In this document: positions 1-64,000 of the stretch, piece by piece
Position numbering within the stretch: the stretch's first letter is position 1
Layout of the letters: each line of letters opens with the position of its first letter
Assembly: GCF_001879205.1 (NCBI RefSeq)
Contig: NZ_MLFK01000002.1
Location: 124,001-188,000, forward strand
Direction of reading: 5' to 3'
Source of the DNA: Flavobacterium johnsoniae
GTDB taxonomy: Bacteria; Bacteroidota; Bacteroidia; Flavobacteriales; Flavobacteriaceae
Length of the DNA stretch: 64,000 nucleotides
The notes under the pieces: generated by a model
What the model saw: only the letters and a program-made list of their open reading frames with translations
Databases searched by the model: none
Told to the model about the DNA's origin: nothing
Made by a program: the position numbers and the translations under genes

Positions 1-551
1 AAATTAGAACTGGTTTCAGAAAGTGAATCTGAATTCACGAAACCAATTATTTTATAATGCGGATCAACATTTTCAAGTCCCAAAACCAATTCTTCAACCT
101 GCTCCTTATCACATATTAAAATTACATTTTGAGAAAAACGATGGGATGCAAGAAAAATGGCATAAAAAAAACGCCATAGCAGCATAATAAGTAATACTAC
201 CGAATAAAAAATCAAGATTACTAAACGCTGTTTTGGAAGTTCGGGAGATAATACTGGCGTAAGAAGATAAACCAGAACTGCTGTAGAAACAGAAAGAACA
301 ACACTTTTTAGTACCTGAAACTGATTACTTGCAACTTGCAGATTATACATTTCGAAAATAGTTCCAAAAATCAACAAATAACCAATAAACATAATAGGTC
401 TGTATATGGTTTCGCTTTCAAATGCAAAATAATGAAAATCGAAAAAGACATTTAAAAGATACAATATTACTGCAACAAAAAAAATATCCGATGCAAAAAG
501 CAAAACTTTTCGCTCTGAAATTTCAAAATGCATTTTCCTTTTTGGACGCAT
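1..551 (-). CDS. Polyprenyl glycosylphosphotransferase, N-terminal part (partial)
   Basis: Translation of the minus strand from an ATG at 551 stays open to the window edge (about 183 residues), so the gene continues outside. The visible part has four hydrophobic segments (roughly residues 16-37, 52-69, 84-101 and 110-134) followed by the start of a Rossmann-like region. This is the N-terminal architecture of WcaJ/WbaP-type initiating transferases (undecaprenyl-phosphate sugar-1-phosphate transferases), which act in the inner membrane and start a repeat unit. The catalytic bacterial sugar transferase domain lies beyond the window, so the call rests on topology and position at the end of a polysaccharide cluster. 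ATG 551 is preferred over an in-frame TTG upstream because a promoter-like motif at 585-592 overlaps that TTG. An internal ATG at 533 is also possible. Confidence 0.6.
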   Translation of the reverse strand, partial: MRPKRKMHFEISERKVLLFASDIFFVAVILYLLNVFFDFHYFAFESETIYRPIMFIGYLLIFGTIFEMYNLQVASNQFQVLKSVVLSVSTAVLVYLLTPVLSPELPKQRLVILIFYSVVLLIMLLWRFFYAIFLASHRFSQNVILICDKEQVEELVLGLENVDPHYKIIGFVNSDSLSETSSN

Positions 552-584
552 ATATTTATGTAGATTAAGGGCTTTAATTTGAGG

Positions 585-592
585 CAAATGTA
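585..592 (-). promoter_or_regulatory. Candidate -7 element (TACATTTG)
   Basis: The minus-strand octamer TACATTTG fits the Bacteroidetes housekeeping consensus TAnnTTTG. It lies between the stop of the O-antigen ligase gene and the ATG at 551, giving a predicted leader of about 30 bases. No clear TTG -33 element is seen at 17-23 bases upstream, so this is a half-match; such octamers also occur by chance in AT-rich DNA. Confidence 0.35.
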
Positions 593-607
593 TTATAAAA
601 AAACAAT

Positions 608-1954
608 TTACCTAATAGGCTCATTTGTTTTTTCAGGAATTTTTACCTGAACAGAAAGAAGACATAAGGCATAAACAAATGCAGGAGCCGCAATTCGCAT
701 AGCTGCGTGATTTATTGTAAGCAGCCAAAAAACAAAAAACGATAAAAAGTACAGATGCTGCCGGTTATTAATGTATAATATAAAAGGAGTTACAAATAGG
801 ATTAGTAGTCCAAAAATTCCAAATAATCCGTGTTCACTAAACATTCTTGTGATTTCATTATGAGATGCTGTATCTTGTCCAAATGACTCTTTTCTTAACT
901 CTTTTCCCATTCCTGCTCCGACACCTGTAACAGGGTTGTCTAAAAACAATTGATATTCTGCACCCATAATTGCTTCTCTTCCGCCCAGCCGATCATTTTT
1001 CACTCTTCCTCTTGCATCTTTATTGGCATATCTTTTTTCTATGAGCCCACTTGTTTGTAAGGAAGTATATCCCCAAATTCCAATTCCTAATAAACCAACT
1101 AAAACTACAACCAAGCTTAGTTTAGTTTTTCCGATAGAATTAGAAAAATAGTACATTAAAAACATTAAACACATAATCATAGCAACTCCAGCAACCACTC
1201 CGCCACGCGAAAAAGTTGCAATTCCTCTATAACTAACAAAAATGAAGAGAATTCCATTTAACAAAATCATTAGCTTCGTTTTTGAGAATAATACTAATTG
1301 TGAAAAGAATATAAACATTCCCAATCCTAAAATCGTTGAAACCTGATTTGGTCCGAATCCGCCCGAAGTCGCAAAATTAGAACTAGTCCCTTTAACCACT
1401 TCCTTTATACTTGGATTATATAAAAAAAGATAAACAACATTAGAAACTATTGGCAGCCCCATAAGCTTTAAAATTTGCTCTAAATCTGTAAATGATATTC
1501 TCCTTTTATACATATATATAGAACAAAAAGCTAAGCAAAACGGCCCAGACAAATTAAATACTAAAGCTTTTTTTACATCTGTATCAAAATGTGCTGTAAC
1601 AGTTGCTACTAAAATTCCCGGAATTAATAAAATTAGGAATAAGCCATAAATAAGTGCATTCGTAGAAAAATTTCTATAGAGCATGCCCAGCAACATAAAT
1701 ATCATAACACAAATCTTTATGTACTCATTGTTAAAGTTACCTCCGGTCATCCTTAAAAAAACCTCAACACCAACTAAATATGCCGAAACATACAGAACTT
1801 CATTATTCTTATTTTTATTTCGGGAAACAAAGTATAATCCGATAACAGGAATTAGGAATGCGTAAACTTTTGATAAAAGCGGTATTGTAAAAACAACTAA
1901 AGCAATTACGGCATGAATAAAAACCGCAAAACCATAAGACATGATTTTTTTCAT
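608..1954 (-). CDS. O-antigen ligase / Wzy_C family membrane protein
   Basis: A 448-residue polytopic membrane protein with about ten to twelve hydrophobic segments. A conserved RGG stretch near residue 251 is followed by a long loop carrying NPVTGVGAG near 337 and SHNEI near 362. That loop with its His-Asn pair is typical of the Wzy_C family (WaaL-type O-antigen ligases and some Wzy polymerases), which join a lipid-linked glycan to an acceptor on the periplasmic face of the inner membrane. It follows a GT4 gene with a 4-base gap. Ligase and polymerase cannot be told apart by sequence alone. Because the EpsG-type polymerase at 39.5-40.6 kb is frameshifted, this protein could also be the working polymerase; that is inference. 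Confidence 0.8.
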   Translation of the reverse strand: MKKIMSYGFAVFIHAVIALVVFTIPLLSKVYAFLIPVIGLYFVSRNKNKNNEVLYVSAYLVGVEVFLRMTGGNFNNEYIKICVMIFMLLGMLYRNFSTNALIYGLFLILLIPGILVATVTAHFDTDVKKALVFNLSGPFCLAFCSIYMYKRRISFTDLEQILKLMGLPIVSNVVYLFLYNPSIKEVVKGTSSNFATSGGFGPNQVSTILGLGMFIFFSQLVLFSKTKLMILLNGILFIFVSYRGIATFSRGGVVAGVAMIMCLMFLMYYFSNSIGKTKLSLVVVLVGLLGIGIWGYTSLQTSGLIEKRYANKDARGRVKNDRLGGREAIMGAEYQLFLDNPVTGVGAGMGKELRKESFGQDTASHNEITRMFSEHGLFGIFGLLILFVTPFILYINNRQHLYFLSFFVFWLLTINHAAMRIAAPAFVYALCLLSVQVKIPEKTNEPIR

Positions 1955-1958
1955 TACT

Positions 1959-3029
1959 TTATCTTTTATATTCTAAAATTAATTTTTCGACCACGACTTC
2001 TTCTGAATAATTTTTAATAACCGACATTTTAAAGTTAGAAGAAACTTTTTTTCTCAGGAAATCATCCTCAATCATTTTTTTTAATTGGCATTTGATTTCA
2101 AAATCATTGAGAGGATTAAATAACAATCCATTAAATTCATTTTGAATAATCTCAGAGCAAAAACCAACATTAGTAGATACAACACCGAGATCATTCATAG
2201 CATATTCCAGCAATGTAACAGGAAATCCTTCTTGTGTAGATGCTAAAACTCCAATCGATGCCTGAGATAAAATATTTTTAATATCTCTTCTTTCTCCGTA
2301 CAAATGTATATGATTTTCTAATGAATTTAATTTTATAAAGTCTTTTAGTTCTTCTGAATAACTGTTTAAATAATCTTTGCCAATTAAATGAAGACTCCAT
2401 TCAGACTCGTACAATTTTAATTCTTCATAAGCCCTAATAATTGCAATATGATTTTTAGGTTCTTTTAAATTTGCTAAAAAAACAATTCTTTTACCTTCTT
2501 TTCCCTTCAAATTTGTTATTTGGGTATTATCTTTTTTATCAATGGTAAAATTTGGAATGAAAACTACCTTTTTACAAAGCAGGTTCTTTGTACTCCAATT
2601 TTTTAATTGATAATTAACAACAAAAATGGAGGAAAAAAGAAGTGAAAATAAAAACAAAACTTTATTTTCTTTTCGTGATTCTTTAACTCGGGTTCCATAA
2701 TGTTCATGCCATATAATCTTAGCTTTTGGTAAAGTCAACTTAACCAAAACAGCAATAAAAAAAGAAGAGCTGTGCGCATGAATGATATCAATTTTATTTT
2801 TGACTATGTATTGTCTTAATTTAAATATAGCCTGGATATCAATTTTCTTCTTTTTATTTAAACACAAATACGAAACACTTTCGCTTATTTGATCAAGCAG
2901 CTGACCTTCTTTTCTAGTAGCAATTAGTCCTGAAAAAGTTATCTTCTTTGATAATGCATTAGCGTAATTAACGGCCATTCTCTCGGCACCACCGGCTTCC
3001 AGTGAATCTATTAATTGCACCACTCTCAT
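1959..3029 (-). CDS. Glycosyltransferase family 4 (GT-B fold)
   Basis: A 356-residue retaining glycosyltransferase of the GT4 type, cytoplasmic or membrane-associated. The N-terminal Rossmann domain has a GGAE motif at residues 13-16 typical of GT4 acceptor domains. The C-terminal donor domain carries EGFPVTLLE (E267...E275), the EX7E motif that binds the nucleotide-sugar donor. The gene overlaps the upstream GT4 gene by 4 bases (ATGA type), so the two are translationally coupled. Donor and linkage cannot be inferred. Length is normal and nothing looks broken. Confidence 0.85.
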   Translation of the reverse strand: MRVVQLIDSLEAGGAERMAVNYANALSKKITFSGLIATRKEGQLLDQISESVSYLCLNKKKKIDIQAIFKLRQYIVKNKIDIIHAHSSSFFIAVLVKLTLPKAKIIWHEHYGTRVKESRKENKVLFLFSLLFSSIFVVNYQLKNWSTKNLLCKKVVFIPNFTIDKKDNTQITNLKGKEGKRIVFLANLKEPKNHIAIIRAYEELKLYESEWSLHLIGKDYLNSYSEELKDFIKLNSLENHIHLYGERRDIKNILSQASIGVLASTQEGFPVTLLEYAMNDLGVVSTNVGFCSEIIQNEFNGLLFNPLNDFEIKCQLKKMIEDDFLRKKVSSNFKMSVIKNYSEEVVVEKLILEYKR

Positions 3030-4144
3030 TTAATCAACATTTTTTTTATTTCAGATTCAAAAAGTTCAGTTGTATAATATTGAGACCATTCACTTGCCTT
3101 TTCACTCATTTCTAAAAAATGTTTTTCATCTGAAATAAGATTTACTATTTGATCTAAATCTTTCTCTAAATTTTTATCTAATAATATTCCTCTTTTTCCA
3201 CCGCCAAGCATATAAGGAACACATGAAACTTTTGTTGCTATTGGTACGCACCCCCAAAACATCCCCTCTGCAATTGCTTTCGGCCAACCTTCACTTTTAG
3301 AAGGCAAAATTACAAAATGACTTTTTTTGTATGCACTTTTTAAAGTTTCCTTACTTTGATTTCCTTTTAAAAAAATAATATTTTCCAGTTGATTTTCTTT
3401 TATATATTTTTCTAAAAAAGTTCGTTCGACACCTTCTCCATATAAACTTAAAGTTACAGAATGCACCTTTCTGGCTAATTCTTCAACTAATTTTATAGCA
3501 TAAATCGGATCTTTTCCCGAAACCAAACTTCCTGCAAAAACAAACTCTATAACTTGGTTTAATGATGTTTTTTCAATTGCTTCTTTTTCATTTTCTGAAT
3601 AAGTTGCTGTAAAAAAGGACTTAATATTTTTAGTTTGTTTTTTCCAATCTCCATAAACTAAAACTGTCATATTTTTAGTTAAAAAAGTATTATTTAGGAT
3701 CTTTTTTTGCAGCTTATAAGTCCAAGGCTGCTTACTTTGAGGATCCCAATTCCCAGCATATTTTGCCGTTTTTGTTTTATTTGGAAAAAAAATCTGCACA
3801 AAACATCCCAACAAGCCCATATTTCCAGGGCATCTTAAATGGATATGATCCGCATTTTTCATTGCCCAAAAAATTTTCCAAAGGATGAAAGGAATTTTAA
3901 AAACAGAAAAAATGCTGTTTTTAAAACTTGTAAGATTAAAATCAGGTATGCTCCTAAAATCGATTTCAGTATAATTATACGAAATGTCTATAGCGGTTTG
4001 ATTAAGATTTTTTAATGGAGCAACAATTATCAATTTATTGATATGCCGAAGCCATATATTCATTTCGCTAACATAAGGAGCATAACCATAAAATTGATTA
4101 TTTTCTTCAATATGTCTAACATGTGTTATTATAACAAATCTCAT
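3026..4144 (-). CDS. Glycosyltransferase family 4 (GT-B fold)
   Basis: A 372-residue GT4-like protein. The donor-domain motif EGWPKAIAE (E285...E293) is intact, and a nucleotide-binding segment FVFAGSLVSGKDP precedes it. The N-terminal half includes HLRCPGNMG, a pattern seen in GT4 enzymes of capsule clusters. It sits 41 bases after the next upstream GT4 gene and overlaps the following GT4 gene by 4 bases. Three consecutive GT4 genes here suggest that several sugars of one repeat unit are added by this block. Substrate is unknown. Confidence 0.83.
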   Translation of the reverse strand: MRFVIITHVRHIEENNQFYGYAPYVSEMNIWLRHINKLIIVAPLKNLNQTAIDISYNYTEIDFRSIPDFNLTSFKNSIFSVFKIPFILWKIFWAMKNADHIHLRCPGNMGLLGCFVQIFFPNKTKTAKYAGNWDPQSKQPWTYKLQKKILNNTFLTKNMTVLVYGDWKKQTKNIKSFFTATYSENEKEAIEKTSLNQVIEFVFAGSLVSGKDPIYAIKLVEELARKVHSVTLSLYGEGVERTFLEKYIKENQLENIIFLKGNQSKETLKSAYKKSHFVILPSKSEGWPKAIAEGMFWGCVPIATKVSCVPYMLGGGKRGILLDKNLEKDLDQIVNLISDEKHFLEMSEKASEWSQYYTTELFESEIKKMLIK

Positions 4145-4185
4145 TTAAATATTTTTTTTGAGAAATTCAGACAATATTTTCCAGA

Positions 4186-5355
4186 TTAAATCTCTGTAAA
4201 TGGTAATTCTCGTTTGATCATCAAGTTAAAAAAATCAATATTTTGTTTTATATTATTTTCTAAACTATATTTTTCGAATACAAATTCTCTAGCATTTTTG
4301 CCTATTATTTCTGTTTCCGCTTTGTTAGCAAGAAGCCAAACAATCTTTTCAGCAATATCTTTCGGATTATAAGGATCACATAATAATCCGGTTTTAAAAT
4401 CTTCTATAGCTTCAGGGCCTGGGCCTAATTTGGTAAAAACAACAGGTTTTCCCATAGCCATTGCTTCTGGGGCGACTAATCCCTGAGTTTCCATATGAGA
4501 CGGAAAAACACAAACCTCAGCTTCTGAATATGCTAAAGGAATATTGGAATAAGAAATGGCTCCATGAAAGTGAATGTCTTTTATTATTTCTCCCAACTGA
4601 GGCAATTCTTTTTCTTTTAGCATTTGAATGTACGAACTACCGTCTGGATAAAACCAATCTCGTCCATAAATTTCTAAAGCAGCATCCGGAAATTCTTTTT
4701 TCACATATGGAAAAGCCTGAATTAGTTGGCGTATTCCTTTTTTTTCGCAAACTGTACCGGCAAATACAATTTTATCAGCAAGTTGGGTATTAATTATCGG
4801 CTTAAAAAAATCCGTATCAATAGGGTTACTTATGTAAGCTATCGGTTTATTTTGATAACTTAAATACTGCTCTGTATGTTTTTTTACATATTGAGAAACT
4901 GCAATAAAACCATCAGCTTTACTAAAAGATTTCTTTTCCTGAAATCCTTTCCATTTATTAATTTTTCTATTCTCGCTCTCAGCAAAAAAATGATGACCTC
5001 CGTGTAAACGGATTATGTATTTAATATCTTTTAATTTATTGATAAAAGCGAGACCTAGTTCAGAGGATTCAACAATATGTATTGGGTCTTTTTTATGAAT
5101 TGCCTTAATTTTACTATTGATCTTTTTGGAATTTAAATACCAAGAAAACCCTTTTACTACGCTCTTTTTTAATCTATAAATCTTTATACCATCTATTATG
5201 TGAGTTTCATCTTGGGCGACATAATTTATTCCAACAACAGATACCTTCAAGCCTTTTTTAACCAATGCGCTACCGATCGTTTTTACAAAAGTACCTATTC
5301 CTCCATGTGGAAAACCATCTTTTGGAAATTCATTTGTTAAGAAACAGATGTGCAT
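4186..5355 (-). CDS. Glycosyltransferase family 4 (GT-B fold)
   Basis: A 389-residue GT4 enzyme. GGIGTF at residues 18-23 marks the glycine-rich loop of the acceptor domain. The C-terminal half contains FAGTVCEKKGIRQLI and the EX7E motif ETQGLVAPE (E289...E297) followed by AMGKPVV, all classical for the Glycos_transf_1 domain. It starts immediately after the stop of the acetyltransferase gene at 5356 with no gap, so the two are likely co-translated. It resembles the glycogen-synthase/CapM-like branch of GT4, but donor and acceptor cannot be read from the sequence. Confidence 0.86.
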   Translation of the reverse strand: MHICFLTNEFPKDGFPHGGIGTFVKTIGSALVKKGLKVSVVGINYVAQDETHIIDGIKIYRLKKSVVKGFSWYLNSKKINSKIKAIHKKDPIHIVESSELGLAFINKLKDIKYIIRLHGGHHFFAESENRKINKWKGFQEKKSFSKADGFIAVSQYVKKHTEQYLSYQNKPIAYISNPIDTDFFKPIINTQLADKIVFAGTVCEKKGIRQLIQAFPYVKKEFPDAALEIYGRDWFYPDGSSYIQMLKEKELPQLGEIIKDIHFHGAISYSNIPLAYSEAEVCVFPSHMETQGLVAPEAMAMGKPVVFTKLGPGPEAIEDFKTGLLCDPYNPKDIAEKIVWLLANKAETEIIGKNAREFVFEKYSLENNIKQNIDFFNLMIKRELPFTEI

Positions 5356-6006
5356 TTATATATGTTTTTGAATAAAGTTTTCAATTGGCAAATAGAAATC
5401 ATTTATGTTTAGTTTAATTTTTTCTTCAGACCAATTCCACCAGCTAATAGTATTTAATGCGTCTATAATTTCTTGATTGTGCTTGAATTTAACTACTTGT
5501 GCAGGTATACCTCCTACTATTGCATAATCTGGAACATCATTAGATACAACCGTACCTGCCATAATTGTAACCCCGTTTCCTATTTTTATTCCTGGCAAAA
5601 TAGTTGCATTCATACCAATCCAAACATCATTACCAATTATGATATTCGCTTTTTGAGGTTTTAAGTTATTCTTTATATCTCCAGCTTTATATCTTACATT
5701 GTTAATTGTAACCTCATCTTCTTTCTGTAAAACTTCGTGAAATAAGGGGAAAGAAGTAATTTGACTTTCTGTATGAAAACCAGAATCGCAAACAAAATTT
5801 ACATCATTTGCAATAGAACAATATTTTCCTATTGTTAAGCTGGAATCGTTATACCATTTCCATGCAAAAGCTCCATTGTCATAGGTTTTATCTCCAATAT
5901 TCGCCCATTTAGCATCTTTTAAATAGACTTTATTTTTGCCTTTTAAGTAATTATAGTAATTAATTCCGAGAATATGCCACAGTAGTTTTCTGATATTCTT
6001 TATCAT
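5356..6006 (-). CDS. CatB/Vat-type hexapeptide-repeat acetyltransferase
   Basis: A 216-residue left-handed beta-helix protein. Hexapeptide-type repeats run from about residue 58 (LTIGKYCSIA) and again from IIIGNDVWIGMNATIL through GNGVTIMAG. His78 in the segment SGFHTE fits the catalytic His of the xenobiotic acetyltransferase (CatB/Vat) family, which uses acetyl-CoA. In a polysaccharide locus such enzymes O-acetylate a sugar nucleotide or lipid-linked sugar rather than an antibiotic. The gene is packed between two others with gaps of 0 and 1 bases. A homologous enzyme lies at 44427-45083. Confidence 0.82.
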   Translation of the reverse strand: MIKNIRKLLWHILGINYYNYLKGKNKVYLKDAKWANIGDKTYDNGAFAWKWYNDSSLTIGKYCSIANDVNFVCDSGFHTESQITSFPLFHEVLQKEDEVTINNVRYKAGDIKNNLKPQKANIIIGNDVWIGMNATILPGIKIGNGVTIMAGTVVSNDVPDYAIVGGIPAQVVKFKHNQEIIDALNTISWWNWSEEKIKLNINDFYLPIENFIQKHI

Positions 6007-6007
6007 A

Positions 6008-7405
6008 TTATTTTTCTGTTTTACTTTCTAAAACTTTTGCAATTTTAGATGATGCAGTATTCTCATTATTGCCATTTACAACCTCGAACCATTCTTTGAG
6101 ATTTTGCATTGAATGTGCATCTTCTTTATTTATGACCTTACTTATGATTTCTTCTTTATTATTAAGCCAAATTACAGAATTATGGTTTGGCATGCTTTTA
6201 AAATGCTGAAACTGATAAATTGTTTTTACTGACCAGTTTTTATTCGTTTGATTTTGCTGGTCATAATTAATAAACACACATGGTTTATTAAACATTCCAA
6301 AATCAAAAGCCATAGTTGAACCAACATTCACTACAATTTCTGAATAAAAAGCAGTGCTTACCAGTAATTCAACATCATCAAATGAGGGATAAATAGAGTT
6401 CCATTCTTTCGAAGTATTAAAATACCATAATGGCGAAGCCTCTTTAATTAAATCTTTATATTTATTTGTAACCGCATCAAATCTTCCTGAAAAATCAACA
6501 GGACATCTTCTTAACAATATTTGGTACTCATCTTGTAAATTTGCTTTTAAAATTGCATCGGCAATATCTTTTAGATAACTCGGATCATCTGGAGATGTTT
6601 TAACGTCATCCCCTGAAAAACAGATTATTTTTTTATTTAAATCTAAATTATATCTTTTGTAAAAAGTCTCTTTTTCAATTATATTTTGCTGGTCCTGATA
6701 AAACTCAAATTGTGGAGTTCCGGTAACTTGAATTTGGTCTGGAGAAATTTCAGGATAATATAATTTCAATTCCTCTTTCATATATTCTGACCAAACGAAA
6801 TAATTATCAGCTCGTAAAGCCAAACGTGCTTTAGGCAGATTATCCCAGGAATAAATTACAGTTGATGAAGAAATCCCCAGATCTTCCGCTGCAGCAAATA
6901 TTGTTGCCGCTTTTAATGCTCTTTGATGTGAACAAAAAATAGCTTTAGAATCTGTTTTCTTCATAACATCTTTAACCTGAACATAAAAAGAGTTTTGCCG
7001 AATAGCTTTCTGATATTTTTTTTCTAATCCTAGTATACTGGAATAGCTTTTAAAAAGCAGACTTAAAACTTCGATCGTTTTATAAAAGATCTTATTAGAA
7101 ATTGTTTTTTGGTTCCAATTCCAATTACTCAATAAAGACGGATTGTTGACTTTCGAATTATTATATCTTAATCTGGAAAGACAAATTAACTCTCTTAAAA
7201 ACTTTTCTTTTACAGATTCCTTGTAGCCAGGAATTGTAATTTCTTCATCAAAATGAGTGTATTGCTTAATAGCCGTTATAGTCTCAGGATCAAAGTTATG
7301 AAACAAAACTAAATCTTGTTTTGAATTATTGAACACGTTAGAATATAGATAATTTCTAATTCCAACTCCATCTGGAAACAGCAATAACACTTTCTCTTTC
7401 TTCAT
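6008..7405 (-). CDS. Predicted GT-B glycosyl/glycerophospho-transferase-like protein
   Basis: A 465-residue soluble protein that I do not recognise at family level with certainty. Its organisation looks like two Rossmann domains. An N-terminal half ends with SWDNLPKAR (residues 186-194), and a C-terminal half begins with VTGTPQFE (227-234), has strand patterns such as KIICFSGDD, and carries VGSTMAFDFG (361-370) before a KPCVFINYD strand. The Ser-Thr/x-Asp-x-x-x-x-PCVFI arrangement recalls the donor site of CDP-glycerol glycerophosphotransferases and of bacterial surface-carbohydrate GT-B proteins. Neighbours are an acetyltransferase (gap 1) and an SGNH protein (gap 0). A transferase adding a sugar or a polyol-phosphate is the best guess. 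Confidence 0.5.
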   Translation of the reverse strand: MKKEKVLLLFPDGVGIRNYLYSNVFNNSKQDLVLFHNFDPETITAIKQYTHFDEEITIPGYKESVKEKFLRELICLSRLRYNNSKVNNPSLLSNWNWNQKTISNKIFYKTIEVLSLLFKSYSSILGLEKKYQKAIRQNSFYVQVKDVMKKTDSKAIFCSHQRALKAATIFAAAEDLGISSSTVIYSWDNLPKARLALRADNYFVWSEYMKEELKLYYPEISPDQIQVTGTPQFEFYQDQQNIIEKETFYKRYNLDLNKKIICFSGDDVKTSPDDPSYLKDIADAILKANLQDEYQILLRRCPVDFSGRFDAVTNKYKDLIKEASPLWYFNTSKEWNSIYPSFDDVELLVSTAFYSEIVVNVGSTMAFDFGMFNKPCVFINYDQQNQTNKNWSVKTIYQFQHFKSMPNHNSVIWLNNKEEIISKVINKEDAHSMQNLKEWFEVVNGNNENTASSKIAKVLESKTEK

Positions 7406-8290
7406 TTAGTTTTTGGAAAAAAAGTCATTTAATATTTTTGCTGTAAAAACTCTAGCTCCCGCATCGTTCATATGCCCGCAAGACGAAAAATATTTATCTT
7501 CGATCACTACATTTTCGTAATTATGAATTTCCGGATAGGCTTTTTTTACTTTATCAAAATAATTCATCCCTTTAGTATTTTCGCATATTGGGGTCATAAG
7601 AGCTATAAAATTGATTTGATTAGCTTTACAAAGCTCTTTAATTTCTTCGTAATATTTATTGTGTTTTAATGGGTTTAAATTGACAATATTATTTTTCATA
7701 TTGCCATTTTTATGTTTTTCTAAAGGATAATAGCCTAAATTATCTAAAGCATTTGTTTTTCTATCGACAGAAATAAAAAAAGCTTCTCTGAATCCTATTT
7801 TACCATCATATTTAATATATCTGTAAAATGGAATATAGTAAAGTTCATTAAAATCAGCTTCATTTGAAAAATGATCTTTGATAACTTCTGAGTTATGAAT
7901 ATAAGGCAGGAATCTAGCGGAAATCCCTTCGGCCTGATGCTCGTTTGACAAATTCAAATCGGCTTCTAGAATGACATTTTTTATTTCGTATTTTCTTTCG
8001 ATCATTAATTTCAGCATTAATGAAGCTTCAAATAAATGACCGCCACTCATTCCGTAGTTGAATGTTTTTAGCCCTTTGTCTTCAAACATTTGTGCCACAA
8101 AGTGGTTGTTTGCTCTTGACGACCCTAAAATAACAACATCATATTTTTGAGCATTGGAATTAAAAACCTTTTCAATTTTTCCGCGATTATTAGAATGCGT
8201 AAAAATAAACGTATACAAACCATCTAGTACAAATGCTGTTAAAATAGTTATTGCAACAATTTTTGCTATATAAATTAAAAACTTCTTCAT
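7406..8290 (-). CDS. SGNH-like membrane-anchored acylation protein (MBOAT partner)
   Basis: A 294-residue protein with one N-terminal hydrophobic segment (about 9-30) and a periplasmic domain. The block VVILGSSRA (nucleophile-type Ser57) is the start motif of AlgJ/DltD/SGNH-like acyltransferases, and CGHMND (271-276) near the C-terminus supplies the His of the usual DxxH motif. It overlaps the MBOAT gene by one base, the standard pairing in which MBOAT moves an acetyl group across the membrane and the SGNH partner places it on a glycan. Oddity: the Asp of the canonical DxxH is replaced here (S270-C-G-H273), although other Asp residues are close by (D276, D266 region). Confidence 0.7.
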   Translation of the reverse strand: MKKFLIYIAKIVAITILTAFVLDGLYTFIFTHSNNRGKIEKVFNSNAQKYDVVILGSSRANNHFVAQMFEDKGLKTFNYGMSGGHLFEASLMLKLMIERKYEIKNVILEADLNLSNEHQAEGISARFLPYIHNSEVIKDHFSNEADFNELYYIPFYRYIKYDGKIGFREAFFISVDRKTNALDNLGYYPLEKHKNGNMKNNIVNLNPLKHNKYYEEIKELCKANQINFIALMTPICENTKGMNYFDKVKKAYPEIHNYENVVIEDKYFSSCGHMNDAGARVFTAKILNDFFSKN

Positions 8291-9723
8291 TAAAACTGAA
8301 AATATATAAATTCCTTATAATCTGAAAATGTTCCAAACGCCATAATCGCTAAAATTGCCAAGGCTGTTTTGAGTGTTGACCATTTTCCAGAAAGCGGCTC
8401 TATTTTACTACGGTTATTCCATTCGATTAAAACAAATATTCCAATCAATAAAAGGAGTTCATAACTATAGCGTTCGTTAGCTAAATATTGAAAACTAAAA
8501 TCCTTAGTAGTGATAATACGTTTAAGATACAATAACGCATCTGAAATTGTGCGTGCCCTAAAAAATACCCAGGCAACACAAGTAATTATAAAGGTTAAAA
8601 ATATACTTAGAATTGTTTTTACAGAATCGAAATTTCGTTTTAGCACTATCTCATTTATATTATTTCTGTTGCTGTTTGAAAGAAGTAAAGGCAGGAAATA
8701 AACAGCATTGATAAATCCCCAGGCGATATAGGTCCAATTGGCTCCATGCCAAAACCCACTTACAACAAAAATGATAAATGTATTTCTAATTTTCATCCAA
8801 AGTCCGCCTTTGCTTCCTCCTAACGGAATATATAAATAATCGCGAAACCATGAAGAAAGTGATATATGCCAACGACGCCAAAACTCGGCAATATCTCTTG
8901 AAAAATAAGGATAATTAAAATTGCGTAATAAATCTATCCCAAACAATTTTGAAACTCCCAGAGCTATATCTGAATAACCTGAAAAGTCACCATAAATTTG
9001 AAAGGCGAAATAAACCGCTCCCATAATTAATGAAAAAGAATTCATTGAAGTATAATTATCGAAAATTGCATTGGCGTAAGTGGCACAAGTATCTGCAATA
9101 ACTACTTTTTTAACTAAACCCCATATTATTTGACACACTCCATCTTTCGCCGTTTGAAAGTTAAATTCACGTTTTATTTTTACCTGTGGCAATAAATGAG
9201 TTGCTCGCTCGATTGGCCCGGCAACTAAAAGAGGAAAATAGCTGACAAACAATGAATAATCAACAAAATTATATTCGGCCCTAATTCGTTTATAATAAAT
9301 ATCTATAACATACGACAATCCATGAAATGTATAGAATGAGATTCCGACAGGAAGCACAACATTCAGTAAAATTGGACTTGCTTTTAATCCCACAGAAGTT
9401 AATAAGTCGGAGAATGAAGCTGCAAAAAAGTTATAGTATTTAAAGATCCCCAGAAAACCCAGATTGACCAATATACTTAGCCAAAACCAAAATTTTCTGC
9501 TGTTTTCTGATTTTCCTTTTTCAATTTGAATTCCGGTGTAATAATCTAAAAAAGTTGAGAAAACCAATAAAAAAAGAAAACGCCAATCCCAACAAGAATA
9601 AAAATAGTAACTGGCAATAATTAATAAAGCATTCTGCGTGCTTTTGTTTTTATTAAAAACAAACCAATATAATAGAAAAACAATTGGCAGAAAAATAGCA
9701 AACGCTATGGAATTAAAAAACAT
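8290..9723 (-). CDS. MBOAT family O-acyltransferase (AlgI/PatA-like)
   Basis: A 477-residue integral membrane protein of the MBOAT family. It contains the family-defining segment GFWHGANWTYIAWG with the invariant catalytic His at residue 326, preceded by the amphipathic AEFWRRWHISLSSWFRDYLYIPLGG-type region around 280-305. Such proteins transfer an acyl group from a cytoplasmic donor through the inner membrane to a periplasmic acceptor; AlgI (alginate) and PatA (peptidoglycan) are known examples. The adjoining SGNH protein is its likely partner, so this pair probably O-acetylates the exported polysaccharide. It starts 177 bases after the CMP-sugar synthetase gene, so it may have its own transcript, but I see no clear promoter. 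Confidence 0.88.
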   Translation of the reverse strand: MFFNSIAFAIFLPIVFLLYWFVFNKNKSTQNALLIIASYYFYSCWDWRFLFLLVFSTFLDYYTGIQIEKGKSENSRKFWFWLSILVNLGFLGIFKYYNFFAASFSDLLTSVGLKASPILLNVVLPVGISFYTFHGLSYVIDIYYKRIRAEYNFVDYSLFVSYFPLLVAGPIERATHLLPQVKIKREFNFQTAKDGVCQIIWGLVKKVVIADTCATYANAIFDNYTSMNSFSLIMGAVYFAFQIYGDFSGYSDIALGVSKLFGIDLLRNFNYPYFSRDIAEFWRRWHISLSSWFRDYLYIPLGGSKGGLWMKIRNTFIIFVVSGFWHGANWTYIAWGFINAVYFLPLLLSNSNRNNINEIVLKRNFDSVKTILSIFLTFIITCVAWVFFRARTISDALLYLKRIITTKDFSFQYLANERYSYELLLLIGIFVLIEWNNRSKIEPLSGKWSTLKTALAILAIMAFGTFSDYKEFIYFQF

Positions 9724-9900
9724 ATAGTGTTAAAAAAAAAATTGTTTTGAAAGCAACAAAGAAAAGATTTTTTCCCTTAAAAAGAAGTTTTTAATTTCTA
9801 TTCGAATTTATTATATAAAACATTAATGCATTGTTTTAATTTTATATTGTTTTAAAAGGGTTAATAATTTAAACTATCAAATCAATTAAACTAAAAATAA
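9724..9900. other. Intergenic gap without recognisable element
   Basis: A 177-base AT-rich gap between the CMP-sugar synthetase and MBOAT genes. I found no TAnnTTTG motif on the minus strand, no strong hairpin followed by a T-run and no ORF of interest. It may mark a transcript boundary or an old junction between modules, but nothing in it proves that. Confidence 0.3.
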
Positions 9901-10599
9901 TTATTTAAATTTCCCACGAACAATCTCTTCAGCCTTTTCCCAATCTTCCAATGTATCAATATTGATGTAAAATTCAGGGTCTGACTCTATAAAAGCAATA
10001 CTTTCTCCATACAAAGATTTATTCTCCAAAAGAACTTTTGTCTTTGTTATGTAAATATTTCCATCTCTGTGATAAGTAGTTGGAAGTTCTTGTCGTCGAC
10101 TAATGATTTCTGTTTCTCCTGTAGCAATTTTCAAATTTCCTTTATCATTCATTTCAAATGTCCAATGCGGATTATATATATGTGGCACTTTGAGTACTGA
10201 GACCAAAGAATCCGCATCCTTCTCTATAAAATTTTCAATAGCCTTGTCTAAAAAATCAACTGTTCTAAAAGGGCAAGTTACCTGCAAAAGACAAACAGCA
10301 TCAAAATAAATATCATTAAATTGGTACCATTCTAATGCATGAATGATTGTATCAATTGTTGGTGTTGTATCTTCTGCCAAGTTCATTGGCCTGATAAATG
10401 GTGCTTTTATTCCTAATTTTTTTGCTGTTTCAATAATTTCATGGTTCTCTGTCGAGATAATCAACTCTGTAAGTTTTTTTGACTGCAGAGCTATTTCTGA
10501 AGTATAAGCCAATAATGGTTTATCATTTAACAGCTTAATATTTTTACCTGGAACTCCCTTTGAACCTCCTCGAGCAGGAATCAAACCTAAAATCCTCAT
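9901..10599 (-). CDS. neuA: CMP-nonulosonate cytidylyltransferase (NeuA/LegF/PseF family)
   Basis: A 232-residue cytidylyltransferase. The N-terminus has the nucleotide-binding signature LIPARGGSKGVPGKNI starting at residue 6, followed by LLNDKPLLAYT. LQVTCPFR in the centre and FYINIDTLEDWEKAE near the C-terminus are typical of CMP-sialate/CMP-nonulosonate synthetases. It would activate a 9-carbon acidic sugar with CTP in the cytoplasm. Start and stop overlap the NeuC-like gene by one base, and the three nonulosonate genes form a tight unit (neuB, neuC, neuA in reading order). Whether the sugar is sialic, legionaminic or another nonulosonic acid cannot be decided from this protein alone. Confidence 0.85.
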   Translation of the reverse strand: MRILGLIPARGGSKGVPGKNIKLLNDKPLLAYTSEIALQSKKLTELIISTENHEIIETAKKLGIKAPFIRPMNLAEDTTPTIDTIIHALEWYQFNDIYFDAVCLLQVTCPFRTVDFLDKAIENFIEKDADSLVSVLKVPHIYNPHWTFEMNDKGNLKIATGETEIISRRQELPTTYHRDGNIYITKTKVLLENKSLYGESIAFIESDPEFYINIDTLEDWEKAEEIVRGKFK

Positions 10600-11759
10600 T
10601 AGTAAGTAATTGTTTTATGAAACTGCAAAGGTAATTCCTGTAATAAGTCAGCAATTTCATTACCAGCACTTCCATTTCCGTAAATAGATGAAGAAGCAAA
10701 TTTTCCATTATTAATAGAATTTAATATTGCAGATTCAATTTTCTCTTGACAATAATCAACATCAATGCTATTACCTCCCCTGTCTCTTTTATTTTGTCTA
10801 GACCCAATATTTACAACTGGAACTCCTAGAAAGGCACATTCTCTAATACCAACACTTGAATTTCCAATTAAGCACAAACTATGATTCAATAAATGTAAGA
10901 AATCTATTCCCTCCATATTCTTAAAAAAATGAACGTTAGGTAATTGATGTTTTTCTCTAAAAGCACGTATTCCTGTTGATGTTCCATCTGCACCAGCGTC
11001 TACATTTGGCCAAAACCAAAGTGTGGGAATATCTAATTTATAAATGGCTTCAAGAGTTACTTCAATATGTTTACGCGAATCTTTATATTCTGTTGTTACT
11101 GGATGCTGCATTACAACAAGATATCCTTTTGAAAGATCCGGTTTTGCTCCTACACCACCGTATTTCTCATATGGATCAAATAAAAGTTTTTCCGTTTCAT
11201 TAATAGTCGTTGCTAAATCAATCGATGGACAACCTGTATTAAATACCATTGAAGGGTCTTCTCCTAATTTAATTACACGCTCTTTTGCATTTTCAGAAGC
11301 AACAAAATGATAATCAGCTAATTTTGTAATTGCATGACGTACCTTCTCATCAATATTTCCTGTTACCTCACCTCCTTGAATATGTGCCAGAGGAATATTC
11401 ATATAAGAAGCAGCAATAGCTGTAGCCATTGTTTCAAATCTATCGGCAATTGTAACTACAATATCAGGTTTTAGATTATCAAAAACACTAGATAATTCTA
11501 AAATACCTATTCCTGTTGTTTTGGCAGCTGCGGCTAAATTTTCGCCCTCCAGAACATTAAAAACTTTTGCCGCAATATTAAAACCATCTTTTTCTATATA
11601 ATTAACCGCAGAGCCATATCTATCTAAAAGTGCAGATGCAGCAACTACTAATTGCAATTCTAAATCAGGATGTTTATTGACAGCTTCTAAGACAGTCTTG
11701 ACACGACTGTATGAAGGGCGCGCTGTAACAACGACAGCAATTTTTCTTATTTGGTTCAT
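10599..11759 (-). CDS. neuC: Hydrolysing UDP-sugar 2-epimerase (NeuC/LegG family)
   Basis: A 386-residue GT-B-like epimerase. Visible landmarks are TARPSYSRV at residues 12-20, ADRFET at 105-110 (the GDRxE-type motif), HIQGGEVTGNIDEKVRHA at 126-143 and GNSSVGIRECA near 298. These fit the hydrolysing UDP-GlcNAc 2-epimerase family, whose NeuC members release ManNAc and whose LegG members release 2,4-diacetamido-2,4,6-trideoxymannose. The ADRFE and HIQGGE forms are shared by both. It overlaps the synthase gene by 4 bases and the CMP-transferase by 1, confirming its role in nonulosonate synthesis rather than in WbjD/FnlC-type epimerisation. Confidence 0.85.
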   Translation of the reverse strand: MNQIRKIAVVVTARPSYSRVKTVLEAVNKHPDLELQLVVAASALLDRYGSAVNYIEKDGFNIAAKVFNVLEGENLAAAAKTTGIGILELSSVFDNLKPDIVVTIADRFETMATAIAASYMNIPLAHIQGGEVTGNIDEKVRHAITKLADYHFVASENAKERVIKLGEDPSMVFNTGCPSIDLATTINETEKLLFDPYEKYGGVGAKPDLSKGYLVVMQHPVTTEYKDSRKHIEVTLEAIYKLDIPTLWFWPNVDAGADGTSTGIRAFREKHQLPNVHFFKNMEGIDFLHLLNHSLCLIGNSSVGIRECAFLGVPVVNIGSRQNKRDRGGNSIDVDYCQEKIESAILNSINNGKFASSSIYGNGSAGNEIADLLQELPLQFHKTITY

Positions 11760-12772
11760 GCTAAATCTTCTTCATTTAAAAAGTCCCATTGTTTCATATC
11801 AGATTTAAGAGGTCTCCCAATTATATCTTTATAATTGCTGGTTTTAATACCATATCCTGTTGGTTTTTTTGCTTCTAAATCTTCGAAGCTTAGAATATGA
11901 CCTTTTGGTAAGTTTTTATTAACAGCTAAAGATTTTTCAAAAATTTGTTTCAAAGATAATACAGAATCAACATTGTTTTTATTAACCGGATGCAACAATG
12001 ATTTAGAAATATTTCTAACTCCTTCTATTAATTCTTTAGCTTCATATAATGTCAATGAAGCTTTTGAATCCGGGCCAAAAAGCCCTCTGTCAAAAACCAC
12101 ATGAAATTCTAAAATAGAAGCGCCTAATGCCGTTGCAGCTATGCAAGTTTCTTTTTTTGCAGAGTGATCTGAAAAACCAACCGGAACATCATAACGCATT
12201 TTTAATTCTGAAATAATATTAAAACCATACTGTTCCGGCTGTGTAGGATAAGCAGTCATACATTGCAAAATTGAAAAGCTAACATTTCTTTCTTTTAAAA
12301 AAGTGACTGTTTCATCCAATTCGGTATATGAACTCATGCCAGATGATATAATTACTGGTTTACCTGTCCTGGCTATTTTTTCTAAAATTAGAAAATTATT
12401 GACTTCGCCTGACCCAATTTTATAACAGCTAATTCCAATTTCTTCTAACCAGTCTACAGCCATATTACTAAACGGAGAACATATAAAATCAAGTCCGATT
12501 GTATCACAGTGTTTTTTTATTCCTTTCCATTGATCTAGCGAAAAGCCCATTCTTTTCCAATAGTCAAAACGAGTGTTATCTTCTAAAGAAAACTTAACTC
12601 TAAAAGGCTCAAACTCGCTGCTTTCGGCTTCTGCAATATGCATTTGAAATTTTACTGCGTTGGCACCAGTTTGTGCTACAGCATCAATATAAGAATACAA
12701 CATTCCTAGACTACCATCATGGGCCTGACCAATTTCTGCTATTATATAAGGCGTAGGTTCTTTCAAATACAT
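11756..12772 (-). CDS. neuB: Nonulosonic acid synthase (NeuB/LegI family)
   Basis: A 338-residue PEP-dependent condensing enzyme. IAEIGQAHDGS at residues 11-21 opens the TIM-barrel, with GANAVKFQMH, the metal/PEP-site FSDHS and LEFHVVFDRGLFGPDSKASL further on. The last 60 residues form a small SAF/antifreeze-like domain (NLPKGHILSFEDLEAKKP, then GRPL). It would condense PEP with a 6-carbon amino sugar (ManNAc or a 2,4-diacetamido-trideoxyhexose) to a 9-carbon acid in the cytoplasm. It begins 79 bases after the acyltransferase gene and leads the neuB-neuC-neuA unit. Family assignment is firm; substrate is not. Confidence 0.87.
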   Translation of the reverse strand: MYLKEPTPYIIAEIGQAHDGSLGMLYSYIDAVAQTGANAVKFQMHIAEAESSEFEPFRVKFSLEDNTRFDYWKRMGFSLDQWKGIKKHCDTIGLDFICSPFSNMAVDWLEEIGISCYKIGSGEVNNFLILEKIARTGKPVIISSGMSSYTELDETVTFLKERNVSFSILQCMTAYPTQPEQYGFNIISELKMRYDVPVGFSDHSAKKETCIAATALGASILEFHVVFDRGLFGPDSKASLTLYEAKELIEGVRNISKSLLHPVNKNNVDSVLSLKQIFEKSLAVNKNLPKGHILSFEDLEAKKPTGYGIKTSNYKDIIGRPLKSDMKQWDFLNEEDLA

Positions 12773-12851
12773 GTTATACTTTTATTATTTAAATTTGATT
12801 TTGCTAAAAAGAAATTCTTTTTAGACTTCATTTTGTTTCGAAGTGGTTTTT

Positions 12852-13826
12852 CTACCAAAATATATAAAATAGAACTACAATCAATAGAATAAACCTTATA
12901 AGAAAAACGACTGTTGGGTCAATAATCTTAAAATATTTATTAATACTATAAGCACTTACTATAGAATAAATTGGATGCTGCAATATGTAAATTCCGTAAC
13001 TGATTTCTCCTAAAAAAACAAATGCTTTTTTCTTAAACAATCTTGTTAAACTACCAATATTAATAGATAGTAAAATGATTAATGGTATGAAAAAAACTGC
13101 CAGCAAACCATTGTGATAGTGCATTTCCATTGGAAACCTTAACGCTAAAGCGATTAATCCAGACAGTAATAAAATAAAAAAATCATAATTTGCCTTTTTA
13201 TCTTTTAAATACTTTATAAAAAACAATCCTGCCAAATTTCCTATTAAAAATTCATTTAAATGCATTATAGGATTACGATCTAAAAGGAGAAATTCATTAT
13301 CAAAAAACAAATGATATATTATTTGGCTAAAAATCCAGAATAAAATAATATAGAGAGAAAGCTTTTTTAGTTTTATGTTTTTAAATAACGTATTGAACAG
13401 GAAAGGAAAAATTAAATAAAAAATAAACTCTACAGATAATGACCAGCCAGGCGGGTTAATCGTCAAACTTTTGTCTGGAACCCAAGATTGAACCATTAAG
13501 ATATTTAAAACTAAACCTGAAAAATCCAAATTTTCTGAGCGAATTTGCAGAATAAACATCACTAGGATTGCCAAAAAATATAATGGATAGATTCTTGTAA
13601 ATCTATTTAAATAGTATTCTTTATTCGAAATAAGCGACTGATTTGAATAGGCTATTATCATCACAAAACCAGACAAAATAAAAAAGTAACTTACAAATAC
13701 ATCTGCATTAAGAAAAATAAAATCTACATATTTATTGTTAAATAAAAAACTTTTCTGACCATAGTGAAATATAACAATTGAAACTGCCGCTAAAAATCGG
13801 GTAAAAGTTAACTGTTCTACCCTCAT
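12852..13826 (-). CDS. Acyltransferase 3 family membrane protein (OafA-like)
   Basis: A 324-residue polytopic protein with about ten hydrophobic segments. The N-terminus has RFLAAVSIVIFHYG with the catalytic-type His of the acyltransferase 3 (OafA/OatA) family near residue 21, then FFILSGFVM and the NRFTRIYPLYF block near 80-100 that is diagnostic for this family. Members move an acetyl or other acyl group onto sugars of O-antigens, capsules or peptidoglycan. No C-terminal SGNH domain is attached. It overlaps the upstream GT4 gene by 4 bases. It is slightly short, but the pattern of segments is complete. Confidence 0.82.
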   Translation of the reverse strand: MRVEQLTFTRFLAAVSIVIFHYGQKSFLFNNKYVDFIFLNADVFVSYFFILSGFVMIIAYSNQSLISNKEYYLNRFTRIYPLYFLAILVMFILQIRSENLDFSGLVLNILMVQSWVPDKSLTINPPGWSLSVEFIFYLIFPFLFNTLFKNIKLKKLSLYIILFWIFSQIIYHLFFDNEFLLLDRNPIMHLNEFLIGNLAGLFFIKYLKDKKANYDFFILLLSGLIALALRFPMEMHYHNGLLAVFFIPLIILLSINIGSLTRLFKKKAFVFLGEISYGIYILQHPIYSIVSAYSINKYFKIIDPTVVFLIRFILLIVVLFYIFW

Positions 13827-14950
13827 AATTCTAACAAGTTATTTTCTATCCTAAATTTTGCGTTTTTTATAATAATGTTCATCTGGGTATTCCATTTTTC
13901 CATAGAATATAAATCAGAGGAAAATTCATATGTTTCAAATTCTCCTTCTAAAAAATCATTTATTGCAACTTCCCATTCTGATACAAAATGAGGTCTTTGA
14001 ATTAATTTTCCCAACTTCCCATATTGTAAAACTTCCGGAACACCACCTAAAGCAGAAGCAATACAATAATTGCCACAATGTAAAGCCTCGATTAAACTAA
14101 GACCAAAACCCTCCTGCCATAATGTTGGAAAAAGATAACAATCTGAAACTTGATAATATTTTGGAAGTTCGTCATTTTTAATTTTACCCAAAAAAACAAC
14201 TCCGTCTATTTTTATCTCCGAATTACAACCAATAACTAACAAAACAATATTTTTTTGAGGAGTATAAAGTCTATTCCAAACATCTAAAATTAAATGTAAT
14301 CCTTTTTTAGGTCTATCTTGAGAACACCATATAAAAACTTTTTTACCATCAAATCCCATTTGCCGTTTTAATGTTATTTTCTGATCAAAACTAATTTTAG
14401 CGAATTTTTTAGTATCAATACCATTATGCAGAACCGAAAAATAACTTGGCAAAACAGTAATCTGTTTTTTGTGCTCCATATAGCTATCATTTGTAAGTAC
14501 AATTAATTCATTGACTATTTCATAAAAATCTTTTACTGAGTCTTGTTTAATATGTGGAAAATACCCATGATAAAAGAATTGAATATAACATTGTTTGTCA
14601 ATGCCTTTTGAAATAAGATATTTTTTTAAAGGCTTCACTATTCCATAATTGTCAACAATTTGGATAATATACTTTTCACTCGGCATAATTAACTTACTTA
14701 GTGCCTGAAAATATTCTGTATTTTTTCTTTTAAAAATTTTATGCTGTAATTTGTTCCAAAGTGTAAAATTTACAAAACTATAATTTATACCATTATATAG
14801 GTTATCAGGTTTACTGCAAACAATGTAATCTATTTTATGATTACTTCTCAGATAATTAGCGTATAAAGTAGGCCAACTTCCAATTTTTGAAAAAGGCAGT
14901 GGCACTTGAGAAATCAAAATGACTTTACAATCAACAAAAACATTTTCCAC
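13823..14950 (-). CDS. Glycosyltransferase family 4 (GT-B fold)
   Basis: A 375-residue GT4 protein. Its donor domain contains IWCSQDRPKKGLHLIL and the EX7E motif EGFGLSLIE (E280...E288), followed by GGVPEVL, which contacts the donor in the family. The N-terminal half begins VILISQVPLPFSKIGSW. It lies 5 bases after the GT-A gene at 14956 and overlaps the acyltransferase by 4, placing it in the same transcript. The sugar transferred cannot be predicted. Confidence 0.84.
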   Translation of the reverse strand: MENVFVDCKVILISQVPLPFSKIGSWPTLYANYLRSNHKIDYIVCSKPDNLYNGINYSFVNFTLWNKLQHKIFKRKNTEYFQALSKLIMPSEKYIIQIVDNYGIVKPLKKYLISKGIDKQCYIQFFYHGYFPHIKQDSVKDFYEIVNELIVLTNDSYMEHKKQITVLPSYFSVLHNGIDTKKFAKISFDQKITLKRQMGFDGKKVFIWCSQDRPKKGLHLILDVWNRLYTPQKNIVLLVIGCNSEIKIDGVVFLGKIKNDELPKYYQVSDCYLFPTLWQEGFGLSLIEALHCGNYCIASALGGVPEVLQYGKLGKLIQRPHFVSEWEVAINDFLEGEFETYEFSSDLYSMEKWNTQMNIIIKNAKFRIENNLLEL

Positions 14951-14955
14951 TTATT

Positions 14956-15981
14956 TTAATAATTTAAAGGGTTTGTTAAGCCTATTCTTTTTAGCATAAA
15001 TGTTCTTGTTTTTTTATTATTAACTAAACGTAAAAACAATGAACCTATTTTTCTTGAAAGAAAGCCTATTTTTTTATCTTTTATATCATTAATGTCAATG
15101 CCATTAGAAGTTTCCTGAATTAAGTCAGAACAAACATCATTCATCCACTTCTCTTTTTTATTTCCCATATGAAAAGCAAAATTCTCCCTTGTTGCAAGCC
15201 TTAAATAACCAAGATTATCATTTGGTGTATCTATGAATTTTGCCTCTACGCCACCTACTATTTTTATAAATGCCGGCTCATTAGTGCCTTTATCAAAAAC
15301 ATCTCTCTTAAGTGTAGCTACAAAATGACCGCATCCCATTACAGCTCTCGCAGAATTAGTTTTATTTTTTAAAACTAAATATTTTTCTAGATGAATAGGT
15401 TTATACATTAATTCTTTATTTCCTAAACTCACATCAAATTTATGCATTGCTTCAGGATCAAGCACATTTTCAAATCTCAGTTTACCTTTAAAAAAACCAT
15501 AAAACCATGTACTTGAAGTATTATTTGTTAAAGCTTTACTGCTAGGCACAGGACTTACCATTCCTGCTTCTGGAAAATTAACAAACACATCTTCAACTGC
15601 GGTCTGCCATCCTTGTTTAAATAAAACATCAGCATCTGTAATAGTAATCAAAGGCTCTAAATTGCCTTTAGATGCCGCCAAAATAGCATTTATTTTTCCT
15701 AAATTCTCCTTGGAATGAAAAACCTGATCAATATAAATTGATTTCTCAAATTCCGTATCAATAAATTCTTTTACTAAGGGATGGCAATCATTATTATAAA
15801 TTGTAATTCGTGTTTTTGTATGTATCGTTTTTAATAGGGATTGTAAACATAACTTAAACACCTCAAATGATTCTTCAAAATATCCTTCGAAATGAGGAAT
15901 ATAAACAGGAATTATTACCCTATGATAATTTTCAATTATAAGGTTTTTATTTTCCTTTTCAGGATTAATTCCTATTCTCAT
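14956..15981 (-). CDS. Family 2-like GT-A glycosyltransferase
   Basis: A 341-residue protein with a GT-A fold signature: HRVIIPVYIPHFEGYF at the start, NLGKINAILAASKG near 93-106 and a TITDADVLF segment holding the metal-binding DAD triad at residues 116-118. A long insertion and a tail of about 60 residues (NGIDINDIKDKKIG onward) follow. Its first 17 bases overlap the end of the truncated epimerase fragment, so the start at 15981 (MRIGINPE) was in place before or after that deletion. Inverting transfer of an unknown sugar to a lipid-linked acceptor is the likely role. Confidence 0.72.
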   Translation of the reverse strand: MRIGINPEKENKNLIIENYHRVIIPVYIPHFEGYFEESFEVFKLCLQSLLKTIHTKTRITIYNNDCHPLVKEFIDTEFEKSIYIDQVFHSKENLGKINAILAASKGNLEPLITITDADVLFKQGWQTAVEDVFVNFPEAGMVSPVPSSKALTNNTSSTWFYGFFKGKLRFENVLDPEAMHKFDVSLGNKELMYKPIHLEKYLVLKNKTNSARAVMGCGHFVATLKRDVFDKGTNEPAFIKIVGGVEAKFIDTPNDNLGYLRLATRENFAFHMGNKKEKWMNDVCSDLIQETSNGIDINDIKDKKIGFLSRKIGSLFLRLVNNKKTRTFMLKRIGLTNPLNY

Positions 15982-16222
15982 AATGCTCTACTAGTTTTTT
16001 AATTCCATTTTCTAAAGAAATTGATTCTCTCCCTAAAAGAGTTTTCATTTTTGTAGTGTCAGGACATCTTCTTAACATATCTCCTTCTTCAAGAGCAGGT
16101 AAGTAAATAATTTGTGATTTAGAATTTGTAATGGTAATATTTTTTTGTTCCAAATCTAAAACAGCAATTTCAATATCACTTCCTACATTCCCGGCACTTC
16201 CGGTTATAAGTATTGTTTTCAT
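15965..16222 (-). pseudogene. NAD-dependent epimerase/dehydratase remnant with internal deletion
   Basis: An 85-codon frame that joins the two ends of one enzyme. Residues 1-16 (MKTILITGSAGNVGSD) are the Rossmann GxxGxxG start of an extended SDR sugar epimerase. From about residue 29 the sequence matches the family's C-terminus instead: TNSKSQIIYLP, EEGDMLRRCPDTTKMKTLLG and a SLENGIKKLVEHYE end. The middle of the enzyme, some 220-240 residues including the Ser/Thr-Tyr-x3-Lys catalytic site, is absent. The frame is kept across the junction, so this looks like one in-frame deletion. It cannot be catalytically active as an SDR. It lies among glycosyltransferases 45 bases after a GT2 gene. Confidence 0.8.
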
Positions 16223-16267
16223 TTATTTTAAAAATTATTTAAAAGAAGATAAATATGTATTATCTTG

Positions 16268-17158
16268 TCAGGAGTTCTTTAAAGAAGTATTATTTTCATT
16301 AAAACATGTATTTAGAAAATAAAGAGGTCTAAGGTATAAATTAATTTTCTTTATTCTCAGAGGATTTTCCATCAACTCATTTCTCGTATTTAAAGCGCTG
16401 ATTAATAATTTTACACGAATCCAGTATAAAACAAAGGGATTTTTTATCCTCATTCTTTTAAAATTCTCATACATTTTTTTCTCAATACCAATATACTTTT
16501 TTCTCTGAACTGATAATCGTGCTCCATCTAGATATTCTCTATAAAACGCCAAGGGTTCATTAATGTAATATACTTTATGTCTATAAAACATTCTTTGGTA
16601 GAAGTCTATGTCTTCACCCACCATTATACTTTCATCAAATAATAGATCTGACTGGAAGACCTCTTTTCTAATTAAAGGAGTTGGAGACTTCACTACCCAG
16701 CAGCCTAATGCATTCCAAAAGACATATCCAGATCGTTTATTTATTTTATTCTGTGCTGCTCCTATAATATTTCCAGTAAGTTCTCCCTTTTCATTCACTA
16801 CTGCTGCAGATGAATGAACACAATCAACTAAAGGATTTTCCATTAGAACTTTAACCTGTTTTTCAATTTTTAACTTATCCCAAAAATCATCATCATCTAA
16901 AAATGCAATAAAGTCTCCTTTGGCTTGTTTTATGCCAAAATTTCTTGCCGATGATAAACCACCATTTATTTTGAAATAATAAGTGCAATTAGAAAATTTA
17001 GAACAAATATTCTGAGCATAATGATTCACTGAACCATCATCTATTATCAAAATTTCAATATTTAAATAAGATTGATTTACTACTGATTGAATTGCTGTTT
17101 CCAGATATTCTTTTCTATTATATGTCGTGATAATGACTGTTATTAAAGGGGAAATCAT
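16268..17158 (-). CDS. Glycosyltransferase family 2 (GT-A fold)
   Basis: A 296-residue GT2 enzyme. The first 100 residues are a standard GT-A domain: ITVIITTYNRKEYLETAI, ILIIDDGS around 36-43, GGLSSARNFGIKQAKGD and the metal-binding LDDDD at residues 87-91. Gly-rich and aromatic motifs follow (VGEDIDFYQRM), supplying the ED catalytic-base type motif. It is translationally coupled to the upstream GT2 gene (4-base overlap). The donor is unknown. No frame damage is visible. Confidence 0.86.
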   Translation of the reverse strand: MISPLITVIITTYNRKEYLETAIQSVVNQSYLNIEILIIDDGSVNHYAQNICSKFSNCTYYFKINGGLSSARNFGIKQAKGDFIAFLDDDDFWDKLKIEKQVKVLMENPLVDCVHSSAAVVNEKGELTGNIIGAAQNKINKRSGYVFWNALGCWVVKSPTPLIRKEVFQSDLLFDESIMVGEDIDFYQRMFYRHKVYYINEPLAFYREYLDGARLSVQRKKYIGIEKKMYENFKRMRIKNPFVLYWIRVKLLISALNTRNELMENPLRIKKINLYLRPLYFLNTCFNENNTSLKNS

Positions 17159-18081
17159 TTTTTTAGGAGTTTTGAAACAAAAAATTGAATCAATTTATAA
17201 AAATATAAAGCTTTAAGATTTTTATCTATTTGAATCTTTTGAATACTTGAAGTATTTAAAAAATTATCTTTATGAGTCCAAATATAATTTTTTATGTAAT
17301 GATTTATAAAATGCTCATATTTCTCTGTCTGTCCAAAAAAGTTCAAATAATTTGCTCTTTCATGATAAACCCCTTCTAATTTATGTTTCAATAAAAAAGA
17401 TGATGTCGACCCTTCATGTCTTCGAAAAAAATTCAAGTTTTTATTTAAAAATGCAAAAGAGCTATTTTGAAGTAAATATGACCAAAGAAAAATATCCGAG
17501 CATAATCTATTATCAAAAACTATTGCTGGAATGGAAAACTTTGGTTTTCTAAAGACCACAGAACTCCCATTCGTTATATAAGTATCAAAAGGCATACGTT
17601 CAAAAAAAATCTTTCCATCAATAATTTTAAAAGCATTTTTTTCAACAGCTAAATCTTGTGTTCTTTTGGTTGAATCGTAAATAGTTCTATTATTTTCGAC
17701 ATAATTGCTTGAGCAAAAAGCTAAAGCAGTTTCTTTATTAGAATCTAAAATCGTAACTAGTTCTTCTAGAAATTTTGGTTCACAAAAATCATCAGTCTCT
17801 GCAATCCAAACATATTCTGTGTTGGCCAATTCAATTCCTTTTTTCCATGAGAAATAACCGCTTCCTGAGTTTTTATCGTTTATAATATAATGCTTCACTT
17901 TAAAATCAGTATTTTGCTTCAAAAAGTCTGAAATTATCTGTGTACTGTTATCTTTAGATTGATCATCAATTATAATCGCTTCCCATTCTTTGTAGGTTTG
18001 ATTAAGAATACTATTCAATCTCTCCAATAAAAATTCACCATGATTATAGCTTGGTAATATTATAGAAACTTTAGACATCAA
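17155..18081 (-). CDS. Glycosyltransferase family 2 (GT-A fold)
   Basis: A 308-residue GT2 enzyme. It begins VSIILPSYNHGEFLLERL, has IIIDDQSKDNS near 37-47 and the metal site AETDDF (TDD at 96-98) after GYFSWKKGIELA. The C-terminal part has RLCSDIFLWSYLL and NFFRRHEGSTS, the latter common in GT2 enzymes of O-antigen clusters. It overlaps the broken GT2 gene upstream by 11 bases and the next GT2 gene by 4. Either of two adjacent Met codons may be the start. Confidence 0.84.
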   Translation of the reverse strand: MMSKVSIILPSYNHGEFLLERLNSILNQTYKEWEAIIIDDQSKDNSTQIISDFLKQNTDFKVKHYIINDKNSGSGYFSWKKGIELANTEYVWIAETDDFCEPKFLEELVTILDSNKETALAFCSSNYVENNRTIYDSTKRTQDLAVEKNAFKIIDGKIFFERMPFDTYITNGSSVVFRKPKFSIPAIVFDNRLCSDIFLWSYLLQNSSFAFLNKNLNFFRRHEGSTSSFLLKHKLEGVYHERANYLNFFGQTEKYEHFINHYIKNYIWTHKDNFLNTSSIQKIQIDKNLKALYFYKLIQFFVSKLLKK

Positions 18082-18930
18082 ATCTAAATTTAGTTTTTAA
18101 TTTATACATTTTTAATTTCAATATCTTGTAATTTAATATATCAAAAGGCCTATTAAGTATGTTAAGTATCCAAAGTTTAAAAGGTACATTTTTATAATAA
18201 AGACATAATTCTAGAAATTTTTTTAGTGCTAATGATTCTAAATGACTGTTTTTGTTAAAAACTCCTTTTGGGAGTTTACTTTTGTATAAATCATGAAATT
18301 TAATAATTCCTTTTATAAAATCTAAGTTTGTATTCCCATTAGAAAAATGTTCTATTAGAATTTGATCAGAAACTATAATCTGATATCCTTTATCTAAGAC
18401 ATCAATACTAATACCTAAATCATAACAATGAAAACCAGAAATTCTTTCATTAAACTCAACTGCTGTGCTTTTTTTTAAAGCCATAAAAACACCATCTATT
18501 CTGCGACATTTTCTTCATTTCTTTCTCTAAAACCCAATTTAACATATCTTGACGGCTTATAAGGATAGTGTTGAATCAAATTCATGTTCAAAAGTTCTTC
18601 TTTTGTATGCCAAAATGCGCTAGGATATTTACTTTTATATTTTGCGCCTGCAACTCCAATTAATCCTAATTTTAAATTTGATTCAAATGTATTAATAACT
18701 ATCTGTCCCCAATTCAGGGTATGAAAAATGACATCTTCATGGACAAACAGCAAATATTCGTATTTTGATTTTTGAATTCCTTTATTGTAAGCTTTCGTAA
18801 TTGATAAATTCTCTATCGAATTATCAATCCTTATAATTTCATAGTCTAGTATTCCAATGGTTTCTTGAATGCTTTTATATACTTTATCGTAAAGATGTAT
18901 ATTTCTAGAGCAGATAATTATCGAAATCAT
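18071..18930 (-). pseudogene. Frameshifted family 2 glycosyltransferase (two half-frames)
   Basis: Two abutting frames make one GT2-like enzyme. The 5' half (18930 to 18496, 144 codons) starts MISIIICSRN, has DYEIIRIDNS and LLFVHEDVIF, and ends ...RNEENVAE then TAG. The 3' half (open from upstream of 18484) reads RIDGVFMALKKSTAVEFNE and continues to 18071. In this family the expected text across the joint is ...V-x-E-[IV]-D-G-V-F. One missing A in GCAGAATAGATGG on the coding strand, near 18498-18501, would restore NVAEIDGVFMALKK, so a single-base deletion explains it. Whether this is real inactivation or a sequencing error cannot be told here. An ATG at 18484 could allow the second half alone, but that half lacks the nucleotide-binding domain. 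Confidence 0.78.
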
Positions 18931-18959
18931 ATTTTTCTGGTTTACGAAAGATTTAAAGA

Positions 18960-19883
18960 TTACTTATTTTTAGTTTTGAATTGTAAAAATTTCTTAAAAA
19001 TTTTTTCTCCCAATCTTAGCATTCCAATTTTTTTGAATATTTTTTTCATTATTAATCCAAACTGATAACTGTTTGATTTTTTAATTGCGCTCAAGTTATT
19101 GCGAAACAATTTAGCCGAATTAAAATGTCGTGTTATTAAATCAACTGAAAACTTATGGTATTGATCGTAAGTCAATATTTCTTTTAACGAATCTAGAATT
19201 TTAATTTGATTATCATCTGCGCCAATTGTATTCATCCTTCCAGACGGATTAATCCTATAATACGCTAATGGCAAGTCTATAAAACGATAATTAGGATTGT
19301 TTTTAAAAATTTTAATCCACACAATCCAATCTTCTTGGGCTGATAAATTTTCTGAAAATTTTATGCTCTGAAATAATTTTATATCAAAAAAGCCACATTG
19401 TAATTGAATTGAAAATAGATTATACAAAAAATTATCAAACGTAAATGATGCTTCATTGAGCTGACAAAAAGCTGGTAAAATTTCTTTAGAATCAGAAGAT
19501 ATCATTTTAAAGTTTGAAATCACTAATTGTGTATTTCCTTCAACAGATTTAAGCATTTCATTTACAGAAAACTCTATTTTTTTATCATCTAAAAGATCAT
19601 CTGAATCTAAAAATTGAATATAAATTCCTGAAGCTTTTAAAATACCAAAATTTCTTGTACTGCTTACACCGCTATTCTTTTTATAAAAATATTTGAATCG
19701 ACTGTCTTTAATTTCCCATGATCTGGCGATTTCTTCTGTTTTATCAGTACTCCCATCATTAACAATTATACATTCCCAATTACTATAAGTCTGGTTGTAG
19801 ACAGATAGCAGAGTTTCATTAATAAATTTGTCCTGATTGTAGCATGGTATTATAATCGATACTTTGGGGTTTTGCATTGACAT
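18960..19883 (-). CDS. Glycosyltransferase family 2 (GT-A fold)
   Basis: A 307-residue GT2 enzyme: VSIIIPCYNQDKFINETLLSVYNQTY, CIIVNDGSTDKTEEIA, SGVSSTRNFGI and the metal site FLDSDDLLDD (DSDD at 93-96). AQEDWIVWIKIF near 200 carries the ED motif of the catalytic base. The decayed gene at 21521-22389 is visibly its paralogue (shared IKDSRFKY block), so a duplicated pair once existed here. It follows the intact GT4 gene by 15 bases. Confidence 0.86.
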   Translation of the reverse strand: MSMQNPKVSIIIPCYNQDKFINETLLSVYNQTYSNWECIIVNDGSTDKTEEIARSWEIKDSRFKYFYKKNSGVSSTRNFGILKASGIYIQFLDSDDLLDDKKIEFSVNEMLKSVEGNTQLVISNFKMISSDSKEILPAFCQLNEASFTFDNFLYNLFSIQLQCGFFDIKLFQSIKFSENLSAQEDWIVWIKIFKNNPNYRFIDLPLAYYRINPSGRMNTIGADDNQIKILDSLKEILTYDQYHKFSVDLITRHFNSAKLFRNNLSAIKKSNSYQFGLIMKKIFKKIGMLRLGEKIFKKFLQFKTKNK

Positions 19884-19898
19884 CTTTTATATTTTGAT

Positions 19899-21086
19899 TT
19901 AATCAAGTAATAATGATTTATATTTTTCTCTAAAATTTTCAATTCCAAATTTATTTACTCCATATTCTTTTGCATTGTTTGAAAGCAATAGTCGCTCTTC
20001 ATCATTTTGATACAAATAAATTATTTTTTCAATAAATTTATTTTCAATATCCTTAAGAACTAATTCATTTTCAATCAAAAAACCATTAAAATTATCCATT
20101 AAATGCTCACTAATGCTGCCTACATTAGTAGAAATAGGAATTACTCCATACATCATTGACTCCATAATTACCATTGGAAATCCTTCTCTATAAGAAGTTA
20201 TCAAAAGAATATTTATCTTACTATACCATTCCTTCAAAATATTTTCATCTTTAATTTCTCCTAAATTGATTATACCCGCATTTTTAATAGCTTTTTCGTT
20301 TTCTTCAAAATTAGGACCAGCCATAACAAATCGAATATTAGGATAATACAATTTCATATTATTTGCGATTTCTAAAAACATCTCAGGTCTTTTTTCTTTA
20401 GCCCACCGACCAACAAATCCAACGTAAAAAATATTAGATTCTTTGACATTATGACTTTCTTCCAAAGTTTCTATACCATTAGGAATAATTTGAATTCTTT
20501 CATCGAACTTGGACAAACTTTTAGATTTATATAAATCCATGTAATCCTCCTTTGTTTTGAAATTAATTACGATCCTTTTATCTAAATTTTTGACATATGG
20601 TAAGCTGAAAATTTCAATGCCTCCTTTGTCTGGCTTAATGAATGCATGGGTAAGATCATATTTTTTAATTGTTTCGTTCAAATGAGGTATTAGTTCATAA
20701 TAAAACAATGAATGACAACCAAAAACTGATTTTAAATTTTGACAGCTATTAATTTTACTTATCAAAACTTTGGTAAATATTTTTTTTACAAGATAATTTC
20801 TATTTAGAAAATCATATACTTCATAACCATTTGCATATTTAAAAAATTGTTTTTTAAAACCCTCTGAGTAAGATCTGTCAGTAAAAAAGATATAATTTTC
20901 AACTTCATTTACCGCTTTAACAATATTTAAATGTACTTTTTCTGCTCCGCCAGTATGATAATAAGGAAAGAAGAAAATAACTTTAGCTCTTTTAATTTTA
21001 TTCAATTCGAAAACTATGAAAGAAATAAGTTTCAGCAATGCCTTTACTTTCAAAAAAAACAATCTTATTTTAGATTTATTATTCAC
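19899..21086 (-). CDS. Glycosyltransferase family 4 (GT-B fold)
   Basis: A 395-residue GT4 enzyme. The N-terminus has a basic amphipathic stretch (residues 1-38) that may attach to the membrane, then FFFPYYHTGGAEKVHLNIV with the GGAE motif. The donor domain has FVGRWAKEKRPEMFLEI and EGFPMVIME (E301...E309), the EX7E motif. Upstream in reading direction lies a 1.3-kb zone of gene remnants, so this is the first intact gene after it. Its transcription may depend on read-through across that zone. Confidence 0.85.
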   Translation of the reverse strand: MNNKSKIRLFFLKVKALLKLISFIVFELNKIKRAKVIFFFPYYHTGGAEKVHLNIVKAVNEVENYIFFTDRSYSEGFKKQFFKYANGYEVYDFLNRNYLVKKIFTKVLISKINSCQNLKSVFGCHSLFYYELIPHLNETIKKYDLTHAFIKPDKGGIEIFSLPYVKNLDKRIVINFKTKEDYMDLYKSKSLSKFDERIQIIPNGIETLEESHNVKESNIFYVGFVGRWAKEKRPEMFLEIANNMKLYYPNIRFVMAGPNFEENEKAIKNAGIINLGEIKDENILKEWYSKINILLITSYREGFPMVIMESMMYGVIPISTNVGSISEHLMDNFNGFLIENELVLKDIENKFIEKIIYLYQNDEERLLLSNNAKEYGVNKFGIENFREKYKSLLLD

Positions 21087-21169
21087 TCTTTAGTTTTCTA
21101 TTTTTTTTTAAAACGTTGCTTTCTGTTCCTAATATTTTTTTTACAATTCTAAACTGTAGTAAGAACAAA

Positions 21170-21500
21170 TTATCTCTTTTTTATGTAGGACTCTTTTATT
21201 GCAGATGCTATTTTCCGTATATATTTAAAATCTATTTTTTTCTTTACTTACTTTATTGAATGCTTTTTTGAATCCTAGCAAATATTCTGAGTTTCTAAAA
21301 TAATAAAACTCCGAAAATTCGATCCACGATGAATGCCATAAATGAACTGTATAGGATTCGGTATATATATACTTTTTATAATTTTTAAGATCCTTTTTGT
21401 TTTCAAAAGGAAATGGGTAGAAATAGGGATAATGACACTAACTACGATCTTTGAAATTTCATCTCTTATTTTTTTTCAGATTTTCTTTGACATTAAACAT
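21170..21500 (-). pseudogene. Remnant of a GT32-like (OCH1-type) glycosyltransferase
   Basis: A short decayed reading frame on the minus strand. Translation gives YFYPFPFENKKD, then YTVHLWHSSWIEF, then a basic tail. A Tyr-x-x-His-x-Trp-x-x-Ser-Trp pattern close to the C-terminus is characteristic of family 32 sugar transferases, so this is probably the C-terminal third of such an enzyme. The frame breaks before the TAT-CCC-TAT codons, and again in an A-run near 21235-21245 just before a premature TAA at 21225-21227. With that A-run corrected it reads on to TAA at 21170-21172. The N-terminal two-thirds are missing. Confidence 0.55.
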
Positions 21501-21520
21501 GTGATCTCTTCATAATTAAA

Positions 21521-22389
21521 TTATCTGAAAGTTTCTAATTTTTTTTCAATTTTATTACCAATACTCTTGTTTGACTTAATAACTCTTTCTTCTAATCTCT
21601 CTATTAATAATCTTGAATTCTCTTCATTCAGCATTCTTCTACGGATATAATAGAGTAAATAAAGCTTATAATCTTCTTTAGGAATATAATACTTTCTAAG
21701 TTATCTAAGGCAGATATTGTATATTCTAACATATGGGAAAAACTTTTAGTCATATTATTATCATGACTACGATAGTAAGCTAATATTTCATCAATAAAAA
21801 CTGCATGAACATTTTTTTGAAAAAAAATAACCACATTAACCAATCTTCTTTCGCTTTCAAATCTGTTGGAAAACGAAAATCTAAAAATAAAGCACTACTT
21901 AACAAACCACAATGTATCGGAATATTAAATCTAAAATCCCACCCATATAATATCTGATTATATTCTAGACAATCTTGATTAATTGACCATGACTGGTTAA
22001 CCAATCTTTAGGATAATCTTTAAACATTTTAAAATGAGTAATGATAATATTGAATAATAAATGGTATTTTATGGAAGCAAGTGATTTACTTATTTTCTGA
22101 GAATCCAAACAATCATCAGCGTCTAAAAACTGAATATAATTACCTTTTGCAACATCCAATCCAGCATTTCTAGCACTACTTAAACCACCATTTTCTTTAT
22201 AAATGTATTTAAAACGCGAATCTTTTATAATCCAGTTCTCGGCTACTTCCTCGGTATTATCTGAGCTGCCATCATTAACAATAATACATTCCCGATTTCT
22301 ACAGGTTTGATCAAATACAGATTGTAAGCTTCATCCAAATATTGGGCTTGATTGTAACAGGGAACAATTATGGAAATTAAATTATCCAT
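21521..22389 (-). pseudogene. Decayed family 2 glycosyltransferase with several frameshifts
   Basis: Starting at ATG 22389 (overlapping the preceding gene's stop) the frame reads MDNLISIIVPCYNQAQYLDE, a GT2 start. It then breaks; the next piece in another frame gives IIVNDGSSDNTEEVAE, GGLSSARNAGLDVAKGN and FLDADDCLD. Further frame changes near 21990 and 21840 lead to WDFRFNIPIHCGLLSSALF, AKEDWLMWLFFFK and, finally, RRRMLNEENSRLLIERLEE with TAA at 21521-21523. All parts of a GT2 domain are present in order but in at least three frames, so no full-length protein can be made. It is a paralogue of the intact GT2 at 18960-19883. Confidence 0.82.
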
Positions 22390-23548
22390 TTTCTAAATTC
22401 TTTTTGGACGAATTAATATATGAATTTTCTAAAACAGAAATATATTTATCAATATTTCTTGTTTGTAAAACATCCTTAAACTGAGACATTGATAATGATT
22501 CTGCTTTTTGCTTATCATTTAATATTTCAATACTAAAATCCACAAAATTATTTAAGTTCTTAAAATGTGGATAAATCTCATTGTATGGATTGAATGGCTT
22601 CGCAAAAAAATCCCAACAAATCAATGGGGTTCCTGTAGTACAAATATCAAAACCAGCATATCCAGCTGGTCTATCATTATTATATCCTTGAAACCACGAC
22701 AAATCTATATTTTCATTAATAGTTGTCTCTAAGATATCTTCCTGATGTCCCCGAAAAAAAACTTTTTCTGTAATTCCTAATCGTTCTAAGTATCCTGTCA
22801 TTTCTTCTATTATGGGATCGCCGTTTCCAAATACATGTAATTCAACATTTGGCATTTTATCAAGTAACAATTGAAAAGCATAAAAAAAAGGATCTAAAGG
22901 TTTGTTTTTGTTTAATCGTGTAAATATTCCAATTTTCTTTACTGATTTTTCATTGAAATTCCATTTCTTTTCCTTTACATTGATTTTCATTAATAGAGGA
23001 AAAAAAGTGTGCTTAATATTTTTAAACTGACTATATTCACCATCTTCCTGTTTAAACCCTGAAATAAAATGATAGGGATAATCAAAATCATATAAGTCAT
23101 ATAAACGAGCATCTTGAAACTTAGCGCTCATAGAATGAATCAAACTTTTCTTTTTGATATTTTCTGGCACACTATGTATAAAAGTATATTCGCCCATCCA
23201 ATGAATTATTTCAAATTCATTTAGATAAGAAAACAACGACGAATTGTATTTGCTTTTCTTTCTTTTAAATTTTCTCCTTGTGATTTTATGGAAAATCATT
23301 TCCCATATTGATATATTTTTATTTTCTAAAAATGGATCTATAAAATTTATTTTTGTCCCTAGAGCTTCATGTCTGCTTTCATAATAACGTTCTTTCCAAT
23401 TAGCAGATATTGATTCTTTTTCTTCAAGACACAAAATAGTTAAATTGAATTTGCTTTTATCAAGTGCTGAATCGATTTCATAAGCAAATCTTTCTGCTCC
23501 AGCTCTATAAAACACCTGAACTACAAATAATACTTCAATCTTATTCAT
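22382..23548 (-). CDS. Glycosyltransferase family 4-like (GT-B fold)
   Basis: A 388-residue GT-B protein. VFYRAGAERFAYEIDSAL near residue 12 resembles the GGAE acceptor motif with Arg-Ala replacing Gly-Gly. The donor half has KKIGIFTRLNKNKPLDPFFYAF and HVFGNGDPIIEEM, typical GT4 strands, but the usual EX7E block is divergent (YNNDRPAGYAGFDICTTGTPLICWD). It overlaps the wecE-like gene by 8 bases and the decayed GT2 by 8. Loss of the canonical glutamates suggests either a divergent donor site or a relaxed function; the frame itself is intact. Confidence 0.72.
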   Translation of the reverse strand: MNKIEVLFVVQVFYRAGAERFAYEIDSALDKSKFNLTILCLEEKESISANWKERYYESRHEALGTKINFIDPFLENKNISIWEMIFHKITRRKFKRKKSKYNSSLFSYLNEFEIIHWMGEYTFIHSVPENIKKKSLIHSMSAKFQDARLYDLYDFDYPYHFISGFKQEDGEYSQFKNIKHTFFPLLMKINVKEKKWNFNEKSVKKIGIFTRLNKNKPLDPFFYAFQLLLDKMPNVELHVFGNGDPIIEEMTGYLERLGITEKVFFRGHQEDILETTINENIDLSWFQGYNNDRPAGYAGFDICTTGTPLICWDFFAKPFNPYNEIYPHFKNLNNFVDFSIEILNDKQKAESLSMSQFKDVLQTRNIDKYISVLENSYINSSKKNLENG

Positions 23549-24668
23549 TTATTATTTCATTACAAATTTTTATTACATCAGTATTCGTTAATTCAAAATA
23601 TAAAGGCAGACGTAGTAATCTTTCTGAGTAATAATCTGACCATCTTAGTTCCAAAGCTTTGTTATATTTTAAATAATATTCACTTCTGTGCAAGCTTAAA
23701 TAATGAAAAACAGCTTGAATTCCATTTTTTTTCAGACGAAAAACATATTCATTCCTTTTTTCCAGAGATTCAAAAACCAAATAAAACATATGAGCATTGT
23801 TTGTCGCATAATTTGGTATTTGTGGCAATTTAAAATTACTGTTGGTATTATTTAAACGCTCATAATACTGTTCCCAAATTGCTTTTCTTCTTTCCTGTAT
23901 CTTATTTAACTGCTTTATTTGCGCCCAAAGGAATGCTGCAATAACTTCAGATGGTAAAAATGAGGATCCAATATCTACCCAGCTATACTTGTTCACTTCG
24001 CCTCTAAAAAAAGCAGAACGATTAGTTCCCTTTTCCCATATAATCTCAGCACGGTTAGCAAATTGCATATCATTAATGGCTAACATTCCGCCTTCTCCCG
24101 AAATAATATTTTTGGTTTCATGAAACGAAAAAGCAGCTAAATGCCCTATCGTTCCTAGAGCTTTTTTTATACCGTTTTTTCCCGTGTAAAAACTGTCTAC
24201 AGCTTGAGCGGCATCTTCTATAACAAATAAATTGTATCGATTAGCCAATTCCATTATAGTATCCATATCGCAAGCCATACCTGCATAGTGTACTGGAACT
24301 ATAGCTTTGGTTCTAGGTGTAATTAAAGCTTCCAATTTAGTGGTGTCTATATTTGGATTCTCTTCACTTGAATCAGCAAAAATGATCTTTGCTCCTCTTA
24401 GCACAAACGCATTCGAGGTAGAAACAAAAGTATATGAAGGAATTATAACTTCATCACCGGGCTCAATATTTATTAAAATAGCAGCCATTTCTAATGCATC
24501 TGTACAAGATGTTGTTAACAAACATTTTCCGAAACCATACTTCTGTTCAAAAAACTGCTGACATAATTGTGTATACTTTCCGTTTCCTGATATTTTTCCG
24601 GAAGCTACTGCATCCTCAATATACTGTGTTTCTTTGCCTGTTAAATATGGTTTGTTAAAATTTATCAT
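23541..24668 (-). CDS. wecE: dTDP-4-amino-4,6-dideoxygalactose transaminase (WecE/RffA)
   Basis: A 375-residue PLP-dependent DegT/DnrJ/EryC1 aminotransferase. The sequence follows E. coli WecE closely over its length: PSYTFVSTSNAFVLRGAKI at 77-95, VPVHYAGMACDMDTIM at 124-139, IEDAAQ at 150-155 and SFHETKNIISGEGGM with the PLP-Lys at K186, then EKGTNRSAFFRGEVNKY. Known WecE converts dTDP-4-keto-6-deoxyglucose (the RmlB product) to dTDP-Fuc4N with glutamate. RmlA and RmlB are both encoded in this window, so the substrate should be available. It overlaps the PglD-like acetyltransferase gene by one base. Confidence 0.87.
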   Translation of the reverse strand: MINFNKPYLTGKETQYIEDAVASGKISGNGKYTQLCQQFFEQKYGFGKCLLTTSCTDALEMAAILINIEPGDEVIIPSYTFVSTSNAFVLRGAKIIFADSSEENPNIDTTKLEALITPRTKAIVPVHYAGMACDMDTIMELANRYNLFVIEDAAQAVDSFYTGKNGIKKALGTIGHLAAFSFHETKNIISGEGGMLAINDMQFANRAEIIWEKGTNRSAFFRGEVNKYSWVDIGSSFLPSEVIAAFLWAQIKQLNKIQERRKAIWEQYYERLNNTNSNFKLPQIPNYATNNAHMFYLVFESLEKRNEYVFRLKKNGIQAVFHYLSLHRSEYYLKYNKALELRWSDYYSERLLRLPLYFELTNTDVIKICNEIINE

Positions 24669-25297
24669 TATCTTATAAATCGTACTGGACTGCCTATATA
24701 TAAACCTTTTTTATCAATAGATTTTATGACCAGTGATCCGGCTCCTATTTGGGTTTTAGCTGTAATATTAATATTATCTATTATTGTCGAATTAATTCCT
24801 AAAAAACATTGCTCTTTGATTGTTGTAAACCCTGCAACTGCAACTCTTGGCGATAAAAAAGAATGACTTCCTATAATGGTATCGTGTGCGATTGTACAGC
24901 CAATATTTAAAACTACATTTTCTTTAATGACTGCTTGAGCATCAATAATACAACCAGGATAAATTACTGTGCCTTTTTCTACTATTGCTGTTGAATCTAT
25001 CAAAGCTGTTGAATGTATAATTTTACCAAAAGGGATTTTTGCCTGAAATTTTTCGAATATTATTTTCTTTTCTGCCAAATGTTTATAGCCAATACCAATT
25101 AACAACTCATCAAATTTTTTCAATTCAAAAGCTTCTTCAATATCTTTCGTTTTACCTATCACTGGAATATTGTTTACTATTTTTTCTTTAGAAAAGTCAT
25201 CAAAAAATACCACATTACTATAATGAAGATCAGACAGAGCATAACGGGACAGTTGCTGTCCTAAATCTCCTGAACCAATGATGGCTAATGTTTTCAT
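24668..25297 (-). CDS. PglD-type sugar-nucleotide acetyltransferase
   Basis: A 209-residue two-domain enzyme of the PglD/NeuD family. Residues 1-90 form a Rossmann-like PglD_N domain (LAIIGSGDLGQQL), and residues 95-205 a left-handed beta-helix (TALIDSTAIVEKGTVIYPG onward). His138 in GCTIAHDT sits where the catalytic base of PglD is. Such enzymes N-acetylate a 4-amino sugar nucleotide using acetyl-CoA. Two substrates are plausible from the window: dTDP-Fuc4N made by the adjacent WecE, or UDP-QuiNAc4N made by the PglE-like enzyme at 32839. The one-base overlap with wecE favours the first, family resemblance the second. Confidence 0.82.
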   Translation of the reverse strand: MKTLAIIGSGDLGQQLSRYALSDLHYSNVVFFDDFSKEKIVNNIPVIGKTKDIEEAFELKKFDELLIGIGYKHLAEKKIIFEKFQAKIPFGKIIHSTALIDSTAIVEKGTVIYPGCIIDAQAVIKENVVLNIGCTIAHDTIIGSHSFLSPRVAVAGFTTIKEQCFLGINSTIIDNINITAKTQIGAGSLVIKSIDKKGLYIGSPVRFIR

Positions 25298-25367
25298 ATT
25301 AATTGTTCAGTTTTTTTTGATTCTGAAAGGATTTTTATATTGGATAATGTTAAATAAGAATACTAAT

Positions 25368-26060
25368 TCAAACACTGAATTTAAAGAAATTAACTGCATT
25401 TTTTCCCTCACAAAAAATTAAATCCAAAACTGACACATAATGTTCAAATTTGCCATGTAGCTGCTGATATTCTGGATAACCTGAATAATCAAAATAATGA
25501 ACTTTTATGCCCGCTTCAATAAATACTTGTTCATTCATATAGGACTTAGCGGCGGGGCCTGAATAATAATCTGTTCCATTTAAATTTAAACAAATATCTG
25601 CTAATCTTTCTGAACGTTCTTCTTTTAGTTTAAATTCAGAAGAAAATTTAATATTTGATTCTATTTTTAATATTTCGCAAATTGAAGAAATAAATCTAAA
25701 ATTTATTTCTGTTAAATAAAGTGATGTGGAATTAAGGTACAATTCTTCAAAAAAATCTTTAAAATCTATAAAATTTTTAGATTTAGAGTAATTGGCTTTA
25801 ATACTATTCCAATGGTCTATATTCCATTTTTTATCTGAAATTTTAGTTTCATTTATTTTTTGAAAATATTTACCTTTCACTTCAACAGGAATTGTCAGCC
25901 ATTTATTACCATTAGATGTTTTAATAATGTTTCTATTTCTCCAATCTCTTTTGGTAAACTGCATATCATCATATATAACAAATTCATCTGATAAAGCAAT
26001 GGCATCAAAATAACCTTTCCAAGGGATATAGTTAGATTGTGTAATAACAATTTTCTTCAT
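25368..26060 (-). CDS. WbqC-like family protein
   Basis: About 230 residues from the ATG at 26060, where the family's usual start MKKIVITQSNYIPWKGY is found. An upstream in-frame ATG at 26111 would only add residues encoded inside the wzt gene, so I reject it. DEFVIYDDMQFTKRDWRNRN (residues 25-44) and YYSGPAAKSY are hallmarks of the WbqC family, found in O-antigen and capsule clusters of many bacteria. The biochemical role is not established as far as I know; it is often linked with amino-sugar modification. It starts one base after the wzt stop. Confidence 0.8.
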   Translation of the reverse strand: MKKIVITQSNYIPWKGYFDAIALSDEFVIYDDMQFTKRDWRNRNIIKTSNGNKWLTIPVEVKGKYFQKINETKISDKKWNIDHWNSIKANYSKSKNFIDFKDFFEELYLNSTSLYLTEINFRFISSICEILKIESNIKFSSEFKLKEERSERLADICLNLNGTDYYSGPAAKSYMNEQVFIEAGIKVHYFDYSGYPEYQQLHGKFEHYVSVLDLIFCEGKNAVNFFKFSV

Positions 26061-26061
26061 T

Positions 26062-27336
26062 TTAAGCTTCATTATTCTGGCTCCAAGACAACGAAGGCCT
26101 AATAAAACCATTTACTTTGCCTAAATAACCAGATTCTCTTTTAACATCTTTTACTTCAAATGTTAATAATTCCTCATCACTAAATAAGTCTTTCATTTCA
26201 TTTGTGTGGAAGTAACAATAAATTTGATATACATCGTCGTTTAAAAAATTTGCCGGAATTCGACAACTAATATCAGTAAGTTCTCCAATCTTACAATCAA
26301 ATTTACCTCCTGAACCAAATACAACATCGCCTTTTATAGTTAGCAAATCGTATCCTATAGAAATTCGTTGCTTATCGGTTTTATTTATGATTTTCATTCT
26401 AAAGTCGACTGCTGATGTCACATCAATAACCTGACTTTTATCCGAAGCGGATGCATTTTCGATTGCGGCATACAGAATTTTAATATTGTCGTTCCCTTTG
26501 GCTTTATCTGCATTATCAAAATTAATTATCCTTTCAGAAAAAGAATTACTTTGCAAATATTCAGATATTATTTGAGTTGGACTGCCATCTCCAAAAACAC
26601 TTCCATTATTCATACTTATAACTCTAGTACAAAGTGTTTCTATTGCCGCCATGTTATGACTTACAAACAAAACTGTTCTTCCTTGACCTCTTGATATATC
26701 CTGCATTTTTCCAATTGCCTTTTTCTGAAATTCTGCATCGCCTACTGCCAATACTTCATCAATAACCAAAATCTCAGGCTCTAAAAATGCCGCAACAGCA
26801 AAAGCCAGTCGAACAGTCATTCCAGAGCTATATCTTTTTACAGGAGTGTCAATATAACGTTCACATCCGGAAAATTCAATAATTTCATCAAGCTTTGAAG
26901 ATATTTCCTTTTTGGTCATTCCTAGAATGGCACCGTTTAAAAAGATATTTTCCCGACCAGTCATTTCACCATTAAAACCAGTTCCTACTTCCAATAAAGA
27001 TGCTATTCTCCCACGAGACTTTATTATTCCGGTTGTTGGAGCCGTAACTTTTGAAAGTATTTTTAGAAGTGTCGACTTTCCAGCACCATTCTTACCAATT
27101 ATACCCAAAACTTCCCCACGTTGAACTTCAAAATTAATATCCTGTAATGCCCACACATAATCAGAAGTTCCTTTAGTAGAGCGGTCATTTGTATCACCAA
27201 TTTTTAAATACGGATTCTCTTTACCACGAATTTGATGCCACCAACGATTTAAATCATGGCTCAAAGTTCCGGTTCCTACTTGGCCTAAACGATATTGTTT
27301 AGAGATATTTTCGGCTTTTAAAATAATGTCTTTCAA
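26062..27336 (-). CDS. wzt: Polysaccharide ABC transporter ATPase (Wzt)
   Basis: A 424-residue ABC ATPase. Walker A GKNGAGKST is at 81-89, the signature YSSGM near 169-173 and Walker B ILVIDEVLAVGD at 189-200, all intact. The N-terminus is longer than in common ABC proteins, as in the TagH/Wzt export subfamily. Residues from about 275 form an additional beta-rich C-terminal domain like those that in Wzt proteins recognise the capped end of the finished glycan. With Wzm (27382) it would export a complete undecaprenyl-linked polysaccharide across the inner membrane. The gap to wzm is 45 bases. Confidence 0.9.
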   Translation of the reverse strand: MKDIILKAENISKQYRLGQVGTGTLSHDLNRWWHQIRGKENPYLKIGDTNDRSTKGTSDYVWALQDINFEVQRGEVLGIIGKNGAGKSTLLKILSKVTAPTTGIIKSRGRIASLLEVGTGFNGEMTGRENIFLNGAILGMTKKEISSKLDEIIEFSGCERYIDTPVKRYSSGMTVRLAFAVAAFLEPEILVIDEVLAVGDAEFQKKAIGKMQDISRGQGRTVLFVSHNMAAIETLCTRVISMNNGSVFGDGSPTQIISEYLQSNSFSERIINFDNADKAKGNDNIKILYAAIENASASDKSQVIDVTSAVDFRMKIINKTDKQRISIGYDLLTIKGDVVFGSGGKFDCKIGELTDISCRIPANFLNDDVYQIYCYFHTNEMKDLFSDEELLTFEVKDVKRESGYLGKVNGFIRPSLSWSQNNEA

Positions 27337-27381
27337 CTTAAAAATAGATTTGAGATAAAAAAAGTGATAGTTAAATTAGTT

Positions 27382-28248
27382 TTATACAGTATCGATGAAA
27401 CTTTTTTCTGTTTTATTAAAAATTAATAGTCCTATAAAAAAAATAGTAATTGTTAATCCAATAGTATAAGTTAATCCTAAAATTGAAATTTCTCCAATAT
27501 CTAAAAGCATATATCTCGATGTTTCAATGATATAGGCAAGTGGATTATATTCTACAATCCATCCGTAAGAAGGCAATTTACTTTTAACCAATTCCATTGG
27601 ATACATAACTGCTGATAAATACATCAGTAATTGTATTCCAAATCCAATTAAATTATTTAAATCACGGTATTTAGTTACCATTGATGAAATTAACATTCCG
27701 AGTCCTAGTCCTAAAATCCCCATTATGATTATCAAGATGGGGAAAAATAACACAGATCCGTTCAAACTTAAATCATAACCGCTGAAATAATAAAAAATGT
27801 AGAATGCAATAAATATCAAAAATTGTATTCCAAACTTAATTAAGTTAGAAATTACAACTGCGAGAGGTGTAATGATTCTTGGAAAATAAACTTTTCCGAA
27901 GATACTTGCATTTGCCCTAAAAGTATCAGAAGTTCCAGTAAGACAAGCAGTAAAATAGTTCCAAACTGTAATACCAGCCAAATTAAAAAGAAAAGGTGGA
28001 ACAGTACCTGTTTTAATTCCAGCAACATTATTAAATATTATAGTAAAAGTTACAGAAGTAAATAATGGCTGTATTAAGTACCAAAGTGGTCCTAAAATCG
28101 TTTGCTTATATACTGTAATTACGTCCCTTTTTACAAATAACATTAACAGATCTCTATACTGCCAAATCTCTTTGAGATTAAGTGATAAAAATTTATTTTT
28201 TGGTCTTATTTCGAATAGCCAGTCACTCGAGGTATTTGTATTGTTCAT
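27382..28248 (-). CDS. wzm: Polysaccharide ABC transporter permease (Wzm)
   Basis: A 288-residue ABC-2 type permease with six hydrophobic segments. The N-terminal amphipathic block contains LKEIWQYRDLLMLFVKRDV and KQTILGPLWYLIQPL, the gate-helix pattern of Wzm/TagG/KpsM permeases, and the C-terminus has YNPLAYIIETSRYMLL. It pairs with the downstream wzt. An intrinsic terminator (28351-28386) separates it from the preceding dehydratase gene, and I see no TAnnTTTG motif in the remaining 100 bases, so its transcription may rely on read-through. Confidence 0.9.
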   Translation of the reverse strand: MNNTNTSSDWLFEIRPKNKFLSLNLKEIWQYRDLLMLFVKRDVITVYKQTILGPLWYLIQPLFTSVTFTIIFNNVAGIKTGTVPPFLFNLAGITVWNYFTACLTGTSDTFRANASIFGKVYFPRIITPLAVVISNLIKFGIQFLIFIAFYIFYYFSGYDLSLNGSVLFFPILIIIMGILGLGLGMLISSMVTKYRDLNNLIGFGIQLLMYLSAVMYPMELVKSKLPSYGWIVEYNPLAYIIETSRYMLLDIGEISILGLTYTIGLTITIFFIGLLIFNKTEKSFIDTV

Positions 28249-28350
28249 TAAAATTTTTATAAATGTATTTTTATAAATCTAAAAGACTGAAAAACAACCT
28301 AAAATCAGAAATTAACAGGATTTTTACCCTCTTACTAAATTCCTAAAATG

Positions 28351-28386
28351 CAAAAAGGCGTTTTATAAAAAAAACACCTTTTAGTC
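28351..28386 (-). terminator. Intrinsic terminator after the membrane 4,6-dehydratase gene
   Basis: On the minus strand, AAAAGGTGTTTT and AAAACGCCTTTT can pair over 12 positions (one G-T wobble) around a six-base TTTTAT loop, followed at once by a T-run ending TTTTTGC. It lies 30-65 bases beyond the stop codon at 28417. On the plus strand the stem has one mismatch. Read-through past this point would be needed to express wzm, wzt and later genes from upstream promoters. Confidence 0.7.
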
Positions 28387-28416
28387 AATAATAAGTTTTT
28401 ATGTCACTTTAAAAAT

Positions 28417-30384
28417 CTATTTGTCTAAAATTTCAAAAGCAGAATTCATACTTTTAAATTCAGGCACTATTTTCTTCATTTTTGCGACAATATCATCATT
28501 TTCATAAAAGTCTGCAATTCCAATTAACTCATCAATATCAATATGTAAATCTTCATATTCATCTTGAATTTCCTGAGCAATCATAATTTTATTATGATAA
28601 GTAGGTAACGTTTTAGAAGTATCATTTAGCAATTCTTCGTATAATTTTTCACCAGGTCTCAAACCTACAATCTTTATTTTAATCTCCTTGTCTGGAATAA
28701 ACCCAGCAAGTTTGATCATTTTCTTAGCCAAATCAATTATTCTAACTGGTTTACCCATATCAAAAATATAGATTTCACCACCATTACCCATTGCTCCAGC
28801 TTCTAATACCAATTGACAGGCTTCCGGGATAGTCATAAAGTACCTAATGATATCCTGATGCGTAATTGTAACTGGTCCGCCTTCTGCAATTTGTTTGGTA
28901 AACAAAGGTACTACAGATCCATTCGAACCTAAAACATTTCCGAAACGAGTTGTAATGAATTTCGTTACACCTGGAATATTTTCCTTTTGATTTTTCAAAG
29001 ATAAAGACTGCACGTATTTTTCAGCTATCCTTTTACTGGCTCCCATAACATTACTTGGGTTCACAGCTTTATCAGTTGATACCATTACAAATTTTTTGAC
29101 ATGGTATTTACAAGATAAATCGGCTAGATTTTTTGTTCCTTTAATATTTGTTAAAATAGCCTGTGAAGGATTTTCTTCCATTAATGGAACATGCTTGTAA
29201 GCTGCTGCGTGATAAACAACATGCGGATTATAATTTTTAAAAACTTTTTCTAAAGCTTTTTTACTTTTAACATCGGCAATTACAGCTACAATTTTAGCTG
29301 TACAATTCATACTAAGAGTTTCCAGACATAAATTATGTAATGGAGTTTCGGCATGATCTAAAATAATAACCGTTTTTGGATTAAAACCAAGAACCTGTCT
29401 TACTATTTCACTTCCAATGGAACCAGCAGCACCTGTAATGAGGACTGTTTTATCTTTTAACTGCTTCGAAATAGATTTACTATCTAAAACGATAGGTTTT
29501 CTTTCTAATAAATCTTCAATCTGTATATTCTTTACTTTTTGAGAAATCTCTTTTTGATTCTCCCAATCTGAAATTAAAGGAACTGTATAAACTCTATAAT
29601 TAAATTCAAGACATTGATCAACGATGATTAATTGTTCATCTTTTGTCAAACTCTTGTCAGCAATAATAACACCTTCTGCGGCAACTGAACGCATTAAAGC
29701 AGGAAGTTTTTTTCGCAAAATCAAAATTGGCAAATCTAACATACGCTTAGATGCATTTTGATTATTTTTATCTACAAAACCAACAATTTTAAAACGAGAT
29801 GGAGTTTCAAATTTTAAAGCATTTGCAACAGAAATTGCATTTGCATCTGTTCCGTAAATTACAGTACGAATTAATTTTGAGTTGGTTTTTTCTGAAAAAT
29901 ACATTTCAAAAGTCTGCTTTACAATCACTCGATATAGGAACAAACCACAAAATGACAAAACAAGATTAATAAAAAGCGCAGTGTTTAAAAATGCTTTATG
30001 CCCAGTATATAATTCAAAAACTAAATTAAAAAACAAGAAAAAAACTAAAACTGACATTTGAGAAAACAGCAGTTTTATAGCATCAATATAAGATGAATGC
30101 CTAATAATTCCTGAATAGGTTCTAAATAGCCAAAAGAAAAATATGTTTACAAAAAGTAAACTTGCCACGTAATAGAATTGATGCGAAGTAACAATATATC
30201 CTAATGCTGTCCCTTCGAAAAGCATATAGGTGAAAGTAAATGAAAAAATTAAAACCATCACGTCAATTGCCACAATGATCCATCTAGGCAAATAACTAAG
30301 GTTATTAATATTTGCCCTTAAATTCCTTGGCGACAAGGAATTATATAATAGAGACGATATTTTGGTTTGATTATCTGTATCCAA
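28417..30384 (-). CDS. wbpM: Membrane UDP-GlcNAc 4,6-dehydratase (WbpM/PglF/CapD long form)
   Basis: A 655-residue polysaccharide-biosynthesis dehydratase. Four hydrophobic segments occupy about residues 33-155, followed by a CoA-binding-like Rossmann domain (about 170-275) and a catalytic extended SDR domain with TGAAGSIGSE at 317-326, STDKAVNPSNVMGASK at 436-451 (Met in place of the usual SDR Tyr, as normal in this family). It would remove water from UDP-GlcNAc to give UDP-4-keto-6-deoxy-GlcNAc, the branch point to QuiNAc, QuiNAc4N/bacillosamine and legionaminic-type sugars. A PglE-like aminotransferase is encoded 2.5 kb upstream. Promoter-like motif before and terminator after the gene suggest it can form a monocistronic unit. 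Confidence 0.9.
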   Translation of the reverse strand: MDTDNQTKISSLLYNSLSPRNLRANINNLSYLPRWIIVAIDVMVLIFSFTFTYMLFEGTALGYIVTSHQFYYVASLLFVNIFFFWLFRTYSGIIRHSSYIDAIKLLFSQMSVLVFFLFFNLVFELYTGHKAFLNTALFINLVLSFCGLFLYRVIVKQTFEMYFSEKTNSKLIRTVIYGTDANAISVANALKFETPSRFKIVGFVDKNNQNASKRMLDLPILILRKKLPALMRSVAAEGVIIADKSLTKDEQLIIVDQCLEFNYRVYTVPLISDWENQKEISQKVKNIQIEDLLERKPIVLDSKSISKQLKDKTVLITGAAGSIGSEIVRQVLGFNPKTVIILDHAETPLHNLCLETLSMNCTAKIVAVIADVKSKKALEKVFKNYNPHVVYHAAAYKHVPLMEENPSQAILTNIKGTKNLADLSCKYHVKKFVMVSTDKAVNPSNVMGASKRIAEKYVQSLSLKNQKENIPGVTKFITTRFGNVLGSNGSVVPLFTKQIAEGGPVTITHQDIIRYFMTIPEACQLVLEAGAMGNGGEIYIFDMGKPVRIIDLAKKMIKLAGFIPDKEIKIKIVGLRPGEKLYEELLNDTSKTLPTYHNKIMIAQEIQDEYEDLHIDIDELIGIADFYENDDIVAKMKKIVPEFKSMNSAFEILDK

Positions 30385-30422
30385 TTTGGTTTGATTTAGT
30401 TTTGTAAACTTAGTCTGTCTTA

Positions 30423-30430
30423 CAAAAATA
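30423..30430 (-). promoter_or_regulatory. Candidate -7 element (TATTTTTG)
   Basis: TATTTTTG on the minus strand matches TAnnTTTG in the 82-base gap between rmlA and the membrane dehydratase gene. Predicted start of transcription is about 30419, giving a 35-base leader. No TTG -33 element is present at the usual 17-23-base distance, so strength is uncertain. Confidence 0.4.
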
Positions 30431-30466
30431 CAAATTAAAGGTTTAAAAATTTATTTCATATGAAAA

Positions 30467-31351
30467 TTAAACTTTGGATCCTTTTCTCTTTTGTTTTAAA
30501 AATTCTATTAAATATGTCCCATAACCAGATTTAACTAAAGGTAATGCCAAATTTTCCAATTGTTCATCATTAATAAATCCTTGTCTCCAAGCTATTTCTT
30601 CAATACAACCTACTTTTAAACCCTGCCTTTCTTCTAGAACCTGGACAAACTGGCCCGCTTGCATTAAACTATTAAAAGTCCCTGTGTCTAACCATGCTGT
30701 ACCTCTGCTTAGAATTCCAACTTTTAAAATTTTTCTTTCTAAATATACCTTATTGACATCAGTAATTTCATATTCCCCACGAGAACTAGGTTTAATATTT
30801 TTTGCAATTTCAACAACGGAGTTATCATAAAAATATAATCCCGGTACTGCAAAATTAGATTTTGGTTCTTCAGGCTTTTCTTCAATAGAAATTGCATTTA
30901 GGTTATCATCAAATTCAACAACACCATAACGTTCCGGATCAGAAACATGGTAAGCAAAAACTACACCTCCATTTGGCTTTGTATTAGCTTTTAATAATTC
31001 TCGCATATTAGACCCAAAAAAAATGTTATCTCCAAGTATTAATGCAACATCATCATTACCAATAAATTCCTCACCTATTACGAATGCTTGTGCTAAACCA
31101 TTTGGAATTGCCTGCTCCGCATAACTAAATTTACAACCTAAAGAAGATCCGTCTCCTAATAATTTTTTAAAATTAGGTAAGTCATGTGGAGTAGAGATAA
31201 TTAATATTTCATTGATACCTGCCATCATTAAGGTTGATAACGGATAATAAATCATTGGTTTATCATAAACTGGCATCATTTGTTTACTCATTGCCAAAGT
31301 TAACGGATGTAATCTCGTACCAGAACCTCCGGCTAAAATAATTCCTTTCAT
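30467..31351 (-). CDS. rmlA: Glucose-1-phosphate thymidylyltransferase (RmlA)
   Basis: A 294-residue RmlA, normal length. It opens [18 protein letters not shown] with the nucleotide-binding GGSGTR, then [18 protein letters not shown], and has [11 protein letters not shown] and [11 protein letters not shown], all signature blocks. It makes dTDP-glucose from dTTP and glucose-1-phosphate, the first step to dTDP-L-rhamnose and to dTDP-Fuc4N. It follows rmlD by 70 bases; rmlC, rmlD and rmlA are together, while rmlB is 20 kb away at 51381. Confidence 0.95.
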
Positions 31352-31421
31352 AAATCTTAATTTTAGATCTTAGATTTAAATTTCTTAAACAAATATGTCT
31401 GAAATTTAAATTCGGAGATTT

Positions 31422-32267
31422 TTATATAAACATATTTTTTAAACTTTTCTTATAGTCAGGTATATCTAAATTATAAGATATTTTTATTTTTTTCTTATCT
31501 AACAATGAAAATTCAGGACGCTTTGCCGGAGTTGGATAGGAAGCTGATGGTATACCGCCAACTTTGCAATTATATCTTCCTAATTCTTTTATAGAAAGTG
31601 CAAATTCATACCAGCTAATTTCTCCCTCGTTTGAATAATTATAAATACCTGGAATCCATTTAGAAAATTTCAGAATCTCAATCATTGCCTGAGCCAAATC
31701 TGCGGCATATGTGGGCGATCCAATCTGATCATTTACTACATTAATTTCATCTCGCTCCTGCATCAATCGCTGCATTGTTTTGACAAAATTGTTTCCAAAT
31801 TTGCTATAAACCCAAGAGGTTCTAATAATAATTGAATTTGGATTTTCTTTCAAACAAGCTAATTCACCCGCCAATTTACTTTCTCCATATACATTTATCG
31901 GATTTGTATCAGCATTTTCATTTAAAGCAACGGAAGAAGATCCATCAAACACATAATCTGTAGAGACATGAATTAGTTTTATATTATTTTCAAATGAATA
32001 ATTAGCGATTATTGCTACAGCAAGATGATTGATTGTAAACGCAAGTTCTTTTTCAGTTTCAGCTTTATCAACTGCTGTATAAGCTCCACAATTAAATATA
32101 ATATCAGGTTTAATTTCTTCTAACTGAACTTTCAATAACTCTAGATTATCCAAAGTTATTTTTGTTCTGTCTGCAAAAATCCATTCAAATTCAGGATACG
32201 ATTTTGACAAAACTGCAAGCTCAGAACCGAGCTGCCCATTTGCTCCTGTAACAAGTATTTTTCTCAT
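31422..32267 (-). CDS. rmlD: dTDP-4-dehydrorhamnose reductase (RmlD)
   Basis: A 281-residue SDR. NAD(P)-binding motif TGANGQLGSE is at 7-16, followed by GAYTAVDKAE at 61-70, STDYVFDG at 102-109 and the catalytic YGESK (Y127, K131). It reduces dTDP-4-keto-L-rhamnose to dTDP-L-rhamnose, the last step of the Rml pathway. It overlaps rmlC by one base. Confidence 0.94.
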   Translation of the reverse strand: MRKILVTGANGQLGSELAVLSKSYPEFEWIFADRTKITLDNLELLKVQLEEIKPDIIFNCGAYTAVDKAETEKELAFTINHLAVAIIANYSFENNIKLIHVSTDYVFDGSSSVALNENADTNPINVYGESKLAGELACLKENPNSIIIRTSWVYSKFGNNFVKTMQRLMQERDEINVVNDQIGSPTYAADLAQAMIEILKFSKWIPGIYNYSNEGEISWYEFALSIKELGRYNCKVGGIPSASYPTPAKRPEFSLLDKKKIKISYNLDIPDYKKSLKNMFI

Positions 32268-32815
32268 TAAAACAAACTATTACAATTCTCAATAAATGGA
32301 AGAACCTGATCTTTTTCTGAAACGATTGCATCATTTAAATCCAAACCCCAATCAATATTTAAAGAAGGATCATCATATTTAATTCCGCCTTCTGAAGCTT
32401 TATTATAAAACTGATCGCATTTGTACATAACAGATGCCGTTTCGCTGATAACCGAAAATCCATGAGCGAAACCTTGTGGAACTAATAATTGCTTTTTATT
32501 CTCAGCAGATAATAAAACACTAAATGATTTCCCATAAGTAGGAGAATCTTTTCTCAAATCAACTGCAACATCAATAATTTCTCCTTCTAAAACACGCACT
32601 AATTTCGTTTGTGCAAATGGCGGATTTTGATAATGTAAACCTCTCAGTGTACCTTTTTTAGAAAAAGACTGATTGTCCTGAACAAATTCTATATTAATAC
32701 CTAAATCTTCAAATTTAGTTTTACTATATGACTCAAAAAAATAGCCTCTTTCATCACCAAAAACTGTTGGCTCAACAATAACTAAATCTTTTATAAATGT
32801 TTCTTCAATCTTCAT
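32267..32815 (-). CDS. rmlC: dTDP-4-dehydrorhamnose 3,5-epimerase (RmlC)
   Basis: A 182-residue cupin, the usual size. Key blocks are FGDERGYFFESY near 19-30, GTLRGLHYQ with catalytic His61, DLRKDSPTYGK near 87 and VPQGFAHGF. It epimerises C3 and C5 of dTDP-4-keto-6-deoxyglucose. It starts 23 bases after the PglE-like aminotransferase gene and overlaps rmlD by one base. Confidence 0.94.
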   Translation of the reverse strand: MKIEETFIKDLVIVEPTVFGDERGYFFESYSKTKFEDLGINIEFVQDNQSFSKKGTLRGLHYQNPPFAQTKLVRVLEGEIIDVAVDLRKDSPTYGKSFSVLLSAENKKQLLVPQGFAHGFSVISETASVMYKCDQFYNKASEGGIKYDDPSLNIDWGLDLNDAIVSEKDQVLPFIENCNSLF

Positions 32816-32838
32816 GTTTAATTTCGCTCCTAATTTTA

Positions 32839-33975
32839 TTATACAAAGAAGTTTTCCACTACTTGTTTTATTCTTTTTTTATCCTCTAAAGATAGATTTC
32901 CCGATGGAAGACATAAACCTTTTTCAAATAAACTCTCAGCAATATTTTTACCATAATAGGGATATTCTTCAAAAATAGGCTGTAAGTGCATTGGCTTCCA
33001 AAGCGGGCGACATTCGATATTTTCGTTTTCAAATGCCATTATTAATTTTTCCCTGTTTATATCTTTTTCATTATGATAATCAACTAAAATTGTTGTCAGC
33101 CAACAATTCGAAAAAAAATCCTGATTCGAATTTTCAAAAACAGTAACTTCTTTAATGTTTTTAAAACTTTCTTTATAAAAAGAATTTATTTCCCTTCTTT
33201 CTTGGATATTCTTTTCTAAAATCTCCATCTGACCAAGACCGATTCCTGCGCAGACATTACTCATTCTATAATTATAGCCAATCTCACTATGCTGATAATG
33301 AACTGCTTTGTCTTTGGACTGAGTTGCAAAAAATAATGCTTTTTCTTTAACAGATTTAGAATTTGATATTAATGCCCCTCCACTTGAAGTCGTTATTATT
33401 TTATTTCCGTTAAAAGACAAAATTCCTATTGTACCAAATGCACCGCAGTTTTTACCTTTATAACAACTTCCTAATGCTTCTGCACTATCTTCTATTATTG
33501 GAATGTCATATTTATCTGCAACAGCATGCACTTCCTCAATTTTATATGGATTTCCGTAAAGATGTACTGCAATTATTGCTTTCGGCTTTTTACCTTTTTT
33601 AATCCTATCCTCTATTGCTATTTCTAAAAATTCTGGGCAAATATTCCAAGTTTCTTTTTCGCTGTCTACAAAAACTGGTACAGCTCCTTGGTATAAAATT
33701 GGATTTGCTGAAGCTGAAAAAGTCATACTTTGACAAATAACCTCATCTCCAGCTTTAATTCCCAATACAACTAAAGCCAAATGAATGGCAGATGTTCCCG
33801 AATTTAACGCTGTAATAAATGATTTCTCTCCAAAATACATCTCTAAAGTATCCTCAAACTCCTTTACATTTGGACCTCCTGAAGTAATCCAGTTGGTTTC
33901 AAATGCACGTTGAATGTAATCCTGTTCAGAGCCACTTTGTCTGGGTAATGAAAGATAAATTCTCTTATTATCCAT
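32839..33975 (-). CDS. pglE: UDP-4-amino-sugar aminotransferase (PglE-like, DegT/DnrJ/EryC1)
   Basis: A 378-residue PLP-dependent aminotransferase. It carries LNSGTSAIHLAL at 57-68, IIEDSAEALGS at 160-170 and SFNGNKIITTSSGGAL with the PLP-binding K192. The C-terminal IECRPLWKPMHLQP and GLCLPSG closely parallel Campylobacter PglE, which aminates UDP-4-keto-6-deoxy-GlcNAc to UDP-QuiNAc4N with glutamate. The long 4,6-dehydratase at 28417 would supply that substrate. It overlaps the cupin gene by 8 bases. A related enzyme with another specificity (WecE) is at 23541. Confidence 0.85.
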   Translation of the reverse strand: MDNKRIYLSLPRQSGSEQDYIQRAFETNWITSGGPNVKEFEDTLEMYFGEKSFITALNSGTSAIHLALVVLGIKAGDEVICQSMTFSASANPILYQGAVPVFVDSEKETWNICPEFLEIAIEDRIKKGKKPKAIIAVHLYGNPYKIEEVHAVADKYDIPIIEDSAEALGSCYKGKNCGAFGTIGILSFNGNKIITTSSGGALISNSKSVKEKALFFATQSKDKAVHYQHSEIGYNYRMSNVCAGIGLGQMEILEKNIQERREINSFYKESFKNIKEVTVFENSNQDFFSNCWLTTILVDYHNEKDINREKLIMAFENENIECRPLWKPMHLQPIFEEYPYYGKNIAESLFEKGLCLPSGNLSLEDKKRIKQVVENFFV

Positions 33976-34393
33976 TTAATTTCCAATAATTGCTTTCATA
34001 TCGCACATCATCTTCACTAACCTTTGTAAGTGGTAATGTTGAAAACGAAATTAACTTTGAATTTGATTCTAAAGATTCTATTGCATTTGCATATCCTGCT
34101 GGAATATGAACAATTTTACTGTCTGATTCCGAAACCAAGATAGTTTCAATAGGCAAATTTTTTGAAGGGCTTTCCCAATTATCGATTTTTACAAAATGAA
34201 TTTTGAAAGAACCTGTCAAACAATAAAAATTTTTTTCATCTAATTTATGACCCTGCCAAGCCCTAATCGGATTTTCATCAGAATTACTTATGATATAAAA
34301 TCTCTCAATATCTTTAAATACAAAATCATTTACATAAGAAATACTTCCTCTATGATCCGAAAAACTTCCGCCTTGAATTACTTTCGGATTCAT
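33968..34393 (-). CDS. RmlC-like/WxcM-type cupin sugar enzyme
   Basis: A small 141-residue cupin. GGSFSDHRGSISYVNDF at the start mirrors the GDxRG opening of RmlC and FdtA/WxcM proteins; IRAWQGHKL contains a His where RmlC has its catalytic residue, and VHIPAGYANAIESL is the second cupin block. It probably epimerises or isomerises a 4-keto sugar nucleotide or acts as a small lyase-like sugar enzyme. Location directly beside the PglE-like aminotransferase (8-base overlap) suggests the two share a pathway. The exact reaction is not deducible. Confidence 0.68.
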   Translation of the reverse strand: MNPKVIQGGSFSDHRGSISYVNDFVFKDIERFYIISNSDENPIRAWQGHKLDEKNFYCLTGSFKIHFVKIDNWESPSKNLPIETILVSESDSKIVHIPAGYANAIESLESNSKLISFSTLPLTKVSEDDVRYESNYWKLNG

Positions 34394-35355
34394 GCTTTTG
34401 CTTTTACATTATATTTACTCAACAAGTAAAATTTTGATGAGTAAATCATTATCAATGGAACAATCACAATAACAAACAAAACTATATCATTCACTTTTTG
34501 ATAAAGGAATATCACCAAAAAAGAAATTCCTATCTGAACCAAAGCATAGTACAACGAAACAAGCCTGTGTTGTATTTTATACTCATTACTTAAAATCTGG
34601 TAAAGGTGTAAACGGTGCGCTTCGAAAATATTTTGTTTTAGATATAAACGATGCAAAATAGTACAAACAGCATCAGCTCCGTAAACTGCTAAAAATAAAA
34701 GCCAGATTAAAGAATTTGTATTCAAAATAAGTTTTAAAACCAAATAAATAATCCAAAACGCAATAGCAATACTTCCTACATCTCCCGCAAAACATTTTGC
34801 TTTTTTTCTGTAATTGAAAAACAAAAATACTAAGCTTGCTATTATGGCATACTTTATAAAGGACCCGTCTGTAAAAAGTTGGATTCTTGTATTTACATAC
34901 AATAAAGATCCCATTACTACAATTGTATACAAGCCAGTAATACCATTAATTCCGTCCATGAAATTATAGGCATTAATTAGACCAATAGCCAAGATATATG
35001 CAATAATCACACTCCACACTGGAACTAAAGTAAATAAACTTAAATCATAAAAAATTAAAGTTATTGCGATGAAATGAATTGAGATTCTGATTTTATTTGA
35101 TAAGCTCTGAATATCATCCCAAAAACTCACCAAGCTAACCAAAGTAATTCCCGTAAAGAAAAAATAATTAATTTGGATATGCTGAATAAAATAAAGCAAG
35201 GCCGAAAACCAAAAAATGATTCCCCCTCCGCGTAGCGTAATCTCTGTATGTGAACTTCTTAGATTTGGTTTATCAATGATATTGAATCTATCAGCTACTT
35301 GGAAATAAAGTAACATTAAGATCATTAAAAATATTCCTAATATAGTGTATTGCAT
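34390..35355 (-). CDS. Undecaprenyl-phosphate sugar-1-phosphate transferase (WecA/WbpL family)
   Basis: A 321-residue multi-pass protein of the MraY/WecA family. Catalytic landmarks are the DD pair at 80-81, NFMDGINGITG at 131-141 and AGDVGS at 190-195, with the cytoplasmic loop HRLYLKQNIFEAHRLHLYQ near 250. It transfers a HexNAc-1-phosphate (GlcNAc-, QuiNAc- or FucNAc-type) to undecaprenyl phosphate and so starts a repeat unit. It overlaps the upstream epimerase gene by one base; that pair resembles WbpV-WbpL of Pseudomonas O-antigen clusters. A second, unrelated initiating transferase type is at 1-551. Confidence 0.88.
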   Translation of the reverse strand: MQYTILGIFLMILMLLYFQVADRFNIIDKPNLRSSHTEITLRGGGIIFWFSALLYFIQHIQINYFFFTGITLVSLVSFWDDIQSLSNKIRISIHFIAITLIFYDLSLFTLVPVWSVIIAYILAIGLINAYNFMDGINGITGLYTIVVMGSLLYVNTRIQLFTDGSFIKYAIIASLVFLFFNYRKKAKCFAGDVGSIAIAFWIIYLVLKLILNTNSLIWLLFLAVYGADAVCTILHRLYLKQNIFEAHRLHLYQILSNEYKIQHRLVSLYYALVQIGISFLVIFLYQKVNDIVLFVIVIVPLIMIYSSKFYLLSKYNVKAKA

Positions 35356-36257
35356 TATTTATTTACGAAGCTTTTAATTGTTCTTTCTAACCCTTCTTTG
35401 GCAGTATTAGGTAGTTTATCAATCCCTATTGCATCTTTAATTTTTTGATTAGAAACCCTATAATTTTCTGTCAACTTTTGAACAGTCTCAGAATTCAAAG
35501 GAAATTTAATTAAATCGCCAACTTTTGCAATGCCATTAATAATTCCTTTGGGAATCGGAATTGATCGATCTCTCTTATTTAAGACAGTAGAAATAATCCT
35601 TACCAGTTCATTTGTTGACAATACTTCATCATCAGCAAAATTATAGACTCCAGAAGGAATTTCTTTATTTTCAAGAATTCCTTTAATTAAAAAATTAAGA
35701 TTATCTATACCTAAAAATGATCTTTCATTATGAAATGATCCTAAAGGATATGGAATTCCTTTTTTAACTAGATTAAAAAGTAGATTTAAATTTCCTTTAT
35801 TTCCAGGGCCATGAATCATACACGGTCTTATTATAAAAACTCTTTTCCCTTCCGGAATTTCTTTTGACAAAATATATTTTTCTGCAGACCATTTAGATTG
35901 TCCATATGGCGTTTCAGGATTGGCATGAACATCTTCAAATAAAACTTCTTCAACCTTATCAGCAACAGCTTTTACACTACTGAAATAAATGAAAACTTTA
36001 ATTCTACTTCCCAAAAATGCATCAAATAAATCTTTCGTTAAATTTGTATTTATTTCAAAATAGTCTGATACAACACTTGTTTTTTTTGAGTCGTGAGCTT
36101 TACCCGCTAAATGGATAATTGCATCACCCTTAATTTCAGATTTCCAATTTAAATTTCTTAGTGAAACAGATGTTATTGAAAAATATAAATTTGATAAATA
36201 AGACGATAAATTTTGCCCAACAAAACCTGAAGTTCCTGTTATTATTATTTTGTTCAT
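35355..36257 (-). CDS. NAD-dependent sugar epimerase/4-reductase (WbpV-like SDR)
   Basis: A 300-residue extended SDR. TGTSGFVGQNL at 7-17 binds NAD, HLAGKAHD at 49-56 replaces the HLAARVH of WbpV-type enzymes, and YGQSKWSAE gives the catalytic pair Y118/K122. RPCMIHGPGNKGNL follows. WbpV-like proteins reduce UDP-4-keto-6-deoxy-GlcNAc to UDP-QuiNAc or related sugars. Together with the next gene (WbpL-like, one-base overlap) it may prepare and transfer the first sugar of the repeat unit. Confidence 0.78.
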   Translation of the reverse strand: MNKIIITGTSGFVGQNLSSYLSNLYFSITSVSLRNLNWKSEIKGDAIIHLAGKAHDSKKTSVVSDYFEINTNLTKDLFDAFLGSRIKVFIYFSSVKAVADKVEEVLFEDVHANPETPYGQSKWSAEKYILSKEIPEGKRVFIIRPCMIHGPGNKGNLNLLFNLVKKGIPYPLGSFHNERSFLGIDNLNFLIKGILENKEIPSGVYNFADDEVLSTNELVRIISTVLNKRDRSIPIPKGIINGIAKVGDLIKFPLNSETVQKLTENYRVSNQKIKDAIGIDKLPNTAKEGLERTIKSFVNK

Positions 36258-36277
36258 TTTACATTATAAAATTTCAT

Positions 36278-37429
36278 TCAATTTTTAAAATCATTAACAA
36301 GCTTTAATTGTTCTTGAACAAAAAAAGAACGAGAATATATTTCTCTATCTAATAAAGAATTAGAAAAAAAACGCTTACGGGTTTCAGGTTGTAAACTTAA
36401 AAACTCTATTTTTTCGACAATTTCATTAATGTCTTTTTCCTTAGAAATCGATTTAATTAAATACCCATTGTAGTTATCTTTCACAACATCTGAATTTCCT
36501 CGTTCATCTAATGTTACAACTGGTATTCTCATTGCCAATGCTTCTACTATGCAAACGGGCAAACCTTCTTTTTTACTAGGAAATAAAAATACATCTGTAA
36601 TGGATAAATATTTATCTACCTCGGATGTATAACCAATATTAATAATGTTTTCATTTCTCAATAAATCTATTTCATTTGTATCCTTAAGTCCCGTTGAATG
36701 TATAGGATCACGGCCACCTATTAACAGTAATACGAATTTTCCAGGAAATTTTTCTTGTAATTTAACAAAACTATAATAAACTAAATCAAATCCTTTAAAC
36801 TCAACAAATCTACCAGTATAAGTAATTACAAATTTATCCTCGATTCTTAAATTTTGTTTTAATTTTAATTGATCAGTTTTAGTAAATTTATTCGGATCAA
36901 ATTTATTAATATCACATCCAACACCACAAGAATTATACTTAAATGTTTTTCTATTAAAAAGTTTGCTTACAAATCTATAGTCTTCATTATTTATAAGAAA
37001 TATTTTATCTAATCTAAAAAAACAAAATACTTCAACAACTGAAAACATTATTTTTCTAATACCGTTGCTGGCATTCATTCCCAATCCGTGGAAAGTTCCC
37101 CAATATTCTATACCTCTTTTTTTAAAAAAAACTGTTGGAAAGATACCCGTAGTGAAATGAGCGTAAATTAATTTTGGTTGTACTTTGTTAACTATTTGCC
37201 TTATTGACAAAGCGCTTTTTATCAATTTTATAATAGATGTAGATCTTGGTATTTCAACATTGTGGAAGTTTAAGTTGTATTTTTTATAATCAAATTTATC
37301 AATAATATTAATAACATTTGAGCTTGAGCAAATAATATGAACTTCATTTTCAGTACTTAGACTTACTGCAAGTTCCGCTAAAAAATTATTAAAGCTACCG
37401 TAATCGGTTATAATAATTAGAATTTTCAT
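36278..37429 (-). CDS. Glycosyltransferase family 4 (GT-B fold)
   Basis: A 383-residue GT4 enzyme. KPKLIYAHFTTGIFP and WGTFHGLGMN near residues 88-120 are typical for the CapM/PglA/WbpU-like branch that adds a second sugar to a lipid-linked HexNAc. The donor domain has TYTGRFVEFKGFDLV and the EX7E motif EGLPVCIVE (E288...E296). It precedes the WbpV/WbpL-like pair by 20 bases, which supports an early step in repeat-unit assembly. Confidence 0.86.
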   Translation of the reverse strand: MKILIIITDYGSFNNFLAELAVSLSTENEVHIICSSSNVINIIDKFDYKKYNLNFHNVEIPRSTSIIKLIKSALSIRQIVNKVQPKLIYAHFTTGIFPTVFFKKRGIEYWGTFHGLGMNASNGIRKIMFSVVEVFCFFRLDKIFLINNEDYRFVSKLFNRKTFKYNSCGVGCDINKFDPNKFTKTDQLKLKQNLRIEDKFVITYTGRFVEFKGFDLVYYSFVKLQEKFPGKFVLLLIGGRDPIHSTGLKDTNEIDLLRNENIINIGYTSEVDKYLSITDVFLFPSKKEGLPVCIVEALAMRIPVVTLDERGNSDVVKDNYNGYLIKSISKEKDINEIVEKIEFLSLQPETRKRFFSNSLLDREIYSRSFFVQEQLKLVNDFKN

Positions 37430-37468
37430 CTGTTTATTTTATTACTGGACCATTTTTTTTGCATAACA

Positions 37469-38299
37469 CTACCAATTCAACTTATTTATAAAACTTCTTC
37501 TCTTTATCAATAGCACTCTTCTAGCATATTTTAAGCAATAAAAATTAAAAATTAAAACATATTCAAACAAGTCAATTAATTTACATTTGTAAGCATACCT
37601 TAAATTTATAAATTCACCTTTTTGCATTTCCCAAAGATTGCTAGATAGTCCACGCTCTTCAAAAAATGTTTTACCGCCACCCGTAATTACAAGACTCTCA
37701 TTTAATAGATAACACTGTTTGCTAATTGCAATTTTTATAAAATAATTTGCATCTTCGCTAAAATTTTGATATTCATCAAAAAAGCCAACATCATTCAAAA
37801 TATTTTTCTTAAAAATTACAGTTGGAGTAATAAAAAACATTTTATAAAGTAAATTTTTTGCAGAAATCTTAGTTACCAATTGAAAGTGTATGTTCAAAAA
37901 CTTCTTAAAATGTTCTCCATTTCTATTTGCTCCCAAAAAGTCAATAGTAGGATTATCTAATAAAATTTCAATTTGTCGTTCTAATTTATTTGGCAACCAT
38001 TCGTCATCACTATCCAAAAGAGCTATATAATCTCCTTTTGCATGTTTCATTCCTTCATTCCTAGTCTTTGAAACACCTTGATTTAACTGACTAATATATT
38101 TAATATTAAGATGATCATTTCTTTCTATGTATTCTGATATAATTAGCTGAGAATCATCCTTACTTCCATCATTTACAATTATTACTTCAAACTCTTTATA
38201 ACTTTGATTTTTTACAGATTCTAGAGTTGCTAAAATAGTATTCGAAGCATTATAAACTGGAATAATAATACTAACTAGAGGCTTGTACACTATTGTCAT
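37469..38299 (-). CDS. Glycosyltransferase family 2 (GT-A fold)
   Basis: A 276-residue GT2 enzyme. VSIIIPVYNASNTILATL, VIIVNDGSKDDS, GVSKTRNEGMKHAKGD and LLDSDDEW (metal site at 96-99) are all in place. FSEDANYFIKIAI near 190 holds the ED catalytic-base motif. It stands 39 bases before the GT4 gene downstream and 45 after the next one upstream. Length is normal for capsule GT2 enzymes. Confidence 0.86.
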   Translation of the reverse strand: MTIVYKPLVSIIIPVYNASNTILATLESVKNQSYKEFEVIIVNDGSKDDSQLIISEYIERNDHLNIKYISQLNQGVSKTRNEGMKHAKGDYIALLDSDDEWLPNKLERQIEILLDNPTIDFLGANRNGEHFKKFLNIHFQLVTKISAKNLLYKMFFITPTVIFKKNILNDVGFFDEYQNFSEDANYFIKIAISKQCYLLNESLVITGGGKTFFEERGLSSNLWEMQKGEFINLRYAYKCKLIDLFEYVLIFNFYCLKYARRVLLIKRRSFINKLNW

Positions 38300-38344
38300 A
38301 ATTTTTATTAGTTAGTAAAATTTAGAATTTATATAAAATTATTC

Positions 38345-39460
38345 TCATTGCATTATCTGAAATAAATTTTCACAGTAAATTTCCCAAGTACATTTTTCAT
38401 CGACCCTCTTTCTTGCTCGTAGTCCTTCATTTTTTAATATCGATCTATCATTTAATAAAGAGCTTATCAAATCATACAAATCTGATTCATTATCTTGTTC
38501 TATTAACCAACCGCCATTATTCTGTTCAACAGCATCCGAAATACCTCCTGTTGTCGTACCAATAACAGGTATTCCGCAAGATTGAGCTTCTAAAAAAACT
38601 AATCCAAATCCTTCTACGTTAATATCTTTATGATTTTCTCTAGTACATAAGACAAATAAGTCATTAGAATTATAAAAATTAGGTAAATCCTCATCTTTTA
38701 TAAAACCGTGAAAAGTAACTAAATTTGAAATCCCTAGATTATTTATTCTTTGAATTAATTTGCTCAAGTATCCTCCCGTACCAGCAATGTTCCAAATTAT
38801 TTTACCATTATAATTTTCATTCAATTTTAACAGTGTCTTAGCAACAAAATCATGACCTTTAAATTCTTCAATTCTGGATACGGTACAGATTTTCAAAACT
38901 TCATTAGAGATTTCTACATTAGAAGGCTTAAAAAAATCATTATTAACACCTAAAGGCAACTCTTGACAATTTGCAGAATCAGAAATTTTATTCACTAATT
39001 TTTTAGTAAAATTGCTATTAGCTACTGTTAGTTTTACATTGTTTAAAATAAATTTTGCATAGAAAGGCAACCAAACATTTCTTCTAAAGGAAGAATTTCC
39101 ACTAGTTAATTCTGCTCCATGTGCTAAAACAAATATATTTTTAAAGCCACTAACTTTACATAAAATAGCTTCAGGATGCCAAGTTCCACATATAATATCA
39201 TAATTATCCTTGTTTTTTATTTTAGATAAATATTGTATCGCTTTTAACTCGCATAAAATACGTCTCTTAGGAAGTTTAATAACTTCCACTTCTTTCAAAT
39301 TGTATGGAAGATTAACACCCTCTTTCTTTGGTGTCAAAACTTGGATTGACTTATAGTAAGGTTTCATTCCGACCGCAATCTCTTGGCAAAGTCTTGCTAT
39401 TCCTCCATTAGAAGGTGGAAAATCGAATGAAAATATTATAAGTTTTTTTGAAGAGTTCAT
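38345..39460 (-). CDS. Glycosyltransferase family 4 (GT-B fold)
   Basis: A 371-residue GT4 enzyme. FSFDFPPSNGGIARLCQEIA at the start and NFTKKLVNKI are typical of PimB-like mannosyltransferases, and EGFGLVFLE (E283...E291) is the donor EX7E motif followed by GIPVIGTTTGGISDAV. A GDP-mannose donor is conceivable since manC is encoded in the window, but this is a guess from subfamily resemblance. It follows the broken polymerase gene by 35 bases. Confidence 0.86.
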   Translation of the reverse strand: MNSSKKLIIFSFDFPPSNGGIARLCQEIAVGMKPYYKSIQVLTPKKEGVNLPYNLKEVEVIKLPKRRILCELKAIQYLSKIKNKDNYDIICGTWHPEAILCKVSGFKNIFVLAHGAELTSGNSSFRRNVWLPFYAKFILNNVKLTVANSNFTKKLVNKISDSANCQELPLGVNNDFFKPSNVEISNEVLKICTVSRIEEFKGHDFVAKTLLKLNENYNGKIIWNIAGTGGYLSKLIQRINNLGISNLVTFHGFIKDEDLPNFYNSNDLFVLCTRENHKDINVEGFGLVFLEAQSCGIPVIGTTTGGISDAVEQNNGGWLIEQDNESDLYDLISSLLNDRSILKNEGLRARKRVDEKCTWEIYCENLFQIMQ

Positions 39461-39495
39461 AAATGATAATAAATATTAATACTTTATAAATAAAA

Positions 39496-40600
39496 TTAAA
39501 GGCCTTCTCTTGGAAAATACTCATTAATAAAAATGCCTTTATATGGTAAAAACAACATTGGAAATTCAGAAATGGATTGATAAAATATCAAACAGGCATA
39601 TATCAATAAAATAAGTAAAATATAACTTCTTTCTTTTTTGTACTTAAATAACAATAACTGGCTTGCCAAAAGAAAACACTCCATCACATTAAAATAGAAA
39701 CCTCCTCTACCTACCAAAATTATGAATGTATCTTTGAAAAGAAAATAGATACAAAGTCCAAATACATAACCATTAAATATTAGCCTATAAGACTGCCATT
39801 TTTTAACAAGGAAATCATAATTGACTAGAAACAAGACAAAGAACAGTAATCGTCTAATTAATCCTGTTAAACTCAAAGATGTTTCAGAAAGCTGATTCAA
39901 TACATATCCTTCAGCTTTGTCTGAAGAAGCTCCTCCTAAAAAATTTGCAAAACTGGAGAAAGCATATGTAGGGATGCTTGATTTCCCTATTATAATTGCT
40001 AATACAAGCGCTCCAACAACAAAATACCTTTTAAAATCTCTATTTAAAAAATAATATATAAGAAAAAATAGTGCGGAAGTATGAAACAAAAATGCTAAGA
40101 AAACGTATAAAAAAAATAGTCTGTTTTTATCTTCTAAAATAAATTTTAATGAATAAAGACAAATAGCCAAAGCTAAACTGTCTATTAGAACCTAATATTC
40201 CCATAGTCGATGTATAATATATAAACATCGAAATTACAGGATAAGGACTTAATAGTTTATTAGCCTTAAATACTAAAAAATAATAAATTAAGGCATGAAT
40301 AATTAAAAAAAAAGTATAACTATCTGTAAACGACCTTATAACATAGACAAAATATCCATATCCAATTTCGAAACCTAATAAAACGTCTAAAAAGATTTTC
40401 TCGTATGCTCCTGCGGCTAAAAAATGCGTATAATAAGGAACCCAGTCAGTTCCTGTTTCCCACCTAAATCCAACTTGAAATATTAAAAAAATAAAAATTA
40501 TGGAATACAATATTTTCTTATTGTAATCAGTCAAATCTATTCTTACTTCAAAATAAGCAAATATACTAAACAATAAAAAAGTACATATATATATAGCCAA
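39496..40600 (-). pseudogene. wzy: Frameshifted EpsG-family polysaccharide polymerase (Wzy-like)
   Basis: Two overlapping frames form one EpsG-type membrane polymerase. The 5' frame (40600 to 40127) has FQVGFRWETGTDWVPYYTHF and ends in GILGSNRQF before running into an unrelated tail. The 3' frame (from about 40177 to 39496) opens with LALAICLYSLKFI, the text that should follow the conserved NRQ of EpsG proteins. Removing one T from CAGTTTAGC on the coding strand (plus-strand A-run 40175-40177) restores NRQLALAICLYSLKF. The whole product would have about 365 residues and ten or more hydrophobic segments. Polymerases of this family link repeat units in the periplasm. As read here the protein is split between its second and third membrane regions after the NRQ motif. 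Confidence 0.82.
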
Positions 40601-40674
40601 AACAAGTTGTTAAGAGATTTTAAATTTGTAAGAATTAGAAAAAGTAAATATCATATAGTAAACTATAATATTTT

Positions 40675-41700
40675 TTAGTTTGCATCATCAACAAAATCAT
40701 TAACTAAAAATTTAGCTCTTGAAATATAATTGTCATCCAAATCAATTGCTTCTCTAAATTTATTTGCACTACTTAGTGCTTCATCGTAATTTTTTAAAAT
40801 AAAATTTGCAATTTCTACTAATTCTTGCAAACTTCTGTAGTAATAAACATGTTCTTTATCTACAAATTTATTTTTAAATTCTGGAACAACAGTTGAAATT
40901 TGAGGAATTGACGAAAGAGCAATTTCAAAAAATCTTAAATTTGAAGATGGATAGTTTAAGTGATCAATTGCATTTAACGCAATCTTACTTTTTGCAGTAT
41001 AATTTAAAAACTCATTTAACTCTACCATTTTGCTCACAATCTCAAGATTCTTTTTATTATGAAATGGTAATTTTTCCCATCCAAGACCAACAATTAAAAA
41101 TTTGCTGTTTGTGAAATTCTTCATCAACTCATTCACAGCCTCGTAACGCTCTGGCCTATAAGCACCTACAAAAGAAAAATCGTATTCAGTTTCTTTATGC
41201 GAATTTGCAACATAATTTTGAGTTAGAAGTGTATCGCCTGCAAAAGGCAACCACTTTGCGCCTACACCATGACTTGCAAAAATCTCGACGTTTTTTTCAG
41301 AATGTGTATAAATATTATGATAATATTTTAAATTTGAAAAAACACCGTTAGACATATTGACTATTGAATCTGGCCAATAAAAGGAAACATTATTACAAAA
41401 AATTTTAAAGTATTCAATTGTCCCAGGATATATTAACACACTTGTAAATACAATAATAGCATGAGGCCTTTCTGTAAATATCTTTTTCGATATAGCATGA
41501 TTTCCGCGTATAGTTGAAGGTAAAATATCTATATAAAGCCCAACTCGTTTTAAAATTTTAATAGGTATAAAGGAGTTACACAGATTTTTAAAATCAACTA
41601 TTTCTACCTCAAAGTTACATTTTTCTAATGCCGATTTGTAACTTCTTTCCATTCCAAATTTACTATCGGATCCAATAATAATTATTTTCTTCATTTTCAA
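40675..41700 (-). CDS. CgeB-like glycosyltransferase (GT-B fold)
   Basis: A 341-residue protein resembling the CgeB family (glycosyl transferases group 1, second type). DFSFVGAYRPERYEAVNEL near 172 and NAIDHLNYPSSNLRFFEIALSS near 243-264 are the family's donor-domain motifs. The segment with FYWPDSI and the Asn-Leu-Arg-Phe-Phe-Glu block suggest a working donor site. Such enzymes accompany O-antigen and flagellin glycosylation clusters. Neighbours are the broken polymerase (74-base gap) and the FnlA-like dehydratase (82-base gap). Confidence 0.75.
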   Translation of the reverse strand: MKMKKIIIIGSDSKFGMERSYKSALEKCNFEVEIVDFKNLCNSFIPIKILKRVGLYIDILPSTIRGNHAISKKIFTERPHAIIVFTSVLIYPGTIEYFKIFCNNVSFYWPDSIVNMSNGVFSNLKYYHNIYTHSEKNVEIFASHGVGAKWLPFAGDTLLTQNYVANSHKETEYDFSFVGAYRPERYEAVNELMKNFTNSKFLIVGLGWEKLPFHNKKNLEIVSKMVELNEFLNYTAKSKIALNAIDHLNYPSSNLRFFEIALSSIPQISTVVPEFKNKFVDKEHVYYYRSLQELVEIANFILKNYDEALSSANKFREAIDLDDNYISRAKFLVNDFVDDAN

Positions 41701-41782
41701 ATTTTAAAATACTTTATAGTAAAATTAGATTTTCAATATAAAATATTAGTATTAAATTAAAAATTACTAAGGTAATTTTTAA

Positions 41783-42799
41783 TTATTTTAAATATTTCTG
41801 TATGAAATCCTGTTTTAATAATAGTTCAACTAACTCTTCAGTATTTAGAATTTTTGTATTACTAGAGTCGAATGGTAGTACAGATGAATTTCCTAGGAAA
41901 TTATTACTGTTAGAATAATTTAAATCTCTTAAATCTGGCTGTACTCTAAAATAATTATCGTGACTTGATGATCTGGTAGCTTCTTCTGAAGATAATAAAG
42001 TTTCGTGAAGTTTTTCACTATGTCTAAAACCTATAGTCTTTATTCTAGCTTTTTTATTAAATATTACCTCTAATGCGCTAATTAAACATTCTATTGAAGC
42101 GCTGGGGGCTTTTTGAACAAATAGTTCACCTTGAGTACCATGTTCTAAAGCATATAAAACTAGATTTACTGATTCTTGTAATGACATCATAAATCTTGTC
42201 ATATTCATATCAGTAACCGTCAATTCATCATCATTTAAAAGTAACTTAATGAATAACGGTATTACTGATCCTCGGGATCCCATTACATTACCATATCTTG
42301 TGACATTGTAAATAGTCTTCACAGTACTTTTGTGATTTAAACCATATGTAAAAGTTAACTTTTCCATCATAGCTTTTGACATACCCATTGCGTTTATCGG
42401 CTGTACTGCTTTATCTGTACTTAGCATTACAACTTTTTTTACGTCGCCTAATCTTGCTACCTCTAATACATTATTAGACCCAACAATGTTTGTTTTTACA
42501 GCTTCGAAAGGGAAAAACTCACATGAAGGTACATATTTTAAAGCTGCTGCATGAAAAACATAATCCGAATTTTCAAATGAACCAAATAATGAATCTCGAT
42601 CTTTAATATCACCTATAATAAATTCAACTTTATCACTTGGAAATTTTTTCCTTAAAGTATCTTGTTTCGTTTCATCTCTTGAAACAATCTTTATTTTTTT
42701 AACCTCACTGTTGCTTAAAAAATCTAACAATGTAGATCCAAATGATCCTGTTCCCCCAGTTATGGTAATTGTTTTATCTTTTAGAAAGTTTGTATTCAT
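41783..42799 (-). CDS. fnlA: UDP-GlcNAc 4,6-dehydratase/5-epimerase (FnlA/WbjB/CapE)
   Basis: A 338-residue soluble short-form dehydratase. TGGTGSFGS at 14-22 binds NADP, AAALKYVPSCEFFPFEAVKTN at 84-104 and STDKAVQPINAMGMSK at 127-142 are family signatures, with Met instead of the usual SDR Tyr. FnlA/WbjB/CapE enzymes make UDP-2-acetamido-2,6-dideoxy-L-arabino-hexos-4-ulose, the first step to UDP-L-FucNAc and UDP-L-QuiNAc. The next gene (4-base overlap) is the matching FnlB-like reductase. A terminator-like AT-rich hairpin stands just behind the stop codon (41759-41780). Confidence 0.88.
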   Translation of the reverse strand: MNTNFLKDKTITITGGTGSFGSTLLDFLSNSEVKKIKIVSRDETKQDTLRKKFPSDKVEFIIGDIKDRDSLFGSFENSDYVFHAAALKYVPSCEFFPFEAVKTNIVGSNNVLEVARLGDVKKVVMLSTDKAVQPINAMGMSKAMMEKLTFTYGLNHKSTVKTIYNVTRYGNVMGSRGSVIPLFIKLLLNDDELTVTDMNMTRFMMSLQESVNLVLYALEHGTQGELFVQKAPSASIECLISALEVIFNKKARIKTIGFRHSEKLHETLLSSEEATRSSSHDNYFRVQPDLRDLNYSNSNNFLGNSSVLPFDSSNTKILNTEELVELLLKQDFIQKYLK

Positions 42800-43518
42800 A
42801 TTTTATTTAAATAAAAGTTATATGTAGTAAATAAATTATTTAGAAATTTATCTTTGTTATTTTCAGAAAAATTAAATTCAATTTTTTTTATAGTTTCAAA
42901 TAAATCGTTAACTGTGATTTCCACAGTTTCAGAAAACACTTCAATCATTTCAAATCCTTTGTTAGTCCTATTTACTATTTTACTGTTAATTGTGTGCAGT
43001 AAATCATCGACATACAATAATTGTAGAACTTTGTCTCCATCAACAATATTGCTTTTTAACTTATTGACTATATTATTGCAGAAAGTAGCCACAACTGAAA
43101 CATAATTAGGCTTCATTCCTGGTCCAAATATGCTTGGAATTCTTAAACATAAAAAATAGTTCTTTTCTTTGAATACTAATTCATTCAATAAAAACTCATT
43201 ATATCTTTTACTGACTCCATAAATGCTATCTGATGAATAATGAATTGATGAAAAATAGATATACATCTTATTTTCAAATTCATTTATGAAAGAAAAGATT
43301 CGCTGAGAATGGTAAATATTATATAAAAAGAAATCGTTTTCACAGTTAGATCTAGAAACACCTGAAGCGTTTACGATAACATCTGCACTACTTATTTTAT
43401 TTTTCAATGCCACATCCTCATCGTCAATTTTCGCAACTTCTATTTGATGACTCTGAGATAGAAAAGAGATTAAATTTTTTCCAATAAAACCTGTTGCTCC
43501 AAATACTAAAATATTCAT
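42796..43518 (-). CDS. Short FnlB/WbjC/CapF-like reductase (no cupin domain)
   Basis: A 240-residue SDR. FGATGFIGKNL at 6-16, SIYGVSK with Y100 and K104, and NYVSVVATFCNNI at 138-150 are clear. The last block is specific to WbjC/CapF/FnlB, which act after FnlA in UDP-L-FucNAc synthesis. Known CapF proteins are about 370 residues with a C-terminal cupin domain that does the C3 epimerisation. Here the protein stops at the end of the reductase domain. Either the C3 step is skipped (leading to UDP-L-QuiNAc or UDP-L-RhaNAc-type products) or another cupin, such as that at 33968, supplies it. No WbjD/FnlC partner is adjacent. Confidence 0.75.
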   Translation of the reverse strand: MNILVFGATGFIGKNLISFLSQSHQIEVAKIDDEDVALKNKISSADVIVNASGVSRSNCENDFFLYNIYHSQRIFSFINEFENKMYIYFSSIHYSSDSIYGVSKRYNEFLLNELVFKEKNYFLCLRIPSIFGPGMKPNYVSVVATFCNNIVNKLKSNIVDGDKVLQLLYVDDLLHTINSKIVNRTNKGFEMIEVFSETVEITVNDLFETIKKIEFNFSENNKDKFLNNLFTTYNFYLNKI

Positions 43519-43530
43519 ACTTTTTTATAA

Positions 43531-44427
43531 TTAATATTTTTTTGCTACTTCTTTAAAATATTTTAAATTTTCACTCATTGTATACTTTAAATTTAAAAAG
43601 TTTAAACTCAAAAAGAGAAAATCAGATATAACATATTTATAAAAATTCTTTAAATCATTTTTCTTCAAATACACTACTCTACTTTGGTGCGTTATAATTC
43701 TTTTTCTGTTAGAATAATTCTCTATTACTTTACCGCTTACTTCTTCAAGGTGAATAATTTTTGTATTCGTAAAGACATACTGTCTGTAACCTAAATTAGA
43801 AATTCGTTTCTGTAAATCCGATTCTTCATAGTACATAAAAAAATCTTCAGAAAAACCATTCATTTTATCAAAAAGTTCTTTTCTTATAAACATATCTGCG
43901 CCTATCACATAGTCAATCTCAAAATATTCTTTTTCAAAATCATATGTTTTAGCAATTGGATCTAAGAGAAAAGATCTTAAAAAGGGGATTTTTCTCCAAT
44001 TTTTTCTATTTTCTTTATCACAAGTTGGGAAACTATTTCCAAAGCCATTATGTTCAAGTTTCTCGTCAACTAATAAAGTACCTAAAACTCCAATATTTAA
44101 TTTTTTTTCATTTTCAGTGAAAAATGAAATGAATTTTTGGATTGAATTTTCAATTAATATAGTATCAGAATTCAACAGAAACAAAAAATCTCCTTTTGCG
44201 TATTTAGCACCCAAATTATTAGCTCTTCCAAACCCAACATTTTCTTTAGAAGAAATTACTTTAACCGTTGGGAAGTTTGTTTTTATATATTCTCGTGACC
44301 CATCAGACGAAGCATTGTCAACAACAATAACTTCAAATTCAACTAGTTGAGTATGTTCAAATATAGATTGAATACAATTGAATGTTATCTCTCTAGTATT
44401 ATAGTTTACTATGATTATAGAAACCAT
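43531..44427 (-). CDS. Family 2 glycosyltransferase, WbbL-like rhamnosyltransferase
   Basis: A 298-residue GT2 enzyme. VSIIIVNYNTREITFNCI, VVDNASSDGSREYI and FLLNSDT (metal site at 86-88) give the GT-A core, and VIGADMFIRKELFDKMNGFSEDFFMYYEESDL is the conserved acceptor region of the WbbL/RfbN branch that usually transfers rhamnose from dTDP-L-rhamnose. Since the whole Rml pathway is encoded here, rhamnosyl transfer is a sensible expectation, though not proven. It overlaps the acetyltransferase gene by one base. Confidence 0.82.
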   Translation of the reverse strand: MVSIIIVNYNTREITFNCIQSIFEHTQLVEFEVIVVDNASSDGSREYIKTNFPTVKVISSKENVGFGRANNLGAKYAKGDFLFLLNSDTILIENSIQKFISFFTENEKKLNIGVLGTLLVDEKLEHNGFGNSFPTCDKENRKNWRKIPFLRSFLLDPIAKTYDFEKEYFEIDYVIGADMFIRKELFDKMNGFSEDFFMYYEESDLQKRISNLGYRQYVFTNTKIIHLEEVSGKVIENYSNRKRIITHQSRVVYLKKNDLKNFYKYVISDFLFLSLNFLNLKYTMSENLKYFKEVAKKY

Positions 44428-45083
44428 TAAATATCTTTTTTAATTAAATTAATTATATATTGGTCTAGGGGAGTATAAAATAATTCAACATTTTTAAGTA
44501 TCGCTTCTAAACCAATCTTTTCCAAATCAATTGCAACTCTTTCTTGTATTAAATTTTCTGATATTCTCCATTTTATAAATTTAGCAGGATTTCCACCCAC
44601 AATTGAAAATGGCATAACATCTTTGGTTACAACACTTCCTGCTGCAATTATAGAGCCTTTCCCTAATGTTACACCAGACAGAACAAGTACATTATTGCCA
44701 ATCCACACTTCATCCTCGACTTTAATTGGTCCCTTAGTTCCCGCATCATCTTCTGAAAAATCTTCTAAAAAATGCGCTTTTAATGGATAAGTTGTAAATG
44801 TATTTATCTTATGATTTCCCCCCAATATAAACACAACATTAGAAGCAATGCTTACAAAGTTACCGATAGATAACTGCTCACTCTTATTCTCAAACGATTC
44901 AGTAATAATTTCACCGTAAGAGTGCTTTCCAACAGTTATTATTTTAGAATTTTTAACATTTAGCGAAATGGTCGTAGAATTATGTTTATTATTTAATCTC
45001 CATTCTACCATTTGCATTCTTCTTTTCAAATTCCAGATAAATTCTACTCGAAGAAGATTTATTAATTTTAAGTACTTAATCAT
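44427..45083 (-). CDS. CatB/Vat-type hexapeptide-repeat acetyltransferase
   Basis: A 218-residue left-handed beta-helix acetyltransferase. [23 protein letters not shown] holds the likely catalytic His near residue 96, and [31 protein letters not shown] continues the hexapeptide repeats. It is a relative of the enzyme at 5356-6006. Coupling to a WbbL-like rhamnosyltransferase (one-base overlap) suggests it acetylates that sugar or its acceptor. Confidence 0.82.
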
Positions 45084-45174
45084 ATTTTTTAACGTAAGTT
45101 GCTTTAAACTATAGTAATCTAATTAGTGAGACAAATAAAGATTAGCTTTATTTTATATTATAATTCAAACAATT

Positions 45175-46281
45175 TTAGTTTAGCTCTCGTAAAATAATTT
45201 CATTCAGGTTGCCACAAATTTTCTTCCAATAAAAATTATCATATGCGTAATCCTGTATTTTTTCGCAGTTGTACTCAAGTTTTGCCGAATTATTCGCCAT
45301 TTCTGTAATTTGTATAGTTAGAGAATCGTAATTACCTACCTTGAATAATACTCCTAATTCCCCATCAGAAGTAACATCAATTGCGGATGAAAAATTAGGA
45401 CAAATTAAAGTACAACCAGATTTTATAGCTTCTAAAAAAACAAGAGGAAAAGCTTCCATAGGAGAAGTCAATGCAAATATTTTTGCTTTATCATATTTTG
45501 CTTGCAATAAGCCTCTATCGGTAATATTACCAGTAAATATAACTCTAGAAATTAAATCTGGATTTTCCTTAAAATAATGATTGATGTACTGATTAAATCC
45601 ATTATCAATAGGTCCTACTAATTCTAGTTTCCAGTCTTCATTCTCTTTTGCAAAATCTTTAAATGAATTTAATAAAACTTCATTATTTTTTTCTTTACTG
45701 CCAATTCTGCCAACCGTTAAAATTATATTTTCCTTGGAACTAAATTTGACTTTGTTTTTAGAATTATAATATCCATTTGGAATATAATTTAATTTCCCAT
45801 TAAATAAATTTTTAGAATTTAAATATTTATATAATGTCTTGGTTTCGACGCTTAAAATATTGATCTTTTTCAAAATATAAATTAATTTTTTACTTAATCC
45901 AGCATTTTTTATAGAATCATTAGCATCAAACTTTAAGTATGTAACATTCTTAGAAAATGTAATAAGTTTTAAAAATTTAAAAAACAATAAATATATTATA
46001 CTCTCTTTCGAAATATGATAGCATTGGACAATATCATATTTTCTAAAATTTAATAATATATACCAGCATACATCAATTATTTCATTATTAAATTTCCTAG
46101 TAATAAAAAGGTGTTTTAATCCTTTAACATCAGTTTCTACATATGGATAACGTCCATTTTCAAAGCTAATAAGAGAGGAATCGTAACCATATTCTTTATG
46201 GAGCACATAAGGAATCATTCCGACATCTTTTATTAAATGAACATTGGAAGTCTTAGGGAAGATCGTTAAGAATTTAAGCAT
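45175..46281 (-). CDS. Glycosyltransferase family 4 (GT-B fold)
   Basis: A 368-residue GT4 enzyme. ILTVGRIGSKEKNNEVLLNSF, LVGPIDNGFNQYI and the EX7E motif EAFPLVFLE (E276...E284) are present. The start overlaps the wzx gene by 16 bases, so its translation is coupled. It is one of the first glycosyltransferases transcribed in the second operon. The sugar is unknown. Confidence 0.84.
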   Translation of the reverse strand: MLKFLTIFPKTSNVHLIKDVGMIPYVLHKEYGYDSSLISFENGRYPYVETDVKGLKHLFITRKFNNEIIDVCWYILLNFRKYDIVQCYHISKESIIYLLFFKFLKLITFSKNVTYLKFDANDSIKNAGLSKKLIYILKKINILSVETKTLYKYLNSKNLFNGKLNYIPNGYYNSKNKVKFSSKENIILTVGRIGSKEKNNEVLLNSFKDFAKENEDWKLELVGPIDNGFNQYINHYFKENPDLISRVIFTGNITDRGLLQAKYDKAKIFALTSPMEAFPLVFLEAIKSGCTLICPNFSSAIDVTSDGELGVLFKVGNYDSLTIQITEMANNSAKLEYNCEKIQDYAYDNFYWKKICGNLNEIILRELN

Positions 46282-47780
46282 TTATTCTTTAATTTTGAAT
46301 AATATTTATAAATTATTTCTTTTTCCTCTAAATTAAAAACATAAGCAAATATTGTTATAATTACACCAGTTAATACTGATATATTGAAAATTTGTACGTA
46401 AGGATTAATATTTCCATTAAAGTATTTGCTAACAAAAAATATTGTTACAGTGCTAATGATTAATATGAACATGTATTTACAAAATGATCTAATAATTTTT
46501 TTAGTTTTGTAAGGAAAATACAATGACATGACTATTCCTGCAATTATATGAGAAATAAAAAGGGATATTGGAAATATATAAATCCCCACAGTTGAAATAA
46601 ATACTAAGTTTATTACAATAGAGATAATTTGTGCAAATACACCTAAAAAAGCATATTTTTTACTACGATTTGAGGATAAAAGAGCCATTCCAAAAATTAC
46701 ATAAATAAAAACAGCAAGTATACTCCAACTATAATAGATTGTTAATTCACTAATTTGAAACAGCATATTACTCGGAATTTTTCCTTTATTAAAAAAAATA
46801 TAAACAATAGACATTGAGCATGAAGTAAATATTGGAATTACAAAAGATAATAACAGTAGACCTAATTGTAGTATTTCCATAAAATTTGATGTAAATTCTC
46901 TAGGTTTTTTATCAATATATTTTGAAGATAATACAGGAACCAACATTGTTACCAAAACACTAGTTAATACACTTGTGAAAATATCTGTAAATTTTCGCGA
47001 ATAATCAAGTACAGATACATATCCAATTCCTAAAGTACTAACTAATGTTTTTTCTAAAACAGCAGATATTTGACCGAAAGAATAAGGTAAGAAAAAAGGA
47101 AGTGCAAAAATAATAAAGATTTTAAAATCTTTAACTTTTATAACTGAATATGAAAAAATTAAAATATTTAATTTTTTTATTTGGAAGAGTAATAAAATAA
47201 GTAAAAGTATTGCTCCAATGTAATATGATAAAACCAAAGAATATATCCCGATATAAGGAGCTAGAAAAACAAGTAAAACTAAATTTATAATTGAAGTAAT
47301 AAATCCCGTTATTTCTGGCACAAAAAAAGATTCATATGCATTTAATAAACTTGTAGCTATCGCTGAAAGTTGTGTAATCAACAATATCGGCGCAGCTATT
47401 ATAATCATTTTTATTAACCTCTCATAATGCATTCCCGAATATGTTGGAGCAATAATATTCGCTAAAAACTGAGGATAAACAAAAATGAAGCATACTAATC
47501 CGATAGATATTAGTACAGTAAAAAAAAGCATTGATTTTGTTTTCCTTAACGCCTCAATTTCTCCGCTTTCACCGCGCAAAAAAATGAATTTGGATCTAAA
47601 AGTTTCATTTATTGGTCCCCAAATTGCCATGTCCAAAAATAAAACAACAGATAAAGCTAATAACCATACATCTTTATCCAAACTTACACCAAAATATTTT
47701 GCTGTAAGTGATAAATTTAGAACTCCAACTAATAATTTTACAATTCTTATTAGAAATAGTAAACTTGTATTCCTTTTCAA
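46266..47780 (-). CDS. wzx: Wzx-type flippase (MurJ/MVIN-like)
   Basis: A 504-residue integral membrane protein with about 13-14 hydrophobic segments. LTAKYFGVSLDKDVWLLALSV and LLNAYESFFVPEITG resemble MurJ/MVIN-type flippases rather than classical Wzx, as often found in Bacteroidetes. It would flip undecaprenyl-pyrophosphate-linked repeat units to the periplasm. Position between the Wzz-like/SLBB export genes and the first glycosyltransferase supports a polysaccharide role over peptidoglycan synthesis. The gap to the Wzz-like gene is 39 bases. Confidence 0.85.
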   Translation of the reverse strand: MKRNTSLLFLIRIVKLLVGVLNLSLTAKYFGVSLDKDVWLLALSVVLFLDMAIWGPINETFRSKFIFLRGESGEIEALRKTKSMLFFTVLISIGLVCFIFVYPQFLANIIAPTYSGMHYERLIKMIIIAAPILLITQLSAIATSLLNAYESFFVPEITGFITSIINLVLLVFLAPYIGIYSLVLSYYIGAILLLILLLFQIKKLNILIFSYSVIKVKDFKIFIIFALPFFLPYSFGQISAVLEKTLVSTLGIGYVSVLDYSRKFTDIFTSVLTSVLVTMLVPVLSSKYIDKKPREFTSNFMEILQLGLLLLSFVIPIFTSCSMSIVYIFFNKGKIPSNMLFQISELTIYYSWSILAVFIYVIFGMALLSSNRSKKYAFLGVFAQIISIVINLVFISTVGIYIFPISLFISHIIAGIVMSLYFPYKTKKIIRSFCKYMFILIISTVTIFFVSKYFNGNINPYVQIFNISVLTGVIITIFAYVFNLEEKEIIYKYYSKLKNKCLNS

Positions 47781-47819
47781 AATATCTAACTTTATTTTAT
47801 CACTGTTAAAAAGAAATAA

Positions 47820-48890
47820 TTAAACCATCTCGTTAAGAATTCTTCGAATTACAAGAAAAAAAACGGTTAAAAAACCTGCCAAAATACCTCCCAATATAAT
47901 GCCCTTTAATTTTCCGAACTTTTCTTTAGCTAATGGCAAAATTGGTCTATCAACTACCTGAATTAATGGAGTTTCTTTTCGTAAAGTAACCTTTGCAAGT
48001 TCGGCTTGCTTAACTAATTCTGTTAAGATTGCAGTATTAGCTTGAACATCAACCTGTCTTCTGGCCGATGGTGTTCTACGTACATTCAGTGCTGGATTTA
48101 GATTAAAAGTGTTATCATTAGCGATTGCAACTCCAGTAATCGCACCATTAAGTTCCCTACGTATTGAATCAACTTGATGTTCTAAAATATCCATATTTAT
48201 TCTAGCTTTTTTACTTTTAGTAGTTACATAGAATTTCCCCACTTCTTTAGCTAATGCTTCACAAAAAACTTTGGAAAATAACTCGTTTTCAGACGCGACA
48301 TCAACACTAATAATTGATGCTTTTTTATCTTTTTGTAAAACTGATAAACTTGATTTAGATAGTTGATTATAGATACTGCCTAATATACTATCTTGTATTC
48401 TTGTAAAGTTTTTACGATTAGCATTTGGCAAAAACTGAATTTCATTTAGTGATGGATTATTAGACCAATATTCTCTCCATTTATTGTTTTTAATATACAT
48501 CTCAGCTATTGAAATTTCTTTTCCATCTAATCTAACTGGAGATAGTAGGGTTTTCTCAACCATTACTCTTGATTTAAATAATTCAGTCAAATTAGAGCCA
48601 GTAAATATACCACCGCCACTTCCACCTAAATCTAAACCAAAAGAACTTGCTAAACCTAAGGCGCTTCCTAAACCACCTCCTCCAGATTTCTCATCCTCTA
48701 ATGCAAAAGACAATGTTGCAGTATAAATAGGCTTTTTTAAAAATGAATATGTAAGTCCTAATCCTCCACCTATCATTCCAGACAAAATAATTATCTTCCA
48801 TTTGGAAAGCAAAAACCCAGACCATTCTCTAATTTTTTGAATTAATTCTTTAAACGAAATTCCATCGTTTTCTTTAATACTTTTTTCCAT
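47820..48890 (-). CDS. Wzz-like chain-length/co-polymerase protein
   Basis: A 356-residue protein with hydrophobic segments near residues 33-51 and 329-347 around a periplasmic, partly coiled-coil region, the Wzz architecture. An unusual Gly-rich stretch (about 70-97: GGGGLGSALGLASSFG...) follows the first membrane region. ETPLIQVVDRPILPLAKEKFG before the second membrane segment is the standard Wzz C-terminal block. No kinase domain is attached. It would set glycan chain length with the Wzy polymerase and partner the SLBB protein encoded 12 bases upstream. Confidence 0.84.
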   Translation of the reverse strand: MEKSIKENDGISFKELIQKIREWSGFLLSKWKIIILSGMIGGGLGLTYSFLKKPIYTATLSFALEDEKSGGGGLGSALGLASSFGLDLGGSGGGIFTGSNLTELFKSRVMVEKTLLSPVRLDGKEISIAEMYIKNNKWREYWSNNPSLNEIQFLPNANRKNFTRIQDSILGSIYNQLSKSSLSVLQKDKKASIISVDVASENELFSKVFCEALAKEVGKFYVTTKSKKARINMDILEHQVDSIRRELNGAITGVAIANDNTFNLNPALNVRRTPSARRQVDVQANTAILTELVKQAELAKVTLRKETPLIQVVDRPILPLAKEKFGKLKGIILGGILAGFLTVFFLVIRRILNEMV

Positions 48891-48902
48891 TAAATAGATT
48901 AG

Positions 48903-51335
48903 TTATTTAAAAGCAGTTACAATTAATAAAGCTAAACTCGAAATTACACTACCGATTCCAACCCATTCTCCTGTACTCATTTTTTTTCTATCTGGTTTTT
49001 CTGGAACAACAATCTGTGAATCTGGTAATACTTTTGGATAAGATCTAAAAAACAAAAATGATCCCGTAACAGCTGCTTTACCATTTGGATAAATTATATA
49101 AGCCTTTCTTTTCCATCCTTTATTATCAACACCACCAACAGAGTTTATATAGTATTTAAATCCTTTTCCACTCCTATATGGAATTTCGGAAGTCAACAAT
49201 ACATTACCTGTTACTTTTACACCTTCATTGTAAACTGCAACTTCAATTTCATCTCCAGGAAATAAAGTCACATTTGAAAAATGATTTTTATCTTTAACTA
49301 TTTTTTCCCAATTAACTGGAATTGTAGCAAACTTTAATTCTTCTTTTAACTTTTTAGTCAATTTATCTTTTAAGGTATCATTTTTAGATAAATTCAAATC
49401 TATACTTTCTAACTTTTCAATTTGTTCTTGTTTAATTGGTCTCTTGATTTTCATTCCATCTAAATTTGCAATAGATGTCAATCCTCCTGCTCTCATTACC
49501 ACATTGTAAACCGTCTCTTTTTTATTTGCCAAAACATATTTACCTGGATATCCGACAGCACCACTAACAGTAACCATTTCTGGTTTTTCATAAACAGCCA
49601 TTCTCCGAATATTAATGACATCGAATGGTTTTAAAACAAAATTTTTAATTTGCTCATTATTGTCTGCTGTAATTTCAAGCTCAACTAACTCAATTCTTTT
49701 AGGATTAGCATCATCAATTTCATCCGACTTAACCATCCTGGCAATCTCAACTCTTTTAGAAGCTGAACCTGTTAGTCCTCCAACCTGAACTACTAAATCG
49801 TTAAGGGTTAGATTATCAAAATATTCATATTCACCAGGATTTTTTACTTCTCCATCAATTGTCACTTTATATTCTTCTCTAAAATCTAAAATAGAATAAA
49901 CAGTTACAATATCTTCTCTTTTCAATTCAAGATCGGCACTTAAATCCCCAGATAGAGCTGCACTTAAATCTACATTTACAATTTCTGTTGTCAAATCTGT
50001 TTTTAAACGAATAATTCTAGCTCTTTTTGTATACGCGTCTTCTTTTAAACCTTCTGCTCTTGTAACAAGATCAGAAATTCTCATTCCTTCATTGTACGAA
50101 TAGTAATCTGGCCTGAAAACTGCACCCTCAATTTTGATACGATTTTCGAAACGATTTAAAATTTTTGTAATTCTAAAGACATCCCCAGATTGTGGCTGAT
50201 AAGTACTATATTCGCTTTCATTTATATCATGAACCTTAAATTCTTTACCTGTTTTTTGCAAGACATTTACAGATGCAGTATATGCAAATTCGTTAAATCC
50301 GGATGCAAAATTCAATAGATCAGAGAATTTTTCTCCCCTTTTCATTTCAAAAATCCCTGGACGTTTGACTTCTCCTTCAACTGTAACTCTCTGACTGTAA
50401 GCAGGGATTCTGATTACATCATTGTCCTTTAAACTGACATTGTCAGACTGATCTCCTTTCACTAAAAAGCGGTAGATATCTATATTTCTATAAACTTTAT
50501 TATTTCGTATTAATTCAATGTTTCTGTAACTTCCATTTTTTCCAGGTCCTCCAGCCAAATGCAACGCATTATAAACTGTTGCTAGAGAAGAGATAGAGTA
50601 GTTACCTGGCTGTTTACCTCCAACAACGGTAATTTTAATAGTACGAATACGTCCTAAACTTACACTTACTTGAGATTGCCCAGACGAAACTGTACTATAA
50701 ACTCTTCCTATAGCTGCCTTAATTTTTTGAGTAGCAGCTTCAATTGACATCCCTGACACAGAAATTTGTCCTACATAATCAATTGTAATTTTACCTTCAA
50801 CGCTAACAGGTATGCTTGCATTATATTCCTGAACTCCATATACACTCACTTGCAATTCATCTCCAGGGCCTAAAACATAGTTCATTGGAGTTGCCAATTT
50901 TAAATCTGGTTCAAAATTTAGTGTAGGATTATCAAATAATTCTGATCCAAAAATTAAGGCATTAGCTGAATCTTTAACTTTTTCATTTTTAATTTCTTCC
51001 TGCTTTCTTCCTGAATCCTTATTTCCTGTTTTGGATTTATTATCTTTATCCTTGGCGTCCCCTTTAGAATTTTTCTTCTCAAATTCAGTAAGTTTAATTC
51101 GCAGCTTATTAAATTCTGTTTGACTCATTCCTTTAGAAAGTGCCATAGGTTCTACTTGATCAATTGAAGTATTATTACTTTTAAGCTGTGCACTTATTTT
51201 TGCCAAGTCATCATCAGACAAATAGTCTACTTTTATTGTACTTAAATCTTTCGATTTAAGAATATCTTGCGCATATCCATTAAAAGAGAACAAGAAAGTA
51301 AAAACCAGAATAAGAACGTATATTATTTTTTTCAT
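48903..51335 (-). CDS. Large multi-SLBB polysaccharide export protein
   Basis: An 810-residue secreted export protein. Residues 1-22 are a signal peptide ending SFNGYAQ, without a lipobox Cys. After a charged linker (KKNSKGDAKDKDNK region, about 90-118) comes a poly-export domain (YVLGPGDELQVSVYG). Then six SLBB-like repeats follow, recognisable as V-x-G-x-V-x-x-P-G with a later LxxLxxxAGG: near 230, 313, 390, 480, 585 and 700. The C-terminus is one hydrophobic helix (about 790-808). It would form the periplasmic/outer-membrane conduit, much longer than classical Wza (about 380 residues). A short Wza is separately encoded at 60881, so the locus has two export-protein types. Confidence 0.85.
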   Translation of the reverse strand: MKKIIYVLILVFTFLFSFNGYAQDILKSKDLSTIKVDYLSDDDLAKISAQLKSNNTSIDQVEPMALSKGMSQTEFNKLRIKLTEFEKKNSKGDAKDKDNKSKTGNKDSGRKQEEIKNEKVKDSANALIFGSELFDNPTLNFEPDLKLATPMNYVLGPGDELQVSVYGVQEYNASIPVSVEGKITIDYVGQISVSGMSIEAATQKIKAAIGRVYSTVSSGQSQVSVSLGRIRTIKITVVGGKQPGNYSISSLATVYNALHLAGGPGKNGSYRNIELIRNNKVYRNIDIYRFLVKGDQSDNVSLKDNDVIRIPAYSQRVTVEGEVKRPGIFEMKRGEKFSDLLNFASGFNEFAYTASVNVLQKTGKEFKVHDINESEYSTYQPQSGDVFRITKILNRFENRIKIEGAVFRPDYYSYNEGMRISDLVTRAEGLKEDAYTKRARIIRLKTDLTTEIVNVDLSAALSGDLSADLELKREDIVTVYSILDFREEYKVTIDGEVKNPGEYEYFDNLTLNDLVVQVGGLTGSASKRVEIARMVKSDEIDDANPKRIELVELEITADNNEQIKNFVLKPFDVINIRRMAVYEKPEMVTVSGAVGYPGKYVLANKKETVYNVVMRAGGLTSIANLDGMKIKRPIKQEQIEKLESIDLNLSKNDTLKDKLTKKLKEELKFATIPVNWEKIVKDKNHFSNVTLFPGDEIEVAVYNEGVKVTGNVLLTSEIPYRSGKGFKYYINSVGGVDNKGWKRKAYIIYPNGKAAVTGSFLFFRSYPKVLPDSQIVVPEKPDRKKMSTGEWVGIGSVISSLALLIVTAFK

Positions 51336-51380
51336 ATTTATTAATCTTAAAAGAACTAAGTTTTAATTAAAATTGTCTTT

Positions 51381-52427
51381 TTATGAATATTGTTTTTCAT
51401 AGTATTCCTTATAAGAACCAGATGTTACGTTCTGCAGCCACTCTTCATTACTTAAATACCAATTTATAGTTTTTTCCAAACCTTCTTCAAAAGTAACAGA
51501 TGGCTTCCATCCCAATTCTTTATTTATTTTTGAAGCGTCAATTGCATATCGTAAATCATGACCAGGTCTGTCTTTAACGTATGTAATCAAATTTTGAGAA
51601 GTACCCTTATCTCTTCCTAATTTTTGATCCATTATTTCACATAGTAACTTCACCAAATCAATATTTTTCCACTCGTTAAAGCCTCCAATATTATAAGTTT
51701 CGTGATTCTTCCCTTCATGAAAAACTAAATCTATAGCAATGGCATGATCTTCAACAAATAACCAATCGCGTGTATAATTACCATCACCATAAACAGGTAG
51801 AGGCTTGTTATTTATAATGTTATTTATAAAAAGCGGGATTAATTTTTCAGGAAAATGATAAGATCCGTAATTGTTTGAGCAGTTTGTTAAAACATAAGGT
51901 AACCCATAAGTTTCTCCATAAGCTCTAACAAAATGATCAGAGCTAGCTTTTGATGCAGAATAAGGAGAGTTTGGATCATAAGGTGTTGTTTCTGTAAACA
52001 AACCCTCAGCACCCAAAGAGCCATAAACTTCATCTGTACTAATATGATAAAATCTCTTTGCTTCAAAATCTCCTTTCCATTGATTTTTTGCAGCATTTAA
52101 CAAGTTCATTGTTCCTATGACATTTGTTTTTACAAATGCAAGCGGATCTTCGATAGAACGATCTACATGAGATTCTGCCGCCAAGTGCAAAACTCCATCG
52201 AAATTATGTTGTGCAAAAAGTTTATTGATAAAAACTTCGTCAACAATATCACCTTTCACAAAAGTGTAGTTAGATTTATCTTCTATATCTTTTATATTCT
52301 CAAGATTCCCAGCATAAGTCAGAGCATCCAGATTAAATATCTGATACTCCGGATATTTATTTACAAAACGTCTTACTACGTGAGAACCAATAAAACCAGC
52401 ACCGCCAGTAATTAGAATTTTTTTCAT
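51381..52427 (-). CDS. rmlB: dTDP-glucose 4,6-dehydratase (RmlB)
   Basis: A 348-residue extended SDR of standard length. ILITGGAGFIGSHVVRRF binds NAD, AAESHVDRSI and STDEVYGSLG hold the Thr-Asp-Glu catalytic triad of dehydratases, and YSASKASSD the Tyr-x3-Lys. It converts dTDP-glucose to dTDP-4-keto-6-deoxyglucose, the common precursor for rhamnose (RmlC, RmlD) and Fuc4N (WecE). It is 20 kb from rmlC/rmlD/rmlA, and 4 bases after manC. Confidence 0.95.
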   Translation of the reverse strand: MKKILITGGAGFIGSHVVRRFVNKYPEYQIFNLDALTYAGNLENIKDIEDKSNYTFVKGDIVDEVFINKLFAQHNFDGVLHLAAESHVDRSIEDPLAFVKTNVIGTMNLLNAAKNQWKGDFEAKRFYHISTDEVYGSLGAEGLFTETTPYDPNSPYSASKASSDHFVRAYGETYGLPYVLTNCSNNYGSYHFPEKLIPLFINNIINNKPLPVYGDGNYTRDWLFVEDHAIAIDLVFHEGKNHETYNIGGFNEWKNIDLVKLLCEIMDQKLGRDKGTSQNLITYVKDRPGHDLRYAIDASKINKELGWKPSVTFEEGLEKTINWYLSNEEWLQNVTSGSYKEYYEKQYS

Positions 52428-52431
52428 TTGA

Positions 52432-53427
52432 TTAATTTAATAAATCTGAATTTATTCTTTCCAACTCACTGTAAATGTCTTTTACATCTTGTGAGTTTTC
52501 TTTCTGCAAAATTAAATTTGCTGTATCTGTATATACAAAAATAGTGTTTTTTAATCCTAAAAACGTGGTGTGCTTTCCTGAACCAATTACCATATTTCCG
52601 TTTTTGTCTATTGGATGCCCTTTTGAAACTAAATACTCATAAACTGATTCAAAAGAACCTAAATCTGACCATGAAAAAGAAGCTGGTACAACTTTAATTT
52701 TTTTACTTCTTTCCATAACAGCATAATCAATACTGATTGACGGAATTTGCATTGATAAATCTAAATCCAAGAATCCCTCTTTGGATGCTTCCCAAACTTC
52801 TTTAGATTTTTCATAAACATCTGGTTGAAATTGTTTCAACTCTTCTAAAAGAACTCCTGCTTTAAAACAAAACATGCCGCTGTTCCACAAAAAGTTGCCT
52901 CTTGCAATAAATTCTTTAGCAGTAGTTTCATTTGGCTTTTCACGGAACGAAATTACTTTATCACCTTTTGACTCGATATATCCATATCCAGTTTCTGGCT
53001 TAGTTGGAATAATTCCAAATGTTACGATATAACCTTCCTTAGCTTTTAAAACAGCTTCTTGGATAGCATTATTATAATCATCCATTTTATCAATTATATG
53101 ATCAGAGGGAGTTATAATTAAGATATCATCAGGATTAGATGCAAAAGCTGCAAACGCAATTGCCGCTGCAGTATTTCTAGGTGTAGCTTCTACAATATTT
53201 AGATAAGACGTTTTAGTTTTATCCATCACTTTTCCGCTTAAATGATGATTATCAACGTTGCCAACAACCATCACTTTATCTGCTAAATGATTATTGCGTT
53301 CAACCGTCATTTCGAATAAAGATTTATTTTCAAATATCTCTAAATATTGTTTTGGCTGACTTTTTCTAGAAAGAGGCCATAACCTGCTTCCTACACCACC
53401 CGTTAAAATAACGTGAGTTATTGACAT
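52432..53427 (-). CDS. manC: Mannose-1-phosphate guanylyltransferase (ManC, single domain)
   Basis: A 331-residue nucleotidyltransferase. VILTGGVGSRLWPLSR at 6-21 is the GTP/pyrophosphorylase motif, with SQPKQYLEIF, ATPRNTAAAIAFA, PSDHIID and FREKPNETTAKEFIARGNFLWNSGMF. It makes GDP-mannose. The C-terminal phosphomannose isomerase cupin of two-domain ManC proteins is absent. No GDP-mannose-modifying enzyme (Gmd, Fcl) or ManB is encoded in the window, so mannose itself is the likely use. It follows the TagD-like gene by one base. Confidence 0.9.
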   Translation of the reverse strand: MSITHVILTGGVGSRLWPLSRKSQPKQYLEIFENKSLFEMTVERNNHLADKVMVVGNVDNHHLSGKVMDKTKTSYLNIVEATPRNTAAAIAFAAFASNPDDILIITPSDHIIDKMDDYNNAIQEAVLKAKEGYIVTFGIIPTKPETGYGYIESKGDKVISFREKPNETTAKEFIARGNFLWNSGMFCFKAGVLLEELKQFQPDVYEKSKEVWEASKEGFLDLDLSMQIPSISIDYAVMERSKKIKVVPASFSWSDLGSFESVYEYLVSKGHPIDKNGNMVIGSGKHTTFLGLKNTIFVYTDTANLILQKENSQDVKDIYSELERINSDLLN

Positions 53428-53428
53428 A

Positions 53429-53851
53429 TTATATTTTTTTTAATTGTTTTTCAGCAACTTCTTTTCTAAGATTGCTACTTGAAAATCGATGATCTCTAAC
53501 ATTAAAATATAGCGTTATCCCTTTCTGTTCACAGTAATCACGGCCAGTAAAGTTTTTCTCTCTATATTCATCTCCAATGATTCTTACATCTATTTTAAAA
53601 GATCTCAAAATATCTTCTAAATCTTGTTCTGTTGCATAAGGGACAATTTCATCTACAAACTTGCAGCCTTTTAATTGTATATACCTTTCCACCACTGTTT
53701 GAGAAGGACTATTTTTTTCAGGACGATCAAGTGTTGGGTCTGTTTGCAAGCCAACTATTAAATAATCACATTCTCTTTTTGCTTCTTCTAACATCTTAAT
53801 ATGTCCAGCATGCAATAAATCAAAAGCACTAAAAGTTATTCCTACTTTCAT
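53429..53851 (-). CDS. TagD-like adenylyl/cytidylyltransferase
   Basis: A 140-residue nucleotidyltransferase of the cytidylyltransferase-like fold. FSAFDLLHAGHIKML supplies the HxGH motif (HAGH near residue 14-17), and RFSSSNLRK near the end is the second nucleotide-binding signature (the ISTT position of TagD). Characterised relatives make CDP-glycerol (TagD), or activate phosphorylated heptose (HldE C-terminal half) or other alditol phosphates. It is encoded among manC and the UDP-HexNAc dehydrogenase, so an activated polyol or unusual sugar for the glycan is likely. The exact substrate is open. Confidence 0.78.
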   Translation of the reverse strand: MKVGITFSAFDLLHAGHIKMLEEAKRECDYLIVGLQTDPTLDRPEKNSPSQTVVERYIQLKGCKFVDEIVPYATEQDLEDILRSFKIDVRIIGDEYREKNFTGRDYCEQKGITLYFNVRDHRFSSSNLRKEVAEKQLKKI

Positions 53852-53864
53852 AATTTAATAAAAT

Positions 53865-55154
53865 TTAAAGTCTATTATCAGCTATGGTTCCCAAAACTCC
53901 TTTTACATCGTATAATAAACTATTTTCTTTTTGCAACTCTGAGAAATTTAATTCTAAACACTCCTTGTGAGAAACTCCCAGAACAATGGCGTCAAATGTA
54001 TTATCGGGAATACTGTTAATTGTTATTAAATTATATTCTTTTTTTACATCATTTGCATTAGCTAACGGATCGAAAATTGTTACTACAATTCCGTATTCTT
54101 TTAATGCTTTTACAACGTCTACAATTTTGGTATTACGAACATCAGGACAATTTTCTTTAAAAGTAATTCCAAGCATTAACAAATTTGCTCCATTAACCGA
54201 AATTCCTTTTTTAATCATTAACTTCACGATTTGAGAAGCTACATATTCTCCCATACTGTCATTCAAACGTCTTCCTGCTAGAATTATTTCGGGATGATAT
54301 CCAAATTCCTGAGCTCTTTGTGCTAAGTAATATGGATCTACACCTATGCAGTGCCCACCCACAAGACCTGGTTTAAATGGTAAGAAATTCCATTTTGTAG
54401 CAGCAGCAGTTAAAACTTCCTGCGTATCGATATTCATTAAATTGAAAATCTTAGCTAATTCATTCACAAAAGCAATATTGATATCTCGCTGAGAATTTTC
54501 AATCACTTTGGCTGCCTCGGCTACTTTTATTGATGGGGCTAAATGCGTACCAGCAATTATAACTGATTTGTATAATGCATCGACTTTTAAACCAATTTCA
54601 GGAGTTGAACCAGAAGTAACTTTTAGAATTTTTTCTACAGTATGTTCCTTATCTCCAGGATTTATTCTTTCAGGAGAATACCCTGCGAAAAAATCTTCAT
54701 TAAATTTCAGTCCTGAAACTTTTTCTAAAACAGGTACACATTGTTCTTCTGTAACACCTGGATAGACCGTTGATTCATAAATCACGATATCTCCTCTTTT
54801 AAGTATTTTGCCAACTGATTCGCTGGATTTATATAAAGGTGTTAAATCAGGTCTATTGTTTTTATCAACTGGTGTTGGAACTGTTATAATGAAATAGTTA
54901 CAGTTTGCTATATCTTCAAGCTGATTTGTACAGTATAATCCAACTTCATTTGTTTGATTATTAACCAATACTTTTTTTAAAGTCTCAGAATCAATTTCTA
55001 AAGTTGAATCAACTCCAGAATTTAAACTTTCAACTCTTGTTTCGTTTATATCAAATCCTACAACTGAATATTTTGTAGCAAATAATCTTGCTAAAGGCAA
55101 ACCAACATAACCTAAACCAATAACAGCTATTTTTATGTTTTGTTCCAATTTCAT
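53865..55154 (-). CDS. UDP-N-acetylhexosamine 6-dehydrogenase (TviB/WbpO/WecC type)
   Basis: A 429-residue UDP-sugar dehydrogenase. GLGYVGLPLARLFA at 13-26 binds NAD, ESTVYPGVTEEQCVP at 127-141 and AGYSPERINPGDKEH at 157-171 are characteristic of the UDP-HexNAc branch, and VGGHCIGVDPYYL holds the catalytic Cys269. It oxidises UDP-GalNAc or UDP-GlcNAc (or ManNAc) at C6 to the uronic acid. With the WbpP-like 4-epimerase of the first operon a route to UDP-GalNAcA is plausible. First gene after the 55.25-kb promoter. Confidence 0.88.
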   Translation of the reverse strand: MKLEQNIKIAVIGLGYVGLPLARLFATKYSVVGFDINETRVESLNSGVDSTLEIDSETLKKVLVNNQTNEVGLYCTNQLEDIANCNYFIITVPTPVDKNNRPDLTPLYKSSESVGKILKRGDIVIYESTVYPGVTEEQCVPVLEKVSGLKFNEDFFAGYSPERINPGDKEHTVEKILKVTSGSTPEIGLKVDALYKSVIIAGTHLAPSIKVAEAAKVIENSQRDINIAFVNELAKIFNLMNIDTQEVLTAAATKWNFLPFKPGLVGGHCIGVDPYYLAQRAQEFGYHPEIILAGRRLNDSMGEYVASQIVKLMIKKGISVNGANLLMLGITFKENCPDVRNTKIVDVVKALKEYGIVVTIFDPLANANDVKKEYNLITINSIPDNTFDAIVLGVSHKECLELNFSELQKENSLLYDVKGVLGTIADNRL

Positions 55155-55199
55155 TACTTTTTTATAATTTCACTCATTACAACTCATGGCTTCGCCCTT

Positions 55200-55223
55200 C
55201 TGAGTCACAAAATTTTGTCTCAG
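55200..55223 (-). promoter_or_regulatory. Inverted repeat in the leader of the long operon
   Basis: CTGAG and CTCAG flank ACAAAATTTTGT, with a two-base TC bulge, giving an 11-pair stem around a palindromic centre. It lies about 18 bases after the predicted transcription start (about 55241) and 45 bases before the ATG at 55154, on the non-coding leader. There is no T-run directly behind it, so it is not a typical terminator. A loading site for the adjacent NusG paralogue, an RNA-stabilising hairpin or an operator are the options. Confidence 0.5.
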
Positions 55224-55244
55224 ATGCCTTAAAATCATTTTCGG

Positions 55245-55275
55245 CAAATATAACATATTCACATTACTTAATCAA
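55245..55275 (-). promoter_or_regulatory. Promoter of the long polysaccharide operon (TTG-N20-TATATTTG)
   Basis: On the minus strand TTG (55273-55275) is followed after exactly 20 bases by TATATTTG (55245-55252). This is a full match to the Flavobacterium/Bacteroides housekeeping promoter, TTG-N17-23-TAnnTTTG. Expected transcription start is about 55241, with an 87-base leader before the UDP-HexNAc dehydrogenase ATG. It lies in the largest gene-free gap of the locus, directly after the terminator of the upstream operon. Confidence 0.75.
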
Positions 55276-55372
55276 TACGGTTTGTCGTATTACTAAAAAG
55301 AAATCGTATTAATTTTTTCTAAAAAAAACAAACTACTCTTAATCAAGTAATAAAGATTTTATTTACAAAAAC

Positions 55373-55413
55373 GAAGAGAGTATAAAACATTAAACAATGA
55401 TTAAACTCTCTTC
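55373..55413 (-). terminator. Terminator after the UpxY-like gene
   Basis: GAAGAGAGT and ACTCTCTTC form a perfect 9-pair stem with a 23-base AT-rich loop that can itself fold (CATT/AATG). On the minus strand it is followed by GTTTTTG. It stands 34 bases beyond the stop of the UpxY-like gene (55447) and before the promoter at 55.25 kb, so it probably ends the first operon. Confidence 0.65.
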
Positions 55414-55446
55414 CTTAATTTAATTCGTTCCTCTTTAGAAACGCAA

Positions 55447-55911
55447 CTATTTATATTTTATTTTCAAAACACAGCCTAATGATTCAAGTACTAAAATATA
55501 ATGTGTCTTCGAGACCTCCTGAACTATTGCATTTTGATTACTAAAAGCTCCTGTTTCTAATTTAATCCTGTCACCAACCTGAATTTTAGTTACTGAAACA
55601 TCTACAATATTTGAAGCATTTAAACTACTCTTAATGTTCGATATTTCTTCATCTCTAACAATTGCAGGTTTCCCTAACCAAAACAAATATCTTACAACAC
55701 CAGCAATTTGAAACACAGAATTTCGATCTGAATTTTCTAATTGCACAAAAACATAGGAATTAAAAAGCGGCATTTCAACCTTTTTCTTTCTATCAGACCA
55801 TTCTTTGATTTGAGTAATCAGTGGACAATAACATTCAATTCCCATTTGAGTAAGCTTTTCAGCTACTTTTTTCTCCCATTTCGGCTTTGTATACAGAACA
55901 TACCAATTCAT
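55447..55911 (-). CDS. UpxY/RfaH-like NusG paralogue (transcription antiterminator)
   Basis: A 154-residue protein with an N-terminal NGN domain starting MNWYVLYTKPKWEKKVAEKL, then CYCPLITQIKEWSDRKKK and PLFNSYVFVQ, and a C-terminal KOW-like segment around 110-135 (VGDRIKLETGAFSNQNAIVQEV). The arrangement is that of specialised NusG proteins such as RfaH and the Bacteroides UpxY family, which bind RNA polymerase at the 5' leader of long polysaccharide operons and suppress premature termination. It is the last gene of the first operon (95-base gap behind ugd) and lies directly before the leader of the 55-kb operon. Regulation of that operon is inference from location. Confidence 0.85.
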   Translation of the reverse strand: MNWYVLYTKPKWEKKVAEKLTQMGIECYCPLITQIKEWSDRKKKVEMPLFNSYVFVQLENSDRNSVFQIAGVVRYLFWLGKPAIVRDEEISNIKSSLNASNIVDVSVTKIQVGDRIKLETGAFSNQNAIVQEVSKTHYILVLESLGCVLKIKYK

Positions 55912-56006
55912 AATCTTTAATTATCTCGAAAATAAAACTCTTTTTCAATCTCACTTTGCCAACTTTCCATCTTCATCTTAATTTTATTTCAATTCATAAG
56001 ATCCAA

Positions 56007-57398
56007 TTACGAACCTATTCCATTATATATAAATCCAATTGACTGCAATTCTTTTGCATTTAGAATATTTCTTCCATCAAAAACAAACGCCGGCTTATGC
56101 ATTGAATCATAAATCTTTTGCCAATCGTAAGTTGTAAATTCATCCCATTCTGTTAAAACGGCAACTGCATGAGATCCTTTACAAGCTTCGTATGCATTAT
56201 CAAAAATTATTAGCGCCTTGGCATTTTCTTCTGCAGATCTTGTTTCTAAATAATCTAAATCGCTAAGCATTTTAGTTCTTGAAACTTTTGGATCATAAAC
56301 AGAAATTTTTGCTTGTTCATTAATTAAATCATCGGCCACATAAATCGCCGCTGATTCTCTTGTATCGTTGGTATCTTTTTTGAATGCCCACCCTAAAAAG
56401 GCGATTTTCTTGTCGGCTACAGTATTATACAGTGTTTGAACAATTTTATTTGAAAACCTTCTTTTTTGATGATCGTTCATAATAATAACTTGTTCCCAAT
56501 AATCTGCCACTTCATTTAACCCATATGTTTTTGCAATATAAACCAGATTTAAAATATCTTTTTGAAAACAAGAACCTCCAAAACCAACAGAAGCTTTTAA
56601 GAATTTTGGTCCTATCCTACTGTCCATTCCGATTGCTCTTGCCACTTCATTTACATCTGCACCTGTTTTTTCGCAAAGTTCAGACATTGCATTAATAGAA
56701 GAAATACGTTGTGCCAAAAATGCATTCGCAGTTAACTTAGATAACTCAGATGACCAAACATTTGTTGTTAGAATTTTATCTTTACTAACCCAGTTTGCAT
56801 AAACATCAACCAAAGCTTTAATCGCGGCTTCCCCTTCCGGAGTTGTGTCTCCTCCAATTAAAATTCGGTCTGGGTTCAATAAATCTGTAACTGCAGTTCC
56901 TTCTGCTAAAAATTCAGGATTTGACAAAATCTGAAATTGAACACCATTTCCTGTATTATCTAGTATACTTTTAATTGCTTCGGCAGTTCTAACAGGTAAA
57001 GTTGATTTTTCTACCACAATTTTATTCTGCTTCGCTACTTTTGCAATTTGTCTGGCACACAATTCAATATACTTTAAATCAGCTGCCATACCTTTTCCTT
57101 TACCATAAGTTTTGGTTGGGGTATTTACAGAAATAAAAATAACTTGTGCCTCATCGATTGCCTTTTCAACTTCTGTTGAAAAAAATAAATTTCTGCCTCT
57201 AGCCTCAGCTACGATTTCTGAAAGTCCAGGCTCATAAATCGGAATATTATCAGTATTTGGATCATTCCAATCTTTTATTCTCTGTTCATTCAAGTCTACA
57301 ACTGTAACCTGAATATGTGGACATTTTTGAGCAATTACCGCCATTGTCGGACCTCCAACATAACCAGCACCAATGCAGCAAATTTTTGTAATTTCCAT
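56007..57398 (-). CDS. ugd: UDP-glucose 6-dehydrogenase, animal-like type
   Basis: A 463-residue UGDH that follows the animal enzyme rather than short bacterial Ugd proteins. [18 protein letters not shown] at 6-23, [21 protein letters not shown] at 88-108, [10 protein letters not shown] at 161-170 and [11 protein letters not shown] with catalytic Cys277 all agree in order and spacing with vertebrate UGDH. It oxidises UDP-glucose to UDP-glucuronate with two NAD. The C-terminal UDP-binding half ([19 protein letters not shown]) is complete. It provides hexuronate for the glycan and sits 22 bases after the 4-epimerase gene. Confidence 0.93.
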
Positions 57399-57420
57399 CT
57401 ACTCTCTTATTATCTTATTT

Positions 57421-58434
57421 TTATTTCAAATTATTCCAATACCAGCTAACAGCCTCTTTTAATCCCTCTTGTAAAGAATATTTTGGATTGTAGCCCAGTA
57501 GTTTTTTTGCTTTTTCGATACTTGCCAACGAATGCGGTATATCTCCTGCACGGTTTTCACCATAAATAATTTCGACTTCAGCAATTTTCGGATCAAATTC
57601 CGACAGGTACTTTTTTAGATAACCCACTAAATCATTTAATGTATTTCTATCACCAAAAGCAGTATTATAAACGGTATTAACTGCAGTCTGATTTTCAATA
57701 GTCATAGCTAATTCATTCATTTGAATTACATTATCTATATAGGTAAAATCACGTGAATAATTGCCGTCGCCATTAATTACAGGGCTTTCAAGATTCATTA
57801 ACTGTCTAACAAATTTCGGAATAACTGCCGCATAAGCACCATCCGGATCTTGTTTTCTTCCAAAAACATTAAAATATCGAAGTCCAATAGTTTCTAAACC
57901 ATAGGTTCTGCTGAAAATTTCAGCATATAATTCGTTTACATATTTTGTTATTGCATAAGGTGACAAAGGTTTCCCTATTACTTCTTCAACTTTTGGCAAT
58001 CCTTCAGAATCTCCATAAGTAGACGAACTCGCTGCATAAATAAAACGTCTTACTTTTGCATCACGAGCAGCTACCAGCATATTTAAAAACCCAGAAACAT
58101 TGACATCATTAGTTGTTATTGGATCATTTATTGATCTTGGAACAGAGCCTAAAGCTGCCTGATGCAAAACATAATCTACACCTACAACCGCCACTTTACA
58201 ATGTTCAAGATTTCTAATATCACCTTCAATTAATTTGTAATTGGGATTATTTATAAAATCTTTCAGATTATGACGATGACCTGTAGAAAAGTTATCTAAA
58301 CAAATTACCCTATGTCCCAATCCTAAAAAATACTCCGATAAATTCGAACCAATAAATCCTGCTCCTCCGGTTATTAATATGGTATTTTGACTTGAAGTTT
58401 TCATTTGCTCTACATTATTTTTTTCTAAATACAT
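57421..58434 (-). CDS. wbpP: UDP-N-acetylglucosamine 4-epimerase (WbpP/TviC)
   Basis: A 337-residue extended SDR. ILITGGAGFIGSNLSEYF near 19-36, CLDNFSTGHRHNL, QAALGSVPRSINDP (the WbpP/TviC-specific block), AASSSTYGDSEGLPK and YAITKYVNE with the catalytic Tyr and Lys are all present. WbpP enzymes interconvert UDP-GlcNAc and UDP-GalNAc and, less well, UDP-Glc/UDP-Gal. The annotated start (58434) overlaps wzc by 20 bases; a second ATG at 58404, 10 bases after the wzc stop, may be the true one. With the TviB-type dehydrogenase at 53865 it could yield UDP-GalNAcA. Confidence 0.88.
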   Translation of the reverse strand: MYLEKNNVEQMKTSSQNTILITGGAGFIGSNLSEYFLGLGHRVICLDNFSTGHRHNLKDFINNPNYKLIEGDIRNLEHCKVAVVGVDYVLHQAALGSVPRSINDPITTNDVNVSGFLNMLVAARDAKVRRFIYAASSSTYGDSEGLPKVEEVIGKPLSPYAITKYVNELYAEIFSRTYGLETIGLRYFNVFGRKQDPDGAYAAVIPKFVRQLMNLESPVINGDGNYSRDFTYIDNVIQMNELAMTIENQTAVNTVYNTAFGDRNTLNDLVGYLKKYLSEFDPKIAEVEIIYGENRAGDIPHSLASIEKAKKLLGYNPKYSLQEGLKEAVSWYWNNLK

Positions 58435-60865
58435 TAGAAATCAGTTTCCAAATTCCAGTTTTTTCTTCTTCTTCATGATATCCGTTTGCATAAGCTCCAT
58501 AGCCGTAGCCATATCCGTAAGTAGAACCATATTTTGCTTTATTTTCAAAACCGTTAAAAACGATACTGGCATTACTCAGTTCTCCTCTTTTAATTCTGTT
58601 ATTAAGCAACGTGATCATATCTTTTTTAGTATAATTTTGTCTTACTATATAAAGAGTAACATCGGCATATTGAACTAACTCCAGAGCATCTGAAACCAAA
58701 CCTACTGGAGGCGTATCCAGAATAATATAATCATATTTCTGTTTAAGTTCCTCCATCAACTCAGTCATGGCATCGCTTAAAATTAACTCAGATGGATTTG
58801 GTGGAATTGGTCCTGAAAGTATAACATCCAAATTTGATATCTGGGTTGAATTTGTAATTTCCGCCAAAGTATTTTGTCTGATCAAATAATTCACTACCCC
58901 TAATTGATTATTGGTCAAACAAAATTCATCTGCCAAACGAGGTTTTCTCAAATCTAAACCAACAATTACGGTTTTCTTTTCGCTTAAAGCAAAAACTGTT
59001 GCGATATTTATAGAGCAAAAAGTTTTTCCTTCACCACTAATAGAAGACGTAATCATTAAGGTTTTTGAACCGTTTAACTGCTGTCTTTTGTATAAAAATT
59101 GCAATGACGAACGAATACCTCTAAAAGCTTCTGAAAGTGCAGACTTTGGCTTATCAAATACAGCCAGGCTTACAGCATCTTTATTAACCCCCACAACACC
59201 TATTATCGGTATATCGGTTAGTTTATTAATATCATCCGTATTTTGAATTGAATTATTTATAAAGAAAATCGCAAATACGAACATCAGTGGAATTAAAATT
59301 CCTAAAAACAAAGCAAGCACATAATTTGCTGAAGTTTTTGGCCCAATTAACCCCCCGCCAATATCTTTAGCAGGATCAATAAAATGAATATCTGATAAAT
59401 TAGAAGCTTTTACAATTTCGGCTTCATTTCGTTTCTGAAGAAATTCAGTATAAATATTATCGCTTAAATCATATTTTCTCTTGATTTTTAATAATTCCTG
59501 CTGCTCTTCCGGAAGTTTTCTTACTGTGCTTTCTGCCTGACCAATTTTAGCATTCACTAATGAAAGATCGTATAATAAAGAAGCTTTTGCAGAAGCAATA
59601 TTTTCTAACAAAACACTTTTTACAGCCTGCATTTGATTGTCAAAATCCTTAAAAATCTTATCGCTTTTTACCGCATAAGCCATTTCTGATCTTTGCGTCG
59701 ATAAAGCAATAAGTTTTGAAACACTTGAAACAATATTTGGATCTTCTATACCAGCAACAGAAGGCGCCGGAAGTCTTGAATAATCAACACTATTATTCAA
59801 ATATGTTTTTAAAGAATTATAATAAGCAATTTTTCTTGTAACTTGATCTTTTTCTACATCAAAGTCCATTATTTTATCTGAGAATTTTGCTCCTCCGTCT
59901 TCAATCTCAAATATATTTTTATCTTTTCTGAAAGTTTTTAATTCATTACCCGTTTGCTTTAACTGAGATTCCATAGCAACAAGTGTACTATCTATAAATC
60001 TTATTGTATTAGTCGCGAACTGGTTTTTACCATCCAGCTGAATTTTAATTAACATTTTTACAGTCGAGTTCAAGTACTCAACCATTCTTGCTTTGTTAGT
60101 CCCCTGTAAACTTAAAGTTAATAGAGAACCTGCATTTTTATCCGCATCAACATTTATTTCTCTATAGCGAGCAACAGTTCCGTCAAAATCATTAAATTTT
60201 ACGAAATATTCTTTTCCTTTATAAAAACCTGGATTGTCATTAATTTGCAATTTCCAGTTTAAAAAAGGAAGAGAAACCTGCTCTCCAACTTTATATTTTT
60301 TAGCAAAAGTTACAGGCTGTACAGAAGTATTACTGTATATGTTGTTTGAATATGTTATTAATGAAACCGAATTAGTTTCAAAAGGAATCTCAATTTGGTA
60401 TTCATTTTCACTTAAAAATTTAATCTTGATTAAAGTATTGGCAAGCTGTCCTTTTGTTTTATCAATGTCTACATAAAAAGGAACTGCACCATAAGAATCG
60501 ATTAAATTATATTTACCTTGTTCTAAATAATCTATATAGTACTGCAGTTTATTAACAACTAATTCGTTGTGAGATCGAGATTGTAAAATTGTCGAAATTC
60601 CGTTTACCTGATCAGAAATACCTCCCCAATTAAAAACCAAGCTGGTATTTGATGTAAAAAACGGATTGCTTTCTTCTTTGATTGAAATCATAGTCTGCAT
60701 TCCGTAAATTTTTTCTTTTCGAATATTTACCTGATATGCAATAGTAAAAGCGATTATTAAACTGGCCAAAAACCATTTCCAATAACTTAAAATTTTCAGC
60801 AAAAACCCTTTAAAATCAAAATTTGAATGATTCTCAAAAATGGAAAAATCTTTTATATCTAACAT
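58415..60865 (-). CDS. wzc: Wzc-type tyrosine autokinase/co-polymerase
   Basis: An 816-residue fusion of a Wzz domain and a BY-kinase. Membrane segments are near 32-49 and 512-536, with a long periplasmic coiled-coil region and a GNVR-like block (VRKLPEEQQELLKIKRKYD near 450) between them. The cytoplasmic part has Walker A SSISGEGKTF at 607-616, Walker A' IVGLDLRKP near 634-642, Walker B YDYIILDTPP at 711-720, and a tail with seven tyrosines between 779 and 796 (YGSTYGYGYGYG...). Such kinases cycle between phospho-states to control polymer length and export. It follows wza by 15 bases, the normal pairing. Confidence 0.93.
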   Translation of the reverse strand: MLDIKDFSIFENHSNFDFKGFLLKILSYWKWFLASLIIAFTIAYQVNIRKEKIYGMQTMISIKEESNPFFTSNTSLVFNWGGISDQVNGISTILQSRSHNELVVNKLQYYIDYLEQGKYNLIDSYGAVPFYVDIDKTKGQLANTLIKIKFLSENEYQIEIPFETNSVSLITYSNNIYSNTSVQPVTFAKKYKVGEQVSLPFLNWKLQINDNPGFYKGKEYFVKFNDFDGTVARYREINVDADKNAGSLLTLSLQGTNKARMVEYLNSTVKMLIKIQLDGKNQFATNTIRFIDSTLVAMESQLKQTGNELKTFRKDKNIFEIEDGGAKFSDKIMDFDVEKDQVTRKIAYYNSLKTYLNNSVDYSRLPAPSVAGIEDPNIVSSVSKLIALSTQRSEMAYAVKSDKIFKDFDNQMQAVKSVLLENIASAKASLLYDLSLVNAKIGQAESTVRKLPEEQQELLKIKRKYDLSDNIYTEFLQKRNEAEIVKASNLSDIHFIDPAKDIGGGLIGPKTSANYVLALFLGILIPLMFVFAIFFINNSIQNTDDINKLTDIPIIGVVGVNKDAVSLAVFDKPKSALSEAFRGIRSSLQFLYKRQQLNGSKTLMITSSISGEGKTFCSINIATVFALSEKKTVIVGLDLRKPRLADEFCLTNNQLGVVNYLIRQNTLAEITNSTQISNLDVILSGPIPPNPSELILSDAMTELMEELKQKYDYIILDTPPVGLVSDALELVQYADVTLYIVRQNYTKKDMITLLNNRIKRGELSNASIVFNGFENKAKYGSTYGYGYGYGAYANGYHEEEEKTGIWKLISNVFRKK

Positions 60866-60880
60866 CTTCTGAATAGAGTT

Positions 60881-61675
60881 TTAATTTTTGATTATCAAAT
60901 AAACTGTCGTTGCTAATGACAATAAAGTTATAATAGTACCTATCGACTGTATACCTGTCTGTCCTGTTCCCCATGTTTTTTGCCTTAAAGGCTTAACATA
61001 TATGTAATCATTTGGCTGAAGATTATAGTAAGGTGACTTCATTACATTGACATCAGTAAGATCCAGATCATGCATTTGAACTCCAGTAGGTGTTTGACGA
61101 ATGATTGTTACTGATTTTCTATTCCCAACAGTTGTAATATCGCCTGAATTCGCGATTGCTTCCATTATATTTACTCGTTCTTGAAACAATGTTTTAGTAC
61201 CCGTACTTCCAACTTCTCCATTGATAGTATATCTAAAACCCGCTAGTTTTACTGTTACAAAGATATTAGCTTCGCTTTTAAAATGCTCTTCAAGAAGCTT
61301 TTTTTCAATGTTAACCCTAACCTCTTCTAGAGTGTAACCAATAACGTTAATTTCTCCTAAAATTGGCATTCTTATATTTCCGTGATCGTCAACCGTAAAT
61401 CCATCAAAATACAAAACCGCCTCTGATTTTGCGGTGGCTGCAGAAGTATTTTCTGTTGTATTAAAAATAGCTACCAGCTTTGGATCGATTGCTTTTATAT
61501 TAATACTTAAAACATCATTTACCTGAAGTCTATATGGTTTTGATTCTACCGCAGCAATATTAGGGTGTTCACTTGAAGAATTTTTATCTTGCAAATAAGT
61601 TAGATCTTTTATAGGAATGCAAGAGGTAAATAATGCACTTATTAATAATAGAATACAGATGCTCTTTCTGGTCAT
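60881..61675 (-). CDS. wza: Wza-type outer-membrane polysaccharide export lipoprotein
   Basis: A 264-residue lipoprotein. The signal peptide ends in a lipobox LFTSC with the lipid-carrying Cys at residue 19. YRLQVNDVLSINIKAID begins the poly-export domain, followed by FTVDDHGNIRMPILGEINVIG and a SLBB domain (FRYTINGEVGSTGTKTLFQERVN, then ANSGDIT). The C-terminus (about 245-264) is a hydrophobic helix, which in Wza forms the outer-membrane pore. It is the first gene of the operon and has a promoter motif 17 bases upstream. It is short compared with E. coli Wza, but of normal size for Flavobacterium-type proteins. Confidence 0.92.
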   Translation of the reverse strand: MTRKSICILLLISALFTSCIPIKDLTYLQDKNSSSEHPNIAAVESKPYRLQVNDVLSINIKAIDPKLVAIFNTTENTSAATAKSEAVLYFDGFTVDDHGNIRMPILGEINVIGYTLEEVRVNIEKKLLEEHFKSEANIFVTVKLAGFRYTINGEVGSTGTKTLFQERVNIMEAIANSGDITTVGNRKSVTIIRQTPTGVQMHDLDLTDVNVMKSPYYNLQPNDYIYVKPLRQKTWGTGQTGIQSIGTIITLLSLATTVYLIIKN

Positions 61676-61691
61676 TGTTAAAATTTTACCG

Positions 61692-61699
61692 CAAATATA
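61692..61699 (-). promoter_or_regulatory. Promoter -7 element of the wza operon (TATATTTG)
   Basis: TATATTTG on the minus strand equals the best form of TAnnTTTG. A CTG, close to the TTG consensus, occurs 17 bases upstream at 61717-61719. Predicted transcription start is about 61688, only about 13 bases before the wza ATG, so a very short leader. It lies in the 70-base gap behind recR. Confidence 0.6.
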
Positions 61700-61745
61700 G
61701 CTTTTCCTTTAGTTTCCAGAAAATCTATGTTTTATTTGATTTTAG

Positions 61746-62366
61746 TTAATTATTTTTGAAAGTTTTTTCGAATGGAACCCGATGCAGAATACTTCGTCCA
61801 AGGGTAATTTCGTCCGCATATTCTAATTCATCTCCAACAGAGATTCCTCGTGCAATAGTGGAGATTATTATTTCTGATTCGGCGATTTGTTTATAAATAT
61901 AAAAATTGGTAGTATCTCCTTCCATTGTTGAGCTCAAAGCAAAAATAATCTCAATTATTTTTCCTGCTTTTACTTTTTCAACTAAGCTAAAAATATTTAA
62001 CTGACTTGGGCCAACCCCTTCGATTGGAGAAATTTTCCCACCCAAAACATGATAAATCCCTTTATACTGTCCCGTATTTTCAATAGCCATGACGTCGCGA
62101 ATATCTTCAACTACACAAATGGTCTGATGATTTCTGGCAGAATTTGCACAAATTTCGCAAACTGTTGTATCCGAAATGTTATGGCAATTTTCGCAAAACT
62201 TAATATCTTCACGCATATTCAACAGCGCTTGCGACAAGAAACCTGTCTGCTCTTTTGGCTGTTTTAACAAATGAAGAACCAAACGCAATGCCGTACGCTT
62301 ACCTATTCCAGGCAATTGCGACATTTCGTTGACTGCTTTTTCTATTAGTTTTGATGAAAATTCCAT
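61746..62366 (-). CDS. recR: Recombination mediator RecR
   Basis: A 206-residue RecR of standard length. An N-terminal helix-hairpin-helix ([17 protein letters not shown]) is followed by a four-Cys zinc motif (C58, C61, C70, C73) and a Toprim domain starting [14 protein letters not shown], and ending with a Walker-like C-terminal region ([14 protein letters not shown]). It acts with RecF/RecO to load RecA on gapped DNA. It is housekeeping and marks the edge of the polysaccharide locus. A promoter motif ends only 6 bases before its ATG. Confidence 0.96.
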
Positions 62367-62371
62367 GACGA

Positions 62372-62379
62372 CAAAAGTA
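62372..62379 (-). promoter_or_regulatory. Candidate -7 element of recR (TACTTTTG)
   Basis: TACTTTTG matches TAnnTTTG on the minus strand. Its last base is 6 bases from the A of the recR ATG (62366). If transcription begins the usual four or so bases after the octamer, the recR message would be nearly leaderless. There is no TTG at 17-23 bases upstream, so only the -7 half is supported. Confidence 0.45.
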
Positions 62380-62543
62380 ACATATTTAATGGTATCCGCA
62401 GCTTTGACGCATCTAAAATCAACTCTTTACATAAATAAAAAATTGTTTCTTAAAATTTATCTGACCAAATAGAAACAACATCCATTTATGACTATCTTAA
62501 AGCAAAGAGACCATAAAAGAAGCAGTAGAAAATCCTTAATATA

Positions 62544-62909
62544 TTAATATTGGTTTGTAGCCAGCAAAACCAAAGTGCAAGCAACTTCTACTTCTATATT
62601 ATTTAATTCTAGTAATTGATACAGTTCAGGGTTTTCTGTTCCGGGATTAAAAATTACTCTTTTTGGCTGCGCTTCAACAATATAATTATAATAATCTCTT
62701 TGACGCGAAGGATTTAAGTACAAGGTTACGGTATCTATATTTTTAACAGGAACCGCTTTGGTATGGATTTTCACACCTGCAACTTCACCTGTATTTTGTC
62801 CAATTGCAAGAACTGTATGTCCTTTTTGAGTTAGTGCATTTATCGCTCTAAAAGCATAACGATCTGGTTTTGTGGTAGCACCAAGAAGTAAGGTTTTTTT
62901 ATTTTTCAT
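62544..62909 (-). CDS. CoA-binding domain protein (YccU-like)
   Basis: About 121 residues from the ATG at 62909, giving the family-typical start MKNKKTLLLGATTKPDRYA. The frame extends to 62930, but a promoter-like octamer at 62928-62935 makes that upstream start unlikely. It is a single Rossmann-like CoA_binding_2 domain: LLLGATT near 6-12, GHTVLAIGQNTGEV, and FNPGTENPELYQLL toward the end. Homologues bind CoA; their cellular role is not well defined. It is not part of the polysaccharide pathway. Confidence 0.8.
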   Translation of the reverse strand: MKNKKTLLLGATTKPDRYAFRAINALTQKGHTVLAIGQNTGEVAGVKIHTKAVPVKNIDTVTLYLNPSRQRDYYNYIVEAQPKRVIFNPGTENPELYQLLELNNIEVEVACTLVLLATNQY

Positions 62910-62927
62910 CATTTTTAGAATATTCCA

Positions 62928-62935
62928 CAAAAGTA
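62928..62935 (-). promoter_or_regulatory. Candidate -7 element of the CoA-binding protein gene (TACTTTTG)
   Basis: TACTTTTG, matching TAnnTTTG on the minus strand, is placed about 18 bases before the preferred start codon at 62909. No TTG appears at the usual upstream distance. The same octamer precedes recR. Confidence 0.4.
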
Positions 62936-63061
62936 GTCAAAAAGGATGAGCTTAACTTGTCTTATTGATTTAGAAAATTGACTGTAAAAAACAATATCAT
63001 AATATTAATTTGCCTGCAGATATTAAAATTTGACTATTTTTACTTTACTAACCAATATTCT

Positions 63062-63691
63062 ATGGATCTATTTATCTATCTGTTTGCAGCGCTTTTCTCA
63101 GTACTTAACCCAATAGGAACTGTTCCAATTTTTGTTGGATTAACACAGCATGACTCACAAAAAGAACGTTCGCGAATTTCTCTGTGGACTGCCATAAATG
63201 TTGGCATTATCTTATTGGTCTCTTATTTTATTGGCCAATACGTCTTAACCTTTTTTGGAATAAGTATTGATGCACTTCGCATTGCGGGCGGAATTGTAAT
63301 CGTAAACTCTGGTTTTTCATTGCTTTCTGGTAAATTCAATAAAAAACGAGGAATTAACAAAAAAATTGAAAACGAAGTACAACAAAGAAACGATATAGCT
63401 TTAACTCCATTAGCAATTCCTATGCTTGCCGGACCTGGCTCTATCTCTTTATTAATTGCATTTTATCAGGAGCATCATGAAATGGAAGAAATTCTTTTTT
63501 CCTGCCTGGCAATTATAGCAATTGCAATAGTAATTTTTCTGATTCTAAAAAGCGCACATTACCTCGCAAGAATTTTAGGTGCATCTGGAATTGTAGCAAT
63601 TTCGAGAATTGTAGGGTTTATTGTAATCTCTATAGGTATTCAATATATCGTAAGTTCTATCGTAAATATTATCAAAGGAAATTTAATGTGA
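63062..63691 (+). CDS. marC: MarC family integral membrane protein
   Basis: The only plus-strand gene, 209 residues from ATG 63062 (MDLFIYLFAALFSVLNPIG). The frame could be extended back to a TTG at 62978, but the added residues are not typical of the family. Six hydrophobic segments and the two paired NPIGTVPIF and LAIPMLAGPGSI motifs are characteristic of the MarC/UPF0056 family, which are inner-membrane proteins without a settled function. It reads divergently from the CoA-binding protein gene and ends at a strong hairpin terminator. Confidence 0.88.
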   Translation: MDLFIYLFAALFSVLNPIGTVPIFVGLTQHDSQKERSRISLWTAINVGIILLVSYFIGQYVLTFFGISIDALRIAGGIVIVNSGFSLLSGKFNKKRGINKKIENEVQQRNDIALTPLAIPMLAGPGSISLLIAFYQEHHEMEEILFSCLAIIAIAIVIFLILKSAHYLARILGASGIVAISRIVGFIVISIGIQYIVSSIVNIIKGNLM

Positions 63692-63704
63692 TTAATTATC
63701 TCCT

Positions 63705-63752
63705 AAAAAACAAAAAGGGATAAAAATTTAATTTTATCCCTTTTTGTTTTTT
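63705..63752. terminator. Bidirectional intrinsic terminator
   Basis: A nearly perfect long inverted repeat: AAAAAACAAAAAGGGATAAAA pairs with its complement around a six-base ATTTAA loop. GGGAT/ATCCC provides the stable core, and T-runs follow on either strand. It sits between the convergent marC and ctlX-like genes, serving both. Confidence 0.9.
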
Positions 63753-63762
63753 TTGAATTACT

Positions 63763-64000
63763 TTAATTTCTTGGCAAGAAAACTTCCGCCATCATACATC
63801 TGGCACTTCCGCCTCCGCAAGCCTCAATAGTATCTAAGCTTGAACTTAAAATCTCTGCATGTTTTTCTAATTGCTGCACTTGTTTCGGGGTTAGACTTTG
63901 ATGAGCTGATGCACTCATAACAATATATTTTTTATCGTTTGTTCCTCTAACTTCTAACATATTCCCGGCAAAATTATTTACCTGATTTTCTGTAATTAAT
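63763..64000 (-). CDS. CtlX/arginine deiminase-like amidinohydrolase (C-terminal part)
   Basis: The minus-strand frame ends at 63763 and stays open to the window edge, so only the last 79 or so residues are visible. FAGNMLEVRGTND..., SASAHQSLT and EACGGGSARCMMAEVFL are typical of the amidinotransferase superfamily, the last containing the active-site Cys. CtlX proteins of this type are linked with citrulline utilisation; other members hydrolyse arginine. An ATG at 63960 inside the frame is not the start. Confidence 0.8.
   Translation of the reverse strand, partial: LITENQVNNFAGNMLEVRGTNDKKYIVMSASAHQSLTPKQVQQLEKHAEILSSSLDTIEACGGGSARCMMAEVFLPRN

Follow-up and report, generated by a model that had tools for sequence, protein, structure and literature searches.

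The window analysed here, a 64,000-nt stretch that forms part of a contig of Flavobacterium johnsoniae (source genome of 5.49 Mb), carries on its minus strand a gene for a NusG-family antiterminator (upxY, 55447-55911), whose product of 154 aa contains NGN and KOW domains. On the 5' side of upxY, and on the same strand, are located genes for polysaccharide export, a Wzc-like protein, an epimerase and a UDP-sugar dehydrogenase. Downstream of upxY, past a terminator and a promoter, a polysaccharide cluster begins, and the Pfam assignments of the neighbouring genes thus tie upxY to a surface-polysaccharide operon, as is typical of its family. The first gene (53865-55154, minus strand) of the presumed controlled unit, which may extend over 55 kb as a single transcript, encodes a nucleotide-sugar dehydrogenase (Pfam/NCBIfam), and ten genes sampled between 52.4 and 0.6 kb encode sugar-nucleotide enzymes, an export protein, a flippase, glycosyltransferases, an acyltransferase and a Wzy_C protein. 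Inside the cluster, at 21628-22389 (minus strand), pieces resembling a family-2 glycosyltransferase and split over several frames were read from the sequence.

A preliminary description of this DNA had named the product a NusG paralogue of UpxY type, and the score against NF033644 (141.9 bits, cut-off 100) bears this out; against the RfaH equivalog TIGR01955 it reaches 86.2 bits, below the cut-off of 144.5. The genome contains two NusG-domain (PF02357) matches, i.e. UpxY and one protein that is NusG-like in length. A sequence search of the PDB with a profile built from 37 UpxY proteins returned RfaH as the best match (E 8.6e-19). The structure model of UpxY (pLDDT 90.9) consists of the NGN domain and a beta-strand KOW domain, and its fold resembles NusG and RfaH chains (a NusG model at the top, RfaH second). 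RfaH-type autoinhibition, with an alpha-helical KOW, is not supported by the beta KOW of this model, although modelling may show no more than one of the states of a fold-switching protein. W38, D40 and R41 do not vary among the 37 proteins, and S39, K42 and K43 hardly do; in the model these residues are at the tip of a beta-hairpin (31-38/41-48). The beta3-beta4 hairpin of RfaH may contact upstream DNA (PMC5995543, in part), and by analogy the conserved beta-hairpin of UpxY (WSDRKKK) might provide a second contact, with the upstream duplex.

Relatives of the locus were taken from a genome scan in which 323 stretches matched, 266 of them encoding a relative, and the best 80 were kept (76 titled Flavobacterium, three Flavobacteriaceae bacterium and one [Flexibacter]). 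The 3' flank of upxY was aligned for 79 of these loci together with the window; locus L036, whose contig ends at upxY, was excluded. The intrinsic terminator after upxY (GAAGAGAGT/ACTCTCTTC, then GTTTTTG; 55366-55414, minus strand) was correctly recognized as a hairpin in the preliminary description, since it gives a fold z of -4.08 and 75 distinct related rows preserve the helix while some of its pairs change; a generic terminator scan, which this terminator escaped, found 0. The promoter proposed downstream of it, TTG-N20-TATATTTG (55245-55275, minus strand; TTG at 55273-55275 and TATATTTG at 55245-55252), recurs as TTG-N20-TAnnTTTG in 75 of the 80 aligned loci, the window included, TAnnTTTG being the published Flavobacterium sigma-A box (PMC9723704, in part). 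Between the two, about 20-30 nt past the T-run of the terminator, a TGATT is conserved in the alignment. The -33 box is adjoined by a palindrome, TACGACAAACCGTA (55276-55289, minus strand), which is exact as TACGG-N4-CCGTA in 46/80 aligned loci and has one mismatch in the window. Near-matches of the palindrome, TACGGNAAACCGTA, number 24 in the genome versus 10 for the reversed control, and it is possible that this is an activator or repressor site.

The leader (55155-55241, minus strand), placed by the promoter position and by the alignment, runs from a predicted start near 55241 as far as the ATG (55154) and hence has the 87 nt given in the preliminary description. It had also been called structured. 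The fold of the leader as a whole is at chance level (z -1.0; 31/200 shuffles), and therefore comparison between genomes was used instead, which does support a structured leader. The inverted repeat (55199-55224, minus strand) is conserved in close relatives, and hairpins whose arms have changed stand at the same register in relatives. Described earlier as having 11 pairs, the repeat of the window folds with 10 pairs and a 2-nt bulge (-8.2 kcal/mol, z -2.35, with 4/200 shuffles equally good). Rfam, searched with positions 55100-55460, returned nothing even with E values of up to 1 allowed.

Directly 3' of this hairpin lies a 12-nt element that the preliminary description does not mention, GGCGAAGCC-ATG (55185-55196, minus strand), conserved in close relatives. 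What works here is probably this 12-mer, and not the inverted repeat on its own. The window 12-mer (GGCGAAGCCATG) is of the ops type, being a 12-nt leader element with TG at positions 11-12, and a pause is predicted at it with the RNA 3' end at T11 (55186) and G12 (55185) as +1; position 6 is A, both in the window and in the core GCGNAGC, and not the T6 of ops. The core was found 200-300 nt past the upxY stop in 79/79 near relatives (from the best 80 of the 266), and the leader stretch that reads TGTGACTCAGAAGGGCGAAGCCATG in the window is, the promoter apart, what varies least in the alignment. With a longer element pattern, the window site is the sole exact match in its own genome.

The variation of the element was followed in 117 elements from the genus, family and phylum samples (one element per locus, 79 WGS loci excluded), which were found by regular expressions that hold GCG-N-AGC constant; when only distinct sequences are counted, they comprise 95 elements or 63 arms. 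The G and A of the loop were thus fixed by the search pattern and the loop N was free, and this base is A in 96, G in 13, T in 5 and C in 3 of the 117; after the 9-mer come G or A in 110, T11 in 115 and G12 in 90. The arm TGnG begins 12 or 13 nt ahead of the 9-mer in 113/117 elements, within the limited range of distances allowed by the search. Two tests, both of which count related sequences as separate and so overstate significance, indicate that two helices co-vary. The outer pair of the 9-mer, left free by the search, is Watson-Crick (G-C, A-T, C-G or T-A) in 79 of the 95 distinct elements, compared with 53 expected if the sides are independent, a count reached by 0/20000 shuffles (the remaining 16/95 are G-T, T-G or mismatched). 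For the 63 distinct leader arms, own pairing gives -8.4 kcal/mol and swapped pairing -5.2 kcal/mol (z -11.9, 0/5000 permutations). A stronger point is that the pair itself switches between GC, CG, AT and TA in separate lineages.

Sequence and co-variation fit a non-template hairpin with a C3:G pair and G.A closure, for DNA and RNA alike, between which co-variation does not discriminate. Mini-hairpins of the GNA and GNNA types that have two or more G-C pairs are described as extraordinarily stable DNA, with a Tm of 78 C for GCGAAGC (passages of PMC4686876), and by that definition we would class the element as a GNA and ops (GC-GGTA-GC) as a GNNA mini-hairpin, a link that is our own. The computed DNA fold of the 12-mer is weak (-1.7 kcal/mol, 15/200 shuffles equally good); the three element forms calculated gave -1.7, -1.4 and -0.3 kcal/mol, and ops -0.9.

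The link between element and protein was examined in a genus sample of 199 Flavobacterium genomes, in 115 of which UpxY was matched with an E value no higher than 1e-15. A first pattern, with one mismatch allowed, matched 32 genomes at one site each (reversed control, 1 match), with 30/32 sites following upxY by no more than 300 nt; the remaining two belong to G145, a UpxY genome, and to the UpxY-free G176. The G145 match (L241, contig C295) lies on a contig different from that with UpxY. A second, exact pattern was present in 53/115 genomes with UpxY vs 0/84 without (Fisher p 3e-16), at 55 sites in the 53 genomes. Of these sites, 51 are no more than 1.5 kb away from upxY, and the reversed control gave 2 matches. 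When a strict regular expression was applied to 205 loci, which include near-duplicates because some species are represented both in the 79 WGS loci and among the genus genomes, the element was found within 1200 nt in 159, and the antisense strand of these 243 kb gave 0 matches.

A set of 126 genus UpxY loci (125 and the window), a part of all genus UpxY matches, was then classified by identity; L241 and L242, which have no UpxY, were left out of it, and the short L254, L258 and L264 out of one analysis only. The element is nearby in 88 of the 126, i.e. in 33/33 loci with at least 75% UpxY identity, in 12/26, 19/35 and 20/27 of the next classes and in 4/5 below 44%. Part of the 38 loci with no element nearby can be accounted for: 11 carry a second copy of UpxY (55-60% identity) in a different type of locus, alongside which the element was looked for and not found, and six genomes (G002, G019, G081, G092, G104 and G110) have a site 1.4-7 kb away or on another contig. 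After most of the second copies (L192, L195, L196, L198-L202, L204, L205 and L243), a similar small gene in convergent orientation appears to come next.

In the family sample, a sense match was found at 23/30 loci vs an antisense match at 0/30. In the phylum sample the corresponding numbers are 15/30 and 4/30, with the TG-G/T-GA arm in 12 of the 15 sense matches; as the usual arm is thus seen at only 12/30 UpxY loci, UpxY membership is no guarantee of the element. A shared leader motif was sought in the phylum-sample UpxY loci lacking the element, and nothing clear emerged. A stricter family pattern matched 19 of 199 genomes (reversed control, 7 genomes). Fifteen of the 19 have UpxY above the cut-off, 13 of them with the match beside upxY and two (G249 and G590) with matches away from it only; G618 has a sub-threshold UpxY beside the match, and three (G553, G564 and G656) are without UpxY, their matches being at background given the 7 control genomes. 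The same pattern is absent from 24/39 genomes with UpxY above the cut-off. The element is found with UpxYs of as little as about 36% identity, and in other families too.

The preliminary description regarded a regulator encoded just outside its operon as a variant arrangement. The layout itself was correctly read, a terminator and a promoter lying between upxY and the cluster, so that upxY is not the first gene of its target operon as in the Bacteroides type, but it is not peculiar to this locus: in the aligned close relatives, too, upxY is followed by a terminator, a promoter and the leader with the element. Other layouts occur as well. Fifteen Flavobacterium loci (UpxY identity 45-54%) have the element only 47-60 nt past the upxY stop, which leaves no room for a promoter (differing positions in this identity class are +128 in L230 and +727 in L227), and in five such loci (L211, L220, L221, L225 and L238, read by eye) a sugar-nucleotide gene comes next. 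Six genus loci have the element 54-66 nt ahead of upxY, a Bacteroides-like layout, and several family-sample loci also have it upstream of upxY. At one further locus (L162), a 32-nt stretch occurs three times (one letter differs) about 100-900 nt past upxY, with a period of 368-369 nt.

Sites away from upxY were found on another contig in G007 (two, plus one near upxY) and in G110, on the same chromosome, far from upxY, in G150 (a second site), and 2.3-7 kb past upxY on the same contig in G092, G095 and G081. In all six genomes the first or second gene past the site has a sugar-nucleotide or polysaccharide Pfam match (epimerase, GDP-mannose dehydratase, NTP_transferase, UDPG_MGDP_dh, CTP_transf_like and FdtA), with one G007 site having a sub-threshold Polysacc_synt match only. 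Since layouts vary and the sites precede polysaccharide operons, the element tracks those operons and UpxY, and not one gene order. The two distant elements of G007 (L310 and L311) are separated by about 19 kb and share a contig that is not the one with UpxY, and it is possible that they constitute a UpxY regulon acting in trans. The two distant matches of G590 are followed by genes with no Pfam match and for an AAA ATPase, and were set aside as probably due to chance.

The site of RfaH in Escherichia coli, ops, has the sequence GGCGGTAGCGTG. It agrees with the commonest form found here, GGCGAAGCCGTG, at positions 1-4 and 9-12 (8/12) and differs at 5-8; the window element, with A10, agrees at 7/12. 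Both systems consist of a NusG paralogue and a 12-nt element in a surface-polysaccharide leader, in both a mini-hairpin with a C3:G pair and G.A closing and an upstream hairpin can be drawn, and both have sites away from the regulator gene (here in three genomes). They differ in the centre, which here is GNA with one loop base and in ops is GGTA with two, T6 being recognised by RfaH, and in the protein, UpxY having a KOW modelled as beta and a gene that usually adjoins the presumed target. The JUMPstart sequence matches E. coli chromosomes exactly and in one record precedes rfbBDA; the same order, a possible hairpin and then the 12-mer, is found ahead of these genes. The hairpin before the E. 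coli ops (-5.6 kcal/mol) is no better than shuffles (109/200), which makes the hairpin part of the parallel weak. In pause elements the flanks slow the polymerase and a short centre is read by the regulator (PMC6391919, in part); RfaH targets have a pause-inducing TG at 11-12 and need a non-template hairpin with C3:G8 (sections of PMC5995543), and the ops pause is at U11 (PMC11001881, in part).

With UpxY/UpxZ of Bacteroides fragilis the locus shares the protein family, a capsule leader and a role in antitermination (passages of PMC7819879, PMC7593976 and PMC12632263). In Bacteroides, upxY often heads its target operon and is followed, though not in every case, by upxZ, whereas here it precedes a terminator and a promoter. 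Saba (2024) is reported to have found that Bacteroides UpxY recognises the non-template strand and upstream DNA at a pause that a hairpin assists. The LoaP/dfn leader of Bacillus is similar in that a NusG paralogue is recruited via a leader hairpin, but the target of LoaP is an RNA hairpin, with no discernible pause, and a tested upstream sequence was judged unlikely to be directly involved in recruitment (PMC12691694, in the parts consulted). A literature search gave no paper on the flavobacterial UpxY site among the matches listed, and the motif is not claimed here to be unpublished.

It is in our view likely that the leader carries a loading site for UpxY, through which the protein would make the polysaccharide operon processive. 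The earlier proposal that UpxY acts on this leader, still an inference, is well supported by comparison through conserved adjacency, co-variation and co-occurrence. To the anatomy described above, with its link to UpxY and its two co-varying hairpins, the following course of events may be fitted, chiefly by analogy with RfaH and ops. RNA polymerase would start at the TTG/TATATTTG promoter and, about 13 nt past the leader hairpin, would pause at the ops-like flanks (G1, G2 and R10-T11-G12), the RNA hairpin probably lengthening the pause. In the paused bubble, the non-template N-GCGNAGC-N would fold into a d(GCGNAGC) mini-hairpin showing the loop base N. The NGN domain of UpxY would recognise this mini-hairpin, probably aided by the upstream duplex via the WSDRKKK beta-hairpin, and the protein would stay on the polymerase and suppress pausing and termination along the long polysaccharide operon.

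It might instead be the nascent RNA that is read, with UpxY or a partner recognising the leader hairpin and the GGCGAAGCC stem and making no contact with the non-template strand. The co-variation of both helices would suit RNA as well as DNA, and LoaP does have an RNA hairpin as its target (PMC12691694, in part); yet stable DNA mini-hairpins follow just this rule, a C-GNA-G loop in which the middle base is free, the conservation of T11-G12 beyond the stem fits a polymerase pause and the 12-nt register is that of ops. We therefore regard this reading as unlikely, and read-out of DNA rather than RNA as probable.

If the hairpin or the element were a pause or terminator acting alone, its neighbourhood with UpxY would reflect operon history only. 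A hairpin directly upstream and ops-like pause flanks would be expected of such an attenuator, but no U-run follows the hairpin, none of the 84 genomes without UpxY has the exact pattern and the element is kept whether it stands before, after or away from upxY, which leaves this explanation very improbable. The probability is, if anything, still lower that the element serves an ordinary transcription factor as a conserved DNA site close to the promoter, or that it signals ribosome loading or an upstream ORF. Its position 30-40 nt ahead of the first gene in the window would suit such a site, and in 38/80 close loci a 5-codon frame starts with RTG at positions 10-12; however, other frames stop at fixed distances too because the flank is conserved, the 15 loci without promoter room have the element all the same, and the hairpin co-varies.

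Recruitment of UpxY by a leader becomes directly testable with a 12-nt element that is conserved with the protein in many Flavobacteriaceae and in some other families, and the element allows UpxY regulons to be predicted from sequence. For Flavobacterium it offers a short tag for processive long operons. A stable mini-hairpin extruded from non-template DNA is suggested as a general way to address NusG paralogues. A 2020 study of RfaH evolution has been followed by work on LoaP and on Bacteroides UpxY.

More tentatively, Bacteroidia may use a second class of ops, GNA NGCGNAGCN-RTG, which would rest on the same kind of extraordinarily stable DNA mini-hairpin as the GNNA ops of RfaH. The single loop base and the co-varying arms would then be a code that lets the UpxY paralogues within a cell pick out different operons. 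This reading comes from G056 and G159, in which the main UpxY goes with loop A or G and three paralogues of 36-37% identity with loop C. These paralogues (L233, L234 and L235) have their element (AGCGCAGCT) about 65 nt ahead of upxY, and the main UpxY of their genomes has loop A or G.
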